In this document: in pieces, positions 1-64,000 of the stretch
How the letters are laid out: each line of letters begins with the position of its first letter
How positions within the stretch are numbered: position 1 is the first letter of the stretch
Assembly: GCF_900111925.1 (NCBI RefSeq)
Contig: NZ_FOKA01000003.1
Coordinates: forward strand, 1 to 64,000
Direction of reading: 5' to 3'
DNA from: Cellulomonas marina
GTDB taxonomy: Bacteria > Actinomycetota > Actinomycetes > Actinomycetales > Cellulomonadaceae
Length of the DNA stretch: 64,000 bases
The notes under the pieces: model-generated
Seen by the model: the letters and a program-made list of their open reading frames with translations, nothing else
Databases searched by the model: none
Told to the model about the DNA's origin: nothing
Translations under genes and position numbers: made by a program

Positions 1-545
1 GCCTCCGGGTCCGCCGCCGCCGACCACCGCGAGACCAACCGCCGGAACGACCCCACCGGCTGCACCCGCGCCTGCGCCAGCAAGAACCCCTCCCCCGCCA
101 CCGACCCCGCCTCCTGCAACGCGGCCACCCGCGCCGGTGTCGTGGCCGCCGAGGCGATCACCCGCGCCGCCTCCACGCCGATGTCCCCGGCCACCGCCGC
201 ACGCCCCGTGGCCGGCACCACCTCCTGCCAGACCCGCCCGGTACGCACCAACGCCGCCGCCCGCGCATGCGGCACCCGCCCCACCTCACCGACCCACCCC
301 GCCAACGACCGGGCACCGCCCACCGCCCACAACCCGTCAGCCTCCACCACCGGCAACAACGCCGCCGCCACCGCCTCCAACCGCCCCGCCAACCGCAACG
401 CCGCGGCCACCGCCTCCACCGCGCCCTGCCCCTCCACAGGCCGACCACCCGGACCCGCCGCCGCCAACACCGCCGCCACCGCATCGACCGCCACCTGCAC
501 AGCCGCCAACGCCGACCCCACCCCCACCACCCTGCTCAATCCCAC
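1..545 (-). CDS. DUF222 (13E12 repeat) protein, N-terminal part, cut by window edge
   Basis: Reading the minus strand from a GTG at 545 gives an uninterrupted frame that leaves the left edge. It contains the Ala/Val-rich helical start typical of the DUF222 domain, including GLWAVGGARSLAGWVGEVGR, then HARAAALVRTGRVWQE and SVAGEGFLLAQARV. In full-length relatives this domain precedes a C-terminal HNH nuclease, which would lie outside the window. Biological role is unknown for the family; such genes are multi-copy in actinobacteria. A purine-rich stretch lies just upstream of the GTG. Codon choice differs from the neighbours: leucine is often TTG and most codons end in G, which fits a transferred or multicopy element. 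The family call is firm; the start is less so. Confidence 0.8.
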   Translation of the reverse strand, partial: MGLSRVVGVGSALAAVQVAVDAVAAVLAAAGPGGRPVEGQGAVEAVAAALRLAGRLEAVAAALLPVVEADGLWAVGGARSLAGWVGEVGRVPHARAAALVRTGRVWQEVVPATGRAAVAGDIGVEAARVIASAATTPARVAALQEAGSVAGEGFLLAQARVQPVGSFRRLVSRWSAAADPE

Positions 546-1408
546 TCACCCCCGTCCCGACAATTTCCACCGCCCTCGACGACGAAGACGACAATGCCAG
601 GCACCACCGACACGACACCGCGCCGGGAACAACGCCCAGGACCGGGACGAACAAGGGAAGGCGCGCCCATCAAGCCGCTGACCAGTGGGGATGCGGCTCG
701 GGCACCACATCGCACGACCCGGTATCTCACCCCCCGCGGCCATGCGTCGAAAAGTTCGCCCGAAAGAGGGAAGAATGCGCCGAGCCGTCCACAGCCCTCA
801 TTCTTATGCCTTCATCCACAGAAGAGGCGCGCCTGGACGTCGACGCAGAATGGCAGGGGCTCGCCCTGGAGGTCGCTCGAGCGGTTGCCCATGCCTGGCC
901 GGCTCAGCGCGGCCGGGACGGGCGCGAGCGCAGAGGCCGCGGAGGAGTCGACGTGAGCTCACGCCGAGCAGGGCACCAGCCGTCAGCGGCGTCGCCCAGC
1001 CCGTCGGTGTGCGGCGGGCAGCGACCGGACGATCGGCACCGCCCCGGACGCGGACGAGCACGAAGGACCGCCGGCGCCACGGGCGACGACGCGCTCGGGA
1101 GTGCGCCCGGCAGCGCCGCGGGAACCGACGCGCGACCGGACGACGACGCGCGGCTCGGGGCTCGCGGCTCGCGGCTCGCGGCTCGCGGCTCGCGGCTCGC
1201 GGCTCGCGGCTCGGGGCTCGCGGCTCGCGGCTCGCGGGCAGTCCACGGGAAGGACCGCGAGCACGGCCGACGACGACGTCGGACCCGCAGGCACGTCGAG
1301 ACCGGCAGGAACGGGAGCACGGGCGCGAGAGCCTCCACGCGCGAGGGAAGCACGACGCGGAGGACCCCGAGCGCTACCACCCTGCCGGCACCGTGCCGCG
1401 AGCCGCCG
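546..1408. other. 863-bp non-coding region with a minisatellite
   Basis: No credible gene is visible here. The stretch around 740-830 is noticeably less GC-rich than its surroundings and may hold promoter DNA for the leftward DUF222 gene. A 12-copy heptamer repeat sits at 1151-1234. A short plus-strand frame beginning at 808 (MPSSTEEARLDVDAEW) looks protein-like for about 40 codons but lacks a ribosome binding site and decays into arginine-rich shadow sequence. The region separates the end of the flagellar operon from unrelated DNA. Confidence 0.6.
1151..1234. repeat. Heptamer tandem repeat, 12 copies of CGGCTCG
   Basis: Twelve head-to-tail copies of the 7-bp unit CGGCTCG. Copies 2 and 10 carry a C-to-G change at the first base (GGGCTCG). 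The spacing of the two variants, eight units apart, suggests a duplicated block. It lies in non-coding DNA downstream of the M15 peptidase gene. Confidence 0.9.
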
Positions 1409-2113
1409 TCAGGGCTGGAAGGACCAGTGCCACGACTCGCGCGGGGTGTCGGCGACGAAGCCGTACCGGCCCGCGTTCTGCTGCATCCACGCCTGCGCCT
1501 TCGCGTCCAGGTCGAGGTCGACGGCCATGCCCCACCCGTGGTCGCTCGTGCCCGGCGCGGCGGCGAGGCCGCCCTGCGAGTACAGGCCCTTGCGGTTCGC
1601 GACGTCGACCTGCGCGGCGTAGGAGCGGTAGGAGTCGGTGATGCCGATGCCCACGCCGTCGGCCTTCGCGGCGGCGAGGAGCTGCTCGAGGCGCTGGGCC
1701 GCCGGCGCCCAGAGCCGGTGCCCGGTGCTGCCGACGCCCGCCAGCGCCGACTCCGGGATCTTGCCGTTGCCGTACGCCGCCAGCGCCGCCGGCACCTTGC
1801 CGCCCCCGAGGCGGGTGACGGAGCTGGACCAGGCGATGTCGCCCAGCCCCGCGCCGGCCGTCGTGGTGGCGCCGCCGCCGGGCACGACCCCGGCGAGACC
1901 CGCGAGGGAGGCCGTCGACCCCGTCGACCCGCCGGACGACGCGCTCGTCGTGCCGCCGAGCGCAGCGGCGAGCTCGCCGGCGAACGCCGCGGATCCTGTC
2001 GAGGTGCCCCACGACGAGGCGCTCGTCGCCGCCGTCGGCACCGTCACGGGAGGCGCGGCCATCAACGACCGGATCTCCGCCAGCCGCCCCGCGATCGCCT
2101 CGATGCCGCTCAT
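1409..2113 (-). CDS. M15 family D-Ala-D-Ala carboxypeptidase-like protein, last gene of the flagellar operon
   Basis: A 234-residue predicted zinc peptidase of the M15/VanY family, expected to cut peptidoglycan stem or cross-link peptides. Visible family motifs are TDSYRSYAAQ, the metal site SDHGWGMAVDLD and the C-terminal ESWHWSF, at about residues 165-234. The ATG at 2113 has a GGGAGG ribosome site. The first 20 residues (MSGIEAIAGRLAEIRSLM) and a following FAGELAAALG segment resemble the amino end of flagellar transglycosylase proteins in actinobacteria. No signal peptide is evident, so secretion through the flagellar export route is plausible. It follows flgE by 277 bp. I infer a FlgJ-like role in opening the wall for the rod or hook; its substrate is not shown by the sequence. 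Confidence 0.8.
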   Translation of the reverse strand: MSGIEAIAGRLAEIRSLMAAPPVTVPTAATSASSWGTSTGSAAFAGELAAALGGTTSASSGGSTGSTASLAGLAGVVPGGGATTTAGAGLGDIAWSSSVTRLGGGKVPAALAAYGNGKIPESALAGVGSTGHRLWAPAAQRLEQLLAAAKADGVGIGITDSYRSYAAQVDVANRKGLYSQGGLAAAPGTSDHGWGMAVDLDLDAKAQAWMQQNAGRYGFVADTPRESWHWSFQP

Positions 2114-2130
2114 GCCGCCCCGTCCTCCCG

Positions 2131-2180
2131 TGCCCTGCCGTGCCCTGCCGTGCTCTGCCGTGCTCTGCCGTGCCCTGCCG
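2131..2180. repeat. Decamer tandem repeat upstream of the M15 peptidase start
   Basis: Five exact-length copies of a 10-bp unit, TGCCCTGCCG or TGCTCTGCCG on the plus strand, with partial units on both sides. The array ends 17 bp before the ATG of the M15 peptidase gene, so changes in copy number would change the leader of that gene but not its frame. Confidence 0.9.
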
Positions 2181-2390
2181 TGCCGTGTCCAGACCGCCTG
2201 GTGCCCCGCGCGCGTGTGCCGACCGTCCGCCGCCGACCTCCTGTCCCGACCACCCGCCGGCCGTCGTGCGCGTGGCCGGACGAGCGGGTGCGGAGGCGCC
2301 GTCGTCGACCCCCGGGCCGACGACGGCGCCCCCCTCGACGCCGCGCGGCCCGCCCCCGGGGTCACCGGGCGGCGGGCCGCGCGCGCGACG

Positions 2391-3575
2391 TCACCGCTTG
2401 AGGTTGATGAGCTCCTGCAGCACGTCGTCGGACGTGGTGATGACGCGGGAGTTCGCCTGGAAGCCGCGCTGGGCGACGATGAGCGAGGTGAACTCGCTGG
2501 AGAGGTCCACGTTCGACATCTCGAGCGCGCCGCCCGTGAGCGTGCCGCGGCCGCCGGTGCCGGCGGTGCCGATCTGCGCGGCGCCGGAGTTGGCGGTCGT
2601 GGCGAACAGCGAGCCGCCGGCCTTCTCGAGGCCGCCCGGGTTGGTGAAGCTGCTCATCGCCATGCGGCCGATGACCTGCTTGAGGCTGTTGCTGAAGGTG
2701 CCGGTGATCGTGCCGTCGGCGCCGAGGCTGAAGGCCTGCAGCTCGCCCGCGTCGTAGCCGTCCTGGCTCGCGACGGCCACCGACGTGACACCCGCGAACG
2801 ACGTCAGCCCGGTGACCGCGACGGTCACGGGCGTCGTCGAGCCCAGCGTGATCGGCGCGGTCGTCGTCAGCTCGCCGTCCGTGAACGCCAGGCTCGTCGT
2901 GGGGGAGGTCGCGGTGCCGTCGCTGGCGACGAGGTCCCAGCCGGCCGCGGTCCGCGTGAAGCCGAGGGTCAGCGTGCGCTCGTTGCCCTCGGTGTCGTAG
3001 GCCTTCGTGGTGCGCTCGATGAGCGTCCCCACGGTCGCGTCGGCGGGCAGGTTGCCGGCCAGCGCCGCGTTCTGCGTGGCCTTGGCCTGCATGAGCGTGC
3101 CGACCGGCACCTTGAGGTCCGACAGCGGGGCGTTGGTGTCGACGACCCCGTTCACGGCCATCCAGCCCTGGACCTTCGCGCCCTCGCCCGGCAGGACCAT
3201 CTGCCCGGTCGAGTCGAAGTCGAAGTTGCCGGCGCGCGTGAAGAAGTCCGTGCCGCCCTTGCTGACGACGAAGAACCCGTCGCCCTGGATCATCATGTCG
3301 GTGCTCTTGCCGGTGAGCTGCGACGAGCCCTGCGTGAAGCTCGTGCTGATGCCGGCCAGCTTCACGCCGAGGCCGACCTGCGCCGGGTTGGAGCCGCCGA
3401 TGCCGTCCTGCGCCGCGGCCCCGGACTTGACCATCTGGCTGAGCGTGTCCTGGAACGCCGTCTGCGAGGACTTGAAGCCCGTCGTGTTGACGTTGGCGAT
3501 GTTGTTGCCGGTGACGTCGAGCATCGTCTGGTGGGCGCGCAGGCCGGAGATGCCGGAGAAGAGCGAGCGGAGCAT
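2391..3575 (-). CDS. flgE: Flagellar hook protein FlgE
   Basis: A 394-residue hook protein. The N-terminal flagellar rod/hook motif (LDVTGNNIANVNTTGFK, about residues 20-36) and the C-terminal motif (SLIVAQRGFQANSRVITTSD) are both present. A DGFFVVSKGG segment near residue 100 is typical of FlgE/F/G proteins, and the middle holds the usual variable FlgE domain. It polymerises outside the cell into the curved hook and is exported by the flagellar type III apparatus. It starts at an ATG with a GAAGGGA site, 83 bp after flgD, and is the last structural gene of the operon. Confidence 0.96.
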   Translation of the reverse strand: MLRSLFSGISGLRAHQTMLDVTGNNIANVNTTGFKSSQTAFQDTLSQMVKSGAAAQDGIGGSNPAQVGLGVKLAGISTSFTQGSSQLTGKSTDMMIQGDGFFVVSKGGTDFFTRAGNFDFDSTGQMVLPGEGAKVQGWMAVNGVVDTNAPLSDLKVPVGTLMQAKATQNAALAGNLPADATVGTLIERTTKAYDTEGNERTLTLGFTRTAAGWDLVASDGTATSPTTSLAFTDGELTTTAPITLGSTTPVTVAVTGLTSFAGVTSVAVASQDGYDAGELQAFSLGADGTITGTFSNSLKQVIGRMAMSSFTNPGGLEKAGGSLFATTANSGAAQIGTAGTGGRGTLTGGALEMSNVDLSSEFTSLIVAQRGFQANSRVITTSDDVLQELINLKR

Positions 3576-3658
3576 GGGTGGGTCCCTTCGGGTGGTGGCC
3601 GCCGTGCCGCGCGGGGCGTGCGCGTCGGCGGCCGGGTCGGTGCAGGCTCGGGCGGCGG

Positions 3659-4108
3659 TCAGGCCGTCGTGGCGGTGGTGACGGTCGTGACCTCGTCGAG
3701 GCCGAGGGTGGCGGTGCCGACGGTGACCTTCGGCGTGCCCGCGCTGTAGGAGACGGCGGAGACCAGCCCGCTCGTCGTGGTGCCGTCCGCGGCGGTCCAG
3801 CTCACCTGGCGCCCGACGAGCGAGGCGCCCGCCATGCGCATCTGCAGCGCGTACTGCTCGGTGCTGGTCTTCCGGAGGGCCTCGAGGCTCTCCATGCTCG
3901 ACAGCTGCGTGGTCTGGGTCATGAGGTTCGAGGAGTCCATGGGGCTGCTCGGGTCCTGGTTCTTCAGCTGCGCGACGAGCAGCTCGAGGAACGCCTGCTT
4001 GTCCAGCGTCCCGTTGTCGGCCCTGCTCGTGCCCGACGAGCCCGTCGGGCCGGCGGCCGCGGCCGTGCGCGGGGCCGTCAGCGACGAGACGGAGATCTCG
4101 GTGGTCAT
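3659..4108 (-). CDS. flgD: Flagellar hook capping protein FlgD
   Basis: A 149-residue hook-assembly scaffold. The conserved FlgD block LDKQAFLELLVAQLKNQDP, followed by SPMDSSNLMTQTTQLSSMES, lies at about residues 35-75. The rest is short, so this is a compact FlgD lacking a large C-terminal tudor/FnIII domain; a small beta-rich tail (VSWTAADGTTTSGLVSAV) remains. The ATG at 4108 has an AGGAGG ribosome site. It sits between fliK and flgE, the usual order for hook construction genes. Confidence 0.92.
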   Translation of the reverse strand: MTTEISVSSLTAPRTAAAAGPTGSSGTSRADNGTLDKQAFLELLVAQLKNQDPSSPMDSSNLMTQTTQLSSMESLEALRKTSTEQYALQMRMAGASLVGRQVSWTAADGTTTSGLVSAVSYSAGTPKVTVGTATLGLDEVTTVTTATTA

Positions 4109-4196
4109 GCGCTCCTCCTGGTGAGGGGGTTCTCGGCGGGCCGGGTGCACGGGCGGGACGGGACGGGACGGGGGTCGCGGACCGCGACGCGTGCGC

Positions 4197-6263
4197 TCAC
4201 AGGTCCACCTCCAGCCCGCCGCCGGGCCCGACGAGGGACCGGCGGCCCGTCGGGCCCTCGGCGGTGCCCGGGCCGTCCACCGCGCGGCCCCCGTGGCCGG
4301 CGCGACCCGCACGCGCGGCCGCGAGGTCACCCGCGGAGGTGCCGCGCCCGTCGCCCGCACCGGTCCCCTGGCCGCTCGAGCCCTCGGTCCCGGTGCGGCC
4401 GCTGCCGGCACCCAGGTCCACATCGGCACGCAGGCCGCTCTGCCCGAGGTCACGACGCAGGTCGTTCAAGGACTGGCGCAACGCGTCGCGGGTCGCGTCC
4501 GACGCCCCGAAGAGCTCGATCCGCACCCCCTCGGGTCCGATGTGGGCGACGATGCGCGCCTCCCCGAGGCTGATCGGGTCGAGCGGCACGGTCAGCACGT
4601 GCGTGCCGTTGCCCAGCCCGCCGACGTGCGCGAGCCGCGCGCCGAGCTGCTCGGCCACGGGCAGGGCGGTCCCCGCCGCGCCCGGGTGGGCCGGCACGGG
4701 GGTCGCGGGAGCGGCCGCGGCAGTGGTGGCGGAGGTCGCCCCCGAGGTGCCCGGGGCGCCCGCCCCGGCGCCGACGGCCTGCGCCACGAGGTCGAAGGCC
4801 GCACGTCCCGCGTCCGTGGCGACGCCACCTGCCTGCGCGCCGGCCGTGCCGGTGCCCGGTCCGGTCGTCGGCCCCGCGCCCGCGGTGCTCACGCCGCCGA
4901 GGGGGGCGGGCCCGCCGAGGCCGGTGCCGGCCGGCACGACGCCCGTCCCCGGTCCGCCCGTGGCGGTCGCGGCGGCGGCATGGGCGGCGTGGGTGGCGGT
5001 CGGGGAGCCCGCGGCGGGACCGCCGGCGGCGCTCCCCTGCCCTGCGGCGCCCGAGCCCTCGGCGCCGCGACCGGCCGGGTCGTCACGGCCGGTGTCGGTC
5101 CCCGTCCCGGCGGCGGTCACGCCGCCCGCCGTGGCCGTGGCGGCGCTCGAGCCGGACGCTGTGCCGGACGCTGTGCCGGAGGCGGTGCCGGACGCGGTGC
5201 CGGACGCGGCGGTGCCCTCCGCGGCGGTGCCGGTCGCAGCGACGCCGGAAGGGGACGTGTCCGCCGTGGTCGCCGCGGCCCCGCCGGCCGAGGCCCCGGC
5301 GGTCGCCGTGGCAGCCGCACCGGCACCGGCGGTCGAGGTGGTGGTCGAGGCGGTGGTCGAAGGGCTCGGCAGGACGGCCGACGCGGTGGTCGCCGTGGTG
5401 GCCGACGCGGCGGCGCCGGGCGCGGTCGTCCCGGTCGCACCCGTGGCACCACCGGCCGCTGCGGCGACGGCCGCCGCGCCGGTCGTCGTGAGGGCGGCCG
5501 TGCTCGCGCCGGCGGGGTCGCCCGCACCGGCGACGAGCGCACCGGCCGCAGCCGTGCCGTCGACGGGGTGGTCGACGGACGCCGTGCCGCCCCGACCGGC
5601 GGCACCGTCGGCGGCGACCCCGGCGTCAGCACCGGTCCCCGCGCCGGGCGAGCCGGCCGAGCCGCCGGTGCCGCCGGAGCCGGGACCCGAGGGGCGGTCC
5701 TCGGGGCTGGGGCGGTCGTGGGCAGGGCGGTCGTGGGCGGGGCGGTGGTGGGTGGGGGCAGTCGTCACGTCCTGCCCGGTGCCGGGCCCGGCCGGGTCAC
5801 ACCGGTCGGAGACCCGATCGGGAGCGCGATCGGGAGCGCGGTCGGGAGCGCTGTCGGAGACACGGTCGGAGGTGCGGTCCGTGGTGCGGTCCGTGGTGCG
5901 CTCCGTGGTGCGGTCCGTGCTGCGACCGGCAGAGCGCTCGGCGGGACGCCCGGCCCGGCCGCGGACCTCGTCGCCGCGCCCGTCCGTCCCGGCAGGGCCG
6001 CGGTGCGCGCGGCCCTCGTCGAGCCGCGCGGTCGACGCGCGCCGCGGACCGGCGCCGACGTCCGCCGGGTCCACCGGGGACGGTCGACGACCCGTGCCGG
6101 CGCGACCGGTCCCCCGGACCGTGCCGCGGTCCTCCGCAGCGGCGCCCAGCAGGTCGGCGAACACGTCGGCGCGCGCCGACGCGGCCGCGTCGGGACGGCC
6201 GCGATCGGCGGTGGCCCCGGCGGGTGCGCCGCCGCGCACGAGGGGCACGGTCGTGCTGCTCAC
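4197..6263 (-). CDS. fliK: Flagellar hook-length control protein FliK
   Basis: A 688-residue protein whose last 170 residues carry the FliK C-terminal (Flg_hook) domain, seen in NGTHVLTVPLDPISLGEARI and the following VRIELFGASDATRDALRQS. The first 500 residues are low-complexity Ala/Gly/Thr/Pro with internal short repeats (runs of GTAS and of SDR/PDR units), which is normal for the molecular-ruler part. FliK measures hook length and switches the export gate from hook to filament substrates. The GTG start at 6263 has an AGGAGG site and overlaps the fliJ stop by 4 bp, so translation is probably coupled. Confidence 0.88.
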   Translation of the reverse strand: MSSTTVPLVRGGAPAGATADRGRPDAAASARADVFADLLGAAAEDRGTVRGTGRAGTGRRPSPVDPADVGAGPRRASTARLDEGRAHRGPAGTDGRGDEVRGRAGRPAERSAGRSTDRTTERTTDRTTDRTSDRVSDSAPDRAPDRAPDRVSDRCDPAGPGTGQDVTTAPTHHRPAHDRPAHDRPSPEDRPSGPGSGGTGGSAGSPGAGTGADAGVAADGAAGRGGTASVDHPVDGTAAAGALVAGAGDPAGASTAALTTTGAAAVAAAAGGATGATGTTAPGAAASATTATTASAVLPSPSTTASTTTSTAGAGAAATATAGASAGGAAATTADTSPSGVAATGTAAEGTAASGTASGTASGTASGTASGSSAATATAGGVTAAGTGTDTGRDDPAGRGAEGSGAAGQGSAAGGPAAGSPTATHAAHAAAATATGGPGTGVVPAGTGLGGPAPLGGVSTAGAGPTTGPGTGTAGAQAGGVATDAGRAAFDLVAQAVGAGAGAPGTSGATSATTAAAAPATPVPAHPGAAGTALPVAEQLGARLAHVGGLGNGTHVLTVPLDPISLGEARIVAHIGPEGVRIELFGASDATRDALRQSLNDLRRDLGQSGLRADVDLGAGSGRTGTEGSSGQGTGAGDGRGTSAGDLAAARAGRAGHGGRAVDGPGTAEGPTGRRSLVGPGGGLEVDL

Positions 6264-6715
6264 GGTGTCCTCCTGTCGTCATCACGGTCGGTCCCGCCAC
6301 CGGCCGGCGCCCGGCCGGCGATCTCGTCGAGCACGAGCTGCTCCGCGCGCAGGTCCTCGGCGCGCACCTGCTCCGCGTGCCGCTCCGCCAGCCGCTCCAC
6401 GGCCCGCGTCTCGCGGCGTGCCAGCGTCCATGCCTCCTGGGCGACGGCGACCTCGTCGTCGGCCGCGACCAGCTGCACCCGGCGCTCCCCGAGCAGCGCG
6501 CCCAGCGCGGCCCGCCCGGCGACCCCCGCCTGCCACAGCCGCACGTCGGCGCCGTCGGGCATGCCGGACGCGGCGAGGTCGGACTCGGCCCTCGCGAGCT
6601 GCGTCGCCGCCGCCCCGCGCACGGCGCGGGTCTGCGCGAGCCGCCCCGCGGCCCGGTCCTCGGCCATGCCGCGCAGCCGCAGCAGCCCGGCGAGGGAGAA
6701 CGTGCGCGCGGCCAT
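6260..6715 (-). CDS. fliJ: Flagellar export chaperone-like protein FliJ
   Basis: A 151-residue, nearly all-helical, Arg/Glu/Ala-rich protein starting MAARTFSLAGLLRLRGMAED, which resembles the FliJ amino end. Two long amphipathic helices with heptad character fit the FliJ coiled coil that contacts the FliI ATPase ring and FlhA. Sequence identity in this family is low, so the call rests on size, helical form and position directly after fliI (1-bp overlap, TGATG) and before fliK. Confidence 0.82.
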   Translation of the reverse strand: MAARTFSLAGLLRLRGMAEDRAAGRLAQTRAVRGAAATQLARAESDLAASGMPDGADVRLWQAGVAGRAALGALLGERRVQLVAADDEVAVAQEAWTLARRETRAVERLAERHAEQVRAEDLRAEQLVLDEIAGRAPAGGGTDRDDDRRTP

Positions 6716-8262
6716 CACAGCTCCCCGAGCGCGGCGGCCAGGGCGCCGAGGCGCCCCCACGAGTCGGCGGCGGGCGCGCGCTCGTCCATCCGCTGCTGGA
6801 GGAACGCGTCGATCGCGGCGCCGTGCTGCACGGCCGCGTCGACGAGCGGGTTCGACCCCGCGGCGTACGCGCCCACGTCGAGCAGGTCCTGCGCCTGGCG
6901 CCGGGCGGCCATGACGGCGCGCAGCCGGCGGGCGACCTCGCGCTGCTGCGGCGTCGTCACGCGGGACGCGACGCGGCTGATCGACCCCAGCGCGTCGACG
7001 CTCGGGAAGTGCCCGGAGGTCGCGAGGCGGCGGTCGAGCACGACGTGCCCGTCGAGGATCGACCGCGCGGCGTCGGCGATGGGCTCGTTGTGGTCGTCGC
7101 CGTCGACGAGGACCGTGTAGAGGCCGGTGACGGATCCCGTGGCACCCGTGCCGGCGCGCTCGAGCAGCCGCGCCAGCAGGGCGAACGTGCTCGGCGGGTA
7201 GCCGCGAGTCGCCGGCGGCTCGCCGACGGACAGCCCGATCTCGCGCTGGGCCATGGCCACGCGCGTGAGCGAGTCCATCATGAGCACCGCGTGGCGCCCC
7301 TGGTCGCGCAGCGACTCGGCGATGCGGGTGGCGACGAACGCGGACCGCAGGCGGACCAGCGGCGGCTCGTCGGACGTGGCGACGACGACGACCGATCGGG
7401 CCAGGCCCTCGGGGCCGAGGTCGTCCTCGAGGAACTCGCGGACCTCGCGCCCGCGCTCGCCGACGAGGGCGATGACCGACACCTCGGCGTCGGTGCCGCG
7501 CGCGATCATCGACAGCAGCGACGACTTGCCGACGCCCGAACCGGCGAACAGGCCGAGGCGCTGCCCGCGGCCGACCGTGACGAGGGTGTCGAGCACCCGC
7601 ACGCCGAGCTCGAGGGGCGTGTCGACCCGCGCGCGCTCCAGCGGGTGCGGCGCGTCGCCCTCCACGGGTAGCCAGGCCTCCGCGCGCAGCGGGCCCTTGC
7701 CGTCGATCGGCCGGCCGAGCCCGTCGAGCACGCGGCCCAGCAGCCCGGGGCCGACGGGCGCCCGCAGCGACCGGCCGGTCGCCCGCGCGGGCGTGCCGGC
7801 GCGCAGGCCGTGCACCGTGCCGAGCGGCATGCAGCGCGCGAGGGTCCCCGTGGTGGCGACGACCTCGGCCTGCACGGCGTCGGTCCCCTCCCCCACGACG
7901 ACGACCTCGCCCACCGCCGCACCCGTCCCGGCCACCTCGATGCCGAGCCCGACCGCGCTGCGGACGGTGCCCGTCAGCTCGGGGCCGGCGGCGGTGACGG
8001 CACGCGCCCAGCGGGCGCGCGTCGCGACGGGGGGCAGCGGCAGCGGACGCAGCGCGACCGCGGGACGGGTGGTGGCGGGCAGCGTCCCGAGCAGCGCCGC
8101 GCCGGCCGCGGGCTCCCCGTCGGCCGGTCCGGAGGCGAGGCCGGCGAGCGGGCCGGCCGGCGTCGGCAGGACGCCGGGCGCGGCGGGCACGCGGGCGGCC
8201 GGGGCCGCCGCCTGCGCCGCGGCCACGAGCTCGGCCAGCGGCCCCGGGACGACCGGGGTCAC
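6715..8262 (-). CDS. fliI: Flagellum-specific ATPase FliI
   Basis: A 515-residue F1-beta-like ATPase that energises the flagellar export apparatus. Walker A AGSGVGKS is at residues 240-247, Walker B HAVLMMDSLTR about 80 residues later, and the type III ATPase signature GYPPSTFALLARLLERAG follows. Family members are about 440 residues; here the extra length is an Ala/Pro-rich amino extension of about 75 residues. The GTG at 8262 has a GGGGAGGA site and overlaps the fliH stop by 4 bp. A later in-frame start could remove part of the extension. Confidence 0.95.
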   Translation of the reverse strand: MTPVVPGPLAELVAAAQAAAPAARVPAAPGVLPTPAGPLAGLASGPADGEPAAGAALLGTLPATTRPAVALRPLPLPPVATRARWARAVTAAGPELTGTVRSAVGLGIEVAGTGAAVGEVVVVGEGTDAVQAEVVATTGTLARCMPLGTVHGLRAGTPARATGRSLRAPVGPGLLGRVLDGLGRPIDGKGPLRAEAWLPVEGDAPHPLERARVDTPLELGVRVLDTLVTVGRGQRLGLFAGSGVGKSSLLSMIARGTDAEVSVIALVGERGREVREFLEDDLGPEGLARSVVVVATSDEPPLVRLRSAFVATRIAESLRDQGRHAVLMMDSLTRVAMAQREIGLSVGEPPATRGYPPSTFALLARLLERAGTGATGSVTGLYTVLVDGDDHNEPIADAARSILDGHVVLDRRLATSGHFPSVDALGSISRVASRVTTPQQREVARRLRAVMAARRQAQDLLDVGAYAAGSNPLVDAAVQHGAAIDAFLQQRMDERAPAADSWGRLGALAAALGEL

Positions 8263-9035
8263 GACAGGTCCTCCCCGCGCAGCGCGGCCAGCGCCCGCGC
8301 GAGGCCCTGCTCGATGCGCGCGTCCAGCAGCCCGTCGGCGTGCTGGCCGACGGCGTCGCCGGGCTGCAGCGAGGGGTCCGCGACGACCGTCACCCCGGCG
8401 TCCGCCGGCACGGCCCCGACGGCCTCCAGCGCCGCGACGTCCCGCGGGTGCAGGCGCACGAGCACCTCGGCCGGCCGCTGCGGGTGGTCGAGCACGCGCG
8501 CGAGCGCGGCCCGGGCGGAGTGCTCCGCGTCGTCGAGCTCACGGCCGAGCACGGCCTGCGCGAGCTCGACGGCGGCGCCGAGGAGCCCGTCCTCCGCCGA
8601 CGCCAGCACCGGTGCGGCCGCCCCCTGCGCGGCAGCAGCGGCGCGGTGCAGGACGGCCAGCGCCGCCTGCACGGCCTCGTCGCGCAGCGCCTCGCGCTGC
8701 GCCGCCCGCGCACGGGCCAGCTCGGTCTCCGACGCGGCGACGCGCGCCGCCTCGCGGGCCCCGGCCGCGTACCCCGCCGCGAAGCCCTCGGCCCGGGAGC
8801 CGGCGTCGACGGGCGCGACCGGGGTGACGGGCACGTGCCGGAAGGGCTTCGCCGGCGCGGCGCCGGGGGCTGCGCCGGCGGTGGCGACCGCGGCGGCCTC
8901 GGCGACGGGCGTCCCGAAAGTCCCCGCCGCTCCCCCGGCCCGCTCCGGCTCCGGTGCACCGGCCTGCTGCGGGACGGTGGACGCCCCGGCGGGCGCGGGC
9001 ACCGGCACCGTCGCGACGAACGGTCGGTCAGACAT
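8259..9035 (-). CDS. fliH: Flagellar assembly protein FliH
   Basis: A 258-residue stator-like regulator of the FliI ATPase. The amino third is Pro/Ala-rich; the centre (about 85-135) is a charged helix with AGAREAARVAASETELARAR; the C-terminal part (LRGEDLS end, EVLVRLHPRDVAALEAV) matches the FliH/YscL globular domain. It lies between fliG (8-bp overlap) and fliI (4-bp overlap), which strongly supports the assignment. Confidence 0.88.
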   Translation of the reverse strand: MSDRPFVATVPVPAPAGASTVPQQAGAPEPERAGGAAGTFGTPVAEAAAVATAGAAPGAAPAKPFRHVPVTPVAPVDAGSRAEGFAAGYAAGAREAARVAASETELARARAAQREALRDEAVQAALAVLHRAAAAAQGAAAPVLASAEDGLLGAAVELAQAVLGRELDDAEHSARAALARVLDHPQRPAEVLVRLHPRDVAALEAVGAVPADAGVTVVADPSLQPGDAVGQHADGLLDARIEQGLARALAALRGEDLS

Positions 9036-10035
9036 ACTCGTCGTCCCCCTCGCGGCTGATCACGATCTGCCCGCTCTCCTCCAGGCCTCGGATGGCCTGG
9101 ACCACGCCGGCCCGGGCCTCCTCGACCTGCGACAGGCGCGTCGGGCCGAGCAGCTCGATCTCCTCCAGCAGGTTCTCGCGCGCCCGCTCGGACAGGTTGC
9201 GCAGGACCTTGTCCCGCACCTCGTCCGACGTGCCCTTGAGGGCGACGGACAGCGAGGACGTCTCGACCTGCCGCAGCACGAGCTGCATGGCGCGGTCGTC
9301 GAGCAGCGTGATGTCCGCGAAGACGAACATGAGGCTGCGCACCTGCTCGGCCAGGCCCTCGTCGCGGTTGCGCAGGCCCTCGAGGATGATCTTCTCGGCG
9401 CTGGGCCCGGCCCGGTTGATGATCTCGACGAGGGGCTGCACGCCGCCGACCGCCGCCATCTCCTTGGGCGTGAGCACGGCCGATGCCTTGCGCTGCAGCA
9501 CCTCGGCGATCGTCGCGACGACGTCCGGCATCGCCCGTTCCATGAGCGCGATGCGGTGCGCCACCTCCGCCTGCATGTCGGCGTCGAGCGCGCCCAGCAC
9601 GCCCGAGGCCATCTCCGGGCGCAGGTGCGCGAGCACGAGCGCGACCGTCTGCGGGTGCTCCCCGTCGAGCAGGGACAGCACCTGACGGGCGTCGGCCTGC
9701 TGGAGGAACTCGAACGGCTGCGGCGCGAGCGTGGCCTGCAGGCGCTGGAGCACGTCCGCGGCCTGGTCCCGGCCGAGGGACGCCTCGAGCAGGTGCTGCG
9801 CGAGGCCCACGCCGCCGCCGATGCCCGGGCCGGCGGCGGTGACGTCGTAGAACTCCTCGAGCACCTGGTCCGCGAGCGCCTGGTCGACGTGCTGCAGGCG
9901 CAGGATCTCCGCCGTCAGCTCCTCGATCTCCGCGAGCTCCATCCGCGCCATGACCTTGCCGGCGCGCTCCTTGCCGAGCTGCAGCAGGAGCATCGCGGCC
10001 TTCTGCGGACCGGTCAGGGTCGCCACCGCGCTCAT
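9028..10035 (-). CDS. fliG: Flagellar motor switch protein FliG
   Basis: A 335-residue rotor protein at the cytoplasmic face of the MS ring. It begins MSAVATLTGPQKAAMLLLQL, carries the middle-domain EHPQ motif at 126-129 (EHPQTVALVLAHL), and ends with the charged torque helix region (TLLDDRAMQLVLRQV, then SDEVRDKVLRNLSERAR) that meets the MotA stator. The ATG at 10035 overlaps the fliF stop (ATGA). Length is normal for FliG. No stator or other switch gene is in the window. Confidence 0.96.
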   Translation of the reverse strand: MSAVATLTGPQKAAMLLLQLGKERAGKVMARMELAEIEELTAEILRLQHVDQALADQVLEEFYDVTAAGPGIGGGVGLAQHLLEASLGRDQAADVLQRLQATLAPQPFEFLQQADARQVLSLLDGEHPQTVALVLAHLRPEMASGVLGALDADMQAEVAHRIALMERAMPDVVATIAEVLQRKASAVLTPKEMAAVGGVQPLVEIINRAGPSAEKIILEGLRNRDEGLAEQVRSLMFVFADITLLDDRAMQLVLRQVETSSLSVALKGTSDEVRDKVLRNLSERARENLLEEIELLGPTRLSQVEEARAGVVQAIRGLEESGQIVISREGDDEYV

Positions 10036-11624
10036 CGCCGGGCCCCCGGCTCGGACAGCCAGCCGCGGAGGAGCTCGGCCATCTCGGCCGGGTTCTCGTC
10101 GGCCATGGCGCTGATCTCCTCGCGGCGGCGGCGCGCGGGGTCGTCCTCGTCGTCCGCGCCGCTGCCGATGGCGCGGACCTCGCTGGCGTCCAGGGCCTCG
10201 AGCGCGGCGCGCTCGGCGTCCTGGCGGGCGGCGAGCTCGCCGAGGTCCAGCGCCTCGCGGCGGGCCTTCTTCGAGCGGCGCGCGCCGGCGATGACGAAGC
10301 CGATGACGAGCAGGAGCACGAGCCCGCCGGCGGCGGCCTGCGTGATGAGGGTCTTCTGCGCCTCCGCGGCGGCGGCCTCGTCGGCGGCGGCCAGCGCCTC
10401 CTGCGCGGCGGCGGCGGCCGTGGTGTCGAAGGGCAGCTGCTGCACCGCGAGGGTGTCCCCGCGGGCCGCGTCGATGCCCGCCGCGGCGGCCAGCGTCGTC
10501 TGGAGCTGGGCCATGTCGATCCCGGCCGCGACCGTGGAGTCGACCGCCACCGCGACGGACTGCCGCGCCACGGCGCCGGCGGGCGTCGAGGTGGTCTCCG
10601 TCGTCTTGTTGATGGCGTTCTGGACGTCCTCCGTGACGTTGGAGTAGTCGCCGGTGCCGGTCGTGCCGTCGCCGCCCGGGACCGCGATGTTGTCCGGCCC
10701 CAGGACGCCCGTGGCGCCGGCGCCGCCCGTGCCCGTGTAGGTCTCGTTCGTCGTCGACGAGGCCAGCGGCCCCACGTCCGGCGTCTGGGTGAAGGTCTCC
10801 GTCGTGGTCTCCGAGTTCGAGGAGTCGACCTCGGCCGTGACGGTCACCGCCGACTTGCCGGCGCCGAGCACCTGGTCGAGCAGGGACTGCAGGTTCGCGG
10901 CGACCTTCGTCTCGTAGTCCGACGCCTGGTCCGACGACGAGCCCGTCACGCCCGTGCCGATCGCCGAGAGCACCTTGCCGCCCGCGTCGACGACCGCGAC
11001 GTCCGTCGGCTCCATGCCCTCGATGCCGGCGGAGACGAGGTGGACGATCGCCTGCACCTGGTCGTCGGTCAGCTCCGCGCCGGCGCGGGTGCGGACGAAG
11101 ACGGACGCCGTCGGGTCGGCCTTCGTCGAGGCGAACACCGTCTCCTCGGGGATGGCGAGCTTCACGGACGCCGTCTCCACGCCGGACATGGCCTCGATCG
11201 TCTTGGCGAGCTCGCCCTGCAGCGCGCGCTGGTACGTCGTCTTCTGCTGGAAGTCCGAGGACGTCATGGGCATGCTCTCGAGGAGCGAGTACCCGTCGCC
11301 GCCGCTCTCCGCGGGCAGGCCCGCCGCGGCGACCTTGATGCGCTCCGCGTAGATCTTGTCGGTGGGGACGAGGATCGTCGTGCCGCCGTCGGCCAGCTCG
11401 TAGGTCACGCCGTCGGCGGTGAGCTGGTCGGTGATCGCGCTGGCGTCCGCGGGCGTGACGCCGCTGAACAGCGGCCCCATCGTCGGCGTGGACAGCCAGC
11501 CGTAGACGGCGAACCCGCCGAGCGCGAGCACGGCGACGCCGATGATCGCCAGCGTGCGCTGGGCCAGCGAGAACTGGGACACCGCCCCGCCCATGCGGCC
11601 GAGGACGGACTTCACGGCGGCCAT
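10032..11624 (-). CDS. fliF: Flagellar MS-ring protein FliF
   Basis: A 530-residue membrane-ring protein. Transmembrane segments are visible at about residues 24-43 (LAIIGVAVLALGGFAVYGW) and 428-447 (AGGLVLLLVIGFVIAG). Between them lie the ring-building motifs, including PLFSGVTPADASAITDQL, and a long Gly/Thr-rich loop around residues 280-330. The cytoplasmic tail ends ENPAEMAELLRGWLSE, the FliG-binding helix. The start overlaps the fliE stop by 1 bp. Confidence 0.96.
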   Translation of the reverse strand: MAAVKSVLGRMGGAVSQFSLAQRTLAIIGVAVLALGGFAVYGWLSTPTMGPLFSGVTPADASAITDQLTADGVTYELADGGTTILVPTDKIYAERIKVAAAGLPAESGGDGYSLLESMPMTSSDFQQKTTYQRALQGELAKTIEAMSGVETASVKLAIPEETVFASTKADPTASVFVRTRAGAELTDDQVQAIVHLVSAGIEGMEPTDVAVVDAGGKVLSAIGTGVTGSSSDQASDYETKVAANLQSLLDQVLGAGKSAVTVTAEVDSSNSETTTETFTQTPDVGPLASSTTNETYTGTGGAGATGVLGPDNIAVPGGDGTTGTGDYSNVTEDVQNAINKTTETTSTPAGAVARQSVAVAVDSTVAAGIDMAQLQTTLAAAAGIDAARGDTLAVQQLPFDTTAAAAAQEALAAADEAAAAEAQKTLITQAAAGGLVLLLVIGFVIAGARRSKKARREALDLGELAARQDAERAALEALDASEVRAIGSGADDEDDPARRRREEISAMADENPAEMAELLRGWLSEPGARR

Positions 11625-11965
11625 CAGGCCTGCATCCGCAGGATCTCGGTGAACGCCTCGACGGCCTTGTTGCGCACGGCCGCGGTGAGCTCGAGCGCGG
11701 TGGCCGCGCGGGCCGAGGCGATCGTGTAGTCGTGCACGTCGGAGAGGTCACCGGTGACGGCCTTGACGGCCAGGTCGTTCGACGTCGCCTGCAGGCCCTG
11801 CAGGCTCTCCACGGAGCCGAGCACGGAGGCGAAGCCGGCCCCGCTCGTCGAGGGGACGCCGGCCGCGCCGGCGGCGCCGGTCACGTCCGGGCCGTCGAGG
11901 TAGCCGGTGGGGGCGACCGGGGCGACGGCCCCGATGGCGCCGATCGCGGACAGGGGCGTGCTCAT
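11624..11965 (-). CDS. fliE: Flagellar hook-basal body complex protein FliE
   Basis: A 113-residue adaptor between the MS ring and the rod. After a variable amino end, the conserved FliE part begins GAGFASVLGSVESLQGLQ and ends with ASARAATALELTAAVRNKAV followed by EAFTEILRMQA, which is diagnostic. Its ATG overlaps the flgC stop and its stop overlaps the fliF start, each by 1-4 bp. Confidence 0.94.
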   Translation of the reverse strand: MSTPLSAIGAIGAVAPVAPTGYLDGPDVTGAAGAAGVPSTSGAGFASVLGSVESLQGLQATSNDLAVKAVTGDLSDVHDYTIASARAATALELTAAVRNKAVEAFTEILRMQA

Positions 11966-12363
11966 CAGCTGCGTCCGATCTGCAGGGCTGCCTGGTACTG
12001 CTCCTTGGCCCGGTCGATCACGGCGGCGCTGGCCTGGTAGCCGCGCTGGGCCATGATGAGCTGGGTCATCTGGCTGGAGAGGTCGATGTCGGGGTAGCGG
12101 ACGTACCCGCCCTCGTCGGCGAGGGGGTTGTCGGGCTCGTACACGAGCCGGCCCTCCGGGTCGCCGAAGCGCGCACCGGCCACCTGCACGCCGCCGTCGC
12201 CGGAGGTGATCTCCTGCGCCACGACGTAGCGGGCGCGGAACGCCTCCTCGGACGTCGCCGTGACGGTGTTGATGTTGGCGATGTTGTCCGACACGGCGTC
12301 GAGCCACTTGCGGTGCACCGTGAGGCCGGTGCCGGCGACGCCGATCGCCGCGAAGATGCCCAT
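11965..12363 (-). CDS. flgC: Flagellar proximal rod protein FlgC
   Basis: A 132-residue rod protein. The amino motif WLDAVSDNIANINTV (about 19-33) and the C-terminal motif MTQLIMAQRGYQASAAVIDR are those of FlgC; YVRYPDIDLSSQM just before the latter is also typical. The ATG at 12363 overlaps the flgB stop. It is second gene of the operon. Confidence 0.96.
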   Translation of the reverse strand: MGIFAAIGVAGTGLTVHRKWLDAVSDNIANINTVTATSEEAFRARYVVAQEITSGDGGVQVAGARFGDPEGRLVYEPDNPLADEGGYVRYPDIDLSSQMTQLIMAQRGYQASAAVIDRAKEQYQAALQIGRS

Positions 12364-12710
12364 CAGGAGGTCCGCATGGCGGCACGGATGGCGGTGAACT
12401 GCCCGCCGGCGGCCTGGGTCGCGAGCTGGTAGCGCAGCTGCGTGTCGATGTTCGACACCGTCTCGGTGTCGAGGTTGACGTTGTTGCCGTCCTCGCGCGT
12501 GGGCTCCAGGGAGCGCGCCACCGAGGCGGTGACGGCACCCGAGCCGTGGGCAACGGCGGTGCGGAGGCTGGCCTCGAACGCCACCCGGCGGGCGTGGTAG
12601 CCCGGGGTCTGCACGTTCGCGATGTTGTCCGCGATGACGCGCTGGCGGAGCGCCAGGCCGTCCAGCGCGCTGTCGAGCGCGACGGAGCTGACGGAGTCGA
12701 ACAAGCCCAT
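12363..12710 (-). CDS. flgB: Flagellar proximal rod protein FlgB
   Basis: A 115-residue rod protein with RQRVIADNIANVQTPGYHAR at about residues 22-41 and the FlgB C-terminal motif NVNLDTETVSNIDTQLRYQL. It is the promoter-proximal gene of a 12-gene operon that runs to 1409 with almost no gaps. A sigma-28-like promoter lies about 95 bp upstream at 12803-12830. Confidence 0.95.
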   Translation of the reverse strand: MGLFDSVSSVALDSALDGLALRQRVIADNIANVQTPGYHARRVAFEASLRTAVAHGSGAVTASVARSLEPTREDGNNVNLDTETVSNIDTQLRYQLATQAAGGQFTAIRAAMRTS

Positions 12711-12802
12711 GGCCGGGAGTACCCCTCATCGACGGGTCGGTGCGGTGGATCTCGGCCGGTCCATGGCCTGTGCTGCTGCGAGCGATCCTTCGCTCACGTG
12801 CC

Positions 12803-12830
12803 CTATCGGCGCGCGCACCCGGGAGGGTTA
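12803..12830 (-). promoter_or_regulatory. Sigma-28 (FliA/WhiG-type) promoter of the flgB operon
   Basis: Minus-strand -35 TAAC (12830-12827), 16-bp spacer, -10 GCCGATAG (12810-12803). The sigma-28 consensus is TAAA-N15-GCCGATAA, so ten or more of twelve positions agree. It is the best match in the window and reads into flgB. Confidence 0.75.
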
Positions 12831-12935
12831 GGCATTCGGGTGACCTGTCCTCGGCGGGCCCCGCACCACCCGTCCGGCCCAGCGCGGACCGGCGCACGAC
12901 CGGGCGCCGGGGACGCACCTGGCGCAGCCGCGGGG

Positions 12936-12984
12936 ACGGCGCGGGCCCGGACACGGCGCGGGCCCGGCAACGGCGCGGGCCCGG
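12936..12984. repeat. Three copies of a 17-bp repeat
   Basis: The unit ACGGCGCGGGCCCGG recurs at 12936, 12953 and 12970 with a 2-bp link. Each copy contains the palindrome CGGGCCCG, and the third copy forms the outer arm of the hairpin at 12975-13027. Confidence 0.85.
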
Positions 12985-13027
12985 CGCCCGTCACGGCCAG
13001 GTCGACCGTGACGCGCGCCGGGCCCGC
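12975..13027 (-). terminator. Long hairpin ending the glycosyltransferase operon
   Basis: Outer arms GCGGGCCCGGCGC and GCGCCGGGCCCGC pair over 13 bp without mismatch; after a 2-nt internal loop GTCACGG pairs with CCGTGAC around a 9-nt loop. It begins 20 bp after the stop codon at 13047. No T-run follows, as is usual in high-GC actinobacteria. Confidence 0.7.
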
Positions 13028-13046
13028 CGCCCGACTGCCCGTGCGA

Positions 13047-14678
13047 TCAGCCCCCGGGCAGCAGCACGACCTCGAGCTCGTCGGCGACGAGCGGCTCCGT
13101 CGAGCGGATCCGTACGCGCAGGGTGTGGTGCGCCTGCGCGAGGTCCGGCCCCAGCGTGAGCCGCACGGTCAGCACGTCGTCCCAGACGAACAGGTCGCGG
13201 ACGGGGACGTCGACCGTGTTGACGGTGACCGCGACCACGCAGTCCGCGCCCGCCGCCGGTCCCAGGCGCAGCAGCAGCTCCAGGCCCGGCAGCCCGGCCA
13301 CCTCGCCCGGCAGGGTGAGGCTGACCTCCGTGAGGAGCTGCGCCAGCGCGACCGCGCCCCCGCGGGTCCGGCCGCGGACGGCCGGGGGTGCGACGAGCAG
13401 CCCCGAGCCGTCGGCCCGGACGGGCACGGCCTCCCCCAGCGGCGCGCGCGGCGCGGGACGCAGGTCGACCTCGGTCCCCGCCGGCCGCCGCTCGAAGGCG
13501 GCCACCTGCGCCGGCCGCGTCACCACGGTCGTCGCCTGCACCGCGCGGGCCAGCCGCGGCACGAGGCCCCGGGCCTGGAACCGCCGCGTGAGCTCGACGT
13601 CCTCCGCCTCGTCCCAGAACAGCGCCTCGTTCCACGGCGTCGCGCGCAGCGCGTCCGTCCGGCCCAGCACGACCCCGCCGTTGGCGTACACCTGCGCGGA
13701 GTAGCCGTCGTACGGCATCTCGACGTTCGGGAAGAGCGTCGTGTCCGAGCCGATGGCCGTCCAGTCGGGGTACCGCGTGCCGTCCGTCGTCGTCTGCCGC
13801 GGCACGACGAGGTCGAGGTCCGTGCCGTACGCGGCCAGGCCGGCCAGGAACGTCGGCGCGACGGTGTAGCGGTCGTGGGCGACGAGCACGAGGGGGTGCT
13901 GCGCGACCTGCACGAGGAGGTTCTTCTTGCGGGTGATCCAGCCGCGGTCCGTGTGCTCCGCGGGCTGCTCGACGAGGCGCACGTCGCCCAGCACCTCGCT
14001 GGTGACGTGGTCGACGCAGCCCGCCGGGCCGCACACGAGGACCTCGTACGGGACGGTGCTCATGCCCTCCGCGGCGCGCACGCTCTCGACGAACGCCCGG
14101 ACCCGCTCGGGCTGCCGCCCGTCGGTGATGACCGCGAAGCTCACGGCCAGGGGCGGCACCTCGACCGGCGTCTGCGGGACGGACAGGACGTCCACCTCGG
14201 CCCCGAGGCCGGGGACCGGCTGGCGCAGGAGGCTGCGGACGCGTCCGCCCGTGCGGGCGTGCAGCATCCCCGCCAGCTCGTGCCGGTGCACGACGAGTCC
14301 CCGCGAGAGCCGCAGCACGAGCGCACCGTCCGGCCGCAGCGCGCGCAGCAGCTCGTCGACGACGAGGGGCCAGCACGAGCCCGCGGCCGCCAGGTCCTCC
14401 TCGAGCAGCACGGCGACGTCGTAGCCCCGGTGGCGGGCGGGGTCGAGCCGGCGGTCGCGGGCGGGGTCCAGCGGGCCCGCGTCGGCGTCGAGGCCGCCGG
14501 GGGCCACGTGCCCGACCCACAGCACCCGCTCCGCCGCCGGGCACGCGGCCAGGGCGGCCGCGAGCACGTGGCCCGGCACGCCGCCGGGCAGGGCGGGCAG
14601 GTCCGGGACGCCGGGCAGGTCCGGGACGCCGGGCAGGTCGGGCAGGTCGGCGACGAGGTCCCCCACGAGCGCGGTCAT
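13047..14678 (-). CDS. Methyltransferase-like plus GT2 glycosyltransferase protein, probable flagellin modification
   Basis: A 543-residue multidomain protein. Residues about 1-170 look like a class I methyltransferase fold (VVDELLRALRPDGALVLRLS) but without a clear SAM motif. Residues about 175-405 resemble a GT2 glycosyltransferase: VSFAVITDGRQPERVRAFVE, then HDRY at the DXD position and FWDEAEDVELTRRF near the end of the domain. The remaining 130 residues form a beta-rich tail. The amino end contains a short repeat (PDLPGV units). It overlaps the FkbM gene by 4 bp. I infer a role in making or attaching a flagellar glycan from its place between flagellar operons; acceptor and sugar are unknown. 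Confidence 0.7.
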   Translation of the reverse strand: MTALVGDLVADLPDLPGVPDLPGVPDLPALPGGVPGHVLAAALAACPAAERVLWVGHVAPGGLDADAGPLDPARDRRLDPARHRGYDVAVLLEEDLAAAGSCWPLVVDELLRALRPDGALVLRLSRGLVVHRHELAGMLHARTGGRVRSLLRQPVPGLGAEVDVLSVPQTPVEVPPLAVSFAVITDGRQPERVRAFVESVRAAEGMSTVPYEVLVCGPAGCVDHVTSEVLGDVRLVEQPAEHTDRGWITRKKNLLVQVAQHPLVLVAHDRYTVAPTFLAGLAAYGTDLDLVVPRQTTTDGTRYPDWTAIGSDTTLFPNVEMPYDGYSAQVYANGGVVLGRTDALRATPWNEALFWDEAEDVELTRRFQARGLVPRLARAVQATTVVTRPAQVAAFERRPAGTEVDLRPAPRAPLGEAVPVRADGSGLLVAPPAVRGRTRGGAVALAQLLTEVSLTLPGEVAGLPGLELLLRLGPAAGADCVVAVTVNTVDVPVRDLFVWDDVLTVRLTLGPDLAQAHHTLRVRIRSTEPLVADELEVVLLPGG

Positions 14679-15988
14679 GCCGGCACCGTCCCCGCGCTGC
14701 GCGTGGTCGCCCGGCGGCGAGGAGCCGGGACGGCAGTGGCAGCCGGGACCGGCTCGACGACCGCCGCGTCCCGCACGGCGACCGCCGCGTCCCGCTCCGC
14801 CACGGCCGCGTCACGCTCCGCGACCGCCCTGTCACGCTCCGCGACCGCCGTGTCCCGCTCGGTGCGCATCCGCTGCGCGAGGGCGAGCATCTCCTCGGCC
14901 TGCTGCTCGAGCCGGCCGTACGCCGCCAGTGCCTCCTCGCGCCCCCGGTCGACGTCCAGGCGCTGCCGCTGCAGCGAGACCTGCTGCTCGACGAGGAGCG
15001 CGTGGTCGGACTCGGCGGCGTCGGCCCGCGCGCGCTCGGCACGGGCCGTGCGAAGCGCGGTCTCCAGCTCGCGGCGCAGCGCCGCGACGACGGTCCGCAT
15101 CTCGTCGAGCAGGACGGCGCGGCCCTCCCGGAGCCGGTCACGCTCGGCGACCACGCCCTGCACCTGCTCCCCGAGGTGCGCCGCGGTGGCGAGGAGGTGC
15201 TGCGCGGACCGCGCCTCCTCGGCGTTGGCGCACGGGACCGCCCAGAAGTGCTTGCCGTCGTACATGTGCACGCCGCGCAGCCCCAGGGTGCGCTCGACCT
15301 CGGCCAGGTCGACGTCCGGGGCGGTGAAGTAGACGTTGACCTCGTTCATCGCCTCGTCGTTGGCCTTGACGGCGGCCACGCGCAGGCCGAGCTCGTCGAG
15401 CACCCGGTGCGCCCGGCCCAGGTCCTGCGCCTCGCCGGCGTACACGCCGCGGTCCGGCACGGTCGGCACCTCGAGCATGCCGGCGCGCAGGTCGGCCACG
15501 CGCGCCCCGGCCGAGGCCAGCACGTCCAGGTCCAGGCCCTGCACGTCGATCTTGACGAAGTCCACGACGCCGACGCCGTGCCGCTCCAGGACCGTCTCGA
15601 GCCGCTCGACGCGCACGCGGACCTCGGAGGTGTACCGCAGGTCGGGCCGGCCGGCCCAGTACTCGTCCGCGGCGATCCGGCCGGCGTCGAGCTCGAGGAG
15701 GCTCGAGATGCCCCAGTCGCCCTGCTCGGCCACGTGCAGGACGACGTCGTCGCCGGGCGCGGAGGCGAGCGCGACCTGCTCGACGACGACGTTCGTCAGC
15801 CCCTCCTGGGCGGCGCGCGCGACGATGCGCCGCGCCAGCGCCGGCACGGGCTCGACGCACAGGACGAGGTGGTCGGGGTTGCGGCGGGCGAGCTCGATGC
15901 CGAAGTCGCCGACGTTGGCGCCGATGTCGAGCACGGTGCGCCGACCGGCGGTGGCCGCCGTGGCGACGGTGCGAGGGGTCTCAGGCAC
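14675..15988 (-). CDS. FkbM family methyltransferase with C-terminal coiled coil
   Basis: A 437-residue protein. The SAM-binding motif VLDIGANVGDFG is at residues 19-30, and VDFVKIDVQGLDLDVL about 125 residues later is the FkbM signature; such enzymes usually O-methylate sugars. Residues about 275-410 form a long charged coiled coil ending in repeated AERDAAV heptads, an unusual addition. It overlaps the HAD gene start-to-end by 8 bp and the GT gene by 4 bp, so the three are one operon. Methylation of a flagellar sugar is the natural inference. Confidence 0.82.
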   Translation of the reverse strand: MPETPRTVATAATAGRRTVLDIGANVGDFGIELARRNPDHLVLCVEPVPALARRIVARAAQEGLTNVVVEQVALASAPGDDVVLHVAEQGDWGISSLLELDAGRIAADEYWAGRPDLRYTSEVRVRVERLETVLERHGVGVVDFVKIDVQGLDLDVLASAGARVADLRAGMLEVPTVPDRGVYAGEAQDLGRAHRVLDELGLRVAAVKANDEAMNEVNVYFTAPDVDLAEVERTLGLRGVHMYDGKHFWAVPCANAEEARSAQHLLATAAHLGEQVQGVVAERDRLREGRAVLLDEMRTVVAALRRELETALRTARAERARADAAESDHALLVEQQVSLQRQRLDVDRGREEALAAYGRLEQQAEEMLALAQRMRTERDTAVAERDRAVAERDAAVAERDAAVAVRDAAVVEPVPAATAVPAPRRRATTRSAGTVPA

Positions 15989-16733
15989 GGACGGGGGTCC
16001 TCTCGGAGGGGAGGGCGGCCGCGACGGCCGGCCCGGGGACGGACGGGCTGGTGCGGGCGGCGCCGTGCGGGCGCTGGGTCGGCAGCGCCGGCAGCGCCCT
16101 GGAGGACCTGCCGCTGCCGTCGAGCAGCGCGATCCGGCTGAGCACCGCGGGCAGGTTCACGTCGTCGACCGTGCGGACGACGAGGACGTGGGTGCCGGCG
16201 GCCCGGGCCGCGGCGATGCCGTTCTCGTTGTCCTCCACCACCAGGACCTCCTGGGGCCGCAGGGCGAGGCGGCGGACGGCCTCGAGGTAGACGGCGGGGT
16301 GGGGCTTGGGCGCGACCACGTCGGAGCTCGACAGGGTGAACGCGAGGTGCGGCAGCAGCCCCGCCAGGCCGAGCATGAGGTCGACCGACTCGCGGACGGA
16401 GTTGGACGCCACGGCCGTCGGGTAGCCGAGCGCCGCGAGGCCGGTGACGAGGGCCAGGTGGTCGGCGCGCGGCGCGCAGCGGGCGCGGACCAGCTCGACC
16501 GTGTGGAGCTGCTTGAGGCGGGCGACCTCGTCGTGCGCGGAGCGCGGGAGCCCGGCGCACCGCGTGAGGCGCTCGAGCTTCGTCCGTGTGGGCAGGCCGT
16601 CGTAGTGCGCGAGGTGCTCCTCGCGGCCGATGCTCAGGCCGAACCCGGCGAGCGCGAGGTTCAGCGCCTCGTAGTGCCACTCCTTGGCGTCGATGAGGAC
16701 GCCGTCCATGTCGAAGACGACCGCGCGGATCAT
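15981..16733 (-). CDS. HAD superfamily hydrolase (sugar-phosphatase type)
   Basis: A 250-residue HAD phosphatase. Motif I is FDMDGVLID (nucleophile Asp 8, Asp 10), motif II VASNSVRES, motif III lysine in VVAPKPHP, motif IV VVEDNENG; a helical cap lies between motifs I and II, as in beta-phosphoglucomutase-like phosphatases. The ATG at 16733 has GGAGGG 9 bp upstream; a GTG at 16766 is possible but lacks a ribosome site. The last 50 residues are a Pro/Ser-rich tail. As first gene of the FkbM/GT operon it may supply a sugar intermediate for a glycan. Confidence 0.82.
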   Translation of the reverse strand: MIRAVVFDMDGVLIDAKEWHYEALNLALAGFGLSIGREEHLAHYDGLPTRTKLERLTRCAGLPRSAHDEVARLKQLHTVELVRARCAPRADHLALVTGLAALGYPTAVASNSVRESVDLMLGLAGLLPHLAFTLSSSDVVAPKPHPAVYLEAVRRLALRPQEVLVVEDNENGIAAARAAGTHVLVVRTVDDVNLPAVLSRIALLDGSGRSSRALPALPTQRPHGAARTSPSVPGPAVAAALPSERTPVRA

Positions 16734-16746
16734 CGTCACCCACCCT

Positions 16747-16791
16747 CCGACGGGGGACGCGTTCACCCGGATGGCGGAACGCGCCCGTCGG
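16747..16791 (-). terminator. Hairpin between the fliS operon and the HAD gene
   Basis: CCGACGGG pairs with CCCGTCGG and, after a 3-nt bulge, CGCGTTC pairs with GAACGCG around a 12-nt loop. It follows the small gene at 16804 by 13 bp, so it can end the fliD/fliS transcript. It also lies in the leader of the HAD gene. Confidence 0.5.
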
Positions 16792-16797
16792 GGATCC

Positions 16798-16824
16798 CTA
16801 TCGTCAGGTCTCGGAGTCGATGTA
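16798..16824 (-). promoter_or_regulatory. Possible sigma-28-like promoter of the HAD-FkbM-GT operon
   Basis: Minus-strand TACA (16824-16821), 15-bp spacer, GACGATAG (16805-16798), six of eight -10 positions matching. It overlaps the 3' end of the gene at 16804. Weaker than the flgB and fliC promoters. Confidence 0.35.
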
Positions 16825-17208
16825 GACAGGAACGGCCGCGGATCTCACGCGCATCGCGTCCGCGGCGGCGGCGTGCCGACGTCCGCTCGCGATGGACTCC
16901 GCGGTGCGCCGGGCGACGTCGAGCTGGCGGTCCAGCAGCGCCCGCGCGCGGACCTGCAGGCTGGCGGGCACGGGGCCCAGCCCCGTCGGGGGCACCCAGG
17001 ACGCGCTCGCGCCCTGGTGGACGGTCGGCACGGCGGGCCCTGCGGACGGTGTGCCGCCGGGCACGACGGCCGGTGCCGCGTGCGCCTCCGCGAGGATCCG
17101 CTCGGCCGTCTCCACGTCGGTCTCGAGCTCGCCCAGCACCGCCTCCCAGCGCTGCCGCCAGAGGTCCTCGACACCGCCGCCGTCGGCGGGGCTCCCCGGC
17201 GCGGCCAC
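16804..17208 (-). CDS. Small unknown protein coupled to fliS, possibly FliT-like
   Basis: A 134-residue protein starting at a GTG 1 bp beyond the fliS stop codon. A helical amino part (WRQRWEAVLGELETDVETAE and ERILAEAHAAP) is followed by a Pro/Gly linker and a second helical part (VRARALLDRQLDVARRTAES). I do not recognise a family with certainty. Position after fliS, small size and helical form recall FliT-type export chaperones, but that is only positional inference. No own ribosome site is obvious, which suggests translational coupling. Confidence 0.6.
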   Translation of the reverse strand: MAAPGSPADGGGVEDLWRQRWEAVLGELETDVETAERILAEAHAAPAVVPGGTPSAGPAVPTVHQGASASWVPPTGLGPVPASLQVRARALLDRQLDVARRTAESIASGRRHAAAADAMRVRSAAVPVYIDSET

Positions 17209-17209
17209 G

Positions 17210-17665
17210 TCAGCCGACGCCGAGCAGACCGGAGCTGGGCGCGCGGTCCGGCGTGCTCTCGGACGCGGCCGCCGGCCGCTGGGCGGGGACGGACCCCCGC
17301 GCGATGATGGCCGCGGCCTCATGCCACGCGGCCGCCAGCGGCGCCACGACGGCGCGGGTGCGCCGCACCCGGTCGGCGTCGGCGCGCACGTTGGCCTGCA
17401 CCAGCTCGTCGACGACGAAGGCGTACACCGACATGAGCTGGGCGCCGCCCTCCCACTCACGGGTGTCCAGCGAGCCCATGAGCTCGGTGACGATGTCCTG
17501 CGCGTGGCACAGGTGGCGCGAGGCGGCGCCCCGGTCGGCGAGCCGCAGCGCGGCCTCCCCCCGGTCGAGGTCGAGCAGCAGACGGTCGTAGAGCATCGTC
17601 AGCAGCTTCGCCGGTCCGGCGGTGCTGACGGCGTCGGCGAGGTACCGCGACCGCGGGTCGTACAT
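17210..17665 (-). CDS. fliS: Flagellin-specific export chaperone FliS
   Basis: A 151-residue helical protein with the FliS start YLADAVSTAGPAKLLTMLYD and the later block HLCHAQDIVTELMGSLD. It binds the flagellin C-terminus in the cytoplasm to prevent early polymerisation. A Pro/Ala/Ser-rich tail extends beyond the usual 125 residues. It lies 117 bp after fliD. Confidence 0.92.
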   Translation of the reverse strand: MYDPRSRYLADAVSTAGPAKLLTMLYDRLLLDLDRGEAALRLADRGAASRHLCHAQDIVTELMGSLDTREWEGGAQLMSVYAFVVDELVQANVRADADRVRRTRAVVAPLAAAWHEAAAIIARGSVPAQRPAAASESTPDRAPSSGLLGVG

Positions 17666-17782
17666 GGGTGCCGCCTCTCGGGGGTGCTGGTGGTGCAGGT
17701 GCGCCGACGGGTCGGGGCGCGCGCCGTCCTGGCCGCGCCGGCCAGGTGGTCACCCGGCCGTCAGACGGTGGTCAGCCGGTCG

Positions 17783-19156
17783 TCAGCCGTTCGTGCTGCT
17801 CATCGAGGCGAGCTGGGCGCTGAGCCAGCTCGACTGCGAGGAGGTCTTCTGCAGGGCGACCTCGAGCGCCGCGTACTGCTTCTGCAGGGCGGCCCGGCGG
17901 GTCGCGAGCCGGTCGTCCCAGTCGGCGATGCGCTGGCCGAGGTCCCGGACGAGCGCGTCCTGCCCCTTCACCTCGGAGGAGAGCGTCCCGCTCACGCTGT
18001 CGCCGGCGGCCTTCGTCACCCCGGCCACGGCCGTGGCGAGGCCCGACAGCACCGTCTGCACGGTGTCCGGCTCGGCGGCGAGGGCTGCGGTGAGGGCGTT
18101 CTCGTCGAGCGTGAACGTGCCGTCCCGGCCCAGGGTCAGCCCGATGCGGGCGATCGACGCGCCGCCGTACGTGCCCGAGGCGGTGCCCAGCAGCGACTGC
18201 TGCAGCGCACGCACGGCCGTGTTGCCCGACAGGACGCCGCCCGTCACCTTCGTCGCACCGTCGGTGCCCGTGGTCGACTTCACGGCCGTCTGGCTCGTGA
18301 TCTCGCCCATGACGAGGTTGAGGTTGGACACGAGGTTCGTGGCGAGCTTCTTGCGGGCGTCGGTGTCGGGGGCGACCGAGACCGTCACCGGCTTCTCCTC
18401 GACCGCGCTGATGGTCACGTCGACGCCGGACATGAGCCCGGTGAAGGTGTTGGACGCCTGGGTCAGCGTCTGCTGCGCGCCCGTGCCCGGGAACAGCGTG
18501 ATCGTCGCGTCGCCCGCGGCGCGGATGGGCTGGAGCGCGAGGGCGGCGCTCGTGCCGGCACCCGTCGTGTAGGACACGGAGAAGGACGACTGCGCCCCGG
18601 TCGTCGACCCGGTGAGCTGCAGCCGGTAGGACGGCGCGCTCGCGGTGCCCACGTTGACGGCGGAGGCGCGGACGCCCGAGGCGGGGTCGTTCAGCGCGTC
18701 GACGACGTCCAGGACGTCGGAGCTCACCGCGGTCACGGTGCTCGAGGTGCCGTCCGCGCGCGTGATGGTGAAGGAGGGGGTGGCCGACATGTCGGTCGGC
18801 GGCGCCGCCAGGGACGACTGCGCCGAGGCCAGGCCGGTGACCGAGAACGTGACCGAGGCCGGCACCGCGCGGGAGGCGCTGGCCGTCACGGAGGTGGCCG
18901 AGCTCGTCGCCTTCGTCGAGGTCCAGGACTCGGGCTTCGCCGCCGCCTCCGCCGCGCCCTGCAGGGAGAGGTTCTTCGCGTTGAGCGACTTCAGCGCCGT
19001 GGACAGCGCCGTGGCCGCCGACTGCTTGCGGGTGAGCAGCGTCTGCTGCCGGGCGTCGAGCGAGACCAGGCTGTTGATGAGGCCGTCGGTGTCCAGCCCC
19101 GAGACGAGGCCGGAGATGGCGAGGGTGGAGCCGCTGGTGCCGGACACGGTGCTCAT
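17783..19156 (-). CDS. fliD: Flagellar filament cap protein FliD
   Basis: A 457-residue cap protein. The FliD amino signature ISGLVSGLDTDGLINSLVSL lies at about residues 13-32 and the C-terminal coil QDALVRDLGQRIADWDDRLA near residue 410. The ATG at 19156 has a GGAGGG ribosome site; upstream codons lack one. It folds incoming flagellin at the filament tip. Two hairpins separate it from fliC, so it probably has its own promoter or depends on read-through. Confidence 0.94.
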   Translation of the reverse strand: MSTVSGTSGSTLAISGLVSGLDTDGLINSLVSLDARQQTLLTRKQSAATALSTALKSLNAKNLSLQGAAEAAAKPESWTSTKATSSATSVTASASRAVPASVTFSVTGLASAQSSLAAPPTDMSATPSFTITRADGTSSTVTAVSSDVLDVVDALNDPASGVRASAVNVGTASAPSYRLQLTGSTTGAQSSFSVSYTTGAGTSAALALQPIRAAGDATITLFPGTGAQQTLTQASNTFTGLMSGVDVTISAVEEKPVTVSVAPDTDARKKLATNLVSNLNLVMGEITSQTAVKSTTGTDGATKVTGGVLSGNTAVRALQQSLLGTASGTYGGASIARIGLTLGRDGTFTLDENALTAALAAEPDTVQTVLSGLATAVAGVTKAAGDSVSGTLSSEVKGQDALVRDLGQRIADWDDRLATRRAALQKQYAALEVALQKTSSQSSWLSAQLASMSSTNG

Positions 19157-19220
19157 GGGGTGGTCGCCCTCCGTCGCGGACGGGCCGGCGGACGGGCCGG
19201 CGGTCGTGGTGCGGACATGC

Positions 19221-19260
19221 CACCGGCGGTGGACGGACGGGTGTCCGCCCACCGCCGGTG
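19221..19260 (-). terminator. Second hairpin between fliC and fliD
   Basis: CACCGGCGGTGGACGGA pairs with TCCGCCCACCGCCGGTG with one mismatch around a 6-nt loop. It lies 14 bp beyond the first hairpin and 64 bp before the fliD start. Confidence 0.6.
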
Positions 19261-19273
19261 AGGGGTGCTGTCA

Positions 19274-19300
19274 CGGGCGGCCGGGATCGCCGGCCGCCCG
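19274..19300 (-). terminator. Flagellin gene terminator
   Basis: Perfect 11-bp stem CGGGCGGCCGG / CCGGCCGCCCG with a 5-nt loop, starting 6 bp after the fliC stop codon. Confidence 0.75.
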
Positions 19301-19306
19301 CGGGGA

Positions 19307-20137
19307 TCAGCCCTGCAGGAGCGAGAGGACGCCCTGCGGGAGCGACTTGGCCTGCGCCAGCATGGAGGTGCCGGCCTGCTGCAGGATCTGCGAGCGGGTG
19401 AAGTTCACCATCTCGAGAGCCATGTCGGTGTCCTGGATGCGGCTGTTCGAGGCGGCCAGGTTCTCGGCCGCGACGTTCAGGTTGTTGATGGTGTGGTCGA
19501 AGCGGTTCTGCACGGCACCGAGCTTGGAGCGGACGCTCGAGACCGTGGAGATGGCCGTGTCGATCGCGGAGATGGCGGCGGTGGCGCCGGCCAGCGTGGT
19601 GACGTTGACCGAGGCGACGCTCAGGCCCGACGCGCTGGCCGTGGTGCCCAGCGTGACGGTGATCTGGTTCGTCGTGCCGGCGTTCGCGCCCACCTGGAAG
19701 GTGCCGTTGTAGGAGCCGTCGAGCAGCTTCTTGCCGTTGAACTCCGTGGTGGAGGAGATGCGGTCCAGCTCGGTCGTGAGCTGCCCGATCTCGTCCTGGA
19801 TGTTGCCCTTGGCGGCGGCGGAGAGGCCACCGTCGTTCGCGGCCTGCACCGACAGCGTGCGCATGCGCTGCAGGATGGAGTGCGTCTCGGTGAGCGCGCC
19901 CTCCGCGGTCTGGACGACGGAGATGCCGTCCTGGGCGTTGCGGACGGCCTGGTTCGTGCCGTTGATCTGCGACTGGAAGCCCTGCGAGATCGCGAGGCCG
20001 GCCGCGTCGTCCGCCGCGCGGTTGATCCGCAGGCCCGACGACAGCTTCTCGAGCGAGGAGCTCAGCGACTTGTTGGTCGCGTTGAGGTTGCCGTAGGCGT
20101 TGAGGGCGGCGACGTTCGTGTTGACAGAGAGACCCAT
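19307..20137 (-). CDS. fliC: Flagellin
   Basis: A 276-residue flagellin with complete D0/D1 ends: SVNTNVAALNAYGNLN, then LSSGLRINRAADDAAGLAIS at the amino side, and ENLAASNSRIQDTDMALEM with QILQQAGTSMLAQAKSLPQG at the carboxyl side. The central D2/D3 part is only a short Thr/Ala/Ser-rich loop (about 145-190), a plausible site for O-glycans. A strong AAGGAGG site precedes the ATG and a sigma-28 promoter lies at 20192-20218. Own terminator downstream. It is the only flagellin gene in the window. Confidence 0.98.
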   Translation of the reverse strand: MGLSVNTNVAALNAYGNLNATNKSLSSSLEKLSSGLRINRAADDAAGLAISQGFQSQINGTNQAVRNAQDGISVVQTAEGALTETHSILQRMRTLSVQAANDGGLSAAAKGNIQDEIGQLTTELDRISSTTEFNGKKLLDGSYNGTFQVGANAGTTNQITVTLGTTASASGLSVASVNVTTLAGATAAISAIDTAISTVSSVRSKLGAVQNRFDHTINNLNVAAENLAASNSRIQDTDMALEMVNFTRSQILQQAGTSMLAQAKSLPQGVLSLLQG

Positions 20138-20191
20138 GGTTCTCGTCCTCCTTGATTCGGGTCGGGCGGCCCATCCGTGGGCACACCCTGT

Positions 20192-20218
20192 CTATCGGGT
20201 TCCCCGCCCACCCCTTGA
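20192..20218 (-). promoter_or_regulatory. Sigma-28 promoter of the flagellin gene
   Basis: Minus-strand TCAA (20218-20215), 15-bp spacer, CCCGATAG (20199-20192). About 54 bp upstream of the flagellin ATG. Confidence 0.72.
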
Positions 20219-20239
20219 GGTGTTCGGGAGGTCTTTTCT

Positions 20240-21781
20240 TCAGGCGCTCGCCGCGCGGCTGACGAGGCCGGGCGCGACGACCGACAGCTCGGACAGCAGC
20301 GCGTCCTCCTCGTGCGGCGCGACGAGCTCGAGCACGTCCTCGAGCGCGTCTGCGCCCCGCACGTCCCGCCACACGTCGTAGGCCAGTGCCGCGGCGATCG
20401 CACGGTCGCGCGGCTCGCGCGCCTCGTCGCACGCCACCGCCACGAGCGTGCAGTCCTGCTCCAGGCCGGCGCCACGCAGGCGCGCGGCCCACCGGGCCGT
20501 CTCCTCCAGGTCCATGACGGGGTGCAGCCGGGACGCCGCCAGGAGCGCCGCACCGCTGTCGGGCCGCACGGCCACGAGCACGTCGAGGACCCGCAGGGCC
20601 TGCGTGCCGGGCTCCGTGAGGCAGCGGGCGACGAAGGGCGGCCACAGCGGCGCGGGCATCGCCCCCGCGACCTCGGCCAGGGCCTCCTCGCCGAGCAGCG
20701 CGAGCAGCACCATCGGCGGCCCGGGGGCGAAGCCGCGGGCCGCGGCGTCGACCGCCACCCTGCGCGCCCGGGCCGTCTTCCCGACCGTCGCCAGCGCCCA
20801 CACCTCGGCCGCGGCGAGGGACCGGCGGTCGAGCCGCACGAGGTCCTCGTCCACGGAGGTGGTCGGCACGTGCTCGAGGGCCTCGAGGGTCGCGGGGGCG
20901 TCCCCGGCCGCCGCGGCGAGCGTGGCCCGGACCGCCCAGGGCTCGGCGGGGTTGGACCCCGTCTCCTCCCACCGCTCGAGCCAGCGCTCGCGCAGGTCCG
21001 GCCGGCTCGCCTCGTCGGCGGCCCCGACCATCGCCCGGGCCAGCGTCGTGGTCGTCCGGCGCGTCATGTGGCCCTCGGCGACGAGCCGCTCGGCGAGGTC
21101 GAGCGCCTCCTGCGCCCGGCCGACCAGCACCCAGGACCGGGCGAGGTTCGCCTCACGCGTGGCGACCTCGACCGCCGGACGCCCCTCGGCGCGGGCCGCC
21201 TCGAGGTCATTCTCCGCGATCTCGGCGTTGCGGCGGGCCTTGTCCCGCTCGGCGAACCGGTCGGTGTCGTAGCCGGAGTGCCGCAGGACGACGTCCGGCA
21301 GCGCGCGCACCAGCAGGGGCCCGCCGCCGTCGAGCACGAGCTGCTCGTGGAGCTCGCCGACCCAGTGCACGTCACCCCGGCGGTGCACGCGGATGACGGA
21401 GGCGCCCACGGGGTGCTCTCCCGGCGCCGCCGTGCTGACCTGCAGGACCGAGTGCACCGGCGCGCCACCGGCGCCCAGGCGCCTGCGGAGCTGGTGCGGG
21501 TCGCCCTCGAACACCTCGTCGGCGTCGATGCTGAGCACCCAGTCGGCGGTCACGTGCTCCAGCGCGCGGTTGCGCGCCGCGCCGAAGTCGTCGTCCCAGT
21601 ACCCCTCGACGACGCGCGCGCCGCACGCCCGCGCGACCTCGACCGTCGCGTCCGTCGAGCCGGTGTCGTAGACGACGACCTCGTCGGCCCAGCCGACGGA
21701 CTCCAGGCAGGGCCGCAGCACGTCCTCCTCGTCCTTGACGATGAGGACGGCCGCGATGCTGAGCCGTGCGCGCGTTGCCAT
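20240..21781 (-). CDS. GT2 glycosyltransferase with TPR-like C-terminal region, candidate flagellin glycosyltransferase
   Basis: A 513-residue protein. Residues 8-190 are a GT2 domain: AAVLIVKDEEDVLRPCLESV, YDTGSTDATVEVAR, and the metal-binding DAD at 86-88 in WVLSIDADEVF. Residues about 195-510 are helical and resemble tetratricopeptide-type repeats (ANLARSWVLVGRAQEALDLA), a layout seen in glycosyltransferases that modify proteins. An ATG with GGAGGAA starts it. It is the next gene upstream of flagellin, which supports, but does not prove, that flagellin is the acceptor. Confidence 0.78.
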   Translation of the reverse strand: MATRARLSIAAVLIVKDEEDVLRPCLESVGWADEVVVYDTGSTDATVEVARACGARVVEGYWDDDFGAARNRALEHVTADWVLSIDADEVFEGDPHQLRRRLGAGGAPVHSVLQVSTAAPGEHPVGASVIRVHRRGDVHWVGELHEQLVLDGGGPLLVRALPDVVLRHSGYDTDRFAERDKARRNAEIAENDLEAARAEGRPAVEVATREANLARSWVLVGRAQEALDLAERLVAEGHMTRRTTTTLARAMVGAADEASRPDLRERWLERWEETGSNPAEPWAVRATLAAAAGDAPATLEALEHVPTTSVDEDLVRLDRRSLAAAEVWALATVGKTARARRVAVDAAARGFAPGPPMVLLALLGEEALAEVAGAMPAPLWPPFVARCLTEPGTQALRVLDVLVAVRPDSGAALLAASRLHPVMDLEETARWAARLRGAGLEQDCTLVAVACDEAREPRDRAIAAALAYDVWRDVRGADALEDVLELVAPHEEDALLSELSVVAPGLVSRAASA

Positions 21782-21876
21782 CGTTCCTCCAGGTCCCGGC
21801 CCGGTGGTCCGGGCCCTCCTGTGGCACGATCGTCCGGCCGGGGCGCGCGCTGAGCCGTTGCGGCGAACGCGACGCC

Positions 21877-21903
21877 TCAGACGGGTGACCTCGCCGCCGA
21901 TCC
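21877..21903 (+). promoter_or_regulatory. Possible sigma-28-like promoter of the double GT4 gene
   Basis: TCAG (21877-21880), 15-bp spacer, GCCGATCC (21896-21903). Only 7 nt separate it from the ATG at 21911, so the transcript would be leaderless; no ribosome site is seen there. Confidence 0.5.
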
Positions 21904-21910
21904 CTCAGGC

Positions 21911-24688
21911 ATGTGGTTCGCCGACCCCGCCGCCCGCCTGCACCTCGGCCTCGCGCCCGACGCGCCGCTGCGCGTGCGCTGGGAGGGGTACCTGCGCAAC
22001 CCCTCGGGCTACGGGCACGAGGGGCGCCACCTCGCCCTCGGCCTCGCGCGGGCGGGGTGGGAGGTCGTCGTCCGCACGGTCCAGGACGTGCCCGGCTTCG
22101 AGGCGGCGCTCCCGGCCGGGGACCGCGCGCTGCTCGCGGAGCTCCTGGCCCGCGAGCCCGGTGACGAGGACGTCGTCGTGCAGAACGTCGTGCCGAACCT
22201 CGTGGGCCGGCGCGCCCAGGGCGGGTACCAGGTGGCCCGGACGATGTTCGAGTCGGACGGCCTGAACCCGGCATGGCTGGCCCAGCTCCGGCAGGTCGAC
22301 GAGGTCTGGGTCCCGACCGCCTTCAACGCCCGCACGTTCCCCGCCGCCGGCCTCGACGTGCCCGTGCACGTCGTCCCGGGCGGCGTCGACACCGCCCTCT
22401 TCGCCCCGGGCGCCGCGCCGCTGCCGGCCCTCGCGGACGGCCCCGGCACGACCTTCCTCGCCGTCGCCGCGGACGCGGCCAACCGACGCAAGGGCTGGGA
22501 CGTGCTGCTCACCGCCTGGGCGCTGGCCTTCGAGCCCGGCGACGACGTCCGTCTCGTCCTCAAGGTCGACGGTGCGGACACGGGCTCGCCCGACGCCTGG
22601 GGCGTCGGCGAGGTCGCCGCGCGCGTCGAGCGGGTCCGCGCACGCACGGAGCGCTGGGTCGACGCGACCCTCGCCGCGCTCGGCCGCAACCGCTCCGACG
22701 TCGCCCCGGTGGTGGTGCTCCCCGACCTGGTGCCCGAGGCCCTCATGCCCGCCCTCTACGCCGCGGCCGACGCCGTCGTCATGCCCAGCCGCGGCGAGGG
22801 CTACGGTCTGCCGGCGCTCGAGGCGATGGCGTGCGGCGTGCCATTGGTGGCCACGGACTGGAGCGGGCTGGGCGACCTCCTCGACGAGGGCGTCGCGCTC
22901 CCGGTCGACGTCGAGCGCCTCGTCGAGATCAGGCCCGACGAGATGGGCCCCGTCTACGCGGGCCAGCGCTGGGCGCAGCCGTCCGTCCCCTCCCTGGTCG
23001 CGCAGCTCCACCGCGTGGTCGACGACCGGGCGGCGATGGCGGCCGTCGGTGCCGCCGCCAGGGAGCATGCCGTGCGGGCGTGGGACTGGTCCGTCGGCGT
23101 CGCGGCGGCCGCCGCGCGCCTCGAGGCGATCGGCCGCCGGGTGCGCCGCCGCCCCGCCGCGCCGGACGCCGTGCGCGTGCGCTGGGAGGGCGAGCAGTAC
23201 AGCACCCACAGCCTCGCGCACGTCAACCGCGGCATCTGCCGCGAGCTCGTCGCCGACCCGCGCGTGGCCCTCGAGGTGGCGACGCGTGAGGTCGACCCGG
23301 TGCCGGACCTCGTCGCCGGGAGCCCCGACGCGCTGCTCGGTGCGACGGCCCCCGTGCACGACGTGCCCCAGGTGACCGTGCGCCACCAGTGGCCGCCGGA
23401 CTGGACCCCGCCGGCGCGTGGCGCGTACGTCCTCGTGCAGCCGTGGGAGTTCGGCGGCCTGCCGCAGGAGTGGGCCGACGGCGCCCGGCTCGCGGACGAG
23501 ATCTGGTGCTACTCCACGTGGGTGCGCGACTGCTACGAGCTGTCCGGCGTCCCGGCCGAGAAGCTGCGCGTCGTCCCTCTGGGTGTCGACACCGACGTGT
23601 TCTCCCCCGACGGCGACCGGCACCCGCTGGCGACGACGAAGGGCACCCGGCTGCTGTACTGCGGCGGGCCGCTGCCCCGCAAGGGCATCGACGTCCTCGT
23701 CGCCGCGTACCTCGACGCCTTCACCGCGGACGACGACGTCTGCCTGGTGGTGAAGGCGCACGGCACCCGCACCACCTACCCGGGCAGCCGGGACCACCTC
23801 GACGAGCTGCTCGAGCGCGCGGCGCTGCCCGGGGCGCCGGCCGTGGAGGTCATCGACGAGGACCTCACCACCGCCGGGCTGGCCGCGCTGTACCGCGCGT
23901 GCGACGCCCTGGTGCACCCGTACCGCGGCGAGGGGTTCGCCCTGCCGGTCGCCGAGGCGATGGCGTGCGGGCTGCCCGTGGTGGTCACCGCCGTCGGCGC
24001 GACCGCGGACTTCTGCGACGAGGCGACGGGCTGGCTCGTGCCCGCCGAGGTCCGCCGGCTGCGGACGCACACGTTCGGCCCCGGGGCCGCGAAGTACTTC
24101 TGGGCCGAGCCCGACGCGGCCGCGCTGGGAGCCCTCCTCCGCGAGGTCGTCGACCGGCCCGACGAGCGCGTCCGCCGTGGGGCCGCCGCGCGCCGCCGCA
24201 TCGCGGAGGGGTTCACCTGGCGGGCCACCGCCCGGGCGGTCGCGGACCGGCTCGCGGAGCTGGCGCACGTCGTGCCGCTCGCGGAGCGTCCGGTGCCGGC
24301 ACTGGCCACCCGGTCGCGTCGGACCGTGCTGCACGTGCCGGGCCAGCACGAGCCGGGACGACCCGGCGGGGGCCTCGTGACCCAGCGCTCGGCCGGCGCC
24401 CAGGCGACCGACGCCCTCGTCACCTACCTGGCGACCTACCGCGCCGGCGACGACATCTGCCTCGTGCTGCCCGTCGCGCCCGACCCCGCGGCCGTGGCCG
24501 AGGCCGTCGAGGACGTGCGGGCGCGCATCGCCGCAGCCTGCCTGCCCGAGCACGAGGTCCCCGAGATCCTCCTGGTCCCGGCCGGTCCCGACGAGCTGCC
24601 GGCCCTGCGCGCGATGACCGCGTGGAGCACCGACGACCCCGGCGTCGACCTGCCCGCGCTCGGTCGCCGCACCCCCGTCGCGCGCTGA
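21911..24688 (+). CDS. Double-domain GT4 glycosyltransferase
   Basis: A 925-residue protein with two consecutive GT-B (GT4) glycosyltransferase units. Unit 1 starts LRVRWEGYLRNPSGYGHEGR and has the E-x7-E nucleotide-sugar motif EGYGLPALE at about 296-304. Unit 2 starts near residue 420 with VRVRWEGEQYSTHSLAHVNR and has EGFALPVAE at about 673. The shared VRWEG start and RKGWDVLL/RKGIDVLV segments point to internal duplication. The last 130 residues are a different, unassigned tail. No signal peptide or membrane segment. Divergent from the GT2 gene, convergent with the sigma gene. It probably adds two sugars of a cell-surface or flagellar glycan; the substrate is unknown. Confidence 0.8.
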   Translation: MWFADPAARLHLGLAPDAPLRVRWEGYLRNPSGYGHEGRHLALGLARAGWEVVVRTVQDVPGFEAALPAGDRALLAELLAREPGDEDVVVQNVVPNLVGRRAQGGYQVARTMFESDGLNPAWLAQLRQVDEVWVPTAFNARTFPAAGLDVPVHVVPGGVDTALFAPGAAPLPALADGPGTTFLAVAADAANRRKGWDVLLTAWALAFEPGDDVRLVLKVDGADTGSPDAWGVGEVAARVERVRARTERWVDATLAALGRNRSDVAPVVVLPDLVPEALMPALYAAADAVVMPSRGEGYGLPALEAMACGVPLVATDWSGLGDLLDEGVALPVDVERLVEIRPDEMGPVYAGQRWAQPSVPSLVAQLHRVVDDRAAMAAVGAAAREHAVRAWDWSVGVAAAAARLEAIGRRVRRRPAAPDAVRVRWEGEQYSTHSLAHVNRGICRELVADPRVALEVATREVDPVPDLVAGSPDALLGATAPVHDVPQVTVRHQWPPDWTPPARGAYVLVQPWEFGGLPQEWADGARLADEIWCYSTWVRDCYELSGVPAEKLRVVPLGVDTDVFSPDGDRHPLATTKGTRLLYCGGPLPRKGIDVLVAAYLDAFTADDDVCLVVKAHGTRTTYPGSRDHLDELLERAALPGAPAVEVIDEDLTTAGLAALYRACDALVHPYRGEGFALPVAEAMACGLPVVVTAVGATADFCDEATGWLVPAEVRRLRTHTFGPGAAKYFWAEPDAAALGALLREVVDRPDERVRRGAAARRRIAEGFTWRATARAVADRLAELAHVVPLAERPVPALATRSRRTVLHVPGQHEPGRPGGGLVTQRSAGAQATDALVTYLATYRAGDDICLVLPVAPDPAAVAEAVEDVRARIAAACLPEHEVPEILLVPAGPDELPALRAMTAWSTDDPGVDLPALGRRTPVAR

Positions 24689-24754
24689 GCGGTCCTCCGC
24701 GTCGTCCCCGGTCCGCGCGTGCGTGGGCCGAGGACGACGTCGTCCCCGGCTCGT

Positions 24755-24797
24755 CCCACCCTGCGCCACCCTGCGCCGCCCTGGGCCACCCTGCGCG
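24755..24797. repeat. Imperfect decamer repeat after the GT4 gene
   Basis: About four copies of the 10-bp unit CTGCGCCACC with single-base changes, just before the terminator hairpin. Confidence 0.7.
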
Positions 24798-24806
24798 GGA
24801 CGCACG

Positions 24807-24836
24807 ACGGCCCCGGGGCGTGAGCCCCGGGGCCGT
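24807..24836. terminator. Bidirectional terminator between the GT4 and sigma factor genes
   Basis: Perfect 13-bp stem ACGGCCCCGGGGC / GCCCCGGGGCCGT with a GTGA tetraloop. It lies between two genes that face each other and can end transcription from both sides. Confidence 0.8.
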
Positions 24837-24891
24837 GCGGTGAGCTGGGTCGTGCGGGTGAGCGGTGCGTGAGCGGCGCGTGGTGCCGCGG

Positions 24892-25761
24892 TCAGGCGGA
24901 GACGCTGGCCAGGCCGGCACCCTCGTCGTACAGGGTGACGCCCGAGGTGCGCGGCGAGGGCAGCACGCCGGCGGGGGCCATCGCGGCGCGGGCCGCGACG
25001 GAGGCGAAGTACTGCTGGCGGCGGCGCTCGGCGACGCCGTCCGGACGGGCGGCGGCCGGGACGAGGTCCGGGTCGAGCGCGGCGTTCATGCCGTCGCGCA
25101 GGAGGGTGAGCGCCTCCGTGCGCAGCTGGCTGATGCGCGACTGCGTGACGCCCAGCTCCTCGGCCAGGTCGACGACGGACCGGTCCTCGAGGAACAGGCC
25201 GGACACGACGAGGCGCAGCCGGTCCGGGAGCGTGTCGACGGCGGCGCGCAGCCAGTGCAGGCGCTCGTCGGCGAGGAGGGCCTCCTCGGGGTTCGGGGCG
25301 TCGTCCGGCATGATGTCGGCGACCGGGCGCTCGGTGGCGTCGATGCTCAGCACCCGGCGCTCGGCGTCCTGGCGGGCCTTGTCGACCGTCTCCACGTCCG
25401 AGCCCAGCGCGCTGGCCAGCTCGTGCCGCGTGGGCGTGCGGCCGAGCGAGGCGGTGAGCCGCTCGGAGGTGCTCGCGAGCTCGCGGACGCGGTGCCGCGC
25501 CCCGCGGGTGGCCCAGTCCATCGAGCGCAGCTCGTCGACGAGCGCCCCCCGGATCCGCAGCGCCGCGTAGCGCGCGAAGGGCACCCCGGTGGTGGGGTCG
25601 TAGGCGCGGGACGCCAGGACGAGCGCGAGCTGGCCGGCGGAGGTCAGCTCGTCGCGGGAGACGGTCGGGGGCACCCGGTGCAGCAGCTCGCTGACGTGGT
25701 ACCCGACGAGGGGCAGGTGGGCCAGGACCAGCTCGTCCGGGCTCTGGGGGAGGTCGCTCAC
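24892..25761 (-). CDS. fliA: RNA polymerase sigma factor, FliA/WhiG (sigma-28) type
   Basis: A group 3 sigma-70 factor. Region 2 is seen in ELTSAGQLALVLASRAYDPT and FARYAALRIRGALVDELRSM, region 3 in RHRVRELASTSERLTASLGR, and region 4 in LRLVVSGLFLEDRSVVDLAE with ELGVTQSRISQLRTEAL as helix-turn-helix. The frame is open to a GTG at 25866 (324 residues); I chose the GTG at 25761 (289 residues), where family homology starts (DELVLAHLPLVGYHVSELL); GTG 25821 is also possible. A tail of about 50 residues follows region 4. It should direct the sigma-28-like promoters listed here. No anti-sigma factor FlgM is adjacent. Confidence 0.88.
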   Translation of the reverse strand: MSDLPQSPDELVLAHLPLVGYHVSELLHRVPPTVSRDELTSAGQLALVLASRAYDPTTGVPFARYAALRIRGALVDELRSMDWATRGARHRVRELASTSERLTASLGRTPTRHELASALGSDVETVDKARQDAERRVLSIDATERPVADIMPDDAPNPEEALLADERLHWLRAAVDTLPDRLRLVVSGLFLEDRSVVDLAEELGVTQSRISQLRTEALTLLRDGMNAALDPDLVPAAARPDGVAERRRQQYFASVAARAAMAPAGVLPSPRTSGVTLYDEGAGLASVSA

Positions 25762-26380
25762 GCAGAGGGTGTCGGCCTCCGCAGGGTCCGCCTTGAGGGG
25801 TGCCGCCGGGTGAGTGAGCACGTGCGGTCGTCGACCCGCTCCGAGGGTCGGGCGAACCGGGCGCACCGGGCGGCGCGAACCGCCCGGACCGGACGACTCA
25901 CCCCCGCCCGGTCACGACGCTGTGATGCACGTCACCGCGCGGTCCTCTCCCGAGCGCCCGCCCGTTGCCGACCGTGCGCCCATTCCGCGCATCGACGACC
26001 GGGTCGGCCCGGTCCGGCCCGGCTCGGTCCAGGAGGGAGCCGCGCGACCGCCGTCCCGGTCGCACCCGGGCATCCCGGGAGCCCGTCCACGGCGGCCCCG
26101 AGCCGGGTGCCCGCCGTCACGGGCGCGGCTCGGCCGGCGCGGACCACCGTGACGCGCCGCGCCTCACCCGCCGGCGCTGGTCCCCCCGGGTGACGTGCGG
26201 TCGGTCCGGGACGCCGGCGGCGGTGCCACCGAGGACGTCGCGGCGCCGGGCACCAGGGGCGCGGACCGGGACCACCCGATCGGACCAGACGTCTCACCCG
26301 CCCGGACCCCGTGCCGATGAGGTGCGTGACAGGGCACGGCGCGACCGGCGCCGCCCGCGAGCGGGACGAGGTCGGACCCC
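25762..26380. other. Divergent intergenic region between the sigma gene and flgN
   Basis: No gene seen. Depending on which start of the sigma gene is used, 515 to 620 bp. It holds the flgN promoter at 26294-26320 and a weak candidate for the sigma gene itself: TCAA (25796-25793), 16 bp, GCCGACAC (25776-25769), 7 nt before the GTG at 25761. GTCACGACGCTGTGATGCAC at 25912 is a partial inverted repeat of unknown meaning. Confidence 0.5.
26294..26320 (+). promoter_or_regulatory. Sigma-28 promoter of the flgN-flgK-flgL-fliW operon
   Basis: TCAC (26294-26297), 15-bp spacer, GCCGATGA (26313-26320). About 60 bp upstream of flgN on the coding strand. Confidence 0.68.
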
Positions 26381-26863
26381 ATGGCGCTGAACCGGCTCTC
26401 CGAGGTGCTGTGGCGTGAGCGCCACCTCCTCGAGACGCTGCTCTTCAAGCTCGAGGAGGAGCAGCTGCTGCTCAGCAGCGGCCGCACGCGCTGGCTGGCC
26501 CTCGCGACCGCCGAGGTCGAGCACGCCCTCGACGCCATCCGCGAGGCCGAGCTGGCCCGCGCGGTCGAGGCCGAGGCCGTCGCCGTCGAGCTCGGCGTCG
26601 TGCCGGGCTCCAGCCTCGCGGTCCTCGCCGCGCACGCGCCGGCCCCGTGGGACGAGCTGCTGCGCGCGCACCGCGACGCCTTCGCGTCCCTCACCGCGGA
26701 GATCGGGCACCTGGCGGACGGCAACCGGGAGCTGCTGGCCCTGTCGCACCGCGCGACGCAGGAGACCCTCGCGGCGCTCCAGGACGACGTGCGCACCTAC
26801 GACGGGTCGGGCCACGCGGCGGCGACCTCGCCGCTGGCGCACCTCATCGACCGCTCCATCTGA
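26381..26863 (+). CDS. flgN: FlgN-type flagellar export chaperone
   Basis: A 160-residue all-helical protein starting LNRLSEVLWRERHLLETLLF, followed by KLEEEQLLLSSGRTRWLALA, which matches the actinobacterial FlgN group. It would hold the hook-filament junction proteins FlgK and FlgL, encoded directly downstream, for export. Little primary-sequence conservation exists in this family, so position adds much of the support. Confidence 0.85.
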   Translation: MALNRLSEVLWRERHLLETLLFKLEEEQLLLSSGRTRWLALATAEVEHALDAIREAELARAVEAEAVAVELGVVPGSSLAVLAAHAPAPWDELLRAHRDAFASLTAEIGHLADGNRELLALSHRATQETLAALQDDVRTYDGSGHAAATSPLAHLIDRSI

Positions 26864-26953
26864 CCGATCGGACGGCCGGGACGACCCGTCCCGCGACCGT
26901 CCGCCCGCCCCGCGCGCGGCCCCGGCCACGCACCACCAGGAGGACACCGGACC

Positions 26954-28405
26954 GTGAGCACCTTCTCCGGGATCTCGACGGCGCTGAGCTCGCTCGTCGC
27001 CCAGCGCCAGGCGCTGGACGTGACGAGCCAGAACGTGGCCAACGCCAACACCGTCGGCTACACCCGCCAGCGGGCCACGCTCGTCGCGTCCCCGACGGCG
27101 ATCAACCCCTCCATGTTCTCGACGGCGTCCGGCGTGGGCGACGGCGTGCGCGTCACCGGCGTGGCCCGCCTGGCCGACGCCTTCCTCGACGCGCAGGTGC
27201 GCTCGACGACGAGCGGGGCCGCGTTCCACGCCGTCCGCGCGACCGCCTACGACACCCTCGAGACGTCGCTCGGGGAGCTCGACACCGACAGCTCCCTGTC
27301 CGCCGGCATGAACGACATGTGGGCCGCGTGGGGCGACCTGTCCAACCACACGGACCAGGCCGCGACGCGGACGTCGGTCCTCGACCGCTCCGCCGCCGTC
27401 GTCGACCGCATCGGCGCGCTGTACCAGGGCGTGCGGACCCAGTGGACGCAGGCGCGCGACCAGACCGTGGCCCTCGTCGACCAGGTGAACTCCACCGCGG
27501 CGACCGTCGCCGACCTCAACCGGCGCATCCTGTCCGTGCAGAGCCTCGACGGGAACGCCAACGAGCTCATGGACCAGCGCGACCAGGCGGTCACGACGCT
27601 CGCGGGCCTCGTCGGCGCCACCGCGCAGACGGGCCAGAACGGCACCCTGTCGGTGCTCGTCGGCGGCAACGCGATCGTCGAGGGCTCCTCGGCGCGGCCC
27701 GTGCGGCTCGCCGGCGCCACCTCCTTCGCCGCTGCGACCGGGGCCGCGGCCGCCGTGCCCCCCGTGGCCGGCGACCCCGTCCGGCTCGTGTGGGCCGACC
27801 GCCCGACCTCGACCGTGGGCGTCACCGGCGGCTCCGTCGCCGGGCAGCTCTCCGTGCTCGCGCCGCCGGACCCCGCGGGCGGCGGCGGCGTCCTCACGGA
27901 GGCCGCCGCCCGGCTCGACGCCGTGGCCGCCACGCTCGCGGGCCAGGTGAACGCGGTGCACCGCACGGGCTTCACGCGCACGGGCGCGGCCGGCGGCGAC
28001 GTCTTCACGTTCGCCGCCGGTCAGCCCCCGGCCCTCGGCCTGCGCGTGGCGATCACCGACGGTGCGCTGCTCGCGGCCTCCGGGTCCGCCGACCCGGCCG
28101 CGGCGCTCGACGGCCGGGTGGCCGACGCGGTCGCCGCCCTCAGCACGTCCACGACGGGCCCCCAGGCCCGGTGGACCTCCGCGGTCGTCGAGCTGGGCAA
28201 CCGGTCGGCGAGCGCGAGCGCCCGCGCGACGGTCTCGGAGGACGCGCGCGCCGCGGCCGCCGGGCAGCAGACGTCGAACGCGGCCGTCGACACCGACGAG
28301 GAGACCGTGAACCTCATGGCGTACCAGCGGGGCTACCAGGCCGCCGCGCGGGTGCTGTCGACCATCGACAGCGTCCTGGACTCCCTCATGAACATGGCGA
28401 GGTGA
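26954..28405 (+). CDS. flgK: Flagellar hook-associated protein 1 FlgK
   Basis: A 483-residue junction protein. The amino motif ALDVTSQNVANANTVGYTRQ (about 18-37) and the C-terminal motif VNLMAYQRGYQAAARVLSTI are diagnostic. The GTG start has an AGGAGG site 9 bp upstream. It joins hook and filament and is probably co-transcribed with flgN and flgL. Confidence 0.95.
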   Translation: MSTFSGISTALSSLVAQRQALDVTSQNVANANTVGYTRQRATLVASPTAINPSMFSTASGVGDGVRVTGVARLADAFLDAQVRSTTSGAAFHAVRATAYDTLETSLGELDTDSSLSAGMNDMWAAWGDLSNHTDQAATRTSVLDRSAAVVDRIGALYQGVRTQWTQARDQTVALVDQVNSTAATVADLNRRILSVQSLDGNANELMDQRDQAVTTLAGLVGATAQTGQNGTLSVLVGGNAIVEGSSARPVRLAGATSFAAATGAAAAVPPVAGDPVRLVWADRPTSTVGVTGGSVAGQLSVLAPPDPAGGGGVLTEAAARLDAVAATLAGQVNAVHRTGFTRTGAAGGDVFTFAAGQPPALGLRVAITDGALLAASGSADPAAALDGRVADAVAALSTSTTGPQARWTSAVVELGNRSASASARATVSEDARAAAAGQQTSNAAVDTDEETVNLMAYQRGYQAAARVLSTIDSVLDSLMNMAR

Positions 28406-28409
28406 CGAA

Positions 28410-29336
28410 GTGATCGGCCGCGTGACCCACCAGACCGTCCAGCGCTCCAGCCTGGCCAACCTCCAGGTGAACCTGGGGCGGATGGCCGAGCTGCAGGCGA
28501 AGCTCAGCTCCGGGAAGAACGTCCAGAAGCCGTCGGACGACCCGGCGGCGACGTCGGACATCCTCCTGCTCGACCGCCAGGCCGCCCGCGTCGCGCAGTA
28601 CGAGCGCAACGCCCAGGACGCCACGACGTGGCTCAACGTGGCCGACACGACCCTGCAGACCTCGGTGAAGAGCCTCACCGCCGCCCGCACCCTGCTCGTC
28701 CAGGCCGGCAACGGCGGGTACGGGCAGGCCGAGCGCGAGGCGATCGCCCTCGAGCTCGAGGGCATCCGTGACGACCTGCTGCGGCAGGCCAACACGAGCG
28801 TCAACGGGCGCACGGTGTTCGCCGGCACCTCCGACGCGGGCGAGGGCTGGACCCTCGGCACCGACGGGTCCGGGGCCCGCACCTACACCCACACCGCGTC
28901 GGTCGCGGGCGCCACGACCCCGGTCCTGCGCCGGGTCGGCGACGCGGTGACCGTCCGCGTCGACGCCGACGGGGCCGCCGCGTACGGCGACGGCGCCACC
29001 TCGGTGTTCGCCGTCCTCGACGCCGCCGCGACGGCGCTGCGCACCGGCGGCGCCAACGGCCCCGACGTCACGCCGCTCCTCCAGGGCGTCGACGGCCGCC
29101 TCGAGGCGCTGAAGGCCGCCAACGCGGCCGTCGGCAGCCGCCAGAACCTCGTCCAGAACGCCCAGTCGGACCTCGCCTCCGCCTCGCTCACGGTCAAGGA
29201 CCAGCGCGCCCGGGTGCAGGACATCGACCTCGCCGCCGTGACCATCGACCTGCAGGCCCAGGAGATCGTGTACAAGAGCGCCCTCGCCGCCACCGCCAAG
29301 ACCCTCCAGCCCTCCCTGCTGGACTTCCTCCGGTGA
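28410..29336 (+). CDS. flgL: Flagellar hook-associated protein 3 FlgL
   Basis: A 308-residue flagellin-like protein. LSSGKNVQKPSDDPAATSDI near residue 32 and the C-terminal DIDLAAVTIDLQAQEIVYKS are typical of FlgL. GTG start 4 bp after the flgK stop, whose 3' end supplies part of the ribosome site. Its stop overlaps the fliW start by 4 bp. Confidence 0.94.
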   Translation: MIGRVTHQTVQRSSLANLQVNLGRMAELQAKLSSGKNVQKPSDDPAATSDILLLDRQAARVAQYERNAQDATTWLNVADTTLQTSVKSLTAARTLLVQAGNGGYGQAEREAIALELEGIRDDLLRQANTSVNGRTVFAGTSDAGEGWTLGTDGSGARTYTHTASVAGATTPVLRRVGDAVTVRVDADGAAAYGDGATSVFAVLDAAATALRTGGANGPDVTPLLQGVDGRLEALKAANAAVGSRQNLVQNAQSDLASASLTVKDQRARVQDIDLAAVTIDLQAQEIVYKSALAATAKTLQPSLLDFLR

Positions 29337-29842
29337 GCGCGGCGACCGTGACCCCGCACCCCCTCGACCTCGACCTCGACCCGGCCGACGCGCCCGGGAC
29401 CGTCGCGGTCCTCGGTCCCGACGGCCGCACCGTGCCCGTCCCGGACCGGCTCGCGCTCGTCGAGCCGCTGCCCGGGCTCCCCGGCTACGACGTCCTCTCG
29501 CTCGAGGCGCTGGACGACACCGCGACCCTCTTCGCCGCCCGGTCCCTGCCGGGCGCGGAGGTGCCGCTGCGGCTGTTCCTCGTCGCCCCGGGCGCCTTCT
29601 TCCCCGCCTACCGGCCGGGTACCGCCGCCGCCGTGCGCCTGCTCGACGAGGGCGCCGGCACGGCTACGGGCACGGGCACGGGCGGCGCCACCGTGCTCCT
29701 CGCCGTGGTGCACCCCGTCGACGAGGACCACGAGGCGCCGACCGCCAACCTGCTGGCACCGGTCGTCGTGGACGTCGCCTCCGGGCGTGCCGTGCAGACG
29801 GTGCTCGAGGGCGACTGGCCGCTGCGGGCACGGCTCGCATGA
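29333..29842 (+). CDS. fliW: Flagellar assembly factor FliW
   Basis: A 169-residue protein with the FliW pattern LPGLPGYDVLSLEALDDTAT, then a short PLRLFLVAPGAFFP and the acidic VLLAVVHPVDEDHEAPTANL, then LLAPVVVDVASGRAVQ. In other bacteria FliW binds either flagellin or CsrA and so couples flagellin level to flagellin mRNA translation. No csrA follows here; the next gene overlaps by 4 bp and is an EAL/HDOD protein. Confidence 0.9.
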   Translation: MSAATVTPHPLDLDLDPADAPGTVAVLGPDGRTVPVPDRLALVEPLPGLPGYDVLSLEALDDTATLFAARSLPGAEVPLRLFLVAPGAFFPAYRPGTAAAVRLLDEGAGTATGTGTGGATVLLAVVHPVDEDHEAPTANLLAPVVVDVASGRAVQTVLEGDWPLRARLA

Positions 29843-31200
29843 GCTGGGCCGACACGCTGCGCGGCGCGCGGGGCACCGCCTCCGCCGGCGCGGACCGGAC
29901 CTCGTCAGCAGCACCCGGAGCACCGTCCGTGGCACCGCAAGACGTCGCGGCCCTCCGGCCGCGACCGGCAGGGGGCAGCGTGGACCCGCGTCGGCACGCC
30001 GGCGTCGGGCGGCCGGCCGTCGGCTCGACCATCCAGCGTCAGCCCGTCGTGCACCCGGACCGCAGCGTCTTCGGCTACGCGCTGCGCGCGAAGGTCGTGG
30101 GGCGCGCCTCCGGCACCGTCGACGACCGCGCGGACCGCGTGCGCGACGACGAGTACGGCCTGCTCGACCTCGACGCCCTCGGCGGGGACCGGCCCGTGGT
30201 GCTGCGCGCCACCGCCGGCATCCTGGCCGGGACCACCCCCGTCCCGCCGTGCTCCTACGGCGTGGTGCTGGAGGTCCCGCACGCCCTCGCGGTGCGGCCC
30301 GACACGGCCGAGCGGATGGGTGCGCTGCGCGCCGCCGGCTACGCGCTGGCCCTCGGCGACTTCGCGGGGACGACGTCGCAGGAGGTGCTGCTGCCGCTCG
30401 TCGACTACGTGAAGGTCGACCTCGGCCTGGACCCCTCGCTCGTGCGGACGCTCGCCGACCGCGCGCACGACGCGGAGGCCGTCGTCGTCGCCGAGCGCGC
30501 GGACACCGCCGCGCGGCTCGAGCTGGCCGCGCAGATCGGCGCCGAGCTGCTGCAGGGGCCGATGTTCCACCGGGACCCCGCGGTCGAGCCGCGCCGGTTC
30601 ACCGCCGGGCAGCTGCAGTGCCTCGAGCTCATGCAGATGCTGTCCTCGCCGCAGGTCGACCACGCGGCCGTCGTGCGCGTCGTCAGCGCCGACCCCGAGC
30701 TGTCGATCCGGGTGCTGCACCTCATCAACTCCTCGGCGTACGGCCTGCGCCGGCAGATCGACTCCGTGCACCAGGCCGTCGTGCTCGTCGGGCCGAACCA
30801 GCTCGCCGCCCTGGCGACCGCCTCGCTCGTCGACGCCCGCCCGACGAACGTCGGCCCGCTGTGGTCGATGCTCACCCGCGCGCGCACCATGCACAGCCTG
30901 TCCGGGTCCGACGCGGGCTACACCGTGGGCCTGCTGTCCGCGCTCGCGGCGCAGCAGAAGGTCGCCGTGACGGAGATCGTGCAGCGCACGGGCGTGTCCG
31001 CCGAGGTGGCCGCCGCCCTGACCGACCGGTCCGGCCCCTGGGGCGCGATGCTCGAGGCCGTCATCAGCCACGAGGAGAACGACACCGACGCCGTCGCGCG
31101 GACGGGCCTGGAGCCGCTCACCGTGGCGCAGGCGTTCCTCGCCGCGGTGCCGGAGGCGCTCGCCATCGCCTCGGCCCTGGCCGTCGTCACCCGCGGCTGA
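29839..31200 (+). CDS. Degenerate EAL plus HDOD signalling protein, coupled to fliW
   Basis: A 453-residue protein of the EAL-HDOD (YuxH-like) group. The EAL part (about 65-240) still shows YVKVDLGLD, VVAERADT and LLQGPMFH, but the first catalytic Glu is lost (FGYALR), the INLS-type Asn is replaced (VVLRAT) and the DD pair reads GD, so c-di-GMP hydrolysis is unlikely. The HDOD part (about 245-450) has VVRVVSADPELSIRVLHLIN and SSAYGLRRQIDSVHQAVVLV. ATG overlaps the fliW stop (ATGA). Probably a signalling or protein-contact partner in flagellar control. Confidence 0.85.
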   Translation: MSWADTLRGARGTASAGADRTSSAAPGAPSVAPQDVAALRPRPAGGSVDPRRHAGVGRPAVGSTIQRQPVVHPDRSVFGYALRAKVVGRASGTVDDRADRVRDDEYGLLDLDALGGDRPVVLRATAGILAGTTPVPPCSYGVVLEVPHALAVRPDTAERMGALRAAGYALALGDFAGTTSQEVLLPLVDYVKVDLGLDPSLVRTLADRAHDAEAVVVAERADTAARLELAAQIGAELLQGPMFHRDPAVEPRRFTAGQLQCLELMQMLSSPQVDHAAVVRVVSADPELSIRVLHLINSSAYGLRRQIDSVHQAVVLVGPNQLAALATASLVDARPTNVGPLWSMLTRARTMHSLSGSDAGYTVGLLSALAAQQKVAVTEIVQRTGVSAEVAAALTDRSGPWGAMLEAVISHEENDTDAVARTGLEPLTVAQAFLAAVPEALAIASALAVVTRG

Positions 31201-31270
31201 CGGCCGGGTCGACGGCCGGGCCCGGCTGACGGCTGGCCCGGCTGACGGCGGGGCCCGGTCGGCCGGGCGC

Positions 31271-31276
31271 TAGGCT
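31271..31276 (+). promoter_or_regulatory. Putative -10 box for leaderless DUF2530 mRNA
   Basis: TAGGCT followed by 6 nt and the GTG start; no ribosome binding site is present. Confidence 0.4.
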
Positions 31277-31282
31277 CGGGCC

Positions 31283-31606
31283 GTGCGCGCGCTCATCGGG
31301 GTCCTCCTGCACCCGCGGCGCACCGCCCCGCCCCCGCTCGCCATCGACCTGCGGGTCGTGGCGCTCGCGGGGGCGCTGCTGTGGACGGTCGCCGGCGTCG
31401 TGTGCGTCGTCCTGGCCTCGTCGGGGTCCATCACGTGGCGCCCGGTCGAGACCTGCGCGGCCGGCGTGGTGCTCGGGCTCGTCGGCGCCGCGTGGGCCCG
31501 TCGTCAGGGCCCGGACGGGCAGGTCGGCCGGCAGGGTGTCCACCAGGGCGCGCCGCACGACGAGGACCTCGACGGCCCCGTCGACGGGAGCCTGCCCCCG
31601 CGCTGA
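31283..31606 (+). CDS. DUF2530 membrane protein
   Basis: A 107-residue protein with two predicted membrane helices (about 24-46, ALAGALLWTVAGVVCVVL; and 55-72, TCAAGVVLGLVGAAWA) between PPPLAIDLR and a polar tail, the standard form of actinobacterial DUF2530 proteins. Function unknown. GTG start lies 6 nt after a TAGGCT box, so the mRNA may be leaderless. Convergent with the DUF3027 gene, 39 bp apart. Confidence 0.82.
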   Translation: MRALIGVLLHPRRTAPPPLAIDLRVVALAGALLWTVAGVVCVVLASSGSITWRPVETCAAGVVLGLVGAAWARRQGPDGQVGRQGVHQGAPHDEDLDGPVDGSLPPR

Positions 31607-31623
31607 GGTCCCCGAGCGGGACC
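31607..31623. terminator. Small hairpin between converging DUF2530 and DUF3027 genes
   Basis: GGTCCC and GGGACC pair around a 5-nt loop, directly after the DUF2530 stop. Short, so only suggestive. Confidence 0.3.
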
Positions 31624-31645
31624 GTCCTGCCGCGGACGTCACCGC

Positions 31646-32512
31646 TCAGGCGACCGGCGGCTCCTCGGCGGCGTCCGCGAGTCCCTCGGCAACGGGCTCG
31701 TCGGCGGCAGGCTCGTCGGCAGCGGGACCGTCAGGGACGGCCTCGGCGACCGGGGCCTCCGGGGCGGCGGCGATGCGCACGAGCTCGAGCCGCGTCTCGT
31801 CGACGAGCGGGTCCGGTGCGGGCCAGTCGGACGGCACGGGCGGGACGTCGGTCTCCGAGTGCGCGCCGCACCCGTGGTCGAGGCTCACGACGCGGCCGTC
31901 GTCCGGCGACCACTCGTTGGCGCAGACCCCGAACACGGTGCCGAGCGAGCCCTGCAGCGGCACGAGGAAGCCACAGCCCGAGCACGGCGCCGCCGACGCG
32001 ACGGCGCCCGGCGTCGTCGGGCCGTGGCTGCCGCGGTACCAGCGGGTGGCGGCCTCGTCGCGGCCGGCCGGCGACAGGACGCGGGCCCGGGCCAGCGCGA
32101 GCTCCTCGATGGCGACGTCGTCGAGCTCGGGGTCGCCCGACGGCGTCCAGCCCGGCTCGAGCCGGGGGTCGTCGGCGCGGAAGGGCAGCACGTCGCCGGG
32201 GCCGATGTCCCCGGGACGCAGGCGCTCCGCCCACGGCACCCACGGGGCGCCCAGCAGGGCGTCGGGCCCGGGCAGCAGCACGGACTCGCACACCGTGGCG
32301 GCCCGGCCGCGCGGGACGCGCGCGAGCGTGACGGTGAACTCCCAGCCGCGGTACCCGGGCGCCAGGCAGGCGAACCGGTGCGAGACGAGCCGCTCGGCGT
32401 CGACCACCGTGCCCAGGTGCTCGCCGACGTGCCCCGGCTCCTCGGCCGTCTCGACCGCGGCGGCCCGGGCCACCTCGACCGCGCCGACGAGCAGCGCCTC
32501 CTTGACCGCCAC
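31646..32512 (-). CDS. DUF3027 protein
   Basis: A 288-residue actinobacterial protein of unknown function. The start VAVKEALLVGAVEVARAAA and the internal SHRFACLAPGYRGWEFTVTL are family hallmarks; a Cys/His set (CSGCGFLVPL, FGVCANEWSPDDGRVVSLDH, GCGAH) may bind zinc. The last 55 residues are an Ala/Glu/Pro-rich tail. GTG start 2 bp after the stop codon of the cold-shock gene, so both are in one transcript, a common pairing in this phylum. Confidence 0.85.
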   Translation of the reverse strand: MAVKEALLVGAVEVARAAAVETAEEPGHVGEHLGTVVDAERLVSHRFACLAPGYRGWEFTVTLARVPRGRAATVCESVLLPGPDALLGAPWVPWAERLRPGDIGPGDVLPFRADDPRLEPGWTPSGDPELDDVAIEELALARARVLSPAGRDEAATRWYRGSHGPTTPGAVASAAPCSGCGFLVPLQGSLGTVFGVCANEWSPDDGRVVSLDHGCGAHSETDVPPVPSDWPAPDPLVDETRLELVRIAAAPEAPVAEAVPDGPAADEPAADEPVAEGLADAAEEPPVA

Positions 32513-32514
32513 GC

Positions 32515-32901
32515 TCAGGCCTCGTCGAGGTCGTCGGCGACGGCCCGCAGGAGGGTGGCGTACTGGCCGGCGCGCGCCTTCTCGGGGTAGCGGCCGCGGC
32601 GCAGGTCGTTGCCGACGCGGTCGAGCACCTTGATGAGGTCCTCGACGATGACCGCCATGTCCTCCGCGGGCTTGCGCGCCGCCCGCACGACGGACGGCAG
32701 CGGCTCCAGCATCGTCACCGAGAGCGCCGACGGCCCGCGCCGCCCGTCCGCGACCCCGAAGTCGACCTTGGCGCCCGGCTTGGGCGCCGTCACGCCCGCC
32801 GGCAGCGCGGAGGCGTGCAGGAACACCTCGCCGCCGTCGTCGCTGGCGATGAACCCGAAGCCGCGCTCGGTGTCGAACCACTTGACCTTGCCCGTGGGCA
32901 C
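32515..32901 (-). CDS. Long cold-shock domain protein
   Basis: A 128-residue protein. Residues 1-66 form a cold-shock domain with GKVKWFDTERGFGFIAS (RNP1) and EVFLHASAL (RNP2). A helical extension of about 60 residues (PAEDMAVIVEDLIKVLDRVG) follows, the usual form of the long actinobacterial CspA-like proteins encoded next to DUF3027. Expected to bind single-stranded RNA or DNA. GTG start with AGGGG about 8 nt upstream. Confidence 0.9.
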   Translation of the reverse strand: MPTGKVKWFDTERGFGFIASDDGGEVFLHASALPAGVTAPKPGAKVDFGVADGRRGPSALSVTMLEPLPSVVRAARKPAEDMAVIVEDLIKVLDRVGNDLRRGRYPEKARAGQYATLLRAVADDLDEA

Positions 32902-32946
32902 CGCACACCCCTGTCCTGCGTCCGCAGATCTCCTCGCGCCGGCTGG

Positions 32947-33004
32947 GCACCCGCCCGAGCACCCGCCCGAGCACCCGCCCGAGCACCCGCCCGCGCACCC
33001 GCCC
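32947..33004. repeat. 12-bp tandem repeat upstream of the long cold-shock gene
   Basis: About four and a half copies of GCACCCGCCCGA, the later ones slightly changed, 46-100 bp upstream of the GTG. Confidence 0.88.
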
Positions 33005-33061
33005 CGCGGGCGCGCGCCGTCGCGCCGGTCACCGACCGACCCCTGAGGTTACCCTCCGCCG

Positions 33062-34291
33062 TCAGTCCCCGAGCGCGCCGAGCACGCTGCGGGCACGCCG
33101 CACGCCGGCCAGGTAGGCGGTCGAGACGCGCAGGGCCGTGTGCGGCGGCGCGATGTCCGGCACCTCGTCGGCCTCCTCGGCGCGCAGGTAGGCGTCGAGC
33201 GCGTCGCAGGCGGCCGTGACGTCCGCCTCCGGGGTCGACCAGGCGAACCAGCCCTCGACGACCGTGCGGTCCTCCCCCAGCAGCTCCGAGACGAGGCGGA
33301 CCACCTGCTCCGTCGCCGCGGCACGCGGGTCCTCCGGGGCCAGCAGCTCCGCGGCCGCCGTGCGCGCCAGGCACCGCACCGCGAGGTCGTCGTCGGCGTG
33401 GCCGCTGGACCCCACGAGCTCGAGGACGAGCATGGCGCTCAGCCGCTCGCGCCCGAGCATGACGAGCGCCTGGTGCAGCGTGCGCACGCCGTGCCGGGCC
33501 CCCGCGACCGAGTTGCACGCGCGCAGCGCCTTGAGCGCCAGCGCCGGGTCGGCCGAGACGAGCTCGGTGATCTGCGGGAAGGACACGCGCGGGTCCGCGA
33601 GCTGGGCCAGCAGGCGCAGCGCGGTCGTCGCGCTGTGGTGCAGCGAGGTGCGGGCGACGACGGACGGGCGCCGCAGGTGGTAGCCCTGGAAGAGGTCGAA
33701 GCCCGCCGCGACGGCGTCGGCCAGGTCCTGCTCGGTCTCGATCCGCTCGGCGACGAGCTCGACGGGCCGTCCCGCCCCCGCGCGCAGCCAGTCGACCATC
33801 GCGGGCAGCCCGCCCGGCGGCACGTCGCGCAGGTCCACCTTCGCGAAGTCCGCCAGCGGCAGCAGCCCCGCCCGGCGGTCGCCGGGCACGACGTCGTCGA
33901 TGGCGATGCGGAAGCCCACCGCCCGCAGCGCCTCGATCCCCCGCACCACGGCCTCGTCGGGCTCCACGCGCTCGAGCACCTCCAGCACCACCTGGGCCGG
34001 GTCGAGCGGGACGGGCAGCTCCAGGGTGAGGAAGCGGCGCGGCAGGTTGACGAACAGCGGCACGTCGCCGGCCAGGTCGCGCGGGTCGAACTCCGTCGTC
34101 ACGGCGGAGATGACGCGCGCGGTCGCCACGTCGTCGTCGAAGGCCGCGCCCTCGCCCGCCACGACGGCGCGCGGGTCGGGGCGGAAGAGCAGCTCCTGCG
34201 CGCGCACGCGGCGGTGCGCGTCGTAGATCGCCTGCCGCGCCACGCAGACCACCTGGCTGCCCACGGGCAGCGCGGCGACGTCGAGCTCCAT
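33062..34291 (-). CDS. EAL and HDOD domain signalling protein
   Basis: A 409-residue EAL-HDOD protein. The EAL part (about 12-205) keeps many metal and substrate positions: RAQELLFRP (Glu), LFVNLP (Asn), VLEVLERV (Glu), IAIDDVVPG (Asp pair), FAKVDLRD (Lys), VAERIETEQD (Glu) and FQGYHLRRP (Gln). Loop 6 is altered (DDVVPG instead of DDFGTG), so activity is uncertain. The HDOD part runs about 210-400 (LVSADPALALKALRACNSVA, LHQALVMLG). A sigma-28-like promoter may precede it. Paralogous to the protein at 29839 but much better conserved. Confidence 0.87.
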   Translation of the reverse strand: MELDVAALPVGSQVVCVARQAIYDAHRRVRAQELLFRPDPRAVVAGEGAAFDDDVATARVISAVTTEFDPRDLAGDVPLFVNLPRRFLTLELPVPLDPAQVVLEVLERVEPDEAVVRGIEALRAVGFRIAIDDVVPGDRRAGLLPLADFAKVDLRDVPPGGLPAMVDWLRAGAGRPVELVAERIETEQDLADAVAAGFDLFQGYHLRRPSVVARTSLHHSATTALRLLAQLADPRVSFPQITELVSADPALALKALRACNSVAGARHGVRTLHQALVMLGRERLSAMLVLELVGSSGHADDDLAVRCLARTAAAELLAPEDPRAAATEQVVRLVSELLGEDRTVVEGWFAWSTPEADVTAACDALDAYLRAEEADEVPDIAPPHTALRVSTAYLAGVRRARSVLGALGD

Positions 34292-34348
34292 GCGCGCCCC
34301 CGTCCGGCCCGTCCCTGCGTCCCGCGGCGCACGCGCGCCACCCCCCTC

Positions 34349-34375
34349 CCTTCGGCAGCGGGGGGCGAGGCTTGA
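34349..34375 (-). promoter_or_regulatory. Possible sigma-28-like promoter of the EAL-HDOD gene
   Basis: Minus-strand TCAA (34375-34372), 15-bp spacer, GCCGAAGG (34356-34349). The first five -10 bases agree with the consensus; the last three do not. Confidence 0.35.
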
Positions 34376-34412
34376 AGGAAGCGCCGCCGGGGCGTGCGGC
34401 GCGCGGCCCTCG

Positions 34413-34418
34413 TAGGGT
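34413..34418 (+). promoter_or_regulatory. Putative -10 box for leaderless helicase-associated gene
   Basis: TAGGGT followed by 7 nt and the ATG at 34426; no ribosome site. Confidence 0.4.
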
Positions 34419-34425
34419 GGTGCGG

Positions 34426-36948
34426 ATGGCCACGTTCCTGGACGACCTGCGGGCGCGGGACGACGACGCGCTCGCGGCGCTCCTGCGCGCCCGGCCGGAC
34501 CTGGCCAGCCCGTCCCCCGTGACCCTCGCGAGCCTCGCGGTGCGCGCCACGGGCCGGACGAGCACCGACCGGGCGCTGGCCGAGCTCGACGCCACGACGC
34601 TGCAGGTGCTCGAGGCCGTGGTCGTGCTCGACGGCGCCGGCACGCCGCCGATCCGCGCCCGGCTGCACGACGCCCTCGGGGCCGACGACGACGTCGCGCG
34701 GGCGGCGGTCGACGCCGCGGTGGGGGCGGCGCTCGAGCGCGCGCTGGTGCTGGAGGGGCCCGGAGGTGAGGACGCCGGGGGCGGCGCCCCGGGCGTCGAC
34801 CGCGTCCTGCGCGCCGCACCCGGCCTCGCCGACGCGCTCGGCCCGTACCCCGCCGGCCTCGCGCCCGCGACCGTCCCCGACCCGCCCGGCACCGCCCCGG
34901 GGGACGACGACCCCGCCGGCGCCGTCGCGGCCCTGCTGGGGCAGGCGCCGACCGGTGCCGCGGCGCTGCTCGACGCGCTCGTCTGGGGTCCCCCGGTCGG
35001 GGTCGCCCCCGCGCCCCGGACGCCGGCCGCCGCGGCCGTCGCGGCCCTCCTGCGCGCGGGCCTGCTCGCCCCCGGCACGGGGTCGCACGTCGTCCTGCCG
35101 CGCGGCGTCGCGCTGGCACTGCGGGGCGGGCGGACCCACGCCGCGCCGGCCCTGCCGCCCGCGCCCGGCGCCCCCGCCCCGGGGCTCACCGACGCCGGCG
35201 TCGCGACGGAGTCGGCGGCCGGGGCCGAGCGGGCCGTGCGCCTCGTCGAGGCCCTGCTGCGGCTGTGGGAGCGCACGCCGCCCCGGGTGCTGCGCGGCGG
35301 CGGGCTCGGCGTGCGGGACCTGCGGCGGACGGCGGCGGCGCTGGACGTGGCGGAGGACGAGGTCGCCGTGCTCGTCGAGGTCGCGGGGGCCGCGGGGCTC
35401 GTCGCGGACGACGGCGAGGAGCTGCCCGCGTTCCTGCCGACGGCGTCCTCGGACACCTGGGCGGCGGGCGACCTGCCGCAGCGGTGGTCCGCCCTCGTCC
35501 GCGCGTGGGTCGGGACCGTGCGGGCACCATGGCTGGTGGGCACGCGCGACGAGCACGGCAGCCCGCGCGCCGCCCTCGACCCGACGGTCCAGCGCACGTG
35601 GGCGCCCCGCCTGCGCCGGGAGGTGCTCGTCGCGCTCGCGGCGCTGCCGCCCGCGGTCGTCGCCCCGCCGGAGGGGGTCCTGGCCGCGCTGCGGCACCGC
35701 GCCCCCCGGTCGGTGCCGCCCGAGCCGGCCGTCCGCGCGGTGCTGGCCGAGGCGGCGCTGCTGGGCGTCCTCGGCGCGGGCGCGCTCGGGGCGCCGGGGC
35801 GCGCGCTGCTCGCGGAGGTGGTCCGGACGGGCCCCGTGACGTCCGGCGACGAGGACCCGGTCGCCGCCGCGCTGGCGGCCGCCCTGCCCGAGCCCGTCGA
35901 CGTGCTGCTGCTCCAGGCCGACCTCACCGGCGTCGTGCCCGGCCGGCCGGCCGACGAGCTGGCCGACCTGCTGGAGGCGGTGTCCGTCGTCGAGTCGCGC
36001 GGCGGTGCCCTCACCGTCCGGTTCACCGCCGGGAGCGTGCGCGAGGGGCTCGACGCCGGCCGCACCGCCGACGACGTGCTGGCCGCGCTGGCCCGGCACG
36101 TCCCCGGCGGGCGCGTGCCGCAGCCGCTGGAGTACCTCGTGCGCGACGTGGCCCGCCAGCACGGGCGCCTGCGGGCCGGCACGGCGGACGGCTACCTGCG
36201 CTCCGACGACCCCGCGGTGCTGGCCGGGCTCGTCGAGGACCCGCGCCTGGCGTCCCTGGGGCTGTTCCGGCTGGCCCCGACCGTGCTCGGCGCCCGGGCC
36301 ACGGCCGGCGAGCTCCTGGCGGCGCTGCGGGCGGCGGGCCGGGCGCCGGTCGCCGAGGGGCCCGACGGGCAGGTCGTGCACGCCGGCCCGGCGACGCGGC
36401 GCGCCCGTGGCCGCGGCCCCCGGGCATCCGTGCCGCCGCCGCCCGCCCCGCCCGCGCGCGTGGAGGCGCTCGTCGCCCGCCTGCGCGCCGCGGACGAGCA
36501 CGAGCGTGCGCTGGAGGCCGCGGGGGCCACGGCCGGGACCGGCCCGCAGGCGGGGGTCCCCACGGGCGACGGCGGCCCCGACCGCCCGGGCGACGCGGTC
36601 GCGCGCGTCGTCGAGCGCGCGGCGGGGGCCGTCCGGGGCACGTCGCCGCGGGCCGGGCGCGACGGGAAAGGCGACGTCAGCGGCGGGGCCTCAGGTGCCG
36701 CCGGCGCGGGGGGAACAGCCGACCCGGCGTCGGCGTTGCTGGTCCTGCGGCAGGCGGCGGCCGACCGGACCGCCGTGCGCGTCGAGCTCGTCGGGCCCGA
36801 CGGGCGGCTGCAGGAGCGGGTGCTGCGGCCCCTGCGGGTGGACGCGGGCCGGCTGCGCGCCGTCGACCCGGCCCGTGCGGCGGAGCTGACCATCGCGGTG
36901 CACCGCATCGCCGGCGTCCGCCCGGTCGACCCGCCCGACGCCCCGTGA
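34426..36948 (+). CDS. Helicase-associated domain protein (partner of XPB)
   Basis: An 840-residue Ala/Leu/Pro-rich actinobacterial protein that regularly precedes the XPB helicase gene. The start ATFLDDLRARDDDALAALLR is characteristic, and the middle part (about 480-600: VDVLLLQADLTGVVPGRPAD, then PLEYLVRDVARQHGRLRAGT) matches the helicase C-terminal-type (Helicase_C_3/XPB-Ssl2) domain. No Walker motifs are present, so it is not an ATPase by itself. The C-terminal 90 residues look like a WYL-type small domain (LVGPDGRLQERVLRPLRVDA). 82 bp separate it from xpb. Probable DNA-repair partner; mechanism unknown. Confidence 0.82.
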   Translation: MATFLDDLRARDDDALAALLRARPDLASPSPVTLASLAVRATGRTSTDRALAELDATTLQVLEAVVVLDGAGTPPIRARLHDALGADDDVARAAVDAAVGAALERALVLEGPGGEDAGGGAPGVDRVLRAAPGLADALGPYPAGLAPATVPDPPGTAPGDDDPAGAVAALLGQAPTGAAALLDALVWGPPVGVAPAPRTPAAAAVAALLRAGLLAPGTGSHVVLPRGVALALRGGRTHAAPALPPAPGAPAPGLTDAGVATESAAGAERAVRLVEALLRLWERTPPRVLRGGGLGVRDLRRTAAALDVAEDEVAVLVEVAGAAGLVADDGEELPAFLPTASSDTWAAGDLPQRWSALVRAWVGTVRAPWLVGTRDEHGSPRAALDPTVQRTWAPRLRREVLVALAALPPAVVAPPEGVLAALRHRAPRSVPPEPAVRAVLAEAALLGVLGAGALGAPGRALLAEVVRTGPVTSGDEDPVAAALAAALPEPVDVLLLQADLTGVVPGRPADELADLLEAVSVVESRGGALTVRFTAGSVREGLDAGRTADDVLAALARHVPGGRVPQPLEYLVRDVARQHGRLRAGTADGYLRSDDPAVLAGLVEDPRLASLGLFRLAPTVLGARATAGELLAALRAAGRAPVAEGPDGQVVHAGPATRRARGRGPRASVPPPPAPPARVEALVARLRAADEHERALEAAGATAGTGPQAGVPTGDGGPDRPGDAVARVVERAAGAVRGTSPRAGRDGKGDVSGGASGAAGAGGTADPASALLVLRQAAADRTAVRVELVGPDGRLQERVLRPLRVDAGRLRAVDPARAAELTIAVHRIAGVRPVDPPDAP

Positions 36949-37030
36949 CCCGCCCGCCCCGGTCTGCCTTCCCGCCCGCCCGTCCCCCACTCCCTCCCAC
37001 CGCTACTCCCTCCCACCGCTGGAGCCCCGC

Positions 37031-38692
37031 GTGCCTGACGGCCCCCTCATCGTCCAGAGCGACAAGACCCTCCTGCTCGAGGTCGACCACGAGCAGGCGG
37101 CGGCGTGCCGCCGCGCCATCGCGCCGTTCGCCGAGCTCGAGCGCGCGCCGGAGCACGTGCACACGTACCGGCTGACCCCGCTCGGTCTGTGGAACGCGCG
37201 CGCCGCCGGGCACGACGCCGAGCAGGTGGTCGACACGCTGCTGGAGTACTCGCGCTACCCCGTGCCGCACGCGCTGCTCGTCGACGTGGCGGAGACGATG
37301 TCGCGCTACGGCCGGCTGCAGCTCGTCGCGCACCCCGTGCACGGGCTCGTGCTGCACGCGCTGGACCCCGCCGTCCTGGCCGAGGTGCTGCGCTCGAAGC
37401 GGACCTCCGGCCTGCTGGGCGAGCGGATCGACGCCACGGACGTCGTCGTGCACCCCTCCCAGCGCGGGCACCTCAAGCAGGTGCTCGTGAAGCTCGGCTG
37501 GCCGGCGGAGGACCTCGCCGGGTACGTCGACGGGGAGGCGCACGCCATCTCCCTCGCGCAGGACGGCTGGACGATGCGGCCGTACCAGGAGCAGGCGGTC
37601 GACAGCTTCTTCCACGGCGGGTCGGGCGTCGTGGTGCTGCCCTGCGGCGCCGGCAAGACGATCGTCGGCGCAGGGGCGATGGCGCGGTCCTCGACGACGA
37701 CGCTCATCCTCGTGACCAACACCGTCAGCGCCCGGCAGTGGCGCGACGAGCTGATCAGGCGGACCTCGCTGACCGAGGACGAGATCGGGGAGTACTCCGG
37801 CGCCCGCAAGGAGATCCGGCCGGTCACCATCGCGACGTACCAGGTCCTCACGCTCAAGCGGAAGGGCATGTACCCGCACCTGGAGCTGCTGGACGCGCGC
37901 GACTGGGGTCTCGTCGTCTACGACGAGGTGCACCTGCTGCCCGCGCCCGTGTTCCGCATGACGGCGGACCTGCAGGCCCGACGACGCCTCGGTCTGACGG
38001 CCACGCTCGTGCGCGAGGACGGCCGCGAGGACGAGGTCTTCAGCCTCATCGGGCCCAAGCGGTTCGACGCGCCGTGGAAGGACATCGAGGCGCAGGGGTA
38101 CGTCGCGCCCGCCGAGTGCGTCGAGGTGCGGCTCACGCTGCCGGACACCGCCCGCATGACCTACGCGACGGCCGAGCCGGAGGAGCGCTACCGCCTCGCG
38201 GCGACCGCGCCGGGCAAGAACCGCGTCGTCGAGAGTCTCGTGGCGCGCCACCGGGGCGAGCCGACGCTCGTCATCGGCCAGTACCTCGACCAGCTGCACG
38301 AGCTGGCGGAGCACCTGGGGGCGGACCTCATCACCGGGGAGACGCCCGTCCGCGAGCGCCAGCGGCTCTTCGACGCCTTCCGCACGGGCGAGATCTCGAC
38401 GCTGGTGGTCTCCAAGGTGGCGAACTTCTCCATCGACCTGCCGGAGGCGGCCGTCGCGATCCAGGTGTCGGGGTCCTTCGGGTCCCGGCAGGAGGAGGCC
38501 CAGCGCCTCGGTCGGATCATGCGGCCGAAGGCCGACGGGCGGACCGCCCACTTCTACACGGTCGTCGCGCGCGACACGGTGGACCAGGACTTCGCGGCGC
38601 ACCGGCAGCGGTTCCTGGCCGAGCAGGGGTACGCCTACACGATCGTCGACGCGGAGGACCTCGAGCAGGGGTCGACCGGTCAGCGCGTGTAG
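37031..38692 (+). CDS. DNA repair helicase XPB
   Basis: A 553-residue superfamily 2 DNA helicase. The amino domain (about 1-170) contains the XPB damage-recognition-like part; Walker A PCGAGKT is at 204-210, the DEVH box at 298-301, motif III LTATLVRED soon after, including the XPB-specific Arg-Glu-Asp, and motif VI QRLGRIMRPK near 490. GTG start. Actinobacterial XPB unwinds DNA 3' to 5' and anneals strands; a repair role is assumed. Its last 13 bp overlap the converging RCC1 gene. Confidence 0.95.
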   Translation: MPDGPLIVQSDKTLLLEVDHEQAAACRRAIAPFAELERAPEHVHTYRLTPLGLWNARAAGHDAEQVVDTLLEYSRYPVPHALLVDVAETMSRYGRLQLVAHPVHGLVLHALDPAVLAEVLRSKRTSGLLGERIDATDVVVHPSQRGHLKQVLVKLGWPAEDLAGYVDGEAHAISLAQDGWTMRPYQEQAVDSFFHGGSGVVVLPCGAGKTIVGAGAMARSSTTTLILVTNTVSARQWRDELIRRTSLTEDEIGEYSGARKEIRPVTIATYQVLTLKRKGMYPHLELLDARDWGLVVYDEVHLLPAPVFRMTADLQARRRLGLTATLVREDGREDEVFSLIGPKRFDAPWKDIEAQGYVAPAECVEVRLTLPDTARMTYATAEPEERYRLAATAPGKNRVVESLVARHRGEPTLVIGQYLDQLHELAEHLGADLITGETPVRERQRLFDAFRTGEISTLVVSKVANFSIDLPEAAVAIQVSGSFGSRQEEAQRLGRIMRPKADGRTAHFYTVVARDTVDQDFAAHRQRFLAEQGYAYTIVDAEDLEQGSTGQRV

Positions 38693-40575
38693 GTCCAGGC
38701 CCCCGACAGGCGCGTCCACGGGCCCGGCGTGCCGTCCGGCTGGACCGTGCGCACGGTGACGTCGACGACGCCGGGGGCGCGCGGCGGGGACACGACGGAG
38801 ACCAGCGCCGGCGCGAGGCGCGTCAGCGCGGTGCCGTAGGTGTACCCGACCTTCACCCCGACGACCGTCAGCGGGCTGCGGGCGGCGACGGCCTCGTCGC
38901 GCCAGGTCGTCGTGCCGTCCGCGAGCTGGCCGGCACCGTTGGCGCCCCAGCCCGACAGCGACCCGTCCGCCCCGACGACGAGGGACAGGTGCAGCCCGCC
39001 GTCCACCGCGACGGCGGCCGCACCGGGGGTCAGCGCGACGGGCTGCCGGACGGGCACGAGGTTGCTCGTGCCGCCCTCGTCGTCGGAGCCGCAGAAGTCC
39101 GCGCCGTCGTACCGGCAGTCGATCCGTCCCCACCACCACGCGCCCCCACCGGCGTCCACGCCCAGCGCGTGGTCGAACCCGGCGCCGAGCCGGGTCAGCC
39201 GCACGCCGGACGGCAGCGCGACCCGCACGGGCGCGAGCCGGTCGGTCCGCGAGCCGTCGCCCACCTGGCCGGCCACGTTGTAGCCCCAGCCGTAGGCGGA
39301 CCCGTCGGAGGACAGGGCGTGGCCGTACCCCGCCCCGGCCGCGACCGCGACGACGCGCGCGCCGGCCGCCACGGGCACCGGGACGCGCACCGGTGAGCGG
39401 CGGTCGACGCCGGTCCCGTCGCCCAGGGCCCCCGCGACGTTCACGCCCCAGCCGACGACGGCGCCGTCCGCGCCGAGCACGAACGTCGTGTTCGTGCCGA
39501 CGTCCACCGCCGCCGCCCGGACGCCCGCGGGCAGGGCGACGCGCACGGGACGCGTCCGCGCGGTGGCCGTGCCGTCGCCGAGCTGGCCGAGCGCGTTCTC
39601 GCCCCAGGTCCACACCGCGCCGTCCGTGGTGACGACGACCACGTGGTACGGCCCGGCGTCGAGCCCGGCGACCCGCACCCCGGCCGGCAGCGTCAGCCCG
39701 GCCCGCGTCGGCGCGGCGAGCTCGCGCGGGGCCTGGCCGTCGCCGGCCGAGCCGTACCCCCACACCCACACGGACCCGTCGGAGGCGGCGGCGAGGCTGA
39801 GGTTGGCGCCGGCGGCCACGGCCGTCACCCGCACCCCGGCGGGCAGCGGCAGGGGGACCCGCACGGGCACGGTCGACGCGCTCGTCCCCGTGCCGAGGCC
39901 CGACCAGCGCGCCCCCCACGTCCACACGGAGCCGTCGTCGGCCAGCCCGAGGACGGCGTCGCCGCCCACCTGCACCTGCGTCCACGCGGCACCCGGCACC
40001 GGCACCCGCAGGGTCGTCCCGCCGGCCGCCGGGCCCGACGAGGGCGTCACCGCCGCGGGTGCCCCCGCGGCGGCCCGGACCGGCACCGAGTAACCGGTGG
40101 TCGCGCTGCCGGAGGCGTTCGTGGCCCGCAGGACGACCGTCGCGGTGCCGGCCGTCGTCGGGGTGCCGGACAGCACGCCCGACGCGTCGAGCACGAGGCC
40201 GGCCGGCAGGGAGCCCGAGACGACGGCCCAGCGCGTGGGGCCCGTGCCGCTCGCGGCCAGGACGTAGCGGTACGGCACGCCGACCGTGCCCGTCGTCGGC
40301 GCCTGCGACGTGACGGTGACGGGTGCGGTGGCGGCGGCGGTGGCGGCGGCGGTGCTGGCGGCTGAGGCCGCGGTGGCGGCAGCCGCGGTCGTGGCAGCGG
40401 CCGGGGCGGCGGCACCCGCGGCGCCCGCGCCCGTCACGAGGAGGCCCGCGGCGAGCGCCGTCGCGGTCAGCGGGCCGACGAGGGCACGCCGTCGCCGGTG
40501 CGACGCCGCACCGGTCCGTGCCGTGCGCGGCGCGCCCCGCGCGCCCGTCGCTGTGGTCGTCCCGTCCTCGCGCAC
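38680..40575 (-). CDS. Secreted RCC1-repeat protein 1
   Basis: A 631-residue exported protein. A signal peptide (RRRRALVGPLTATALAAGLL, then VTGAGAAGAAA) is followed by an Ala/Thr linker, an Ig-like putative domain (GVPYRYVLAASGTGPTRWAV, LPAGLVLDASGVLSGTPT) and about seven RCC1 blades such as VTTDGAVWTWGENALGQLGD. The final segment (VTVRTVQPDGTPGP) resembles an IPT/TIG strand pair. No LPXTG or membrane anchor is seen. GTG at 40575 has GAGGGAGG; upstream codons are unlikely. Probably an extracellular beta-propeller binding protein; ligand unknown. Confidence 0.85.
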   Translation of the reverse strand: MREDGTTTATGARGAPRTARTGAASHRRRRALVGPLTATALAAGLLVTGAGAAGAAAPAAATTAAAATAASAASTAAATAAATAPVTVTSQAPTTGTVGVPYRYVLAASGTGPTRWAVVSGSLPAGLVLDASGVLSGTPTTAGTATVVLRATNASGSATTGYSVPVRAAAGAPAAVTPSSGPAAGGTTLRVPVPGAAWTQVQVGGDAVLGLADDGSVWTWGARWSGLGTGTSASTVPVRVPLPLPAGVRVTAVAAGANLSLAAASDGSVWVWGYGSAGDGQAPRELAAPTRAGLTLPAGVRVAGLDAGPYHVVVVTTDGAVWTWGENALGQLGDGTATARTRPVRVALPAGVRAAAVDVGTNTTFVLGADGAVVGWGVNVAGALGDGTGVDRRSPVRVPVPVAAGARVVAVAAGAGYGHALSSDGSAYGWGYNVAGQVGDGSRTDRLAPVRVALPSGVRLTRLGAGFDHALGVDAGGGAWWWGRIDCRYDGADFCGSDDEGGTSNLVPVRQPVALTPGAAAVAVDGGLHLSLVVGADGSLSGWGANGAGQLADGTTTWRDEAVAARSPLTVVGVKVGYTYGTALTRLAPALVSVVSPPRAPGVVDVTVRTVQPDGTPGPWTRLSGAWTYTR

Positions 40576-40789
40576 GGCGCCTCCCTCGGCCCGGCCGCGG
40601 CCCCCGCTGCGGCACCGGGGAGAGGCTCGCAGCCCCCACGGGTGAGCGGGAGGGACCGAGCGGGTGAGAAGCACACCCGGACGGGTGAAACCGCGGCGCA
40701 CGTCTCAGCGCCGGGCCCGCACGCCCGACGCCGCGGGAGCCGGAGGGCGAGCGCAGGACGCGAGCAGAGGACGCGAGCCGAGGACTGCG

Positions 40790-43700
40790 TCAGGGGGCGG
40801 TGACGGTGAAGGCCCGCAGCGACCGGCTCGTCGGGCCCGGGGTGCCGTCGGCGTAGTCGGTGGTCACCCGGACGTCCACCGTGCCGGCCGGCAGCGCGGG
40901 CGTCAGCACGGACACCCGTGCGGGGCCCGCCGCGGTCAGCCCGGTGGCCGCCGCCGTCCCCAGGACGACGCCGGTCGCCGTGACGGGCTGCGCGGCCCGG
41001 ACCGGGGTGGAGAACTCGACGGGGCCGCCGATCGCCCCCTCCGGCGGCCCTTCCGGCGGCCAGTCCCAGCGGACCCCGTCGGCCGTCACGCCCGTGGCCG
41101 CCGTGCCGTCACCGCGCCCGCCCACGGTGACCCACGTCAGCCGGGGCGGCACGACCTCGCGGATCGGCGCGGGTCGGGCCGTGCCCCAGGCCCACAGCAC
41201 CCCGTCGGTGCCGAGGGCCCGCACGGACGTCCGCCCGCCGGGGACGGGGGTCGTCAGCGCGATCACCCGGACGCCGACGCCGTCGGGCAGGTCCAGGGCG
41301 GACCGGTCCGGCACGGTGCTGTCCCCCAGCACCTCGTCCCGGCCGAGCCGGCCGTCGTCGCGCCCCCAGCCCCACACGGACCCGTCCGACGCGACGAGGA
41401 GGGTGTAGCCGTCGCCCGCCTCCACCGCGAGCGCCCGCACACCCGCCGGCAGCGCTGGCCGCACCCGCACGGGGACCGGCTGGTCCCCGGCGTCGCCGCC
41501 GTCGCCGAGCTGCCCGACGTCGTCGGCGCCCCAGGTCCACACGGACCCGTCCGTGGCGACGACCGCGCCGGCGTCCGTGCCGGCCGTCACGTCGCGGATG
41601 CGCACACCGGTGGGCAGGGCGAGCGCCAGCCGGACGGGCGTCCGCACGGTGGCGGACTCGACGACCGACCCCAGCCGCGATCGCGTCTGGGTGCCCCACG
41701 CCCAGAGGCTGCCGTCGCCCGAGGCCACCGCCACCCAGGTGTAGCCCGCGCTGATCCCCGTCGCCCGCCGGCCTCCCGGCAGCGGCACGGCCGTCGGCAC
41801 GGCGTCGACGTCCAGCACGGACGTGCCGAAGCCGGGTTCCGCGCCGGTCAGGCCCCACCGCCACACCGTCCCGTCCGACGCGAGCGCCACCGACCCGTAG
41901 GGACCGGCCTCGAGGGCGGTCACGCGGACACCGGCGGGCAGGGCCAGCCGCACGGGACGCGGCACGTCCCGCGAGGGCGTGGAGCACGCGCCGATCTCGA
42001 AGCGCTCGTCGCCCGGCACCCAGACGCCGCCGTCGCCGAGCTGGCAGTACTGGTTGTCGCCCCAGGCGTAGACGGTGCCGTCGCCCGCGAGCGCGAGGGT
42101 GTGGTCCGGGCCGGCGACGACCGTGCGCCAGGCGCCGCCCGGGACGTCGACCGTGACCCGGGTGCCGCCCGTCGGCGGGCCGCTGCGGGGCGACACCCCC
42201 GGGGCAGCGGCCCCGGCGGCCACGACGACGACCGAGAAGGAGGCCTCCGAGGAGCCGAACGGCGAGGTGACCCGCAGCGTGTACGCCCACGTGCCGGCGC
42301 CCGTCGGCGTCCCCGCCACCGTCCGCGCGGCCGTGTCCAGCCGCAGGCCGGGCGGCAGGGCCCCGGCGACCAGCGCGAACGTCGTCGCGCCCTGGCCGCT
42401 CGTCATCAGCGCGTGCCGGTAGGCCGTGCCCACCGTGCCCGACGCGGGCACGGAGGTGATCCGCGGGACGTCGCCGGCCGTGAACGTCCAGGTCGTGGTG
42501 GCCGAGCCCCAGTCGTCGACGACGCGCACCGTCGCGGTGCTGGTGCCCGCGGCGGTGGCGGTGCCCGTGACCGCGCCGGTCCGCGCGTCGAGGACCAGGC
42601 CCGGCGGCAGCGCGCCCGCCACGACGGCGAAGGCGGGCGCACCGGTCGCGGTCACGGCCGGCACCCAGGCGTAGGGCGTCCCGACCGTGACCAGCGACGG
42701 CTGCCCCGAGGTCCAGACGGGGTTCGTCCCGCGGTAGGTGTACGCGCCCGCGTGCCGGGTCACCGGGCCCGGGGAGCCGCCGGCCAGGGTCGTCCGCAGC
42801 ACCACGTCGACCGTCCCGGCGGCGTGCTCCGGCGTCACGGCGACGGCGCGCGCGACGTCCACCGGGCGCACGCCGGTCGCCGGCACACCGCCGAGCTCCA
42901 CCGCCGCCGGCACCACGGGTACCCGGGTGCGCACGGGCGTCGCGCGGTCCGTCGTCGTCCCGTCCCCGAGCGCGCCCGACCGGTTGCCGCCCCAGCCCCA
43001 CGCCTCCCCCGCCGGCGTGCGGACGAGCACGGTGTCGAACCCGGCCGCGACGGCGCCCGCGGCCACACCGGCCGGCAGCGGGACCGGGGCCGGCGTCGCG
43101 GCCGCCACGTCGCCACCCGGCCGCCACCGACGCACGGCGCCGTCCGAGGAGAGCGCGAGCACCTCCCCGGTGCCGAGCACCTCGGTGGCGGTCAGCGCGA
43201 CCCCGGGCGGCAGGGCCGGCACGGTCCGGACCGCCGGTGCGCTGCCGAGCGACCACACCGCGCCGTCCGTGCCGCGCACGACGAGCAGCGGGGCGTCGCG
43301 GTACCCGAGGGGGAGGTCGACCTCGGCCGCGGCCACGGGCAGCGGCACGCGCACGGGCCCGCGGGACAGGTCCAGCACGGTCCCGTCCGGGGCCAGGAGC
43401 GGCGTGCTGCCGCCCCACGCCCAGACCGACCCGTCCGCGGCACGGACGGCCGTGCGGTCCTCCGTCGTCGCGACCTGCGTGACCCGCACCCCGCCCGGCA
43501 GCGGCAGCGGTGCCGGGACGGGTCGCCTGCCGTCGCCGGGGACACCCGTCTCCCCGGCGTAGCCGTAGCCCCACGTCCACAGGCCGCCGTCGGACGTGCG
43601 GACGACGGACGAGGTGCGACCGCCGTCGACCTCCACCGCCCGCACGCCGGCCGCCAGGCCCGGCAGGTCGACCCGCACGGGCCGGAAGAGGATGAGGTCG

Positions 43701-44524
43701 CCGTCGGGCACGAGGGCACCGCTGTCGTTCCAGCCCCAGACCCAGACGGAGCCGTCCGTGGCCACGGCGCGGGCGGCTCCCGTGCTGCCCTGCACCTCGA
43801 CCGGCGTGACGCCCGGGGGCAGCGCGAGCGGCACCACGCCGGGCGTCGTCGTGACCCCCTCGGAGGAGACGATGTCGTTGTAGGGGTACTCGTCGCCGAA
43901 CCGCCAGGTGCCGCCGGCGCCCCGCTCGCCGCGGCTGCCGTCCCCCCAGGACCACAGCGTGCCGTCCTCCGTGAGGCCGTACCCGGTGCCGACGCCGAGG
44001 GACACCTGCGTGAAGCGGGCGCCGGGGACGTCGACGAGGACGGACGCCCCGCCGCCGATCCGGCCCGCCGCCGGCTCCACGCCGCCCGGGGCGCGGCCCG
44101 CGTCCACCACGCGCAGCGTGACGCGCAGGTCGGCCGGGGCGGCCGCCGCCGCCGACGTGGCCGTGACCGTGACCGTCCGGGCCCCCGCGGCCCTCGGCGC
44201 GCCCGAGACCACGCCGGTCGCCGCGTCGAGGACGAGGCCCGCGGGCAGGGAGCCCGCCGTCACCGCGAAGCGCTCGTCGGCGGCGCCGGCGGCGTCCAGG
44301 TCCACGCGGTAGGGCTCGCCGACGCGGCCCGTCCCGGGCAGCGGGGTCGTCGCGTCGAAGCGGAGGCCGGCCGGGGGGTCGGCCGCGACCGCGCCCGGGG
44401 CGCCGGTCGTCAGCGCGAGCGTCGCGACGAGGGCGGCGACGACCCCGCCGACGAGGACCGGAGCAGGCCGGGCGAGCGCCGGGCGTCGCCGGGGTCCCCC
44501 GTCGCGGCGCCGCCCGTCCGTCAC
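40790..44524 (-). CDS. Secreted RCC1-repeat protein 2 (two propellers)
   Basis: A 1244-residue exported protein related to the one downstream. A signal peptide (APVLVGGVVAALVATLALTT) is followed by an Ig-like putative domain, an RCC1 block of about six blades (DGSVWVWGWNDSGALVPDG and similar), two further Ig-like domains (LPPGLVLDARTGAVTGTATA; LPPGLRLDTAARTVAGTPTG), and a second RCC1 block of about six blades, so possibly two beta-propellers. GTG at 44524 has GGAGGGGCGGG; an ATG at 44587 is an alternative. It shares end segments (DVRVTTDYADGTPGPTSRSL) with protein 1, indicating duplication. Ligand unknown. Confidence 0.84.
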   Translation of the reverse strand: MTDGRRRDGGPRRRPALARPAPVLVGGVVAALVATLALTTGAPGAVAADPPAGLRFDATTPLPGTGRVGEPYRVDLDAAGAADERFAVTAGSLPAGLVLDAATGVVSGAPRAAGARTVTVTATSAAAAAPADLRVTLRVVDAGRAPGGVEPAAGRIGGGASVLVDVPGARFTQVSLGVGTGYGLTEDGTLWSWGDGSRGERGAGGTWRFGDEYPYNDIVSSEGVTTTPGVVPLALPPGVTPVEVQGSTGAARAVATDGSVWVWGWNDSGALVPDGDLILFRPVRVDLPGLAAGVRAVEVDGGRTSSVVRTSDGGLWTWGYGYAGETGVPGDGRRPVPAPLPLPGGVRVTQVATTEDRTAVRAADGSVWAWGGSTPLLAPDGTVLDLSRGPVRVPLPVAAAEVDLPLGYRDAPLLVVRGTDGAVWSLGSAPAVRTVPALPPGVALTATEVLGTGEVLALSSDGAVRRWRPGGDVAAATPAPVPLPAGVAAGAVAAGFDTVLVRTPAGEAWGWGGNRSGALGDGTTTDRATPVRTRVPVVPAAVELGGVPATGVRPVDVARAVAVTPEHAAGTVDVVLRTTLAGGSPGPVTRHAGAYTYRGTNPVWTSGQPSLVTVGTPYAWVPAVTATGAPAFAVVAGALPPGLVLDARTGAVTGTATAAGTSTATVRVVDDWGSATTTWTFTAGDVPRITSVPASGTVGTAYRHALMTSGQGATTFALVAGALPPGLRLDTAARTVAGTPTGAGTWAYTLRVTSPFGSSEASFSVVVVAAGAAAPGVSPRSGPPTGGTRVTVDVPGGAWRTVVAGPDHTLALAGDGTVYAWGDNQYCQLGDGGVWVPGDERFEIGACSTPSRDVPRPVRLALPAGVRVTALEAGPYGSVALASDGTVWRWGLTGAEPGFGTSVLDVDAVPTAVPLPGGRRATGISAGYTWVAVASGDGSLWAWGTQTRSRLGSVVESATVRTPVRLALALPTGVRIRDVTAGTDAGAVVATDGSVWTWGADDVGQLGDGGDAGDQPVPVRVRPALPAGVRALAVEAGDGYTLLVASDGSVWGWGRDDGRLGRDEVLGDSTVPDRSALDLPDGVGVRVIALTTPVPGGRTSVRALGTDGVLWAWGTARPAPIREVVPPRLTWVTVGGRGDGTAATGVTADGVRWDWPPEGPPEGAIGGPVEFSTPVRAAQPVTATGVVLGTAAATGLTAAGPARVSVLTPALPAGTVDVRVTTDYADGTPGPTSRSLRAFTVTAP

Positions 44525-44762
44525 CCCGCCCCTCCGCGTGCGCCCGCCCGCGACCCCGGAGACCTCGAAACCCGTGCCGACACCCATGTCGCCCGCCCCC
44601 GCCCGCTCGACCCTGGGCGGACCGTAGCGCTCCGGTGTGACCTGCGTCACCCCTTCAGGTGGTCGAGCGCGGGCGCCCGGTCACGCTCGCGTCCGCTGCG
44701 GGCGGAACCGGGGGCCGTCCCCTTCCGTTGTGCGGGTGCCCGGTCTGAGAAAGGATCGACCC

Positions 44763-46871
44763 GTGCTGCCCGTCCGTCGTCGCAGGTCCCGCCCGTTCCT
44801 CCTCCTGGCGACGAGCGCGCTCGCGCTGCTCGGACCGGCGGCAGCCGCGACGGCGGCGGTCCCGGCCGCGGACCCGATCGCCGTCTCGGCGGACCTCACC
44901 GACGAGGCGGGCGTGATCGCCGACCCCGCCGCCGTGCAGGACGCCCTGGACCAGCTCAAGGCGGACACGCCGTACCAGCTCTACGCCGTGTTCGTCGACG
45001 ACTTCGGCGGGGCCGACCCCGTCGCGTGGGCGCAGGAGACGGCCGCGCTGTCGACCCTGGGCGAGGACGACCTCCTGCTCGTCGTCGCGACGGAGGCCCG
45101 GCGGTACGCGCTGGCCCCGCAGGAGCCGGCGGGCGAGATCGAGCGGGCCGAGATCGACGTCGTGCAGGCCCAGGTCGAGGACCAGCTGTCGGTCGAGGAC
45201 TGGGACGCCGCGGTCATCACCGCCGCCACGCGGCTCGACGAGGCGGCGCAGGGGGACATCGCCGGGGGCGGTGGGCTCGGCTTCGGCGGGCTGCTGGTCG
45301 GCGGCCTCGTCGTCATCGGCGGGATCTACGCGGTGACCCGGCTGGGCTCGCGCCGCAGGGCCGGCGCGGGTGCCGGCGCGGGTGCCGGCGCAGGTGCCGG
45401 CGCGGGCACGGGTGCGCCGCCGGCCCCTGCGGCCGCCCCGGGCGGCGACGGGCTGGACGCCCTGCCGACGGAGGACCTCGACGCGCGCTCGTCGTCGGCG
45501 CTGGTCCGGATCGACGACGCGCTGCGGACCTCCGAGCAGGAGCTCGGGTTCGCGCAGGCGCAGTTCGGCCCCGACGCGACGCGGGAGTTCGAGACGACTC
45601 TGGCGCGCGCCAAGGAGCGGGTGACCGAGGCGTTCCGCCTGCGGCAGACGCTGGACGACGACATCCCGGACACCCCCGAGGAGGTCCGCAGCCGGGCGCT
45701 GGCCATCCTGCGGACCTGCCGCGGCGTCGCGGCGGACCTCGACGCGCAGAAGGAGGGCTTCGACCGGCTCCGGGACGTGCAGTCCCGCGTCGGCGACGCG
45801 CTGGACGCGCACGAGCGGACGGTGCGGGCCCTGCACGGCCGGGTCGACCCGGCCCGCGCGACCCTGGCGGCCCTGTCCGCCCGCCACCCCGCCACCGCGC
45901 TGGCGTCCGTGGCGCACAACCCGGACCAGGCGCGCCTGCTGCTCGACGAGACGGCGACGACGATCGCCTCCGGGCGGGAGGCCGTCGCCCGCGAGGACCG
46001 GGCCGCCGCGGTGGCGTACGCGCAGGCCGCCGAGGAGGCCCTCGACCAGGTCACCACGCTGCTCGACGCCGTCGACCGGGCGGGCGCCGACCTCGCCGCG
46101 GCCGGCTCGCGCCTCGAGGCGGGCATCGCGAGCATCCGCGCGGACCTGGCCGACGCCGAGCGCCTCGCCGGTCCGCGCGACACCGCGGTCGGCGCCCGCG
46201 CCGCCGACGCGCGCGCCGCGGTGGAGGTCGCGGAGGCCGCGCGGCGCGGGTCGGGCGACCCCATCGCCGCCCTCCAGGGCCTGACCGACGCGGAGGCCGC
46301 GCTCGACGAGGCGCTGGCGCCCCGGCGGGAGGCGCGCGAGACGTCCGCCCGCGCCCGGGCGCAGGCCGTCGAGACGCTCACCCGGCTCGACGCCGCGCTG
46401 CAGGGCGTCGGCGACTACGTGCAGACCCGCCGTGGGGTCGTCGGGCCCGAGGCGCGCACCCGCCTCGCGGAGGCCCAGCGCCTGCGCCGGCGCGCCGCGG
46501 ACGGCCTGGACACGGACCCCGCCGCCGCCCTGTCGGCCGCGCGCGCCGCGGAGGAGCGGGTGCACCAGGCGGCCACGCTCGCCCAGGAGGACGTGCGCCG
46601 CGCGGAGGAGCGCGAGGACGAGATGGCGATGGGTGGTGGGTACGGCGGCGGCTACGGCGGCTACGGCCGGCCCCGCGGCCGCGGGCGCGGCTACGGCGGT
46701 GGCGGGGGCTTCGGCGGCGTCGGCGGCATGGTCCTCGGCGGCATCCTGCTCGACTCGATCCTGCGCGGGGGCGGCGGGTTCGGAGGCGGGGGCGGCTGGG
46801 GCGGCGGCGACGGCGGCGGATTCGACGGCGGGGGCGGCTTCGGCGACGGGGGCGTCGGCGGAGGCTTCTGA
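44763..46871 (+). CDS. TPM domain protein, exported, with coiled coil and Gly-rich tail
   Basis: A 702-residue protein. A signal sequence (FLLLATSALALLGPAAAATA) precedes a TPM_phosphatase domain (VSADLTDEAGVIADPAAVQD, EDDLLLVVATEARRYAL) at about 38-155. A membrane helix (LGFGGLLVGGLVVIGGIYAV, about 168-188) is followed by an Ala/Gly linker and a cytoplasmic coiled-coil region of about 420 residues. The last 85 residues are glycine-rich and end FGDGGVGGGF. This is the common actinobacterial form, next to PspA, so a cell-envelope stress role is likely. GTG start with AAAGGATCG upstream. Confidence 0.85.
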   Translation: MLPVRRRRSRPFLLLATSALALLGPAAAATAAVPAADPIAVSADLTDEAGVIADPAAVQDALDQLKADTPYQLYAVFVDDFGGADPVAWAQETAALSTLGEDDLLLVVATEARRYALAPQEPAGEIERAEIDVVQAQVEDQLSVEDWDAAVITAATRLDEAAQGDIAGGGGLGFGGLLVGGLVVIGGIYAVTRLGSRRRAGAGAGAGAGAGAGAGTGAPPAPAAAPGGDGLDALPTEDLDARSSSALVRIDDALRTSEQELGFAQAQFGPDATREFETTLARAKERVTEAFRLRQTLDDDIPDTPEEVRSRALAILRTCRGVAADLDAQKEGFDRLRDVQSRVGDALDAHERTVRALHGRVDPARATLAALSARHPATALASVAHNPDQARLLLDETATTIASGREAVAREDRAAAVAYAQAAEEALDQVTTLLDAVDRAGADLAAAGSRLEAGIASIRADLADAERLAGPRDTAVGARAADARAAVEVAEAARRGSGDPIAALQGLTDAEAALDEALAPRREARETSARARAQAVETLTRLDAALQGVGDYVQTRRGVVGPEARTRLAEAQRLRRRAADGLDTDPAAALSAARAAEERVHQAATLAQEDVRRAEEREDEMAMGGGYGGGYGGYGRPRGRGRGYGGGGGFGGVGGMVLGGILLDSILRGGGGFGGGGGWGGGDGGGFDGGGGFGDGGVGGGF

Positions 46872-47026
46872 CCCCGCGGCCCGCAGCATGAGGCAGCACC
46901 CGGCGGCGCCGGCCGGCACGGGCACCACGAGGCACGACCACGCACCACCTGGCACGGGCCGGCACCGACCGGCGACGACGGGCGACCCGCGACCGCGGGC
47001 GCACGGCACGAGGAGGAGACGCAGGG

Positions 47027-47788
47027 ATGACCGAGAAGCAGAGCATCTTCGGGCGCATCGCCCAGCTCGGGCGCGCCAACATCAACGCGCTGATCGACCA
47101 GGCCGAGGACCCGCAGAAGATGCTCGACCAGCTCGTGCGGGACTTCACGAACTCCATCGCGGAGGCCGAGAAGGCGGTCGCACAGACGATCGGCAACCTG
47201 CGCCTGGCGGAGCAGGACCACGCCGAGGACGTGCGGGCCTCGCGCGAGTGGGGCCAGAAGGCCCTCGCCGCCTCACAGCGTGCCGACCAGTACCGCGCTC
47301 AGGGCGACGCCGGCAACGCCGACAAGTTCGACAACCTCGCCAAGGTGGCCCTCGGCAAGCAGATCACCGCCGAGAGCGAGGCCCGCGAGGCCGAGCCCGT
47401 CATCGCCGCGCAGCGCGAGACGGTGGACAAGCTCAAGACCGGCCTGGCCACGATGAAGGACAAGCTGGGCCAGCTCAAGACCCGTCGCGACACCCTCGTC
47501 GCCCGGCAGCGCTCCGCCCAGGCCCAGCAGACCGTCCAGACGGCCATCTCCTCCATCAACGTCCTGGACCCGACGAGCGAGCTGGCGCGCTTCGAGGACA
47601 AGGTCCGCCGCGAGGAGGCCCTCGCGCTCGGCCAGTCCGAGGTCGCCGCGTCGTCGCTGGACGCGCAGTTCGCCGAGCTCGAGACGTCCTCGGAGCAGAT
47701 CGAGATCGAGGCCCGGCTCGCCGCGCTCAAGCAGGGCCAGCTCGGCGCGGGCCCGTCGGCCCAGCCGGCGCAGATCGAGCAGTACTGA
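47027..47788 (+). CDS. pspA: PspA/IM30 family protein
   Basis: A 253-residue coiled-coil protein with the PspA start IFGRIAQLGRANINALIDQA and DPQKMLDQLVRDFTNSIAEA, and long helices to residue 235. It is a peripheral membrane protein that protects membrane integrity and forms ESCRT-III-like assemblies. A ribosome site AGGAGGAG lies upstream. It follows the TPM protein gene and ends at a strong terminator. Confidence 0.94.
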   Translation: MTEKQSIFGRIAQLGRANINALIDQAEDPQKMLDQLVRDFTNSIAEAEKAVAQTIGNLRLAEQDHAEDVRASREWGQKALAASQRADQYRAQGDAGNADKFDNLAKVALGKQITAESEAREAEPVIAAQRETVDKLKTGLATMKDKLGQLKTRRDTLVARQRSAQAQQTVQTAISSINVLDPTSELARFEDKVRREEALALGQSEVAASSLDAQFAELETSSEQIEIEARLAALKQGQLGAGPSAQPAQIEQY

Positions 47789-47807
47789 GCGCCCAGTACT
47801 GAGGGAC

Positions 47808-47841
47808 GCGGACGCGCCGCCCGCACGGGCGGCGCGTCCGC
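47808..47841 (+). terminator. pspA terminator
   Basis: Perfect 15-bp stem GCGGACGCGCCGCCC / GGGCGGCGCGTCCGC around a GCAC loop, 20 bp after the pspA stop. Confidence 0.82.
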
Positions 47842-47887
47842 AGGCTGCTCCCAGGCGGCTTCCAGACACCCCTCGCACACTGGGGGC

Positions 47888-48616
47888 ATGAGCACCAGCG
47901 CCGCCCCGTCCGAGGCCCGTCTCCTCGTCGTGGACGACGAGCCCAACATCCGCGAGCTGCTGGCGACGTCGCTGCGGTTCGCCGGCTTCGAGGTGCACGC
48001 GGCGGCCGACGGCGGCGCCGCGCTGCGCCTGGCGCGCGAGACCGAGCCGGACCTCGTCGTCCTCGACGTCATGCTGCCCGACATGGACGGCTTCACCGTC
48101 ACCCGGCGCATGCGGGAGAAGGGCCAGCACGTCCCCGTCCTGTTCCTCACGGCCCGCGACGACACGGCGGACAAGGTGCAGGGCCTGACGGTGGGCGGCG
48201 ACGACTACGTCACCAAGCCGTTCAGCCTCGAGGAGGTCGTGGCCCGCATCCGCGCCATCCTGCGCCGCACGCGCCCCGGGGGCGACGAGGGCCAGGACGT
48301 CCTGCGCTACGCGGACCTCGAGCTCGACGACGACTCGCACGAGGTGCGCCGCGCGGGCGTGCCCGTCGAGCTGTCGCCGACGGAGTTCAAGCTGCTGCGG
48401 TACCTCATGCTCAACCCGGGCCGCGTGCTCTCCAAGGCGCAGATCCTCGACCACGTCTGGCAGTACGACTGGGGCGGGGACGCCAACATCGTCGAGTCCT
48501 ACATCTCCTACCTGCGCCGCAAGATCGACCAGGTGACCGACCCCGCCGGCCACCGGCTCCCGCCGCTCATCCACACCCGGCGCGGGGTCGGGTACCTGCT
48601 GCGCGAGCAGCCGTGA
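47888..48616 (+). CDS. OmpR/PhoP-type response regulator
   Basis: A 242-residue regulator. The receiver domain has the acidic pair in LLVVDDEPN (16-17), phosphoacceptor Asp 60 (LVVLDVMLPD), the switch residue in FLTARDD and lysine in YVTKPFS. The C-terminal winged helix (about 140-240) has SPTEFKLLRYLMLNPGRVLS and SYISYLRRKID. It resembles the PhoP/TrcR/PrrA group. Its stop overlaps the start of the kinase gene (GTGA), its cognate partner. Confidence 0.93.
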   Translation: MSTSAAPSEARLLVVDDEPNIRELLATSLRFAGFEVHAAADGGAALRLARETEPDLVVLDVMLPDMDGFTVTRRMREKGQHVPVLFLTARDDTADKVQGLTVGGDDYVTKPFSLEEVVARIRAILRRTRPGGDEGQDVLRYADLELDDDSHEVRRAGVPVELSPTEFKLLRYLMLNPGRVLSKAQILDHVWQYDWGGDANIVESYISYLRRKIDQVTDPAGHRLPPLIHTRRGVGYLLREQP

Positions 48617-50103
48617 CGCAGGTCCTCCCCCGGCTGCGCGCGCGCTGGGACGAGGTCCCGCTGCGCGTGCGGCTCGTGGCGCTCGTCGTCGTCCTGCTGC
48701 TGGTCGGCCTGTCGTTGGCCGGTGCCGTGAGCTCCTTCCTGCTGGCGCGCACGCTGGCGGGGCAGGTCGACGACAAGCTGCAGTCCGAGGGCGGCCGGCT
48801 GGCCGAGACGGCCTGGCGCAACGCCGTGGCGAGCTCGTCGGGTATCGGGGGCAGCACGGGCCTGCCGACGGACTACTGCGTGTGGGTGTCGGTGCCCGGG
48901 TACCTGCCGGTCTACTTCCGCTCCTCGTCGGCGGAGGAGTACGGCACGCCGGACCTGCCGACGCTGACGGCCGAGCAGGCGACCGCCCGCGCGGGCGAGC
49001 CCTTCACCATCCGCTCGGACCACGCCGGGTCGACGTGGCGCGCGGTGGCCTACCCCGTCGTCTCCGGCGGGGCGGACGTCGGCACGGTCGTCGTCGCCCT
49101 GCCGCTCGGGGAGGCCAAGGCGACGGCCGACACGATGCTGCTGGCGGTGCTGCTCAGCGGCGTGTCGATCGTCGTGCTGGGCGCGCTCGTCGGGGGCTGG
49201 GCCGTCCAACGGTCGCTGCGGCCCCTGCGCGACATCGAGGCGACCGCCGCCGCCATCGCCGCGGGTGACCTGTCCCGCCGCGTGCCGACCGCGCCCCCGG
49301 GCACCGAGGTGGGGCGGCTCGGCGGCGCGCTGAACGGCATGCTCGGCCAGATCGAGCGCGCCTTCGACGCCCGGACGGCCTCCGAGGCCCGGATGCGGCG
49401 GTTCGTCGCCGACGCCTCCCACGAGCTGCGCACCCCGCTGGCCGCGATCCGCGGCTACGGCGAGCTGTACCGGATGGGCGCCATCACGCGGCCCGAGCAG
49501 CTCGAGGACACGATGCGCCGCATCGAGGGGTCGGCCACGCGGATGGGCACGCTGGTGGAGGACCTGCTGTCGCTCGCCCGGCTCGACGAGCAGCGTGAGC
49601 TGGCGCGCGCGCCCGTGGACCTCACGGTGCTGGCCGCGGACGCGCTCGCGGACCTGCACGCCCTCGACCCCGCCCGGCCGGTGCGCATCCTCGCGCTGCC
49701 GGAGGGCGCCCCGTCGGGCCCCTGCGTGGTGCTGGGCGACGAGGTGCGGCTGCGCCAGGTGCTGGCCAACCTCGTCGGGAACGTCGTGCAGCACACGCCG
49801 GCCGGCGTCCCGGTCGAGCTCGCCGTGGGCACCGACCCGGCGCTCCCCGGGGCCGGGGTGCTCGAGGTGCGCGACCACGGGCCGGGCATCCCGCCCGAGC
49901 ACGCGGCCCGCGTCTTCGAGCGGTTCTACCGCGTCGACGCCTCCCGCGGCCGGGCGTCGGGCGGGGCGGGGCTCGGGATGGCCATCGTCGCCGCGATCGT
50001 CGAGGCGCACGGTGGCACGGTCGGCCTGCAGCCGACGCCCGGCGGCGGCACGACCGTCCGGGTGGTCCTGCCCACGCCTCCCCCCGGCGAGGCGGCCGGC
50101 TGA
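48613..50103 (+). CDS. Sensor histidine kinase (HisKA/HATPase_c)
   Basis: A 496-residue membrane kinase. Helices at about 21-43 and 175-197 enclose an extracellular sensor of about 130 residues; a HAMP domain (about 198-252) follows. The phosphorylated His is H270 in DASHELRTPLAAIRGY; the ATP-binding domain shows NLVGNVVQHTP, VRDHGPGIPPEHAARVFERF and GGAGLGMAIVAAI. It resembles the TrcS/PhoR group. It pairs with the regulator at 47888; the stimulus is unknown. Confidence 0.93.
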   Translation: MTQVLPRLRARWDEVPLRVRLVALVVVLLLVGLSLAGAVSSFLLARTLAGQVDDKLQSEGGRLAETAWRNAVASSSGIGGSTGLPTDYCVWVSVPGYLPVYFRSSSAEEYGTPDLPTLTAEQATARAGEPFTIRSDHAGSTWRAVAYPVVSGGADVGTVVVALPLGEAKATADTMLLAVLLSGVSIVVLGALVGGWAVQRSLRPLRDIEATAAAIAAGDLSRRVPTAPPGTEVGRLGGALNGMLGQIERAFDARTASEARMRRFVADASHELRTPLAAIRGYGELYRMGAITRPEQLEDTMRRIEGSATRMGTLVEDLLSLARLDEQRELARAPVDLTVLAADALADLHALDPARPVRILALPEGAPSGPCVVLGDEVRLRQVLANLVGNVVQHTPAGVPVELAVGTDPALPGAGVLEVRDHGPGIPPEHAARVFERFYRVDASRGRASGGAGLGMAIVAAIVEAHGGTVGLQPTPGGGTTVRVVLPTPPPGEAAG

Positions 50104-50157
50104 GGCTACGATGGCACGTCCGAAGATCGACCGCCGTCCTGCAGAGGTTGCTCCACC

Positions 50158-50868
50158 ATGGGCGTCCACGACGCACCCGCCTGGCTGCTGACCGCCTTCG
50201 TCCGCAGCACCCAGGAGGCCGGAGCCACCGCCCCGGTCGAGGAGGTCCGCCGCCGGGGCGAGGAGCTCCTGGCCCGCTGGTCCGACCCGGAGCGCACCTT
50301 CCACAACCTGCGCCACCTGGCCGACGTGCTCATGCGGGTCGACGAGCTGGCGGAGGAGACGCACGAGCCCGACCTCGTGCGCCTGGCCGCCTGGTACCAC
50401 GGCGCCGTCTTCGACGCGGGCTGGAAGCGCGACGCGCAGCGCCGCGGCGGCGAGGACGAGCACGCCAGCGCGCTGCTGGCGCAGCAGGAGCTGCTCGCGC
50501 TCGGCGTGCCCGAGAAGCGGGCGCAGCGCGTCCACGACCTCGTGGCGACGCTGTGGCGGCACGCGCCCGACCCCGCCGACGTCGACTGCTCGGTGCTGTG
50601 CGACGCAGACCTGGCGATGCTGGCCGCCGAGCCGCAGCGGTACAAGACGTACGTGCAGGCCCTGCGGGCGGAGTACGCCCACGTGCCCACGGAGGACTTC
50701 CTGCGCGCCCGCCTGCGCATCGTGCACAAGCTGCTCGAGCGGCCGCGCCTGTTCGCGAGCCCGCTCGGCGCCGGGTGGGAGGAGCCCGCGCGGCAGAACC
50801 TCGCCGCCGAGGAGCAGCGCCTGCGCAAGGAGCTCGACGCGCTCCTCGCGCAGCCCGCGCAGGCCTGA
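50158..50868 (+). CDS. HD-domain-like protein (COG4339 type)
   Basis: A 236-residue protein resembling predicted metal-dependent HD phosphohydrolases: RTFHNLRHLADVLMRVDEL and AAWYHGAVFDAGWKRDAQR, later DADLAMLAAEPQRYKTYVQA. The first His set is kept but the usual His-Asp doublet reads His-Gly, so metal binding may differ. It starts at an ATG with AGAGG upstream and follows the kinase gene by 54 bp. Substrate unknown. Confidence 0.72.
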   Translation: MGVHDAPAWLLTAFVRSTQEAGATAPVEEVRRRGEELLARWSDPERTFHNLRHLADVLMRVDELAEETHEPDLVRLAAWYHGAVFDAGWKRDAQRRGGEDEHASALLAQQELLALGVPEKRAQRVHDLVATLWRHAPDPADVDCSVLCDADLAMLAAEPQRYKTYVQALRAEYAHVPTEDFLRARLRIVHKLLERPRLFASPLGAGWEEPARQNLAAEEQRLRKELDALLAQPAQA

Positions 50869-51003
50869 GCCGTCCCCAGCCCGCGCCGGGCGCCCGGCGC
50901 ACACCCGTTCCCCGGCGTCCCGACCGACGGCAGCCCTGCCCGCCTAGCGTCCGGCGGTGCGCGGCCGCCCGGCCGTGCGACGGACGAGGGGACGGAGCAC
51001 GGC

Positions 51004-51294
51004 ATGAGCCGGTACGAGGTGGACAGCGAGGCGCTGGCGGCGTCGGCGGCGCGGGTCGCGGGGATCACGGAGGGGTTGCGCGCGCAGGCCGAGGCGCTGC
51101 GGCGGGAGCTGGCGACGCTGGAGGGGTCGTGGCGCGGGGCCGCGGCCGCCGCCTGCGCCGAGGCCGTCACCACCTGGGCCGGGGCGCACGCGGCGCTGCA
51201 GGACAGCCTGGCACGGATCGAGGCGGCGCTGGGCAGCGCCGCCCGCACCTACGGCGACGCGGACGCCTACGCCGCGCGCCTCTTCGCGGGCTGA
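51004..51294 (+). CDS. WXG100-type small protein
   Basis: A 96-residue helical hairpin protein with the turn motif SWRG (about residue 42) between two helices (LAASAARVAGITEGLRAQAE and AAACAEAVTTWAGAHAALQD), matching the WXG100 (EsxA-like) family secreted by type VII systems. No C-terminal export signal YxxxD/E is clear (YGDADAY is near the end). No EccC or other type VII gene is nearby. ATG with GGGGACGGAG upstream. Confidence 0.72.
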   Translation: MSRYEVDSEALAASAARVAGITEGLRAQAEALRRELATLEGSWRGAAAAACAEAVTTWAGAHAALQDSLARIEAALGSAARTYGDADAYAARLFAG

Positions 51295-51380
51295 CGAGTC
51301 CGCCGGCCGGGTCGACCCGCCCGCCGACCGCGGCGCCGGCACACCCGCTGATCGGCGCGCCGGCGGGCGGGCGACCTGCC

Positions 51381-51386
51381 TACGCT
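51381..51386 (+). promoter_or_regulatory. Putative -10 box for leaderless DUF4031 gene
   Basis: TACGCT followed by 6 nt and the ATG at 51393. Confidence 0.4.
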
Positions 51387-51392
51387 GCCGGG

Positions 51393-51686
51393 ATGAGCGT
51401 GCTCGTCGACCCGCCGCTGTGGCCGCGGCACGGCACGCTCTGGTCGCACGTCGTCAGCGACGCGTCGCTGGCGGAGCTGCACGCCTTCGCGGAGCGCGCC
51501 GGGCTGCCGCGGCGGGCCTTCGACCGCGACCACTACGACGTCCCCGCCGAGCGCTGGGACGAGCTCGTCGGGTTGGGAGCCCTGCCGGTCGGGACGCGCG
51601 AGCTCGTGCGGCGCCTGCGGGCCTCCGGCCTGCGCGTGCCGGCGCGTGACCGCCGGCCGCTCGAGCGTCCCGGGTCGGGGCGCTAG
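51393..51686 (+). CDS. DUF4031 protein
   Basis: A 97-residue protein with the family start VLVDPPLWPRHGTLWSHVVS and RAFDRDHYDVPAERWDELV. Function unknown. It starts 6 nt after a TACGCT box and shows no ribosome site, so the mRNA is likely leaderless. Its stop codon overlaps the stop of the opposing membrane protein gene by 4 bp (CTAG). Confidence 0.85.
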   Translation: MSVLVDPPLWPRHGTLWSHVVSDASLAELHAFAERAGLPRRAFDRDHYDVPAERWDELVGLGALPVGTRELVRRLRASGLRVPARDRRPLERPGSGR

Positions 51687-52156
51687 CCCTCCACCTCCGT
51701 CGCGTCGTCGTCGCCCCGCGCCCGCGCCACCCGCTCGCCCCAGGCCGTCTCCAGGCTCTCGAGCACCAGGTAGACGATGCCCGCCACGAACGGCGCAACC
51801 AGCCACACCGTGACGTGCGACGTCGCGCGGGCGAGCAGCCAGGCCGCACCGAGACCGCCGAGCACCGACAGGACGTTCATGCTCGTCCCGAGCGCCAGGA
51901 CGCGCGTGCGGTGCTGCGGCATGGCGGTCCGGAAGCCGCGGGAGAGCACGGCCTCGAGCACCGTGAAGGACAGGGACGCCCCCACGGCGTACAGCACGAT
52001 CCGGATGGTGTCCGGCGAGCCCTCCTCGGCCTGCAGCAGGCCGAACGTCACGGTCACCAGGATCGAGAAGCCGAAGGTGGTGCTTTCGCGTCCCACGGTG
52101 CTCCGCAGCGCCCGCCCGACAGGGCCGCCGCTGGGAGCTCGGCTGCCGTCGCCCAT
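51683..52156 (-). CDS. Four-helix membrane protein of unknown function
   Basis: A 157-residue protein with four predicted membrane helices: FGFSILVTVTFGLLQ (about 28-42), IVLYAVGASLSFTVLEAVL (53-71), LALGTSMNVLSVLGGLGAAW (88-107) and VWLVAPFVAGIVYLVLES (118-135). I do not recognise a family. ATG with GGGGAGG. It is tail to tail with DUF4031. Confidence 0.7.
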   Translation of the reverse strand: MGDGSRAPSGGPVGRALRSTVGRESTTFGFSILVTVTFGLLQAEEGSPDTIRIVLYAVGASLSFTVLEAVLSRGFRTAMPQHRTRVLALGTSMNVLSVLGGLGAAWLLARATSHVTVWLVAPFVAGIVYLVLESLETAWGERVARARGDDDATEVEG

Positions 52157-52233
52157 GGCCTCCCCGCCCGTCGTCCCGCGCTCGTCGACCCACGCCCCCC
52201 GACCGGTGCCGCCTCCTCATCCCACCACCGACG

Positions 52234-52271
52234 ACGACGGGCCGCCCACCCGGAGGTGGACGGCCCGTCGT
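52234..52271 (-). terminator. groEL terminator
   Basis: ACGACGGGCCGCCCACC pairs with GGTGGACGGCCCGTCGT (one G-U type mismatch) around a CGGA loop, 60 bp after the groEL stop. Confidence 0.8.
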
Positions 52272-52331
52272 GCTGGTCGTGCTGGTGTCAGGCGCCGCCA
52301 CCGGCGCCCGTCACCGCGGGGACCGGTCGGC

Positions 52332-54053
<1,722 letters not shown>

Positions 54054-54105
54054 TCACCTGGCGGCCGGTGGTTCTGTCACTCTCCACCGGAGAGTGCTAG
54101 GTCAA

Positions 54106-54134
54106 TGGTTAGCACTCGACCCCTGCGAGTGCAA
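54106..54134 (-). promoter_or_regulatory. Vegetative promoter of groEL
   Basis: Minus-strand -35 TTGCAC (54134-54129), 17-bp spacer, -10 TAACCA (54111-54106). It lies inside the CIRCE operator, as expected for repression by HrcA. Confidence 0.6.
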
Positions 54135-54135
54135 G
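54109..54135. promoter_or_regulatory. CIRCE operator (HrcA site) of groEL
   Basis: TTAGCACTC, 9 bp, GAGTGCAAG on the plus strand; the consensus is TTAGCACTC-N9-GAGTGCTAA, so 16 of 18 arm bases agree. A third half-site, GAGTGCTAG, lies at 54092-54100 and is part of a perfect palindrome CACTCTCC-ACC-GGAGAGTG (54078-54096). Confidence 0.88.
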
Positions 54136-54160
54136 CGACCGACCCACCACCGGACGCGCC

Positions 54161-54191
54161 ACGGGCCGCGACCCGTGGGGTCGCGGCCCGT
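54161..54191 (-). terminator. cspA terminator
   Basis: Perfect 14-bp stem ACGGGCCGCGACCC / GGGTCGCGGCCCGT with a GTG loop, between the cspA stop and the groEL promoter. Confidence 0.82.
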
Positions 54192-54246
54192 GTCTCACGC
54201 GTAGGGTGCCCGTCGTCCCGGCCGGAAGACCGGAGGTCGGCCGGGG

Positions 54247-54450
54247 TCAGACGGGGCGCACCTGCTCCGCCTGCGGGCCCTTCGTGCCCTGCCCGACCTC
54301 GAAGTCGACCTCCTGGCCCTCCTCGAGCGACCGGTAGCCGTCCACCTGGATGGCGCTGTAGTGGACGAACAGGTCCTGCCCCCCGCCGGCCGGGGTGATG
54401 AAGCCGTACCCCTTCTCGGCGTTGAACCACTTCACCGTGCCTTGCGCCAT
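54247..54450 (-). CDS. cspA: Cold-shock protein CspA
   Basis: A 67-residue single cold-shock domain: [17 protein letters not shown] (RNP1) and DLFVHYSAI (RNP2), ending QAEQVRPV. An RNA chaperone of standard length. ATG with GAGGAG upstream. A long untranslated leader is likely, with possible -10 boxes near 54500-54535, as is typical for csp genes. Confidence 0.96.
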
Positions 54451-54595
54451 GCCCGTGCTCCTCGCGTCGTGCTCGCGTCGTCCCTCCGACGCTCCCGCCG
54501 CGCCGGTGCCCAGACAGTAGTGGGACATATCGCCCGCGCGACAGACCCCGGACGGACCCCGTGAGCGGGTCCCGGCGAGGGCTGCGTCACGTCCG

Positions 54596-55291
54596 TCAGG
54601 ACGGGTCGGACAGCAGCACCACGACGACGTCGCCGCCGGCCGTGGCCGCGTCGAGCGCCACCGCGTCGACGCCGAGCGTCGAGGCGACGAGGGCCGCCGT
54701 CGCCGCCTGGTCGTCCGTGGAGTAGAGGACCGTGCTCGCGGACAGCCCGCCGCGCGAGCGGTTGCCCGAGGTGACGTCCGTGAAGCCCGCGTCCTCCAGG
54801 CGGTCCGCCTGCCGGCCGGCCAGCCCGGTGATGCCGGTGGCGTTGAAGACCTGCACGGTCGTCGACAGGTCGGGCTGCGGCGCGGGCGGCTCCGTCGGTG
54901 TCGGCGAGGGCGCCGGCTCCGTCGGCACCGCCTCCGTCGGCGTGGCCGCGGGGTCCGCTGCCGGCTCGGACGCGGCGGGGTCGGCGGCGCCGTCGGTAGC
55001 ACCGTCGGTGCCCTCGTCGGCGCTCCCTCCCGTGGCGCCCTCGTCGGTCGCACCCTCGTCGGCCGTCGAAGTGACGCCCGGGACGAGGCCGGGCAGCGCC
55101 GTCGGCGTGCCGGAGCTGAACTGCCAGGACACGAGCGCGACCGCCAGCGCCGCGAGCACGAGGGCCGTCACGAGGAAGGGCGCCCATCGGACGAGCGCCG
55201 GGCGAGGGGCGCGGTGGGCGCCGCGGGGGCCGTCGGGGTCCGGCGCGGCGTCGAACTCGTCCTCGGGGTACGGGTAGCCGGCCGTGCTCAC
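54596..55291 (-). CDS. LytR C-terminal domain membrane protein
   Basis: A 231-residue protein. A cytoplasmic amino part ([20 protein letters not shown]) precedes one membrane helix ([19 protein letters not shown], about 38-56), a Thr/Pro/Glu/Ala linker, and a C-terminal LytR_C domain ([20 protein letters not shown], about 148-230). No LCP catalytic domain is present. A cell-wall location is expected; role unknown. GTG 7 nt after TAGGTT, no ribosome site: probably leaderless. DUF3263 precedes it, a conserved pairing. Confidence 0.85.
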
Positions 55292-55298
55292 GGCGGAC

Positions 55299-55304
55299 AA
55301 CCTA
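55299..55304 (-). promoter_or_regulatory. Putative -10 box for leaderless LytR_C gene
   Basis: Minus-strand TAGGTT followed by 7 nt and the GTG at 55291. Confidence 0.4.
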
Positions 55305-55413
55305 ACCGCTCGCCCCCCGCCGCCCGCGCAGGCGCCGCCGGTACGGCCGACCCCCGTCGCTGCCGAGTCGCTGCCGAGATCGCCGCCTGGTCCGATGCCC
55401 GGGGCGGCGCCCG

Positions 55414-55779
55414 TCAGCCCTCGGTGCCGAGCCGCCGCGCGGTGCGCGCGCGCTGCCGCGACGAGCGCATCCGTCGCAGGCGCTTGACGAGCATGGGGTC
55501 GTACGCGAGCGCCGCGGGGTCGTCGAGCAGGGTGTTGAGCACCTGGTAGTACCGCGTCGAGGACATGTCGAACAGCTCGCGGACGGCCTGCTCCTTGGCA
55601 CCGGCGTACTTCCACCACTGCCGCTCGAACGCGAGGACCTGCTGGTCGCGCTCCGACAGGCCCGACGCCTCCGCCCCCGGCAGCCGTCCGCCGTCGAGCT
55701 CGTCGGCCAGTGCCGTCGCGCCCGCGGTCGTCGGGGCGTCCCCTGCCGTGCCGGCGTCCGTGCCCTGCGTCGCGTCCAT
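55414..55779 (-). CDS. DUF3263 protein
   Basis: A 121-residue protein whose core LSERDQQVLAFERQWWKYAG, then KEQAVRELFDMSSTRYYQVL and NTLLDDPAALAYDPMLVKRL, matches DUF3263, a small helix-turn-helix-like actinobacterial family of unknown function. The ATG at 55779 has GGGAGGG; the variable first 35 residues are Ala/Thr/Gly-rich. Confidence 0.9.
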   Translation of the reverse strand: MDATQGTDAGTAGDAPTTAGATALADELDGGRLPGAEASGLSERDQQVLAFERQWWKYAGAKEQAVRELFDMSSTRYYQVLNTLLDDPAALAYDPMLVKRLRRMRSSRQRARTARRLGTEG

Positions 55780-55970
55780 CCCTCGCCCTCCCTCACGTCC
55801 GCCGTGCCCTGCGTGCCGCGGTCGTGGTCGCGGACCCGGCCGGGGGATCGCTCTTCCCGTGCTACGGGCCGGAGATCCTCCCACGCGTGGCAGCGGTCTT
55901 GTCGTCCCGCTCGACTGTAGGAGTGAACCACACGGGTGTCATTCGACAGGCCCGGCCCGGGCGCGACGGC

Positions 55971-55976
55971 TACCGT
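55971..55976 (+). promoter_or_regulatory. Putative -10 box for leaderless ung
   Basis: TACCGT followed by 7 nt and the GTG at 55984. Confidence 0.38.
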
Positions 55977-55983
55977 GCCGGGC

Positions 55984-56655
55984 GTGGAGCTGGACGCGCT
56001 CGTCGCACCCGACTGGGCCGCCGCCCTCGCCCCCGTCGAGGAGCACGTGCACGCGGCCGGCCGCTTCCTGCGCACCGAGCTCGCCGCGGGGCGCACGTAC
56101 CTGCCCGCGGGCCCGGACGTGCTGCGGGCGTTCCACCGGCCCCTCGCCGACGTGCGGGTGCTCGTCGTCGGCCAGGACCCGTACCCGACGCCGGGCCACG
56201 CCGTCGGGCTGTCCTTCTCCGTGCGGCCCGACGTGCGACCCCTGCCGCGGTCGCTCGCCAACGTGTTCCGTGAGCTCGTCGACGACCTCGGCGTGCCGGC
56301 GCCCGCCACCGGCGACCTCACGCCCTGGGCGGACCAGGGCGTCATGCTGCTCAACAGGGTGCTCACCGTCCGACCGGGCGCGCCCGCCTCGCACCGCGGC
56401 CGCGGGTGGGAGGCCGTCACGGACCGCGCGATCGCCGCGCTCGTCGAGCGCGGCGGGCCGCTCGTGGCGGTGCTGTGGGGGCGCGACGCCCAGGCGCTCG
56501 GCCCGGCGCTGGCCGGGGTGCCGCAGGTGCGCAGCGTCCACCCCAGCCCCCTCTCGGCCTCCCGCGGGTTCTTCGGCTCCCGGCCGTTCTCGACGGTCAA
56601 CCGCCTCCTCGCCGAGCAGGGCGCCCCGCCGGTCGACTGGACCCTGCCGTCCTGA
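55984..56655 (+). CDS. ung: Uracil-DNA glycosylase, family 1
   Basis: A 223-residue base-excision repair enzyme. The water-activating Asp 65 lies in [18 protein letters not shown]; the C-terminal loop with catalytic His is [33 protein letters not shown] is also conserved. GTG at 55984 lies 7 nt after TACCGT and fits a leaderless start and the family length; a GTG at 55936 with GGAG 12 nt upstream would add 16 residues. Confidence 0.94.
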
Positions 56656-56899
56656 CCGGGCCCGCCTCCTGCCGGGTCCCGCGGCACCCGCCCCGTCGCA
56701 CGCACCCCGCCGCACTCATCGCCGCGCCCACCCCGCCGCGCTCGCTCGAGCCCCTGTGGCGGGCCGGTGCGGAGGGTCGACGGGACACCGGCGTGCCGAG
56801 GGCGACACGCCGTCCCCGACGGCCCGGACCGAAGCGCTCCGCACCGGGCCGCCACCAGCGGCCGGTCCGACCGACCGAGCCGCGGGCCATGATGGGGGC

Positions 56900-57775
56900 G
56901 TGAGCCCGACCGGACCCGTCCCCCGCTGGCAGCGCTACGTCGCCCTCGGCGACTCGTTCTCCGAGGGGCTGTGGGACCTGGCCCCGACGGCCGAGGACCC
57001 GGCCCCGCGCCCACCCGCCGCGGGCGAGCCGCTGCCGGGCACCGGCAGCTGCCGCGGCTGGGCGGACCTCCTGGCCGGCGCCCTGTCGCAGCGCCGGACC
57101 GCCGCGGGGCTCGAGCCGCTGCTCTACGCCAACCTCGCCGTCCGCGGGCGCCTGCTGGGCCGCATCCTCGACGAGCAGGTGCCGGCCGCCCTCGAGCTCG
57201 GCGCCGACCTCGTCAGCCTCGTCGGCGGCGGCAACGACATCCTGCGCCCGGGCGCGGACGTCGGCGCGCTGGCCCGGGGCCTCGAGGACGCGGTCGTCCG
57301 GCTGCGGGCTGCCGGTGCCGACGTCCTGCTCGGCACGGGCGTGGACACCCGCGAGAGCCCGCTCGTGCGGGCCACCCGCGGCCGGGTGGCGATCTACAGC
57401 ACGACGATCTGGTCGATCGCCCGGCGGCACGGCGCGCACGTCGTCGACCTGTGGGGCATGCGGTCCCTGGCGGACTGGCGCATGTGGGCCGACGACCGCA
57501 TCCACCTCACGACCGACGGGCACGTCCGCGTCGCGCAGGCGGCGCTCGTCGGCCTCGGCCTGGACCCGGACCGCGCCGACTGGGACGACCCGCTGGCGCC
57601 CCTGCCGCCCGCGCCCCGCCTCGAGCGCGTCCGCGCCGACGCCCGCTGGGTGCGGGCGCACGTCTACCCGTGGGCGACGCGGCGGCTGCGCGGCCGGTCC
57701 TCGGGCGACGTCGTCTCGGCCAAGCGACCCGTCCTCGAGCCCCTCGTCGTCGACGGGGCCCCGCTCGGACGCTGA
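56900..57775 (+). CDS. SGNH/GDSL family hydrolase
   Basis: A 291-residue esterase/lipase-like enzyme. Block I VALGDSFSEGLWD carries the nucleophile Ser 19, block III GGGNDIL the oxyanion Asn, and block V DDRIHLTTDGH the Asp/His pair near residues 193-197. No signal peptide, so it is cytoplasmic. GTG start. Substrate unknown. It converges with the kinase gene at 57780, leaving 4 bp. Confidence 0.9.
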   Translation: MSPTGPVPRWQRYVALGDSFSEGLWDLAPTAEDPAPRPPAAGEPLPGTGSCRGWADLLAGALSQRRTAAGLEPLLYANLAVRGRLLGRILDEQVPAALELGADLVSLVGGGNDILRPGADVGALARGLEDAVVRLRAAGADVLLGTGVDTRESPLVRATRGRVAIYSTTIWSIARRHGAHVVDLWGMRSLADWRMWADDRIHLTTDGHVRVAQAALVGLGLDPDRADWDDPLAPLPPAPRLERVRADARWVRAHVYPWATRRLRGRSSGDVVSAKRPVLEPLVVDGAPLGR

Positions 57776-57779
57776 GCCC

Positions 57780-58907
57780 CTACGCCCCGCGCAGGTGGTC
57801 CACGGGCAGGTGCGCCTCCAGCCGGGTCCCCTGCCCGGGGGTGGGGACGAGGTCGAGGCGTCCCCCGACGAGGCCGAGGCGCTCCCGCAGCCGCGCGGTC
57901 CCGGAGGCCTGCACGCGGGTCGGGTCGAACCCGCCGCCGTCGTCCGTCACCGCCACGAGCAGGGCGCCGTCGCGCCGCCCGACGACGACCTCCACCCGTT
58001 GCGGCCGCGCGTGCCGCAGGGCGTTCTGCACGCCCTCCTCGACCACGCGCACGGCCAGCAGCCGCTCGGCGGAGGTGAGCCGCGGCGCCGAGGGGTCGTC
58101 GAGCGCGCGCACCTCGTCGTCCACCCGCAGGTCCACGGCGATGGAGGTCGGCACCCGGCGCAGCATCGCCCGCAGGGCCGGCAGCAGGCCGATCTCCAGC
58201 GACTCGGGGTAGAGCAGGCGGCTCGTCTCGCGGACGTCCCGGGCGCGCACCTGCTCCAGGTCGTCGCGGGCGCTGCGCAGCGAGGCCAGCTCGTCGCGCG
58301 TGAGGGGACGGGCGGTGGCGGCCGCGAGCACCCGGTCCAGCCGTGCGACCACCAGCACGAGGCGCTGCTGCAGGCTCGCGTGCAGCCCCTCGGCGACCTC
58401 GCGCCGCACCCGGACCTCCTCGGCCTGCAGCGCACGCACCGCCTGCTCGACCCGGACCGTCTCGCGCTCCGCCGCGCGCGTGCGCTCGCGCAGCCGCCGC
58501 CGGCGACGCGTGTGCTCCAGCCCGAGCACCGCGGCGACGGCGGCGACGACGGCGCCGGTGCCGGCCTCGACGAGGGGCGCGCCACCGCCCGTGACGCCGA
58601 GCGCGTGCAGCAGCCCCCACCGCGCCAGCCCCGAGACGAGGGCGAGCCCGAGCACCGCCGCCGCGGCGGGCCACCGCCGGCGCGAGCGGTGCACCCCCAG
58701 CACCACCAGACCGGCGACGAGGAGCCCGAGCGCCCCCGCGTCGGCGACGAGCCGCGCCAGGAGGACGCCCGCGTCGGGGCGGGCGGGGCCGGCGGTCTCG
58801 AGCGCCAGGGCCACCTCGTGCAGGGTCCCGGCGGCGAGCAGGGCCGCGGCCACGGCACCGGTGCCGGTGAGCAGCGCCCGCCGGTCCGCACGCGACGACG
58901 CCTCCAT
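57780..58907 (-). CDS. NarL-family sensor histidine kinase with altered H-box
   Basis: A 375-residue kinase with about four amino-terminal membrane helices (about 11-35, 50-71, 81-103, 113-131) and no clear extracellular sensor. The HisKA_3 part shows REVAEGLHASLQQRLVLVVA with His 176; the residue after His is Ala instead of the usual Asp/Glu. The ATPase domain has VVEEGVQNALRHARP, VTDDGGGFDP and LGLVGGRLDLVPTPGQGTRL. ATG at 58907 with GGGAGGG. Divergent from the LuxR-type regulator at 59000, its likely partner. Confidence 0.87.
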   Translation of the reverse strand: MEASSRADRRALLTGTGAVAAALLAAGTLHEVALALETAGPARPDAGVLLARLVADAGALGLLVAGLVVLGVHRSRRRWPAAAAVLGLALVSGLARWGLLHALGVTGGGAPLVEAGTGAVVAAVAAVLGLEHTRRRRRLRERTRAAERETVRVEQAVRALQAEEVRVRREVAEGLHASLQQRLVLVVARLDRVLAAATARPLTRDELASLRSARDDLEQVRARDVRETSRLLYPESLEIGLLPALRAMLRRVPTSIAVDLRVDDEVRALDDPSAPRLTSAERLLAVRVVEEGVQNALRHARPQRVEVVVGRRDGALLVAVTDDGGGFDPTRVQASGTARLRERLGLVGGRLDLVPTPGQGTRLEAHLPVDHLRGA

Positions 58908-58999
58908 GCCCCCGCCCTCCCGCCGGACGCCGGCCGGCGGCGCGCCACCGCCGGACAGGACGTTCCGCTGCGCCCCGCGGCCGACCATACTCACCTGCG

Positions 59000-59668
59000 A
59001 TGACGACGACCGAGGTGGGCCTCCTGCGCGTGGCGGTGGTGGAGGACCAGCCCCTCTTCCGCGCCATGCTCCAGCACACCCTCGACGGGACGCCCGGGCT
59101 CGCGGTGGTCGCGGCCGCGGGGTCGGTCGCGGAGGCCGAGGCGGCGCTGCCTCCGGGCGCGGCCGACGTCGTCGTGCTCGACATCGACCTGCCGGACGGC
59201 AACGGGATCGCGCTCGGCGTCGGGCTGCGGCGCCGGCAGCCCGGGCTCGGGATCCTCCTGCTGTCGGCGCACGACGCGATGGACCTGCTGCTCGACGTGC
59301 CGCGGGACGTGGCGGTCGGCTGGGGCTACCTGTCCAAGACGTCCGGCACGTCGGAGGAGCTGCTGGTGCAGGCCGTCCGGGCCGCGGCCAGGGGCGTGAC
59401 GGTGCTGGACCCGGCGCTGCTGGAGGGGGCGGCGCCGCGGGCCGGCTCGACCGTCTCGCGGCTCACCGACCGGCAGCTCGGCGTGCTCCGGCTGCTCGCG
59501 CAGGGGCTGTCGAACGCGGGCATCGGGCTGCGGCTGGGCATCACGGAGAAGTCCGTGCAGAACCACGTCAACGCCATCTACGCGACCCTCGGCATCGACG
59601 CCGACCCCGCGCGGAACCCCCGCGTGAGCGCGGCGCTGCGGCTGCTGGAGGAGACGGGCGACCGCTGA
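59000..59668 (+). CDS. NarL/LuxR-type response regulator
   Basis: A 222-residue regulator. Receiver: VAVVEDQPLF (acidic pair), phosphoacceptor Asp 61 in VVVLDIDLPDGNG, LLLSAHD and the lysine in YLSKTSG. C-terminal LuxR helix-turn-helix at about 153-210: LTDRQLGVLRLLAQGLSNAG and ITEKSVQNHVNAIYATLGI. It has no ribosome site; CATACT lies 8 nt before the ATG, so the mRNA may be leaderless. Pairs with the divergent kinase. Confidence 0.9.
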   Translation: MTTTEVGLLRVAVVEDQPLFRAMLQHTLDGTPGLAVVAAAGSVAEAEAALPPGAADVVVLDIDLPDGNGIALGVGLRRRQPGLGILLLSAHDAMDLLLDVPRDVAVGWGYLSKTSGTSEELLVQAVRAAARGVTVLDPALLEGAAPRAGSTVSRLTDRQLGVLRLLAQGLSNAGIGLRLGITEKSVQNHVNAIYATLGIDADPARNPRVSAALRLLEETGDR

Positions 59669-59703
59669 CGGCCCGCGCCCTGCGTCCTGCACGAGGGGCC
59701 GGC

Positions 59704-61713
59704 TCAGCTCCCCGACGTCGCCCCCGTGCGCTCGGCGGCCGTCGAGCCGGCGGCCTCCACGTCGGGCACCTCGACGGGCGCGCGACCCGTGGCGTCCCAC
59801 ACCGCGATGGCGGCCTGCACGAGCGCGAGGTGGCTGAGCGCCTGGGGCAGGTTGCCGAGGAACTCGTCGGTGTCCACGTCGACCATCTCGGTCCAGAGCC
59901 CGACGTCGTTGGACGCGGCGACGAGCTCGTCCATCCACGTCCGCGCCTCGTCGACCCGCCCCACCTCCGCGAGCGCGGCCACGCCCCAGAACGAGCACGC
60001 GACGAAGGCGCCCTCCTCCTCGCGCATGCCCGTGTAGCGGTGCAGCCACGGCCCCGTGCCGAGCTCGGCGCGCAGGGTGTCGACCGTGCGGCTCATGCGG
60101 TCGGAGGTGTCGAAGCCCGACATCGCGTGCAGCAGGATCGAGGCGTCGAGGTCGTCGCTGCCCGACGCCATGACGTAGGTGCCACGCGCCTCGTCCCAGC
60201 AGTGCTCCTCGACCCAGTCCCGGATGCGGCGCGCCTCAGCCCGCCAGCGGTCGGGCGTGCCCGGGATCTGGCCGGCGTCGGCCAGGTGGGCCGCGCACTC
60301 CAGGGCCTGCCAGCAGCCGAGCTTCGACGTCGTGAAGTGGCGCTCGTCGTGCAGCTCCCAGATGCCGGCGTCGGGGCGGTGCCACGCGTCGGCGGCCTCG
60401 TCGGCGAGCGCGGCCAGGACGCGGCCGGTGTCGGCGTCGAGGAGGTTGCCCGCGTCCACGTACCCGCGCACGACGCCGAGCACGTCCCCGTACACGCCGA
60501 GCTGCCGCTGGGCGCCGGCGTGGTTGCCGACGGCGACCGGTCCGATGCCGCGCCAGCCCGGCACGTCGGGCTCGTCGTGGTGGTCGTGCACCTCGCCCGC
60601 CAGCGTGTAGAAGACGCGCGGCTCCTCCGACCGGATGGTCCGCACCACCCAGGAGATGGCGGCGTGCGTCTCCTCCCGCAGCCCGAAGTCGATGAGCGCG
60701 TCGACCGCGTAGGCCGTGTCGCGCAGCCAGGAGTAGCGGTAGTCCCAGTTCTTGCCGCCGGCCCAGCTCTCCGGCACCGACGTCGTCGCGGCGGCCGCGA
60801 TGGAGCCCGTGGGCGCGTGCAGCAGCAGCTTGAGCTGCAGGGCGCTGCGCTGCACGGCCAGCGGCCACGGGCCCTGGTAGCGGAACGCGTCGGTCCAGGT
60901 CTGCCAGTTGGCCACCGTGCGGCTGATCCGGTCGTCGACCTCCTCGGCCCGGGGGACCTGCACCGGCTCGCGCTCGGTGCCCACCAGGGCGACGAGGTGC
61001 CGGGAACCGGGGCTCGTCGTGAACGCCCCCGCGATCTCCTGCTCGGCGACGAGGGGGGTCAGGTCGTCGGAGAGCACCGGCACCATCGTCGCGCCGTTCA
61101 CGCGCAGCACGGCGCCGTGCACCGTCCCCTGCACCCAGGGCGAGGCCGACGCCAGCGCCGTGCCCGGGGCGATGCGCCACGCGAAGGGGACGTCGCCGGA
61201 CAGCCCCTCCACGCGGCGGCCCAGCTCGCACCAGGGCAGGCGCCCGGCGACGCCGGTGCAGAGGGCGTCGGTGACCCGGGCCGTCCCGGTCGCGGTCTCG
61301 TACTCCGTGCTCAGGACGTTCGAGCCGGGCAGGTAGCGGCGGCGCAGGCGGTAGGGCTGGGTGGGCGCCAGCTCGACGACCCCGCCGCTCTCGGCGTCGA
61401 GCAGGGCGGCGAACGCCGGGGCGCAGTCCAGGTCGGGGATCGGCAGCCAGTCGACGCGCCCGTCGTCGGCGACGAGGGCCACCGTCCGGCCGTCGCCGAG
61501 GGCGGCGTAGGCGCGCAGCGCGGCATAGCCGTCCGTCCGCGGGGTCGGCTCCCGCAGCACCTCCGCCGCTCCCCGGCCGGAGCCGACGACGACGTCGAGG
61601 TCGCTCGTGGGTCCGCTGCCCTCGGCCGCCGCCTCCAGGGCGTCCTCGCCCAGCGCACGCCGCAGCTCGTCGACCCGCGGGCCGGGGGAGGTCGGGGGAC
61701 GGGTGGGGCTCAC
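59704..61713 (-). CDS. Glycoside hydrolase family 15 (trehalase/glucoamylase-like)
   Basis: A 669-residue cytoplasmic enzyme. An amino beta-sandwich (about 60-290) precedes the (alpha/alpha)6 barrel. GKNWDYRYSWLRDTAYAVDA, PDAGIWELHDERHFTTSKLG (with the presumed general acid Glu) and REEEGAFVACSFWGVAALAE are GH15 signatures. Actinobacterial members include trehalases; glucoamylase activity is the alternative. About 60 extra amino-terminal residues of low complexity. GTG at 61713 with GGAG upstream. Confidence 0.9.
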   Translation of the reverse strand: MSPTRPPTSPGPRVDELRRALGEDALEAAAEGSGPTSDLDVVVGSGRGAAEVLREPTPRTDGYAALRAYAALGDGRTVALVADDGRVDWLPIPDLDCAPAFAALLDAESGGVVELAPTQPYRLRRRYLPGSNVLSTEYETATGTARVTDALCTGVAGRLPWCELGRRVEGLSGDVPFAWRIAPGTALASASPWVQGTVHGAVLRVNGATMVPVLSDDLTPLVAEQEIAGAFTTSPGSRHLVALVGTEREPVQVPRAEEVDDRISRTVANWQTWTDAFRYQGPWPLAVQRSALQLKLLLHAPTGSIAAAATTSVPESWAGGKNWDYRYSWLRDTAYAVDALIDFGLREETHAAISWVVRTIRSEEPRVFYTLAGEVHDHHDEPDVPGWRGIGPVAVGNHAGAQRQLGVYGDVLGVVRGYVDAGNLLDADTGRVLAALADEAADAWHRPDAGIWELHDERHFTTSKLGCWQALECAAHLADAGQIPGTPDRWRAEARRIRDWVEEHCWDEARGTYVMASGSDDLDASILLHAMSGFDTSDRMSRTVDTLRAELGTGPWLHRYTGMREEEGAFVACSFWGVAALAEVGRVDEARTWMDELVAASNDVGLWTEMVDVDTDEFLGNLPQALSHLALVQAAIAVWDATGRAPVEVPDVEAAGSTAAERTGATSGS

Positions 61714-62212
61714 GCTGCTCCGGGGGTCGCGGGCGGGTCGCTGGCTGCTCGTGCGTCTCGACGGTCGTCACCTCCGGCCGACGAGCGACGCGCGCCTCCG
61801 GCCGGACGACCGTCGCCGTGATCGTCCGGCTCCGCGGGCGGACCCGCAACCGGCCCGGTGCCCGGCCGCCGCGCTGCTCAGGGCGGGCACAGCGCCGCGG
61901 TCGCCGGGGTCGGCACCCCGGCGCGGCGGGCTGCCGCCGTCCACCGGGCAGGGGGGGCCGCGTGCGTCCGGACGGGTGACGCTGCGCCCGGACGCCCCCG
62001 CGGGGCCGCGCCGGGCAGTAGGTTCGTCCCGGTTCGTCCGGTCGTGGTCACCCCCCTGCGGCTGCGGCCGGGCGGACCCCTGATCGCCCCCTCCTCGCCC
62101 ACTGCCCCCGGGTGGGGAGGGGGCACCTCCGCGTGCCCTCATGGCGACGAGCCCCGCCGCTGGCCGTGCCGACGAGCGTGCTGCCGGCCCCTCGCGGGTC
62201 GGGCGACCGCGG
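61714..62212. other. 499-bp intergenic region
   Basis: Between the start of the GH15 gene and the end of nirD. I see the nirBD terminator hairpin at 62086-62124 and no gene. Promoter elements for the GH15 gene must lie here but none stands out. Confidence 0.6.
62086..62124 (-). terminator. Probable nirBD terminator
   Basis: GCCCCCTCC pairs with GGAGGGGGC over 9 bp; an inner CCCAC/GTGGG pairing is an alternative register. It lies about 90 bp after the nirD stop. Confidence 0.55.
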
Positions 62213-62707
62213 TCAGGCCGTCGCGAGGAGGACGGCGTCGCCCTCGACGCGCACGCCGTAGGTGCGCAGGTCCTGCGGCTCGCGGCCGACCGGGTCGAGG
62301 CACGCCCCCGTCGTCAGGTCCCAGACCTGCTTGAGCATGGGCGAGGTGAGCACGGGCGCCTCGCCCCGGCTCCCGACGATGCCCCGCGCCAGCACGTTCG
62401 CCCCCGAGAAGGGGTCGCGGTGCTGCACGCCGAGCACGCGGTCGTCGGCCAGCCGGAACAGCGCCACCTGCTGCCCGTCGACGAGGACGGCCGCGCCGCG
62501 CTCGGGCACGAGGTCGGACAGCGCGCAGACGGGCACCCAGCCGGCCGCGGTGCCGGCGGACGCGGCCGACACGGTGGTGCCGGCGCGGCTCGGCGCGCCG
62601 ACGGGGGCGACGCCGGCGGCGGGACCGCCACCGCAGCGGCACGAGCCGCAGCAGCCCGCGCCCTCGGCGGCATCGGTGACGGCGGCGACGGTGGTGGCGG
62701 TGCTCAC
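62213..62707 (-). CDS. nirD: Nitrite reductase small subunit NirD, with Cys-rich extension
   Basis: A 164-residue protein. The C-terminal 110 residues are the Rieske-like NirD fold (WVPVCALSDLVPERGAAVLV; FRLADDRVLGVQHRDPFSGA; APVLTSPMLKQVWDL; TYGVRVEGDAVLL), which in NirD lacks cluster ligands. The first 55 residues are an extension with four clustered cysteines (GCCGSCRCGG, C19, C20, C23, C25). GTG overlaps the nirB stop by 4 bp. Together with NirB it reduces nitrite to ammonium with NAD(P)H. Confidence 0.93.
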   Translation of the reverse strand: MSTATTVAAVTDAAEGAGCCGSCRCGGGPAAGVAPVGAPSRAGTTVSAASAGTAAGWVPVCALSDLVPERGAAVLVDGQQVALFRLADDRVLGVQHRDPFSGANVLARGIVGSRGEAPVLTSPMLKQVWDLTTGACLDPVGREPQDLRTYGVRVEGDAVLLATA

Positions 62708-64000
62708 GGGACGACCTCCAGGGTGCGGGCGACGCGCGGGTCGTGGTGCTGGACGTCGCCGGTGCGGGCCGGGCGGACCTGGCCGCGCAGGGACGTGTAG
62801 GACAGGTCCGGGTCGTGCTGGTCCGGCGCGTTGACGAAGGCCACGAAGTGCCGGAGCTTCTCGGGGTCCTCGAGCGTCGCGCGCCACTCGTCGACGTACG
62901 CGTCCACGTGCCGGGCGATCTCCGCCTCGAGCTCGGCCCCGAGGCCCCGGGAGTCCTCGACGACGACCCGCCGCAGCTCGGCGATGCCGCCCTCGAACCC
63001 GGCGACCCACGGCGCGGTGCGCTGCAGGCGGTCGGCCGAGCGGATGTACAGCGCCAGGAAGCGGTCGACCACCTGCACGACGCGCTCGTCGTCCAGGTCC
63101 TCCGCCAGCAGCTCGGCGTGCCGGGGCGTGAAGCCGCCGTTGCCGCCGACGTAGACGTTCCAGCCCTTCTCGGTGGCGATGACGCCGACGTCCTTGCCGC
63201 GCGCCTCCGCGCACTCCCGGGCGCAGCCGGAGACGCCGACCTTGAACTTGTGCGGGCTGCGCAGGCCGCGGTACCGCAGCTCCAGCCGCGTGGCCATGCT
63301 CACCGAGTCCTGCACGCCGAAGCGGCACCAGGCCGACCCGATGCAGCTCTTCACGGCCCGCAGGCTCTTGCCGTAGGCCTGCCCGGACTCGAACCCGGCG
63401 TCGACGAGGCGGCGCCAGATCGTCGGGAGCTGGTCGAGGCGCGCGCCGAACAGCCCGATCCGCTGCGCGCCCGTGATGCGGGTGTAGAGGCCGAAGTCCT
63501 GCGCCACCTGCGCGAGGACCGCGAGCTTCTCCGGCGTGATCTCCCCCGCCGGCACGCGCGGCACCACGGAGTACGTCCCGTCCTTCTGCAGGTTGGCCAG
63601 GACGTGGTCGTTCGTGTCCTGCAGCGAGGACTGGTCCGGCTGGAGGACGTGACCGACGCCGAGCACCGACAGGATCGAGGCCACGACCGGCTTGCAGACG
63701 GCGCAGCCGCGCCCGGTGCCGTGCTTCGCGACGACCTCGGAGAACGTGCGCAGCCCGTCCTGCCGCACGAGCGCCAGCAGCTCGGCGCGCGGCATCGCGA
63801 AGTGCTCGCACATGGCCCGGCTGACCTCGACGCCCGCCTTCTCCAGCGCGGTGTTGACCAGCGTCGTCACCAGCGGGACGCAGGAGCCGCAGACCGTCCC
63901 GGCCTTCGTGCAGGCCTTGACCTCGCCGACGCTCGTGCAGCCGTGCTCGCTGACCGCGCCCCGGATGGTGCCGGCGGTGACGTTCGCGCAGGAGCAGACG
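62704..64000 (-). CDS. nirB: Nitrite reductase large subunit NirB, 3' part, cut by window edge
   Basis: The last 432 residues of a protein that normally has about 840. From the edge inward: the BFD-like [2Fe-2S] part (TAGTIRGAVSEHGCTSVGEV, then AGTVCGSCVPLV), a second Cys segment (GRGCAVCKPVVASILS), the ferredoxin-like half domain, and the sirohaem/[4Fe-4S] site KSCIGSAWCRFG with GVSGCARECAEA. The FAD/NAD amino half lies outside the window. Assimilatory nitrite reduction in the cytoplasm. An ATG at 63870 inside it is not the start, because the homologous frame continues upstream. Confidence 0.95.
   Translation of the reverse strand, partial: VCSCANVTAGTIRGAVSEHGCTSVGEVKACTKAGTVCGSCVPLVTTLVNTALEKAGVEVSRAMCEHFAMPRAELLALVRQDGLRTFSEVVAKHGTGRGCAVCKPVVASILSVLGVGHVLQPDQSSLQDTNDHVLANLQKDGTYSVVPRVPAGEITPEKLAVLAQVAQDFGLYTRITGAQRIGLFGARLDQLPTIWRRLVDAGFESGQAYGKSLRAVKSCIGSAWCRFGVQDSVSMATRLELRYRGLRSPHKFKVGVSGCARECAEARGKDVGVIATEKGWNVYVGGNGGFTPRHAELLAEDLDDERVVQVVDRFLALYIRSADRLQRTAPWVAGFEGGIAELRRVVVEDSRGLGAELEAEIARHVDAYVDEWRATLEDPEKLRHFVAFVNAPDQHDPDLSYTSLRGQVRPARTGDVQHHDPRVARTLEVVP

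Follow-up and report, generated by a model that had tools for sequence, protein, structure and literature searches.

The window, a stretch of 64,000 nucleotides from Cellulomonas marina, encodes a tagged M15/VanY zinc peptidase of 234 amino acids (1409..2113, minus strand), which was identified from its open reading frame, Pfam and an AlphaFold model. This protein is probably best read as an early substrate of flagellar type III export that carries a peptidoglycan-peptide hydrolase and would act in rod passage. An Fxxx-L motif in its amino-terminal region, together with the exchange of different wall enzymes in the flagellar operons of relatives, led to this reading.

The M15 gene and its flagellar locus

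The M15 open reading frame begins with ATG at 2113 and ends at 1409 on the minus strand, behind the gene run flgB-flgC-fliE-fliF-fliG-fliH-fliI-fliJ-fliK-flgD-flgE. The region 6715..12710 (minus strand) contains fliI, fliH, fliG, fliF, fliE, flgC and flgB, of which fliI, fliH and fliF were identified by Pfam, and fliG, fliE, flgC and flgB were assigned by gene call, reading, operon order and gene matches in relatives. The remaining genes, on the same strand, are fliJ (6260..6715; Pfam and gene call), which overlaps fliK by 4 bases, fliK (4197..6263; Pfam), flgD (3659..4108; Pfam and gene call) and, next upstream of the M15 gene, the hook gene flgE (2391..3575; Pfam). The spacing between flgE and the M15 gene is 277 bases in the window, about 25 in locus L036 and 130 in locus L035. 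No sigma-70-like promoter was found in this gap, a result of little weight in a GC-rich actinobacterium. A ten-base tandem repeat of 6 copies lies between the two genes (2124-2184), and a seven-base repeat of 12.7 copies lies past the M15 gene (1149-1237). An HDOD-EAL protein is encoded close to flagellar genes at 33062-34291.

The M15 gene had been described in the initial annotation as the last gene of the flgB operon, which turned out to be an accident of the contig edge. Base 1 of the window is also base 1 of contig C21, where a DUF222-type gene (1-545) lies between the M15 gene and the missing flbD. The fliP-fliQ-fliR-flhB-flhA genes of the same genome are located at the end of contig C20, which is cut inside fliP and has a matching direction. 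An assembly gap, and not the end of the operon, therefore most likely follows the M15 and DUF222 genes, and the M15 gene was rejected as the operon end. In Cellulomonas relatives, the M15 gene is located between flgE and flbD-motA-motB-fliL-fliM-fliN-fliO-fliP-fliQ-fliR-flhB-flhA, in some of them with a few intervening genes. The window genome encodes a second tagged M15 protein (C27:41023), which is 63% identical to the first.

Amino-terminal tag and gate-recognition-like motif

The amino tag comprises residues 1-18 (MSGIEAIAGRLAEIRSLM; 2060..2113, minus strand), with a predicted helix at residues 3-18, and was delimited by alignment, profile test and model. M15 rows start with the common pattern (G)I..(I/V)..R(I/L/M)..I, and in 46 rows R10 is invariant and I14 nearly so. 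A weight matrix built from 57 M15 starts only was used to score all 2,877 genes that had been called in the fetched loci. For the 2,740 calls without an M15 label, ranks 1 to 23 were all taken by wall-enzyme genes of flagellar operons, namely 21 NlpC/P60 calls, one SLT gene (L180) and one glucosaminidase-like gene (L179), which amount to fewer than 23 independent genes because L049 and L096 represent a single gene and L036 and L054 almost do so. The gene at rank 24 is unrelated, and the score drops there from 9.4 to 7.8. L179 has a second tagged gene, which ranked only 40th, and the tagged NlpC/P60 gene of L056/L149 was outside the ranking, having been labelled M15 by its tag; some other NlpC/P60 starts (L199, L201) had been fused or truncated by the gene caller. 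The domains of the tagged genes were checked by Pfam in a sample, and the glucosaminidase-like protein scored 18.5 bits, below the cut-off of 30.2. In L179 (8857-9910), the tagged glucosaminidase-like and NlpC/P60 genes are adjacent and located behind fliI and a fliJ-sized gene; this genome (G375) belongs to the same phylum as the window genome but to another class.

The search of genomes for the amino segment thus found it joined to M15, NlpC/P60 and SLT domains and, weakly, to glucosaminidase-like domains. The start had been called FlgJ/SLT-type, of which the SLT part stood, as the start is common to the SLT protein of L180, and the FlgJ part did not: the Pfam hits of the M15 protein at E<=1 included neither a FlgJ rod-binding domain nor a glucosaminidase domain, in a search that a very diverged rod-binding domain could escape. 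FlgJ homology of the amino segment was rejected for want of Pfam support.

The gate recognition motif of early flagellar subunits has the general form Fxxx-phi. A similar motif, F44-A-G-E-L48 (1970..1984, minus strand), was identified in a variable, A/S/T/G-rich linker of the M15 protein by alignment and by comparison with six early substrates. Fxxx[LIVM] is present in 62 of 63 M15 rows, with F at residues 34-61 (median 41). In the six early substrates encoded in the window, F-x-x-x-(L or Y) begins at residues 35-45 (FlgB 45, FlgC 42 as FRARY, FliE 45, FlgD 40, FlgE 41 and FliK 35), compared with 44 for FAGEL of the M15 protein. Within 90 residues the motif string is absent from FliF, FliG and FliI encoded in the window; FliH, which is not exported, has motif strings at 6, 40 and 85, and of the late substrates FliC has one at 54 and FliD has none.

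Across the loci, Fxxx[LIVM] starting at about residues 26-70 was found in 99/102 tagged M15 and 22/22 tagged NlpC/P60 proteins, and in 33/34 FlgD, 32/36 FlgE, 18/20 FliE, 7/8 FlgB and 21/29 FliK proteins. FlgC is a genuine early subunit, and most of its sequences do not have the LIVM form (present in 1/14). The background was 103/376 in non-exported flagellar proteins and 455/1,821 (25%) in other gene calls. Seventeen M15 calls that appeared untagged had mostly miscalled starts and were unfit as a motif control, and the four that seem truly untagged all lack the motif. Untagged NlpC/P60 proteins have it in 3 of 13 cases, in a set that includes miscalled starts.

Early subunits of Salmonella dock on FlhB through the gate recognition motif (FLTLL, residues 36-40 in FlgD), and the hydrophobic amino-terminal signal is read after this motif, from which it must be separated by 19 residues or more (PMC8983047). 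Hydrophobic residues of the M15 amino terminus are, by reading, I4, A6, I7 and A8, and F44 is 36 residues beyond A8, compared with the minimum of 19 in Salmonella FlgD. Judged by its sequence, the M15 protein has the two predicted marks of an early substrate, a gate motif at about residue 40 and a separated hydrophobic signal. These features, and the occurrence of one tag on several enzyme families, suggest that the amino segment is an export tag, as the initial annotation had proposed. The M15 protein would accordingly belong to the early (rod/hook-class) substrates of the flagellar type III export apparatus, its hydrophobic amino-terminal helix and the F-x-x-x-L about 40 residues in engaging FlhB and the export gate in the manner of FlgD, FlgE and FliK, and it would pass through the growing rod in an unfolded state and fold outside the membrane.

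Alternatively, an ordinary untargeted M15 enzyme might have drifted into the operon, with tag and motif arising by chance in low-complexity sequence, as the A/S/T/G-rich linker and the 25% motif background would allow. This alternative is strongly disfavoured and highly improbable, given the motif in 62/63 rows and in 99/102 tagged M15 proteins, the tag profile that places only wall enzymes of flagellar operons on top, and the near-exclusive occurrence of the enzyme in genomes with FlhA.

Distribution among relatives and exchange with other tagged enzymes

In the genomes of the window family, M15 was scored as present at a best E <1e-40, which is a proxy, the tag having been read in fetched loci only. 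Among 200 genomes of this family, 79 have M15, 100 have FlhA and 76 have both (FlhA in 76/79 M15 genomes versus 24/121 others; Fisher p 2e-29), and among 200 genomes of the Dactylosporangium/Actinoplanes family, FlhA is present in 51/51 genomes with M15 (E <1e-60) versus 11/149 others (Fisher p 4e-37); the association has the same direction in both families, and because the rows and genomes are related, these p-values are inflated and independence is overstated. One of the 62 FlhA-positive genomes of the Actinoplanes family (G790) was scored by a weak match, and weaker M15 matches that start beyond the tag, in two genomes lacking FlhA (G642, G674), were not counted as tagged. The three window-family genomes with M15 and no detectable FlhA (G028, G147, G175) are each in more than 400 contigs; the locus of G028 is clearly tagged, and that of G175 has a short start call. 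All 40 genomes picked for M15 outside the window family, from the best 80 of 227 loci, have FlhA, a set that overlaps the 51 and includes strains of one species. In a phylum sample of 396 genomes, the four best matches outside the window genome (G361, G457, G238, G387) are all in FlhA-positive genomes; of the next two, G274 has FlhA and an untagged protein at the fetched locus, and G516, with a strong match (4e-32) scored by its E value, lacks FlhA. The 24 FlhA-positive genomes of the window family without M15 indicate that flagella do not generally require M15.

The M15 gene is located within two genes of flgE or flbD in 17 of 115 distinct tree rows and elsewhere in 98, most of which stand alone. 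Several of these 98, in the g9 genomes, are about 10-27 kb from flhA, past response-regulator- and kinase-like genes. In L178, M15 has flgL on one side and a fliA-like gene on the other, as located by tblastn. The link to flagella in relatives for which the initial annotation had called is thus present, mostly by genome through co-occurrence with FlhA, and by operon adjacency in only the 17 of 115 rows. In the M15 gene tree, which was built from a 135-residue domain and is weakly resolved, the operon copies require two label changes and not one. Among the best 80 of 227 loci, M15 was found outside Cellulomonas in Georgenia, Sanguibacter, Oerskovia and Quadrisphaera, and in numbers in Actinoplanes, Dactylosporangium, Virgisporangium, Catenuloplanes, Couchioplanes and their kin. 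The zoospore habit is a trait of the genera named as carriers.

All 15 genomes of the window family that have FlhA, lack M15 and have a readable slot carry a tagged NlpC/P60 gene in the operon. In 14 of them it is located before fliK, behind fliJ or, where fliJ was unmatched, behind fliI; in L186 it lies exactly between flgE and flbD. The other nine of the 24 FlhA-positive genomes without M15 were either cut off or split at this place (G101, G160, G170, G174, G194) or outside the set (G036, G161, G168, G188), G168 and G188 being FlhA-positive by short, weak matches only. Six loci (L051, L090, L177, L178, L187, L189) were read by tblastn, as the gene caller is tuned to high GC, and L187 and L189 by hand. 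The slot between fliJ and fliK was readable in 15 of the 17 operon-borne M15 loci. Six of these 15 also have an NlpC/P60 gene there, in eight (the window among them) no gene was called, and L063 is ambiguous. Four genomes with a solo M15 gene (L199-L202) have NlpC/P60 in the operon.

In the window, the 4-base overlap of fliJ and fliK means that the NlpC/P60 gene present in this slot in many relatives is absent. No tagged NlpC/P60 or SLT gene was found in the window genome, in a search that was confined to these two families and to the assembled contigs, the gap between C20 and C21 being a place where a gene could still hide. Two NlpC/P60 proteins (L073, L074) and one SLT protein (L203, LysM-SLT) of this genome are all untagged, with signal-like starts by reading. 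The same tag would deliver NlpC/P60, SLT and glucosaminidase-like enzymes in relatives, and M15 alone, in two tagged copies, in the window genome. There is roughly an even chance that flagella of actinobacteria lacking FlgJ use a portable export cassette, consisting of helix and gate motif and fitted with M15, NlpC/P60, SLT or glucosaminidase-like enzymes, that their wall is opened via the peptides and not the glycan, and that M15 alone took over in the window lineage. One tag on different enzymes predicts that they can replace one another.

Solo tagged M15 genes were observed in neighbourhoods resembling heavy-metal or copper resistance regions in L033 (9688-10299, on C27 of the window genome itself), L034, L042, L045, L052 and L204; L204 (11647-12387) is on the Kineococcus linear plasmid pKRAD01 and is annotated as heavy-metal/copper, and the other loci were judged by reading. 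Others are near a class A penicillin-binding protein gene (L038, L039, L041, L043, L044, L046, L047), which was checked by Pfam in L039 and L043 and recognized by like starts in the others. Two or more tagged M15 copies occur in one genome.

These settings and copy numbers bear on the possibility that the tag is a signal for flagellar export and the enzyme a secreted lysin, released through the flagellar gate for competition or to turn over the wall in spores or during metal stress. Solo copies in copper and heavy-metal neighbourhoods, including the one on the Kineococcus linear plasmid, copies near penicillin-binding protein genes and multiple tagged copies per genome are consistent with such a function, which is nevertheless quite unlikely, as the copies in the operon slot and the tagged NlpC/P60 genes in 15/15 operons without M15 point to flagellar assembly.

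Catalytic domain and proposed role in rod passage

The M15/VanY catalytic domain comprises residues 94-234 (1412..1834, minus strand), with R163, Q168, S190, H192, D199, E226 and H229 as its key residues by Pfam, alignment and fold. Pfam VanY (M15) matched residues 132-233 with 2.9e-13 and 50.2 bits (cut-off 25), and no Pfam match was found ahead of residue 132. The motifs SxHxxGxAxD (S190, H192, D199) and ExxHW (E226, H229, W230) are complete, as the initial annotation had noted, and their listed residues, together with R163 and Q168, are invariant across 46 aligned rows. With the predicted zinc ligands H192, D199 and H229 and the predicted catalytic residue E226 all in place, the protein is assigned to the M15/VanY family, VanY being the type known from vancomycin resistance. 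Two narrower profiles scored below their cut-offs, Peptidase_M15_4 (L-Ala-D-Glu endopeptidases; 14.5 bits, cut-off 25) and, far below, NCBIfam LdcB (22.7 of 275 bits). Sequence relatives in the PDB are VanYB, LdcB and, weakly, Ply500.

The AlphaFold model has a mean pLDDT of 77, with 88-98 over most of residues 111-234 and 67-71 at 171-190, and contains two helices in its N-terminal part. In a comparison of residues 94-234, the model showed the LAS/M15 fold and best matched VanYB and BaLdcB (Z 12.9, rmsd 2.6-2.8, 124-128 residues, 28-29% identity), and more weakly Ply500 (Z 9.4) and ChiX (Z 7.0). Origin from a phage lysin was considered and rejected, since the 61 matching phage records are all less than 60% identical and none covers more than 80% of the query; identity is 34-42% in the ten listed, which align with the catalytic half only.

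The initial annotation's proposal that peptides and not glycan are the target is supported at the family level, by the predicted VanY fold. The set of active residues in this fold is common to carboxypeptidases and to L-Ala-D-Glu endopeptidases. By fold and by profile, the protein is nearest to carboxypeptidases (VanYB and LdcB), which trim stem peptides and need not cut cross-links. The active residues given for LdcB, R120, Q125, S151, H153, D160, E204 and H207 (PMC4087270), correspond to R163, Q168, S190, H192, D199, E226 and H229, in the same order and with the same spacing within motifs. The distance from R to S is 27 in the window protein versus 31 in LdcB, and the stretch from R163 to S190 is shorter than in both VanYB and BaLdcB, which may result in a more open cleft.

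The main alternative, which is unlikely to a lesser degree than the two above, is that the M15 protein is a flagellum-exported trimming carboxypeptidase, which removes stem-peptide ends round the basal body, so that fewer cross-links form or the motor anchor fits, while the rod uses pre-existing pores. Trimming would agree with VanYB and LdcB as the closest profiles and folds (Z 12.9 and 28-29% identity, compared with Z 9.4 for Ply500) and with the conservation of the residues with which LdcB binds zinc, performs catalysis and forms the site for the terminal D-Ala; Bacillus subtilis is said to manage without a lyase devoted to its flagella and to search its wall for holes (PMC12153297). The tag in related operons, however, carries NlpC/P60 and SLT domains, the shorter stretch from R163 to S190 may mean a more open cleft, and L-Ala-D-Glu endopeptidases use the same residue set. 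NlpC/P60 and SLT families cut the wall network.

As a peptide hydrolase for rod passage, the preferred reading, the exported M15 protein would use its zinc-dependent VanY/LdcB-type site to remove or cut stem-peptide residues, and the resulting local loosening of the wall would let the short actinobacterial rod and the hook pass. A 2023 survey of actinobacterial flagella reports three later classes to lack FlgJ, FlgF and FlgG, and raises the question of how a rod of such simplicity can be assembled and turn within a thick peptidoglycan layer; the words 'peptidase', 'hydrolase' and 'transglycosylase' do not occur in its main text (PMC10746217). No earlier description of a tagged M15 flagellar enzyme was found in the open-access literature. 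The tagged enzymes are named, deletable candidates for rod passage through thick peptidoglycan, and thick-walled flagellated actinobacteria may use tagged M15, or other enzymes with the same tag, for this purpose.

The M15 protein resembles the VanY and LdcB D,D- and L,D-carboxypeptidases (M15) in its fold, zinc and catalytic residues and the R/Q/S residues for the terminal carboxylate, and differs from them in having no Sec-type start (by reading), a type III secretion-like tag, a shorter stretch before SxH and a flagellar operon. The domains of FlgJ are reportedly plastic (Nambu 2006). With FlgJ, SltF and BB0259 the M15 protein shares the flagellar gene context and a presumed role in rod passage, but those enzymes are glycan-cleaving or SLT-type (PMC8517470), whereas the window enzyme belongs to a peptide hydrolase family and no FlgJ rod-cap domain was found in it. 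ChiX is likewise a LAS-family zinc peptidase of the same fold, which can act on peptidoglycan for a secretion system (PMC5778951), although that system is a different one and the fold match is weaker (Z 7.0). The tagged NlpC/P60 and SLT enzymes of actinobacterial flagellar operons found in this study have the same tag, the same F-x-x-x-L motif and the same operon as the M15 protein, and differ from it in their catalytic domain and in their usual slot, which is between fliJ and fliK.
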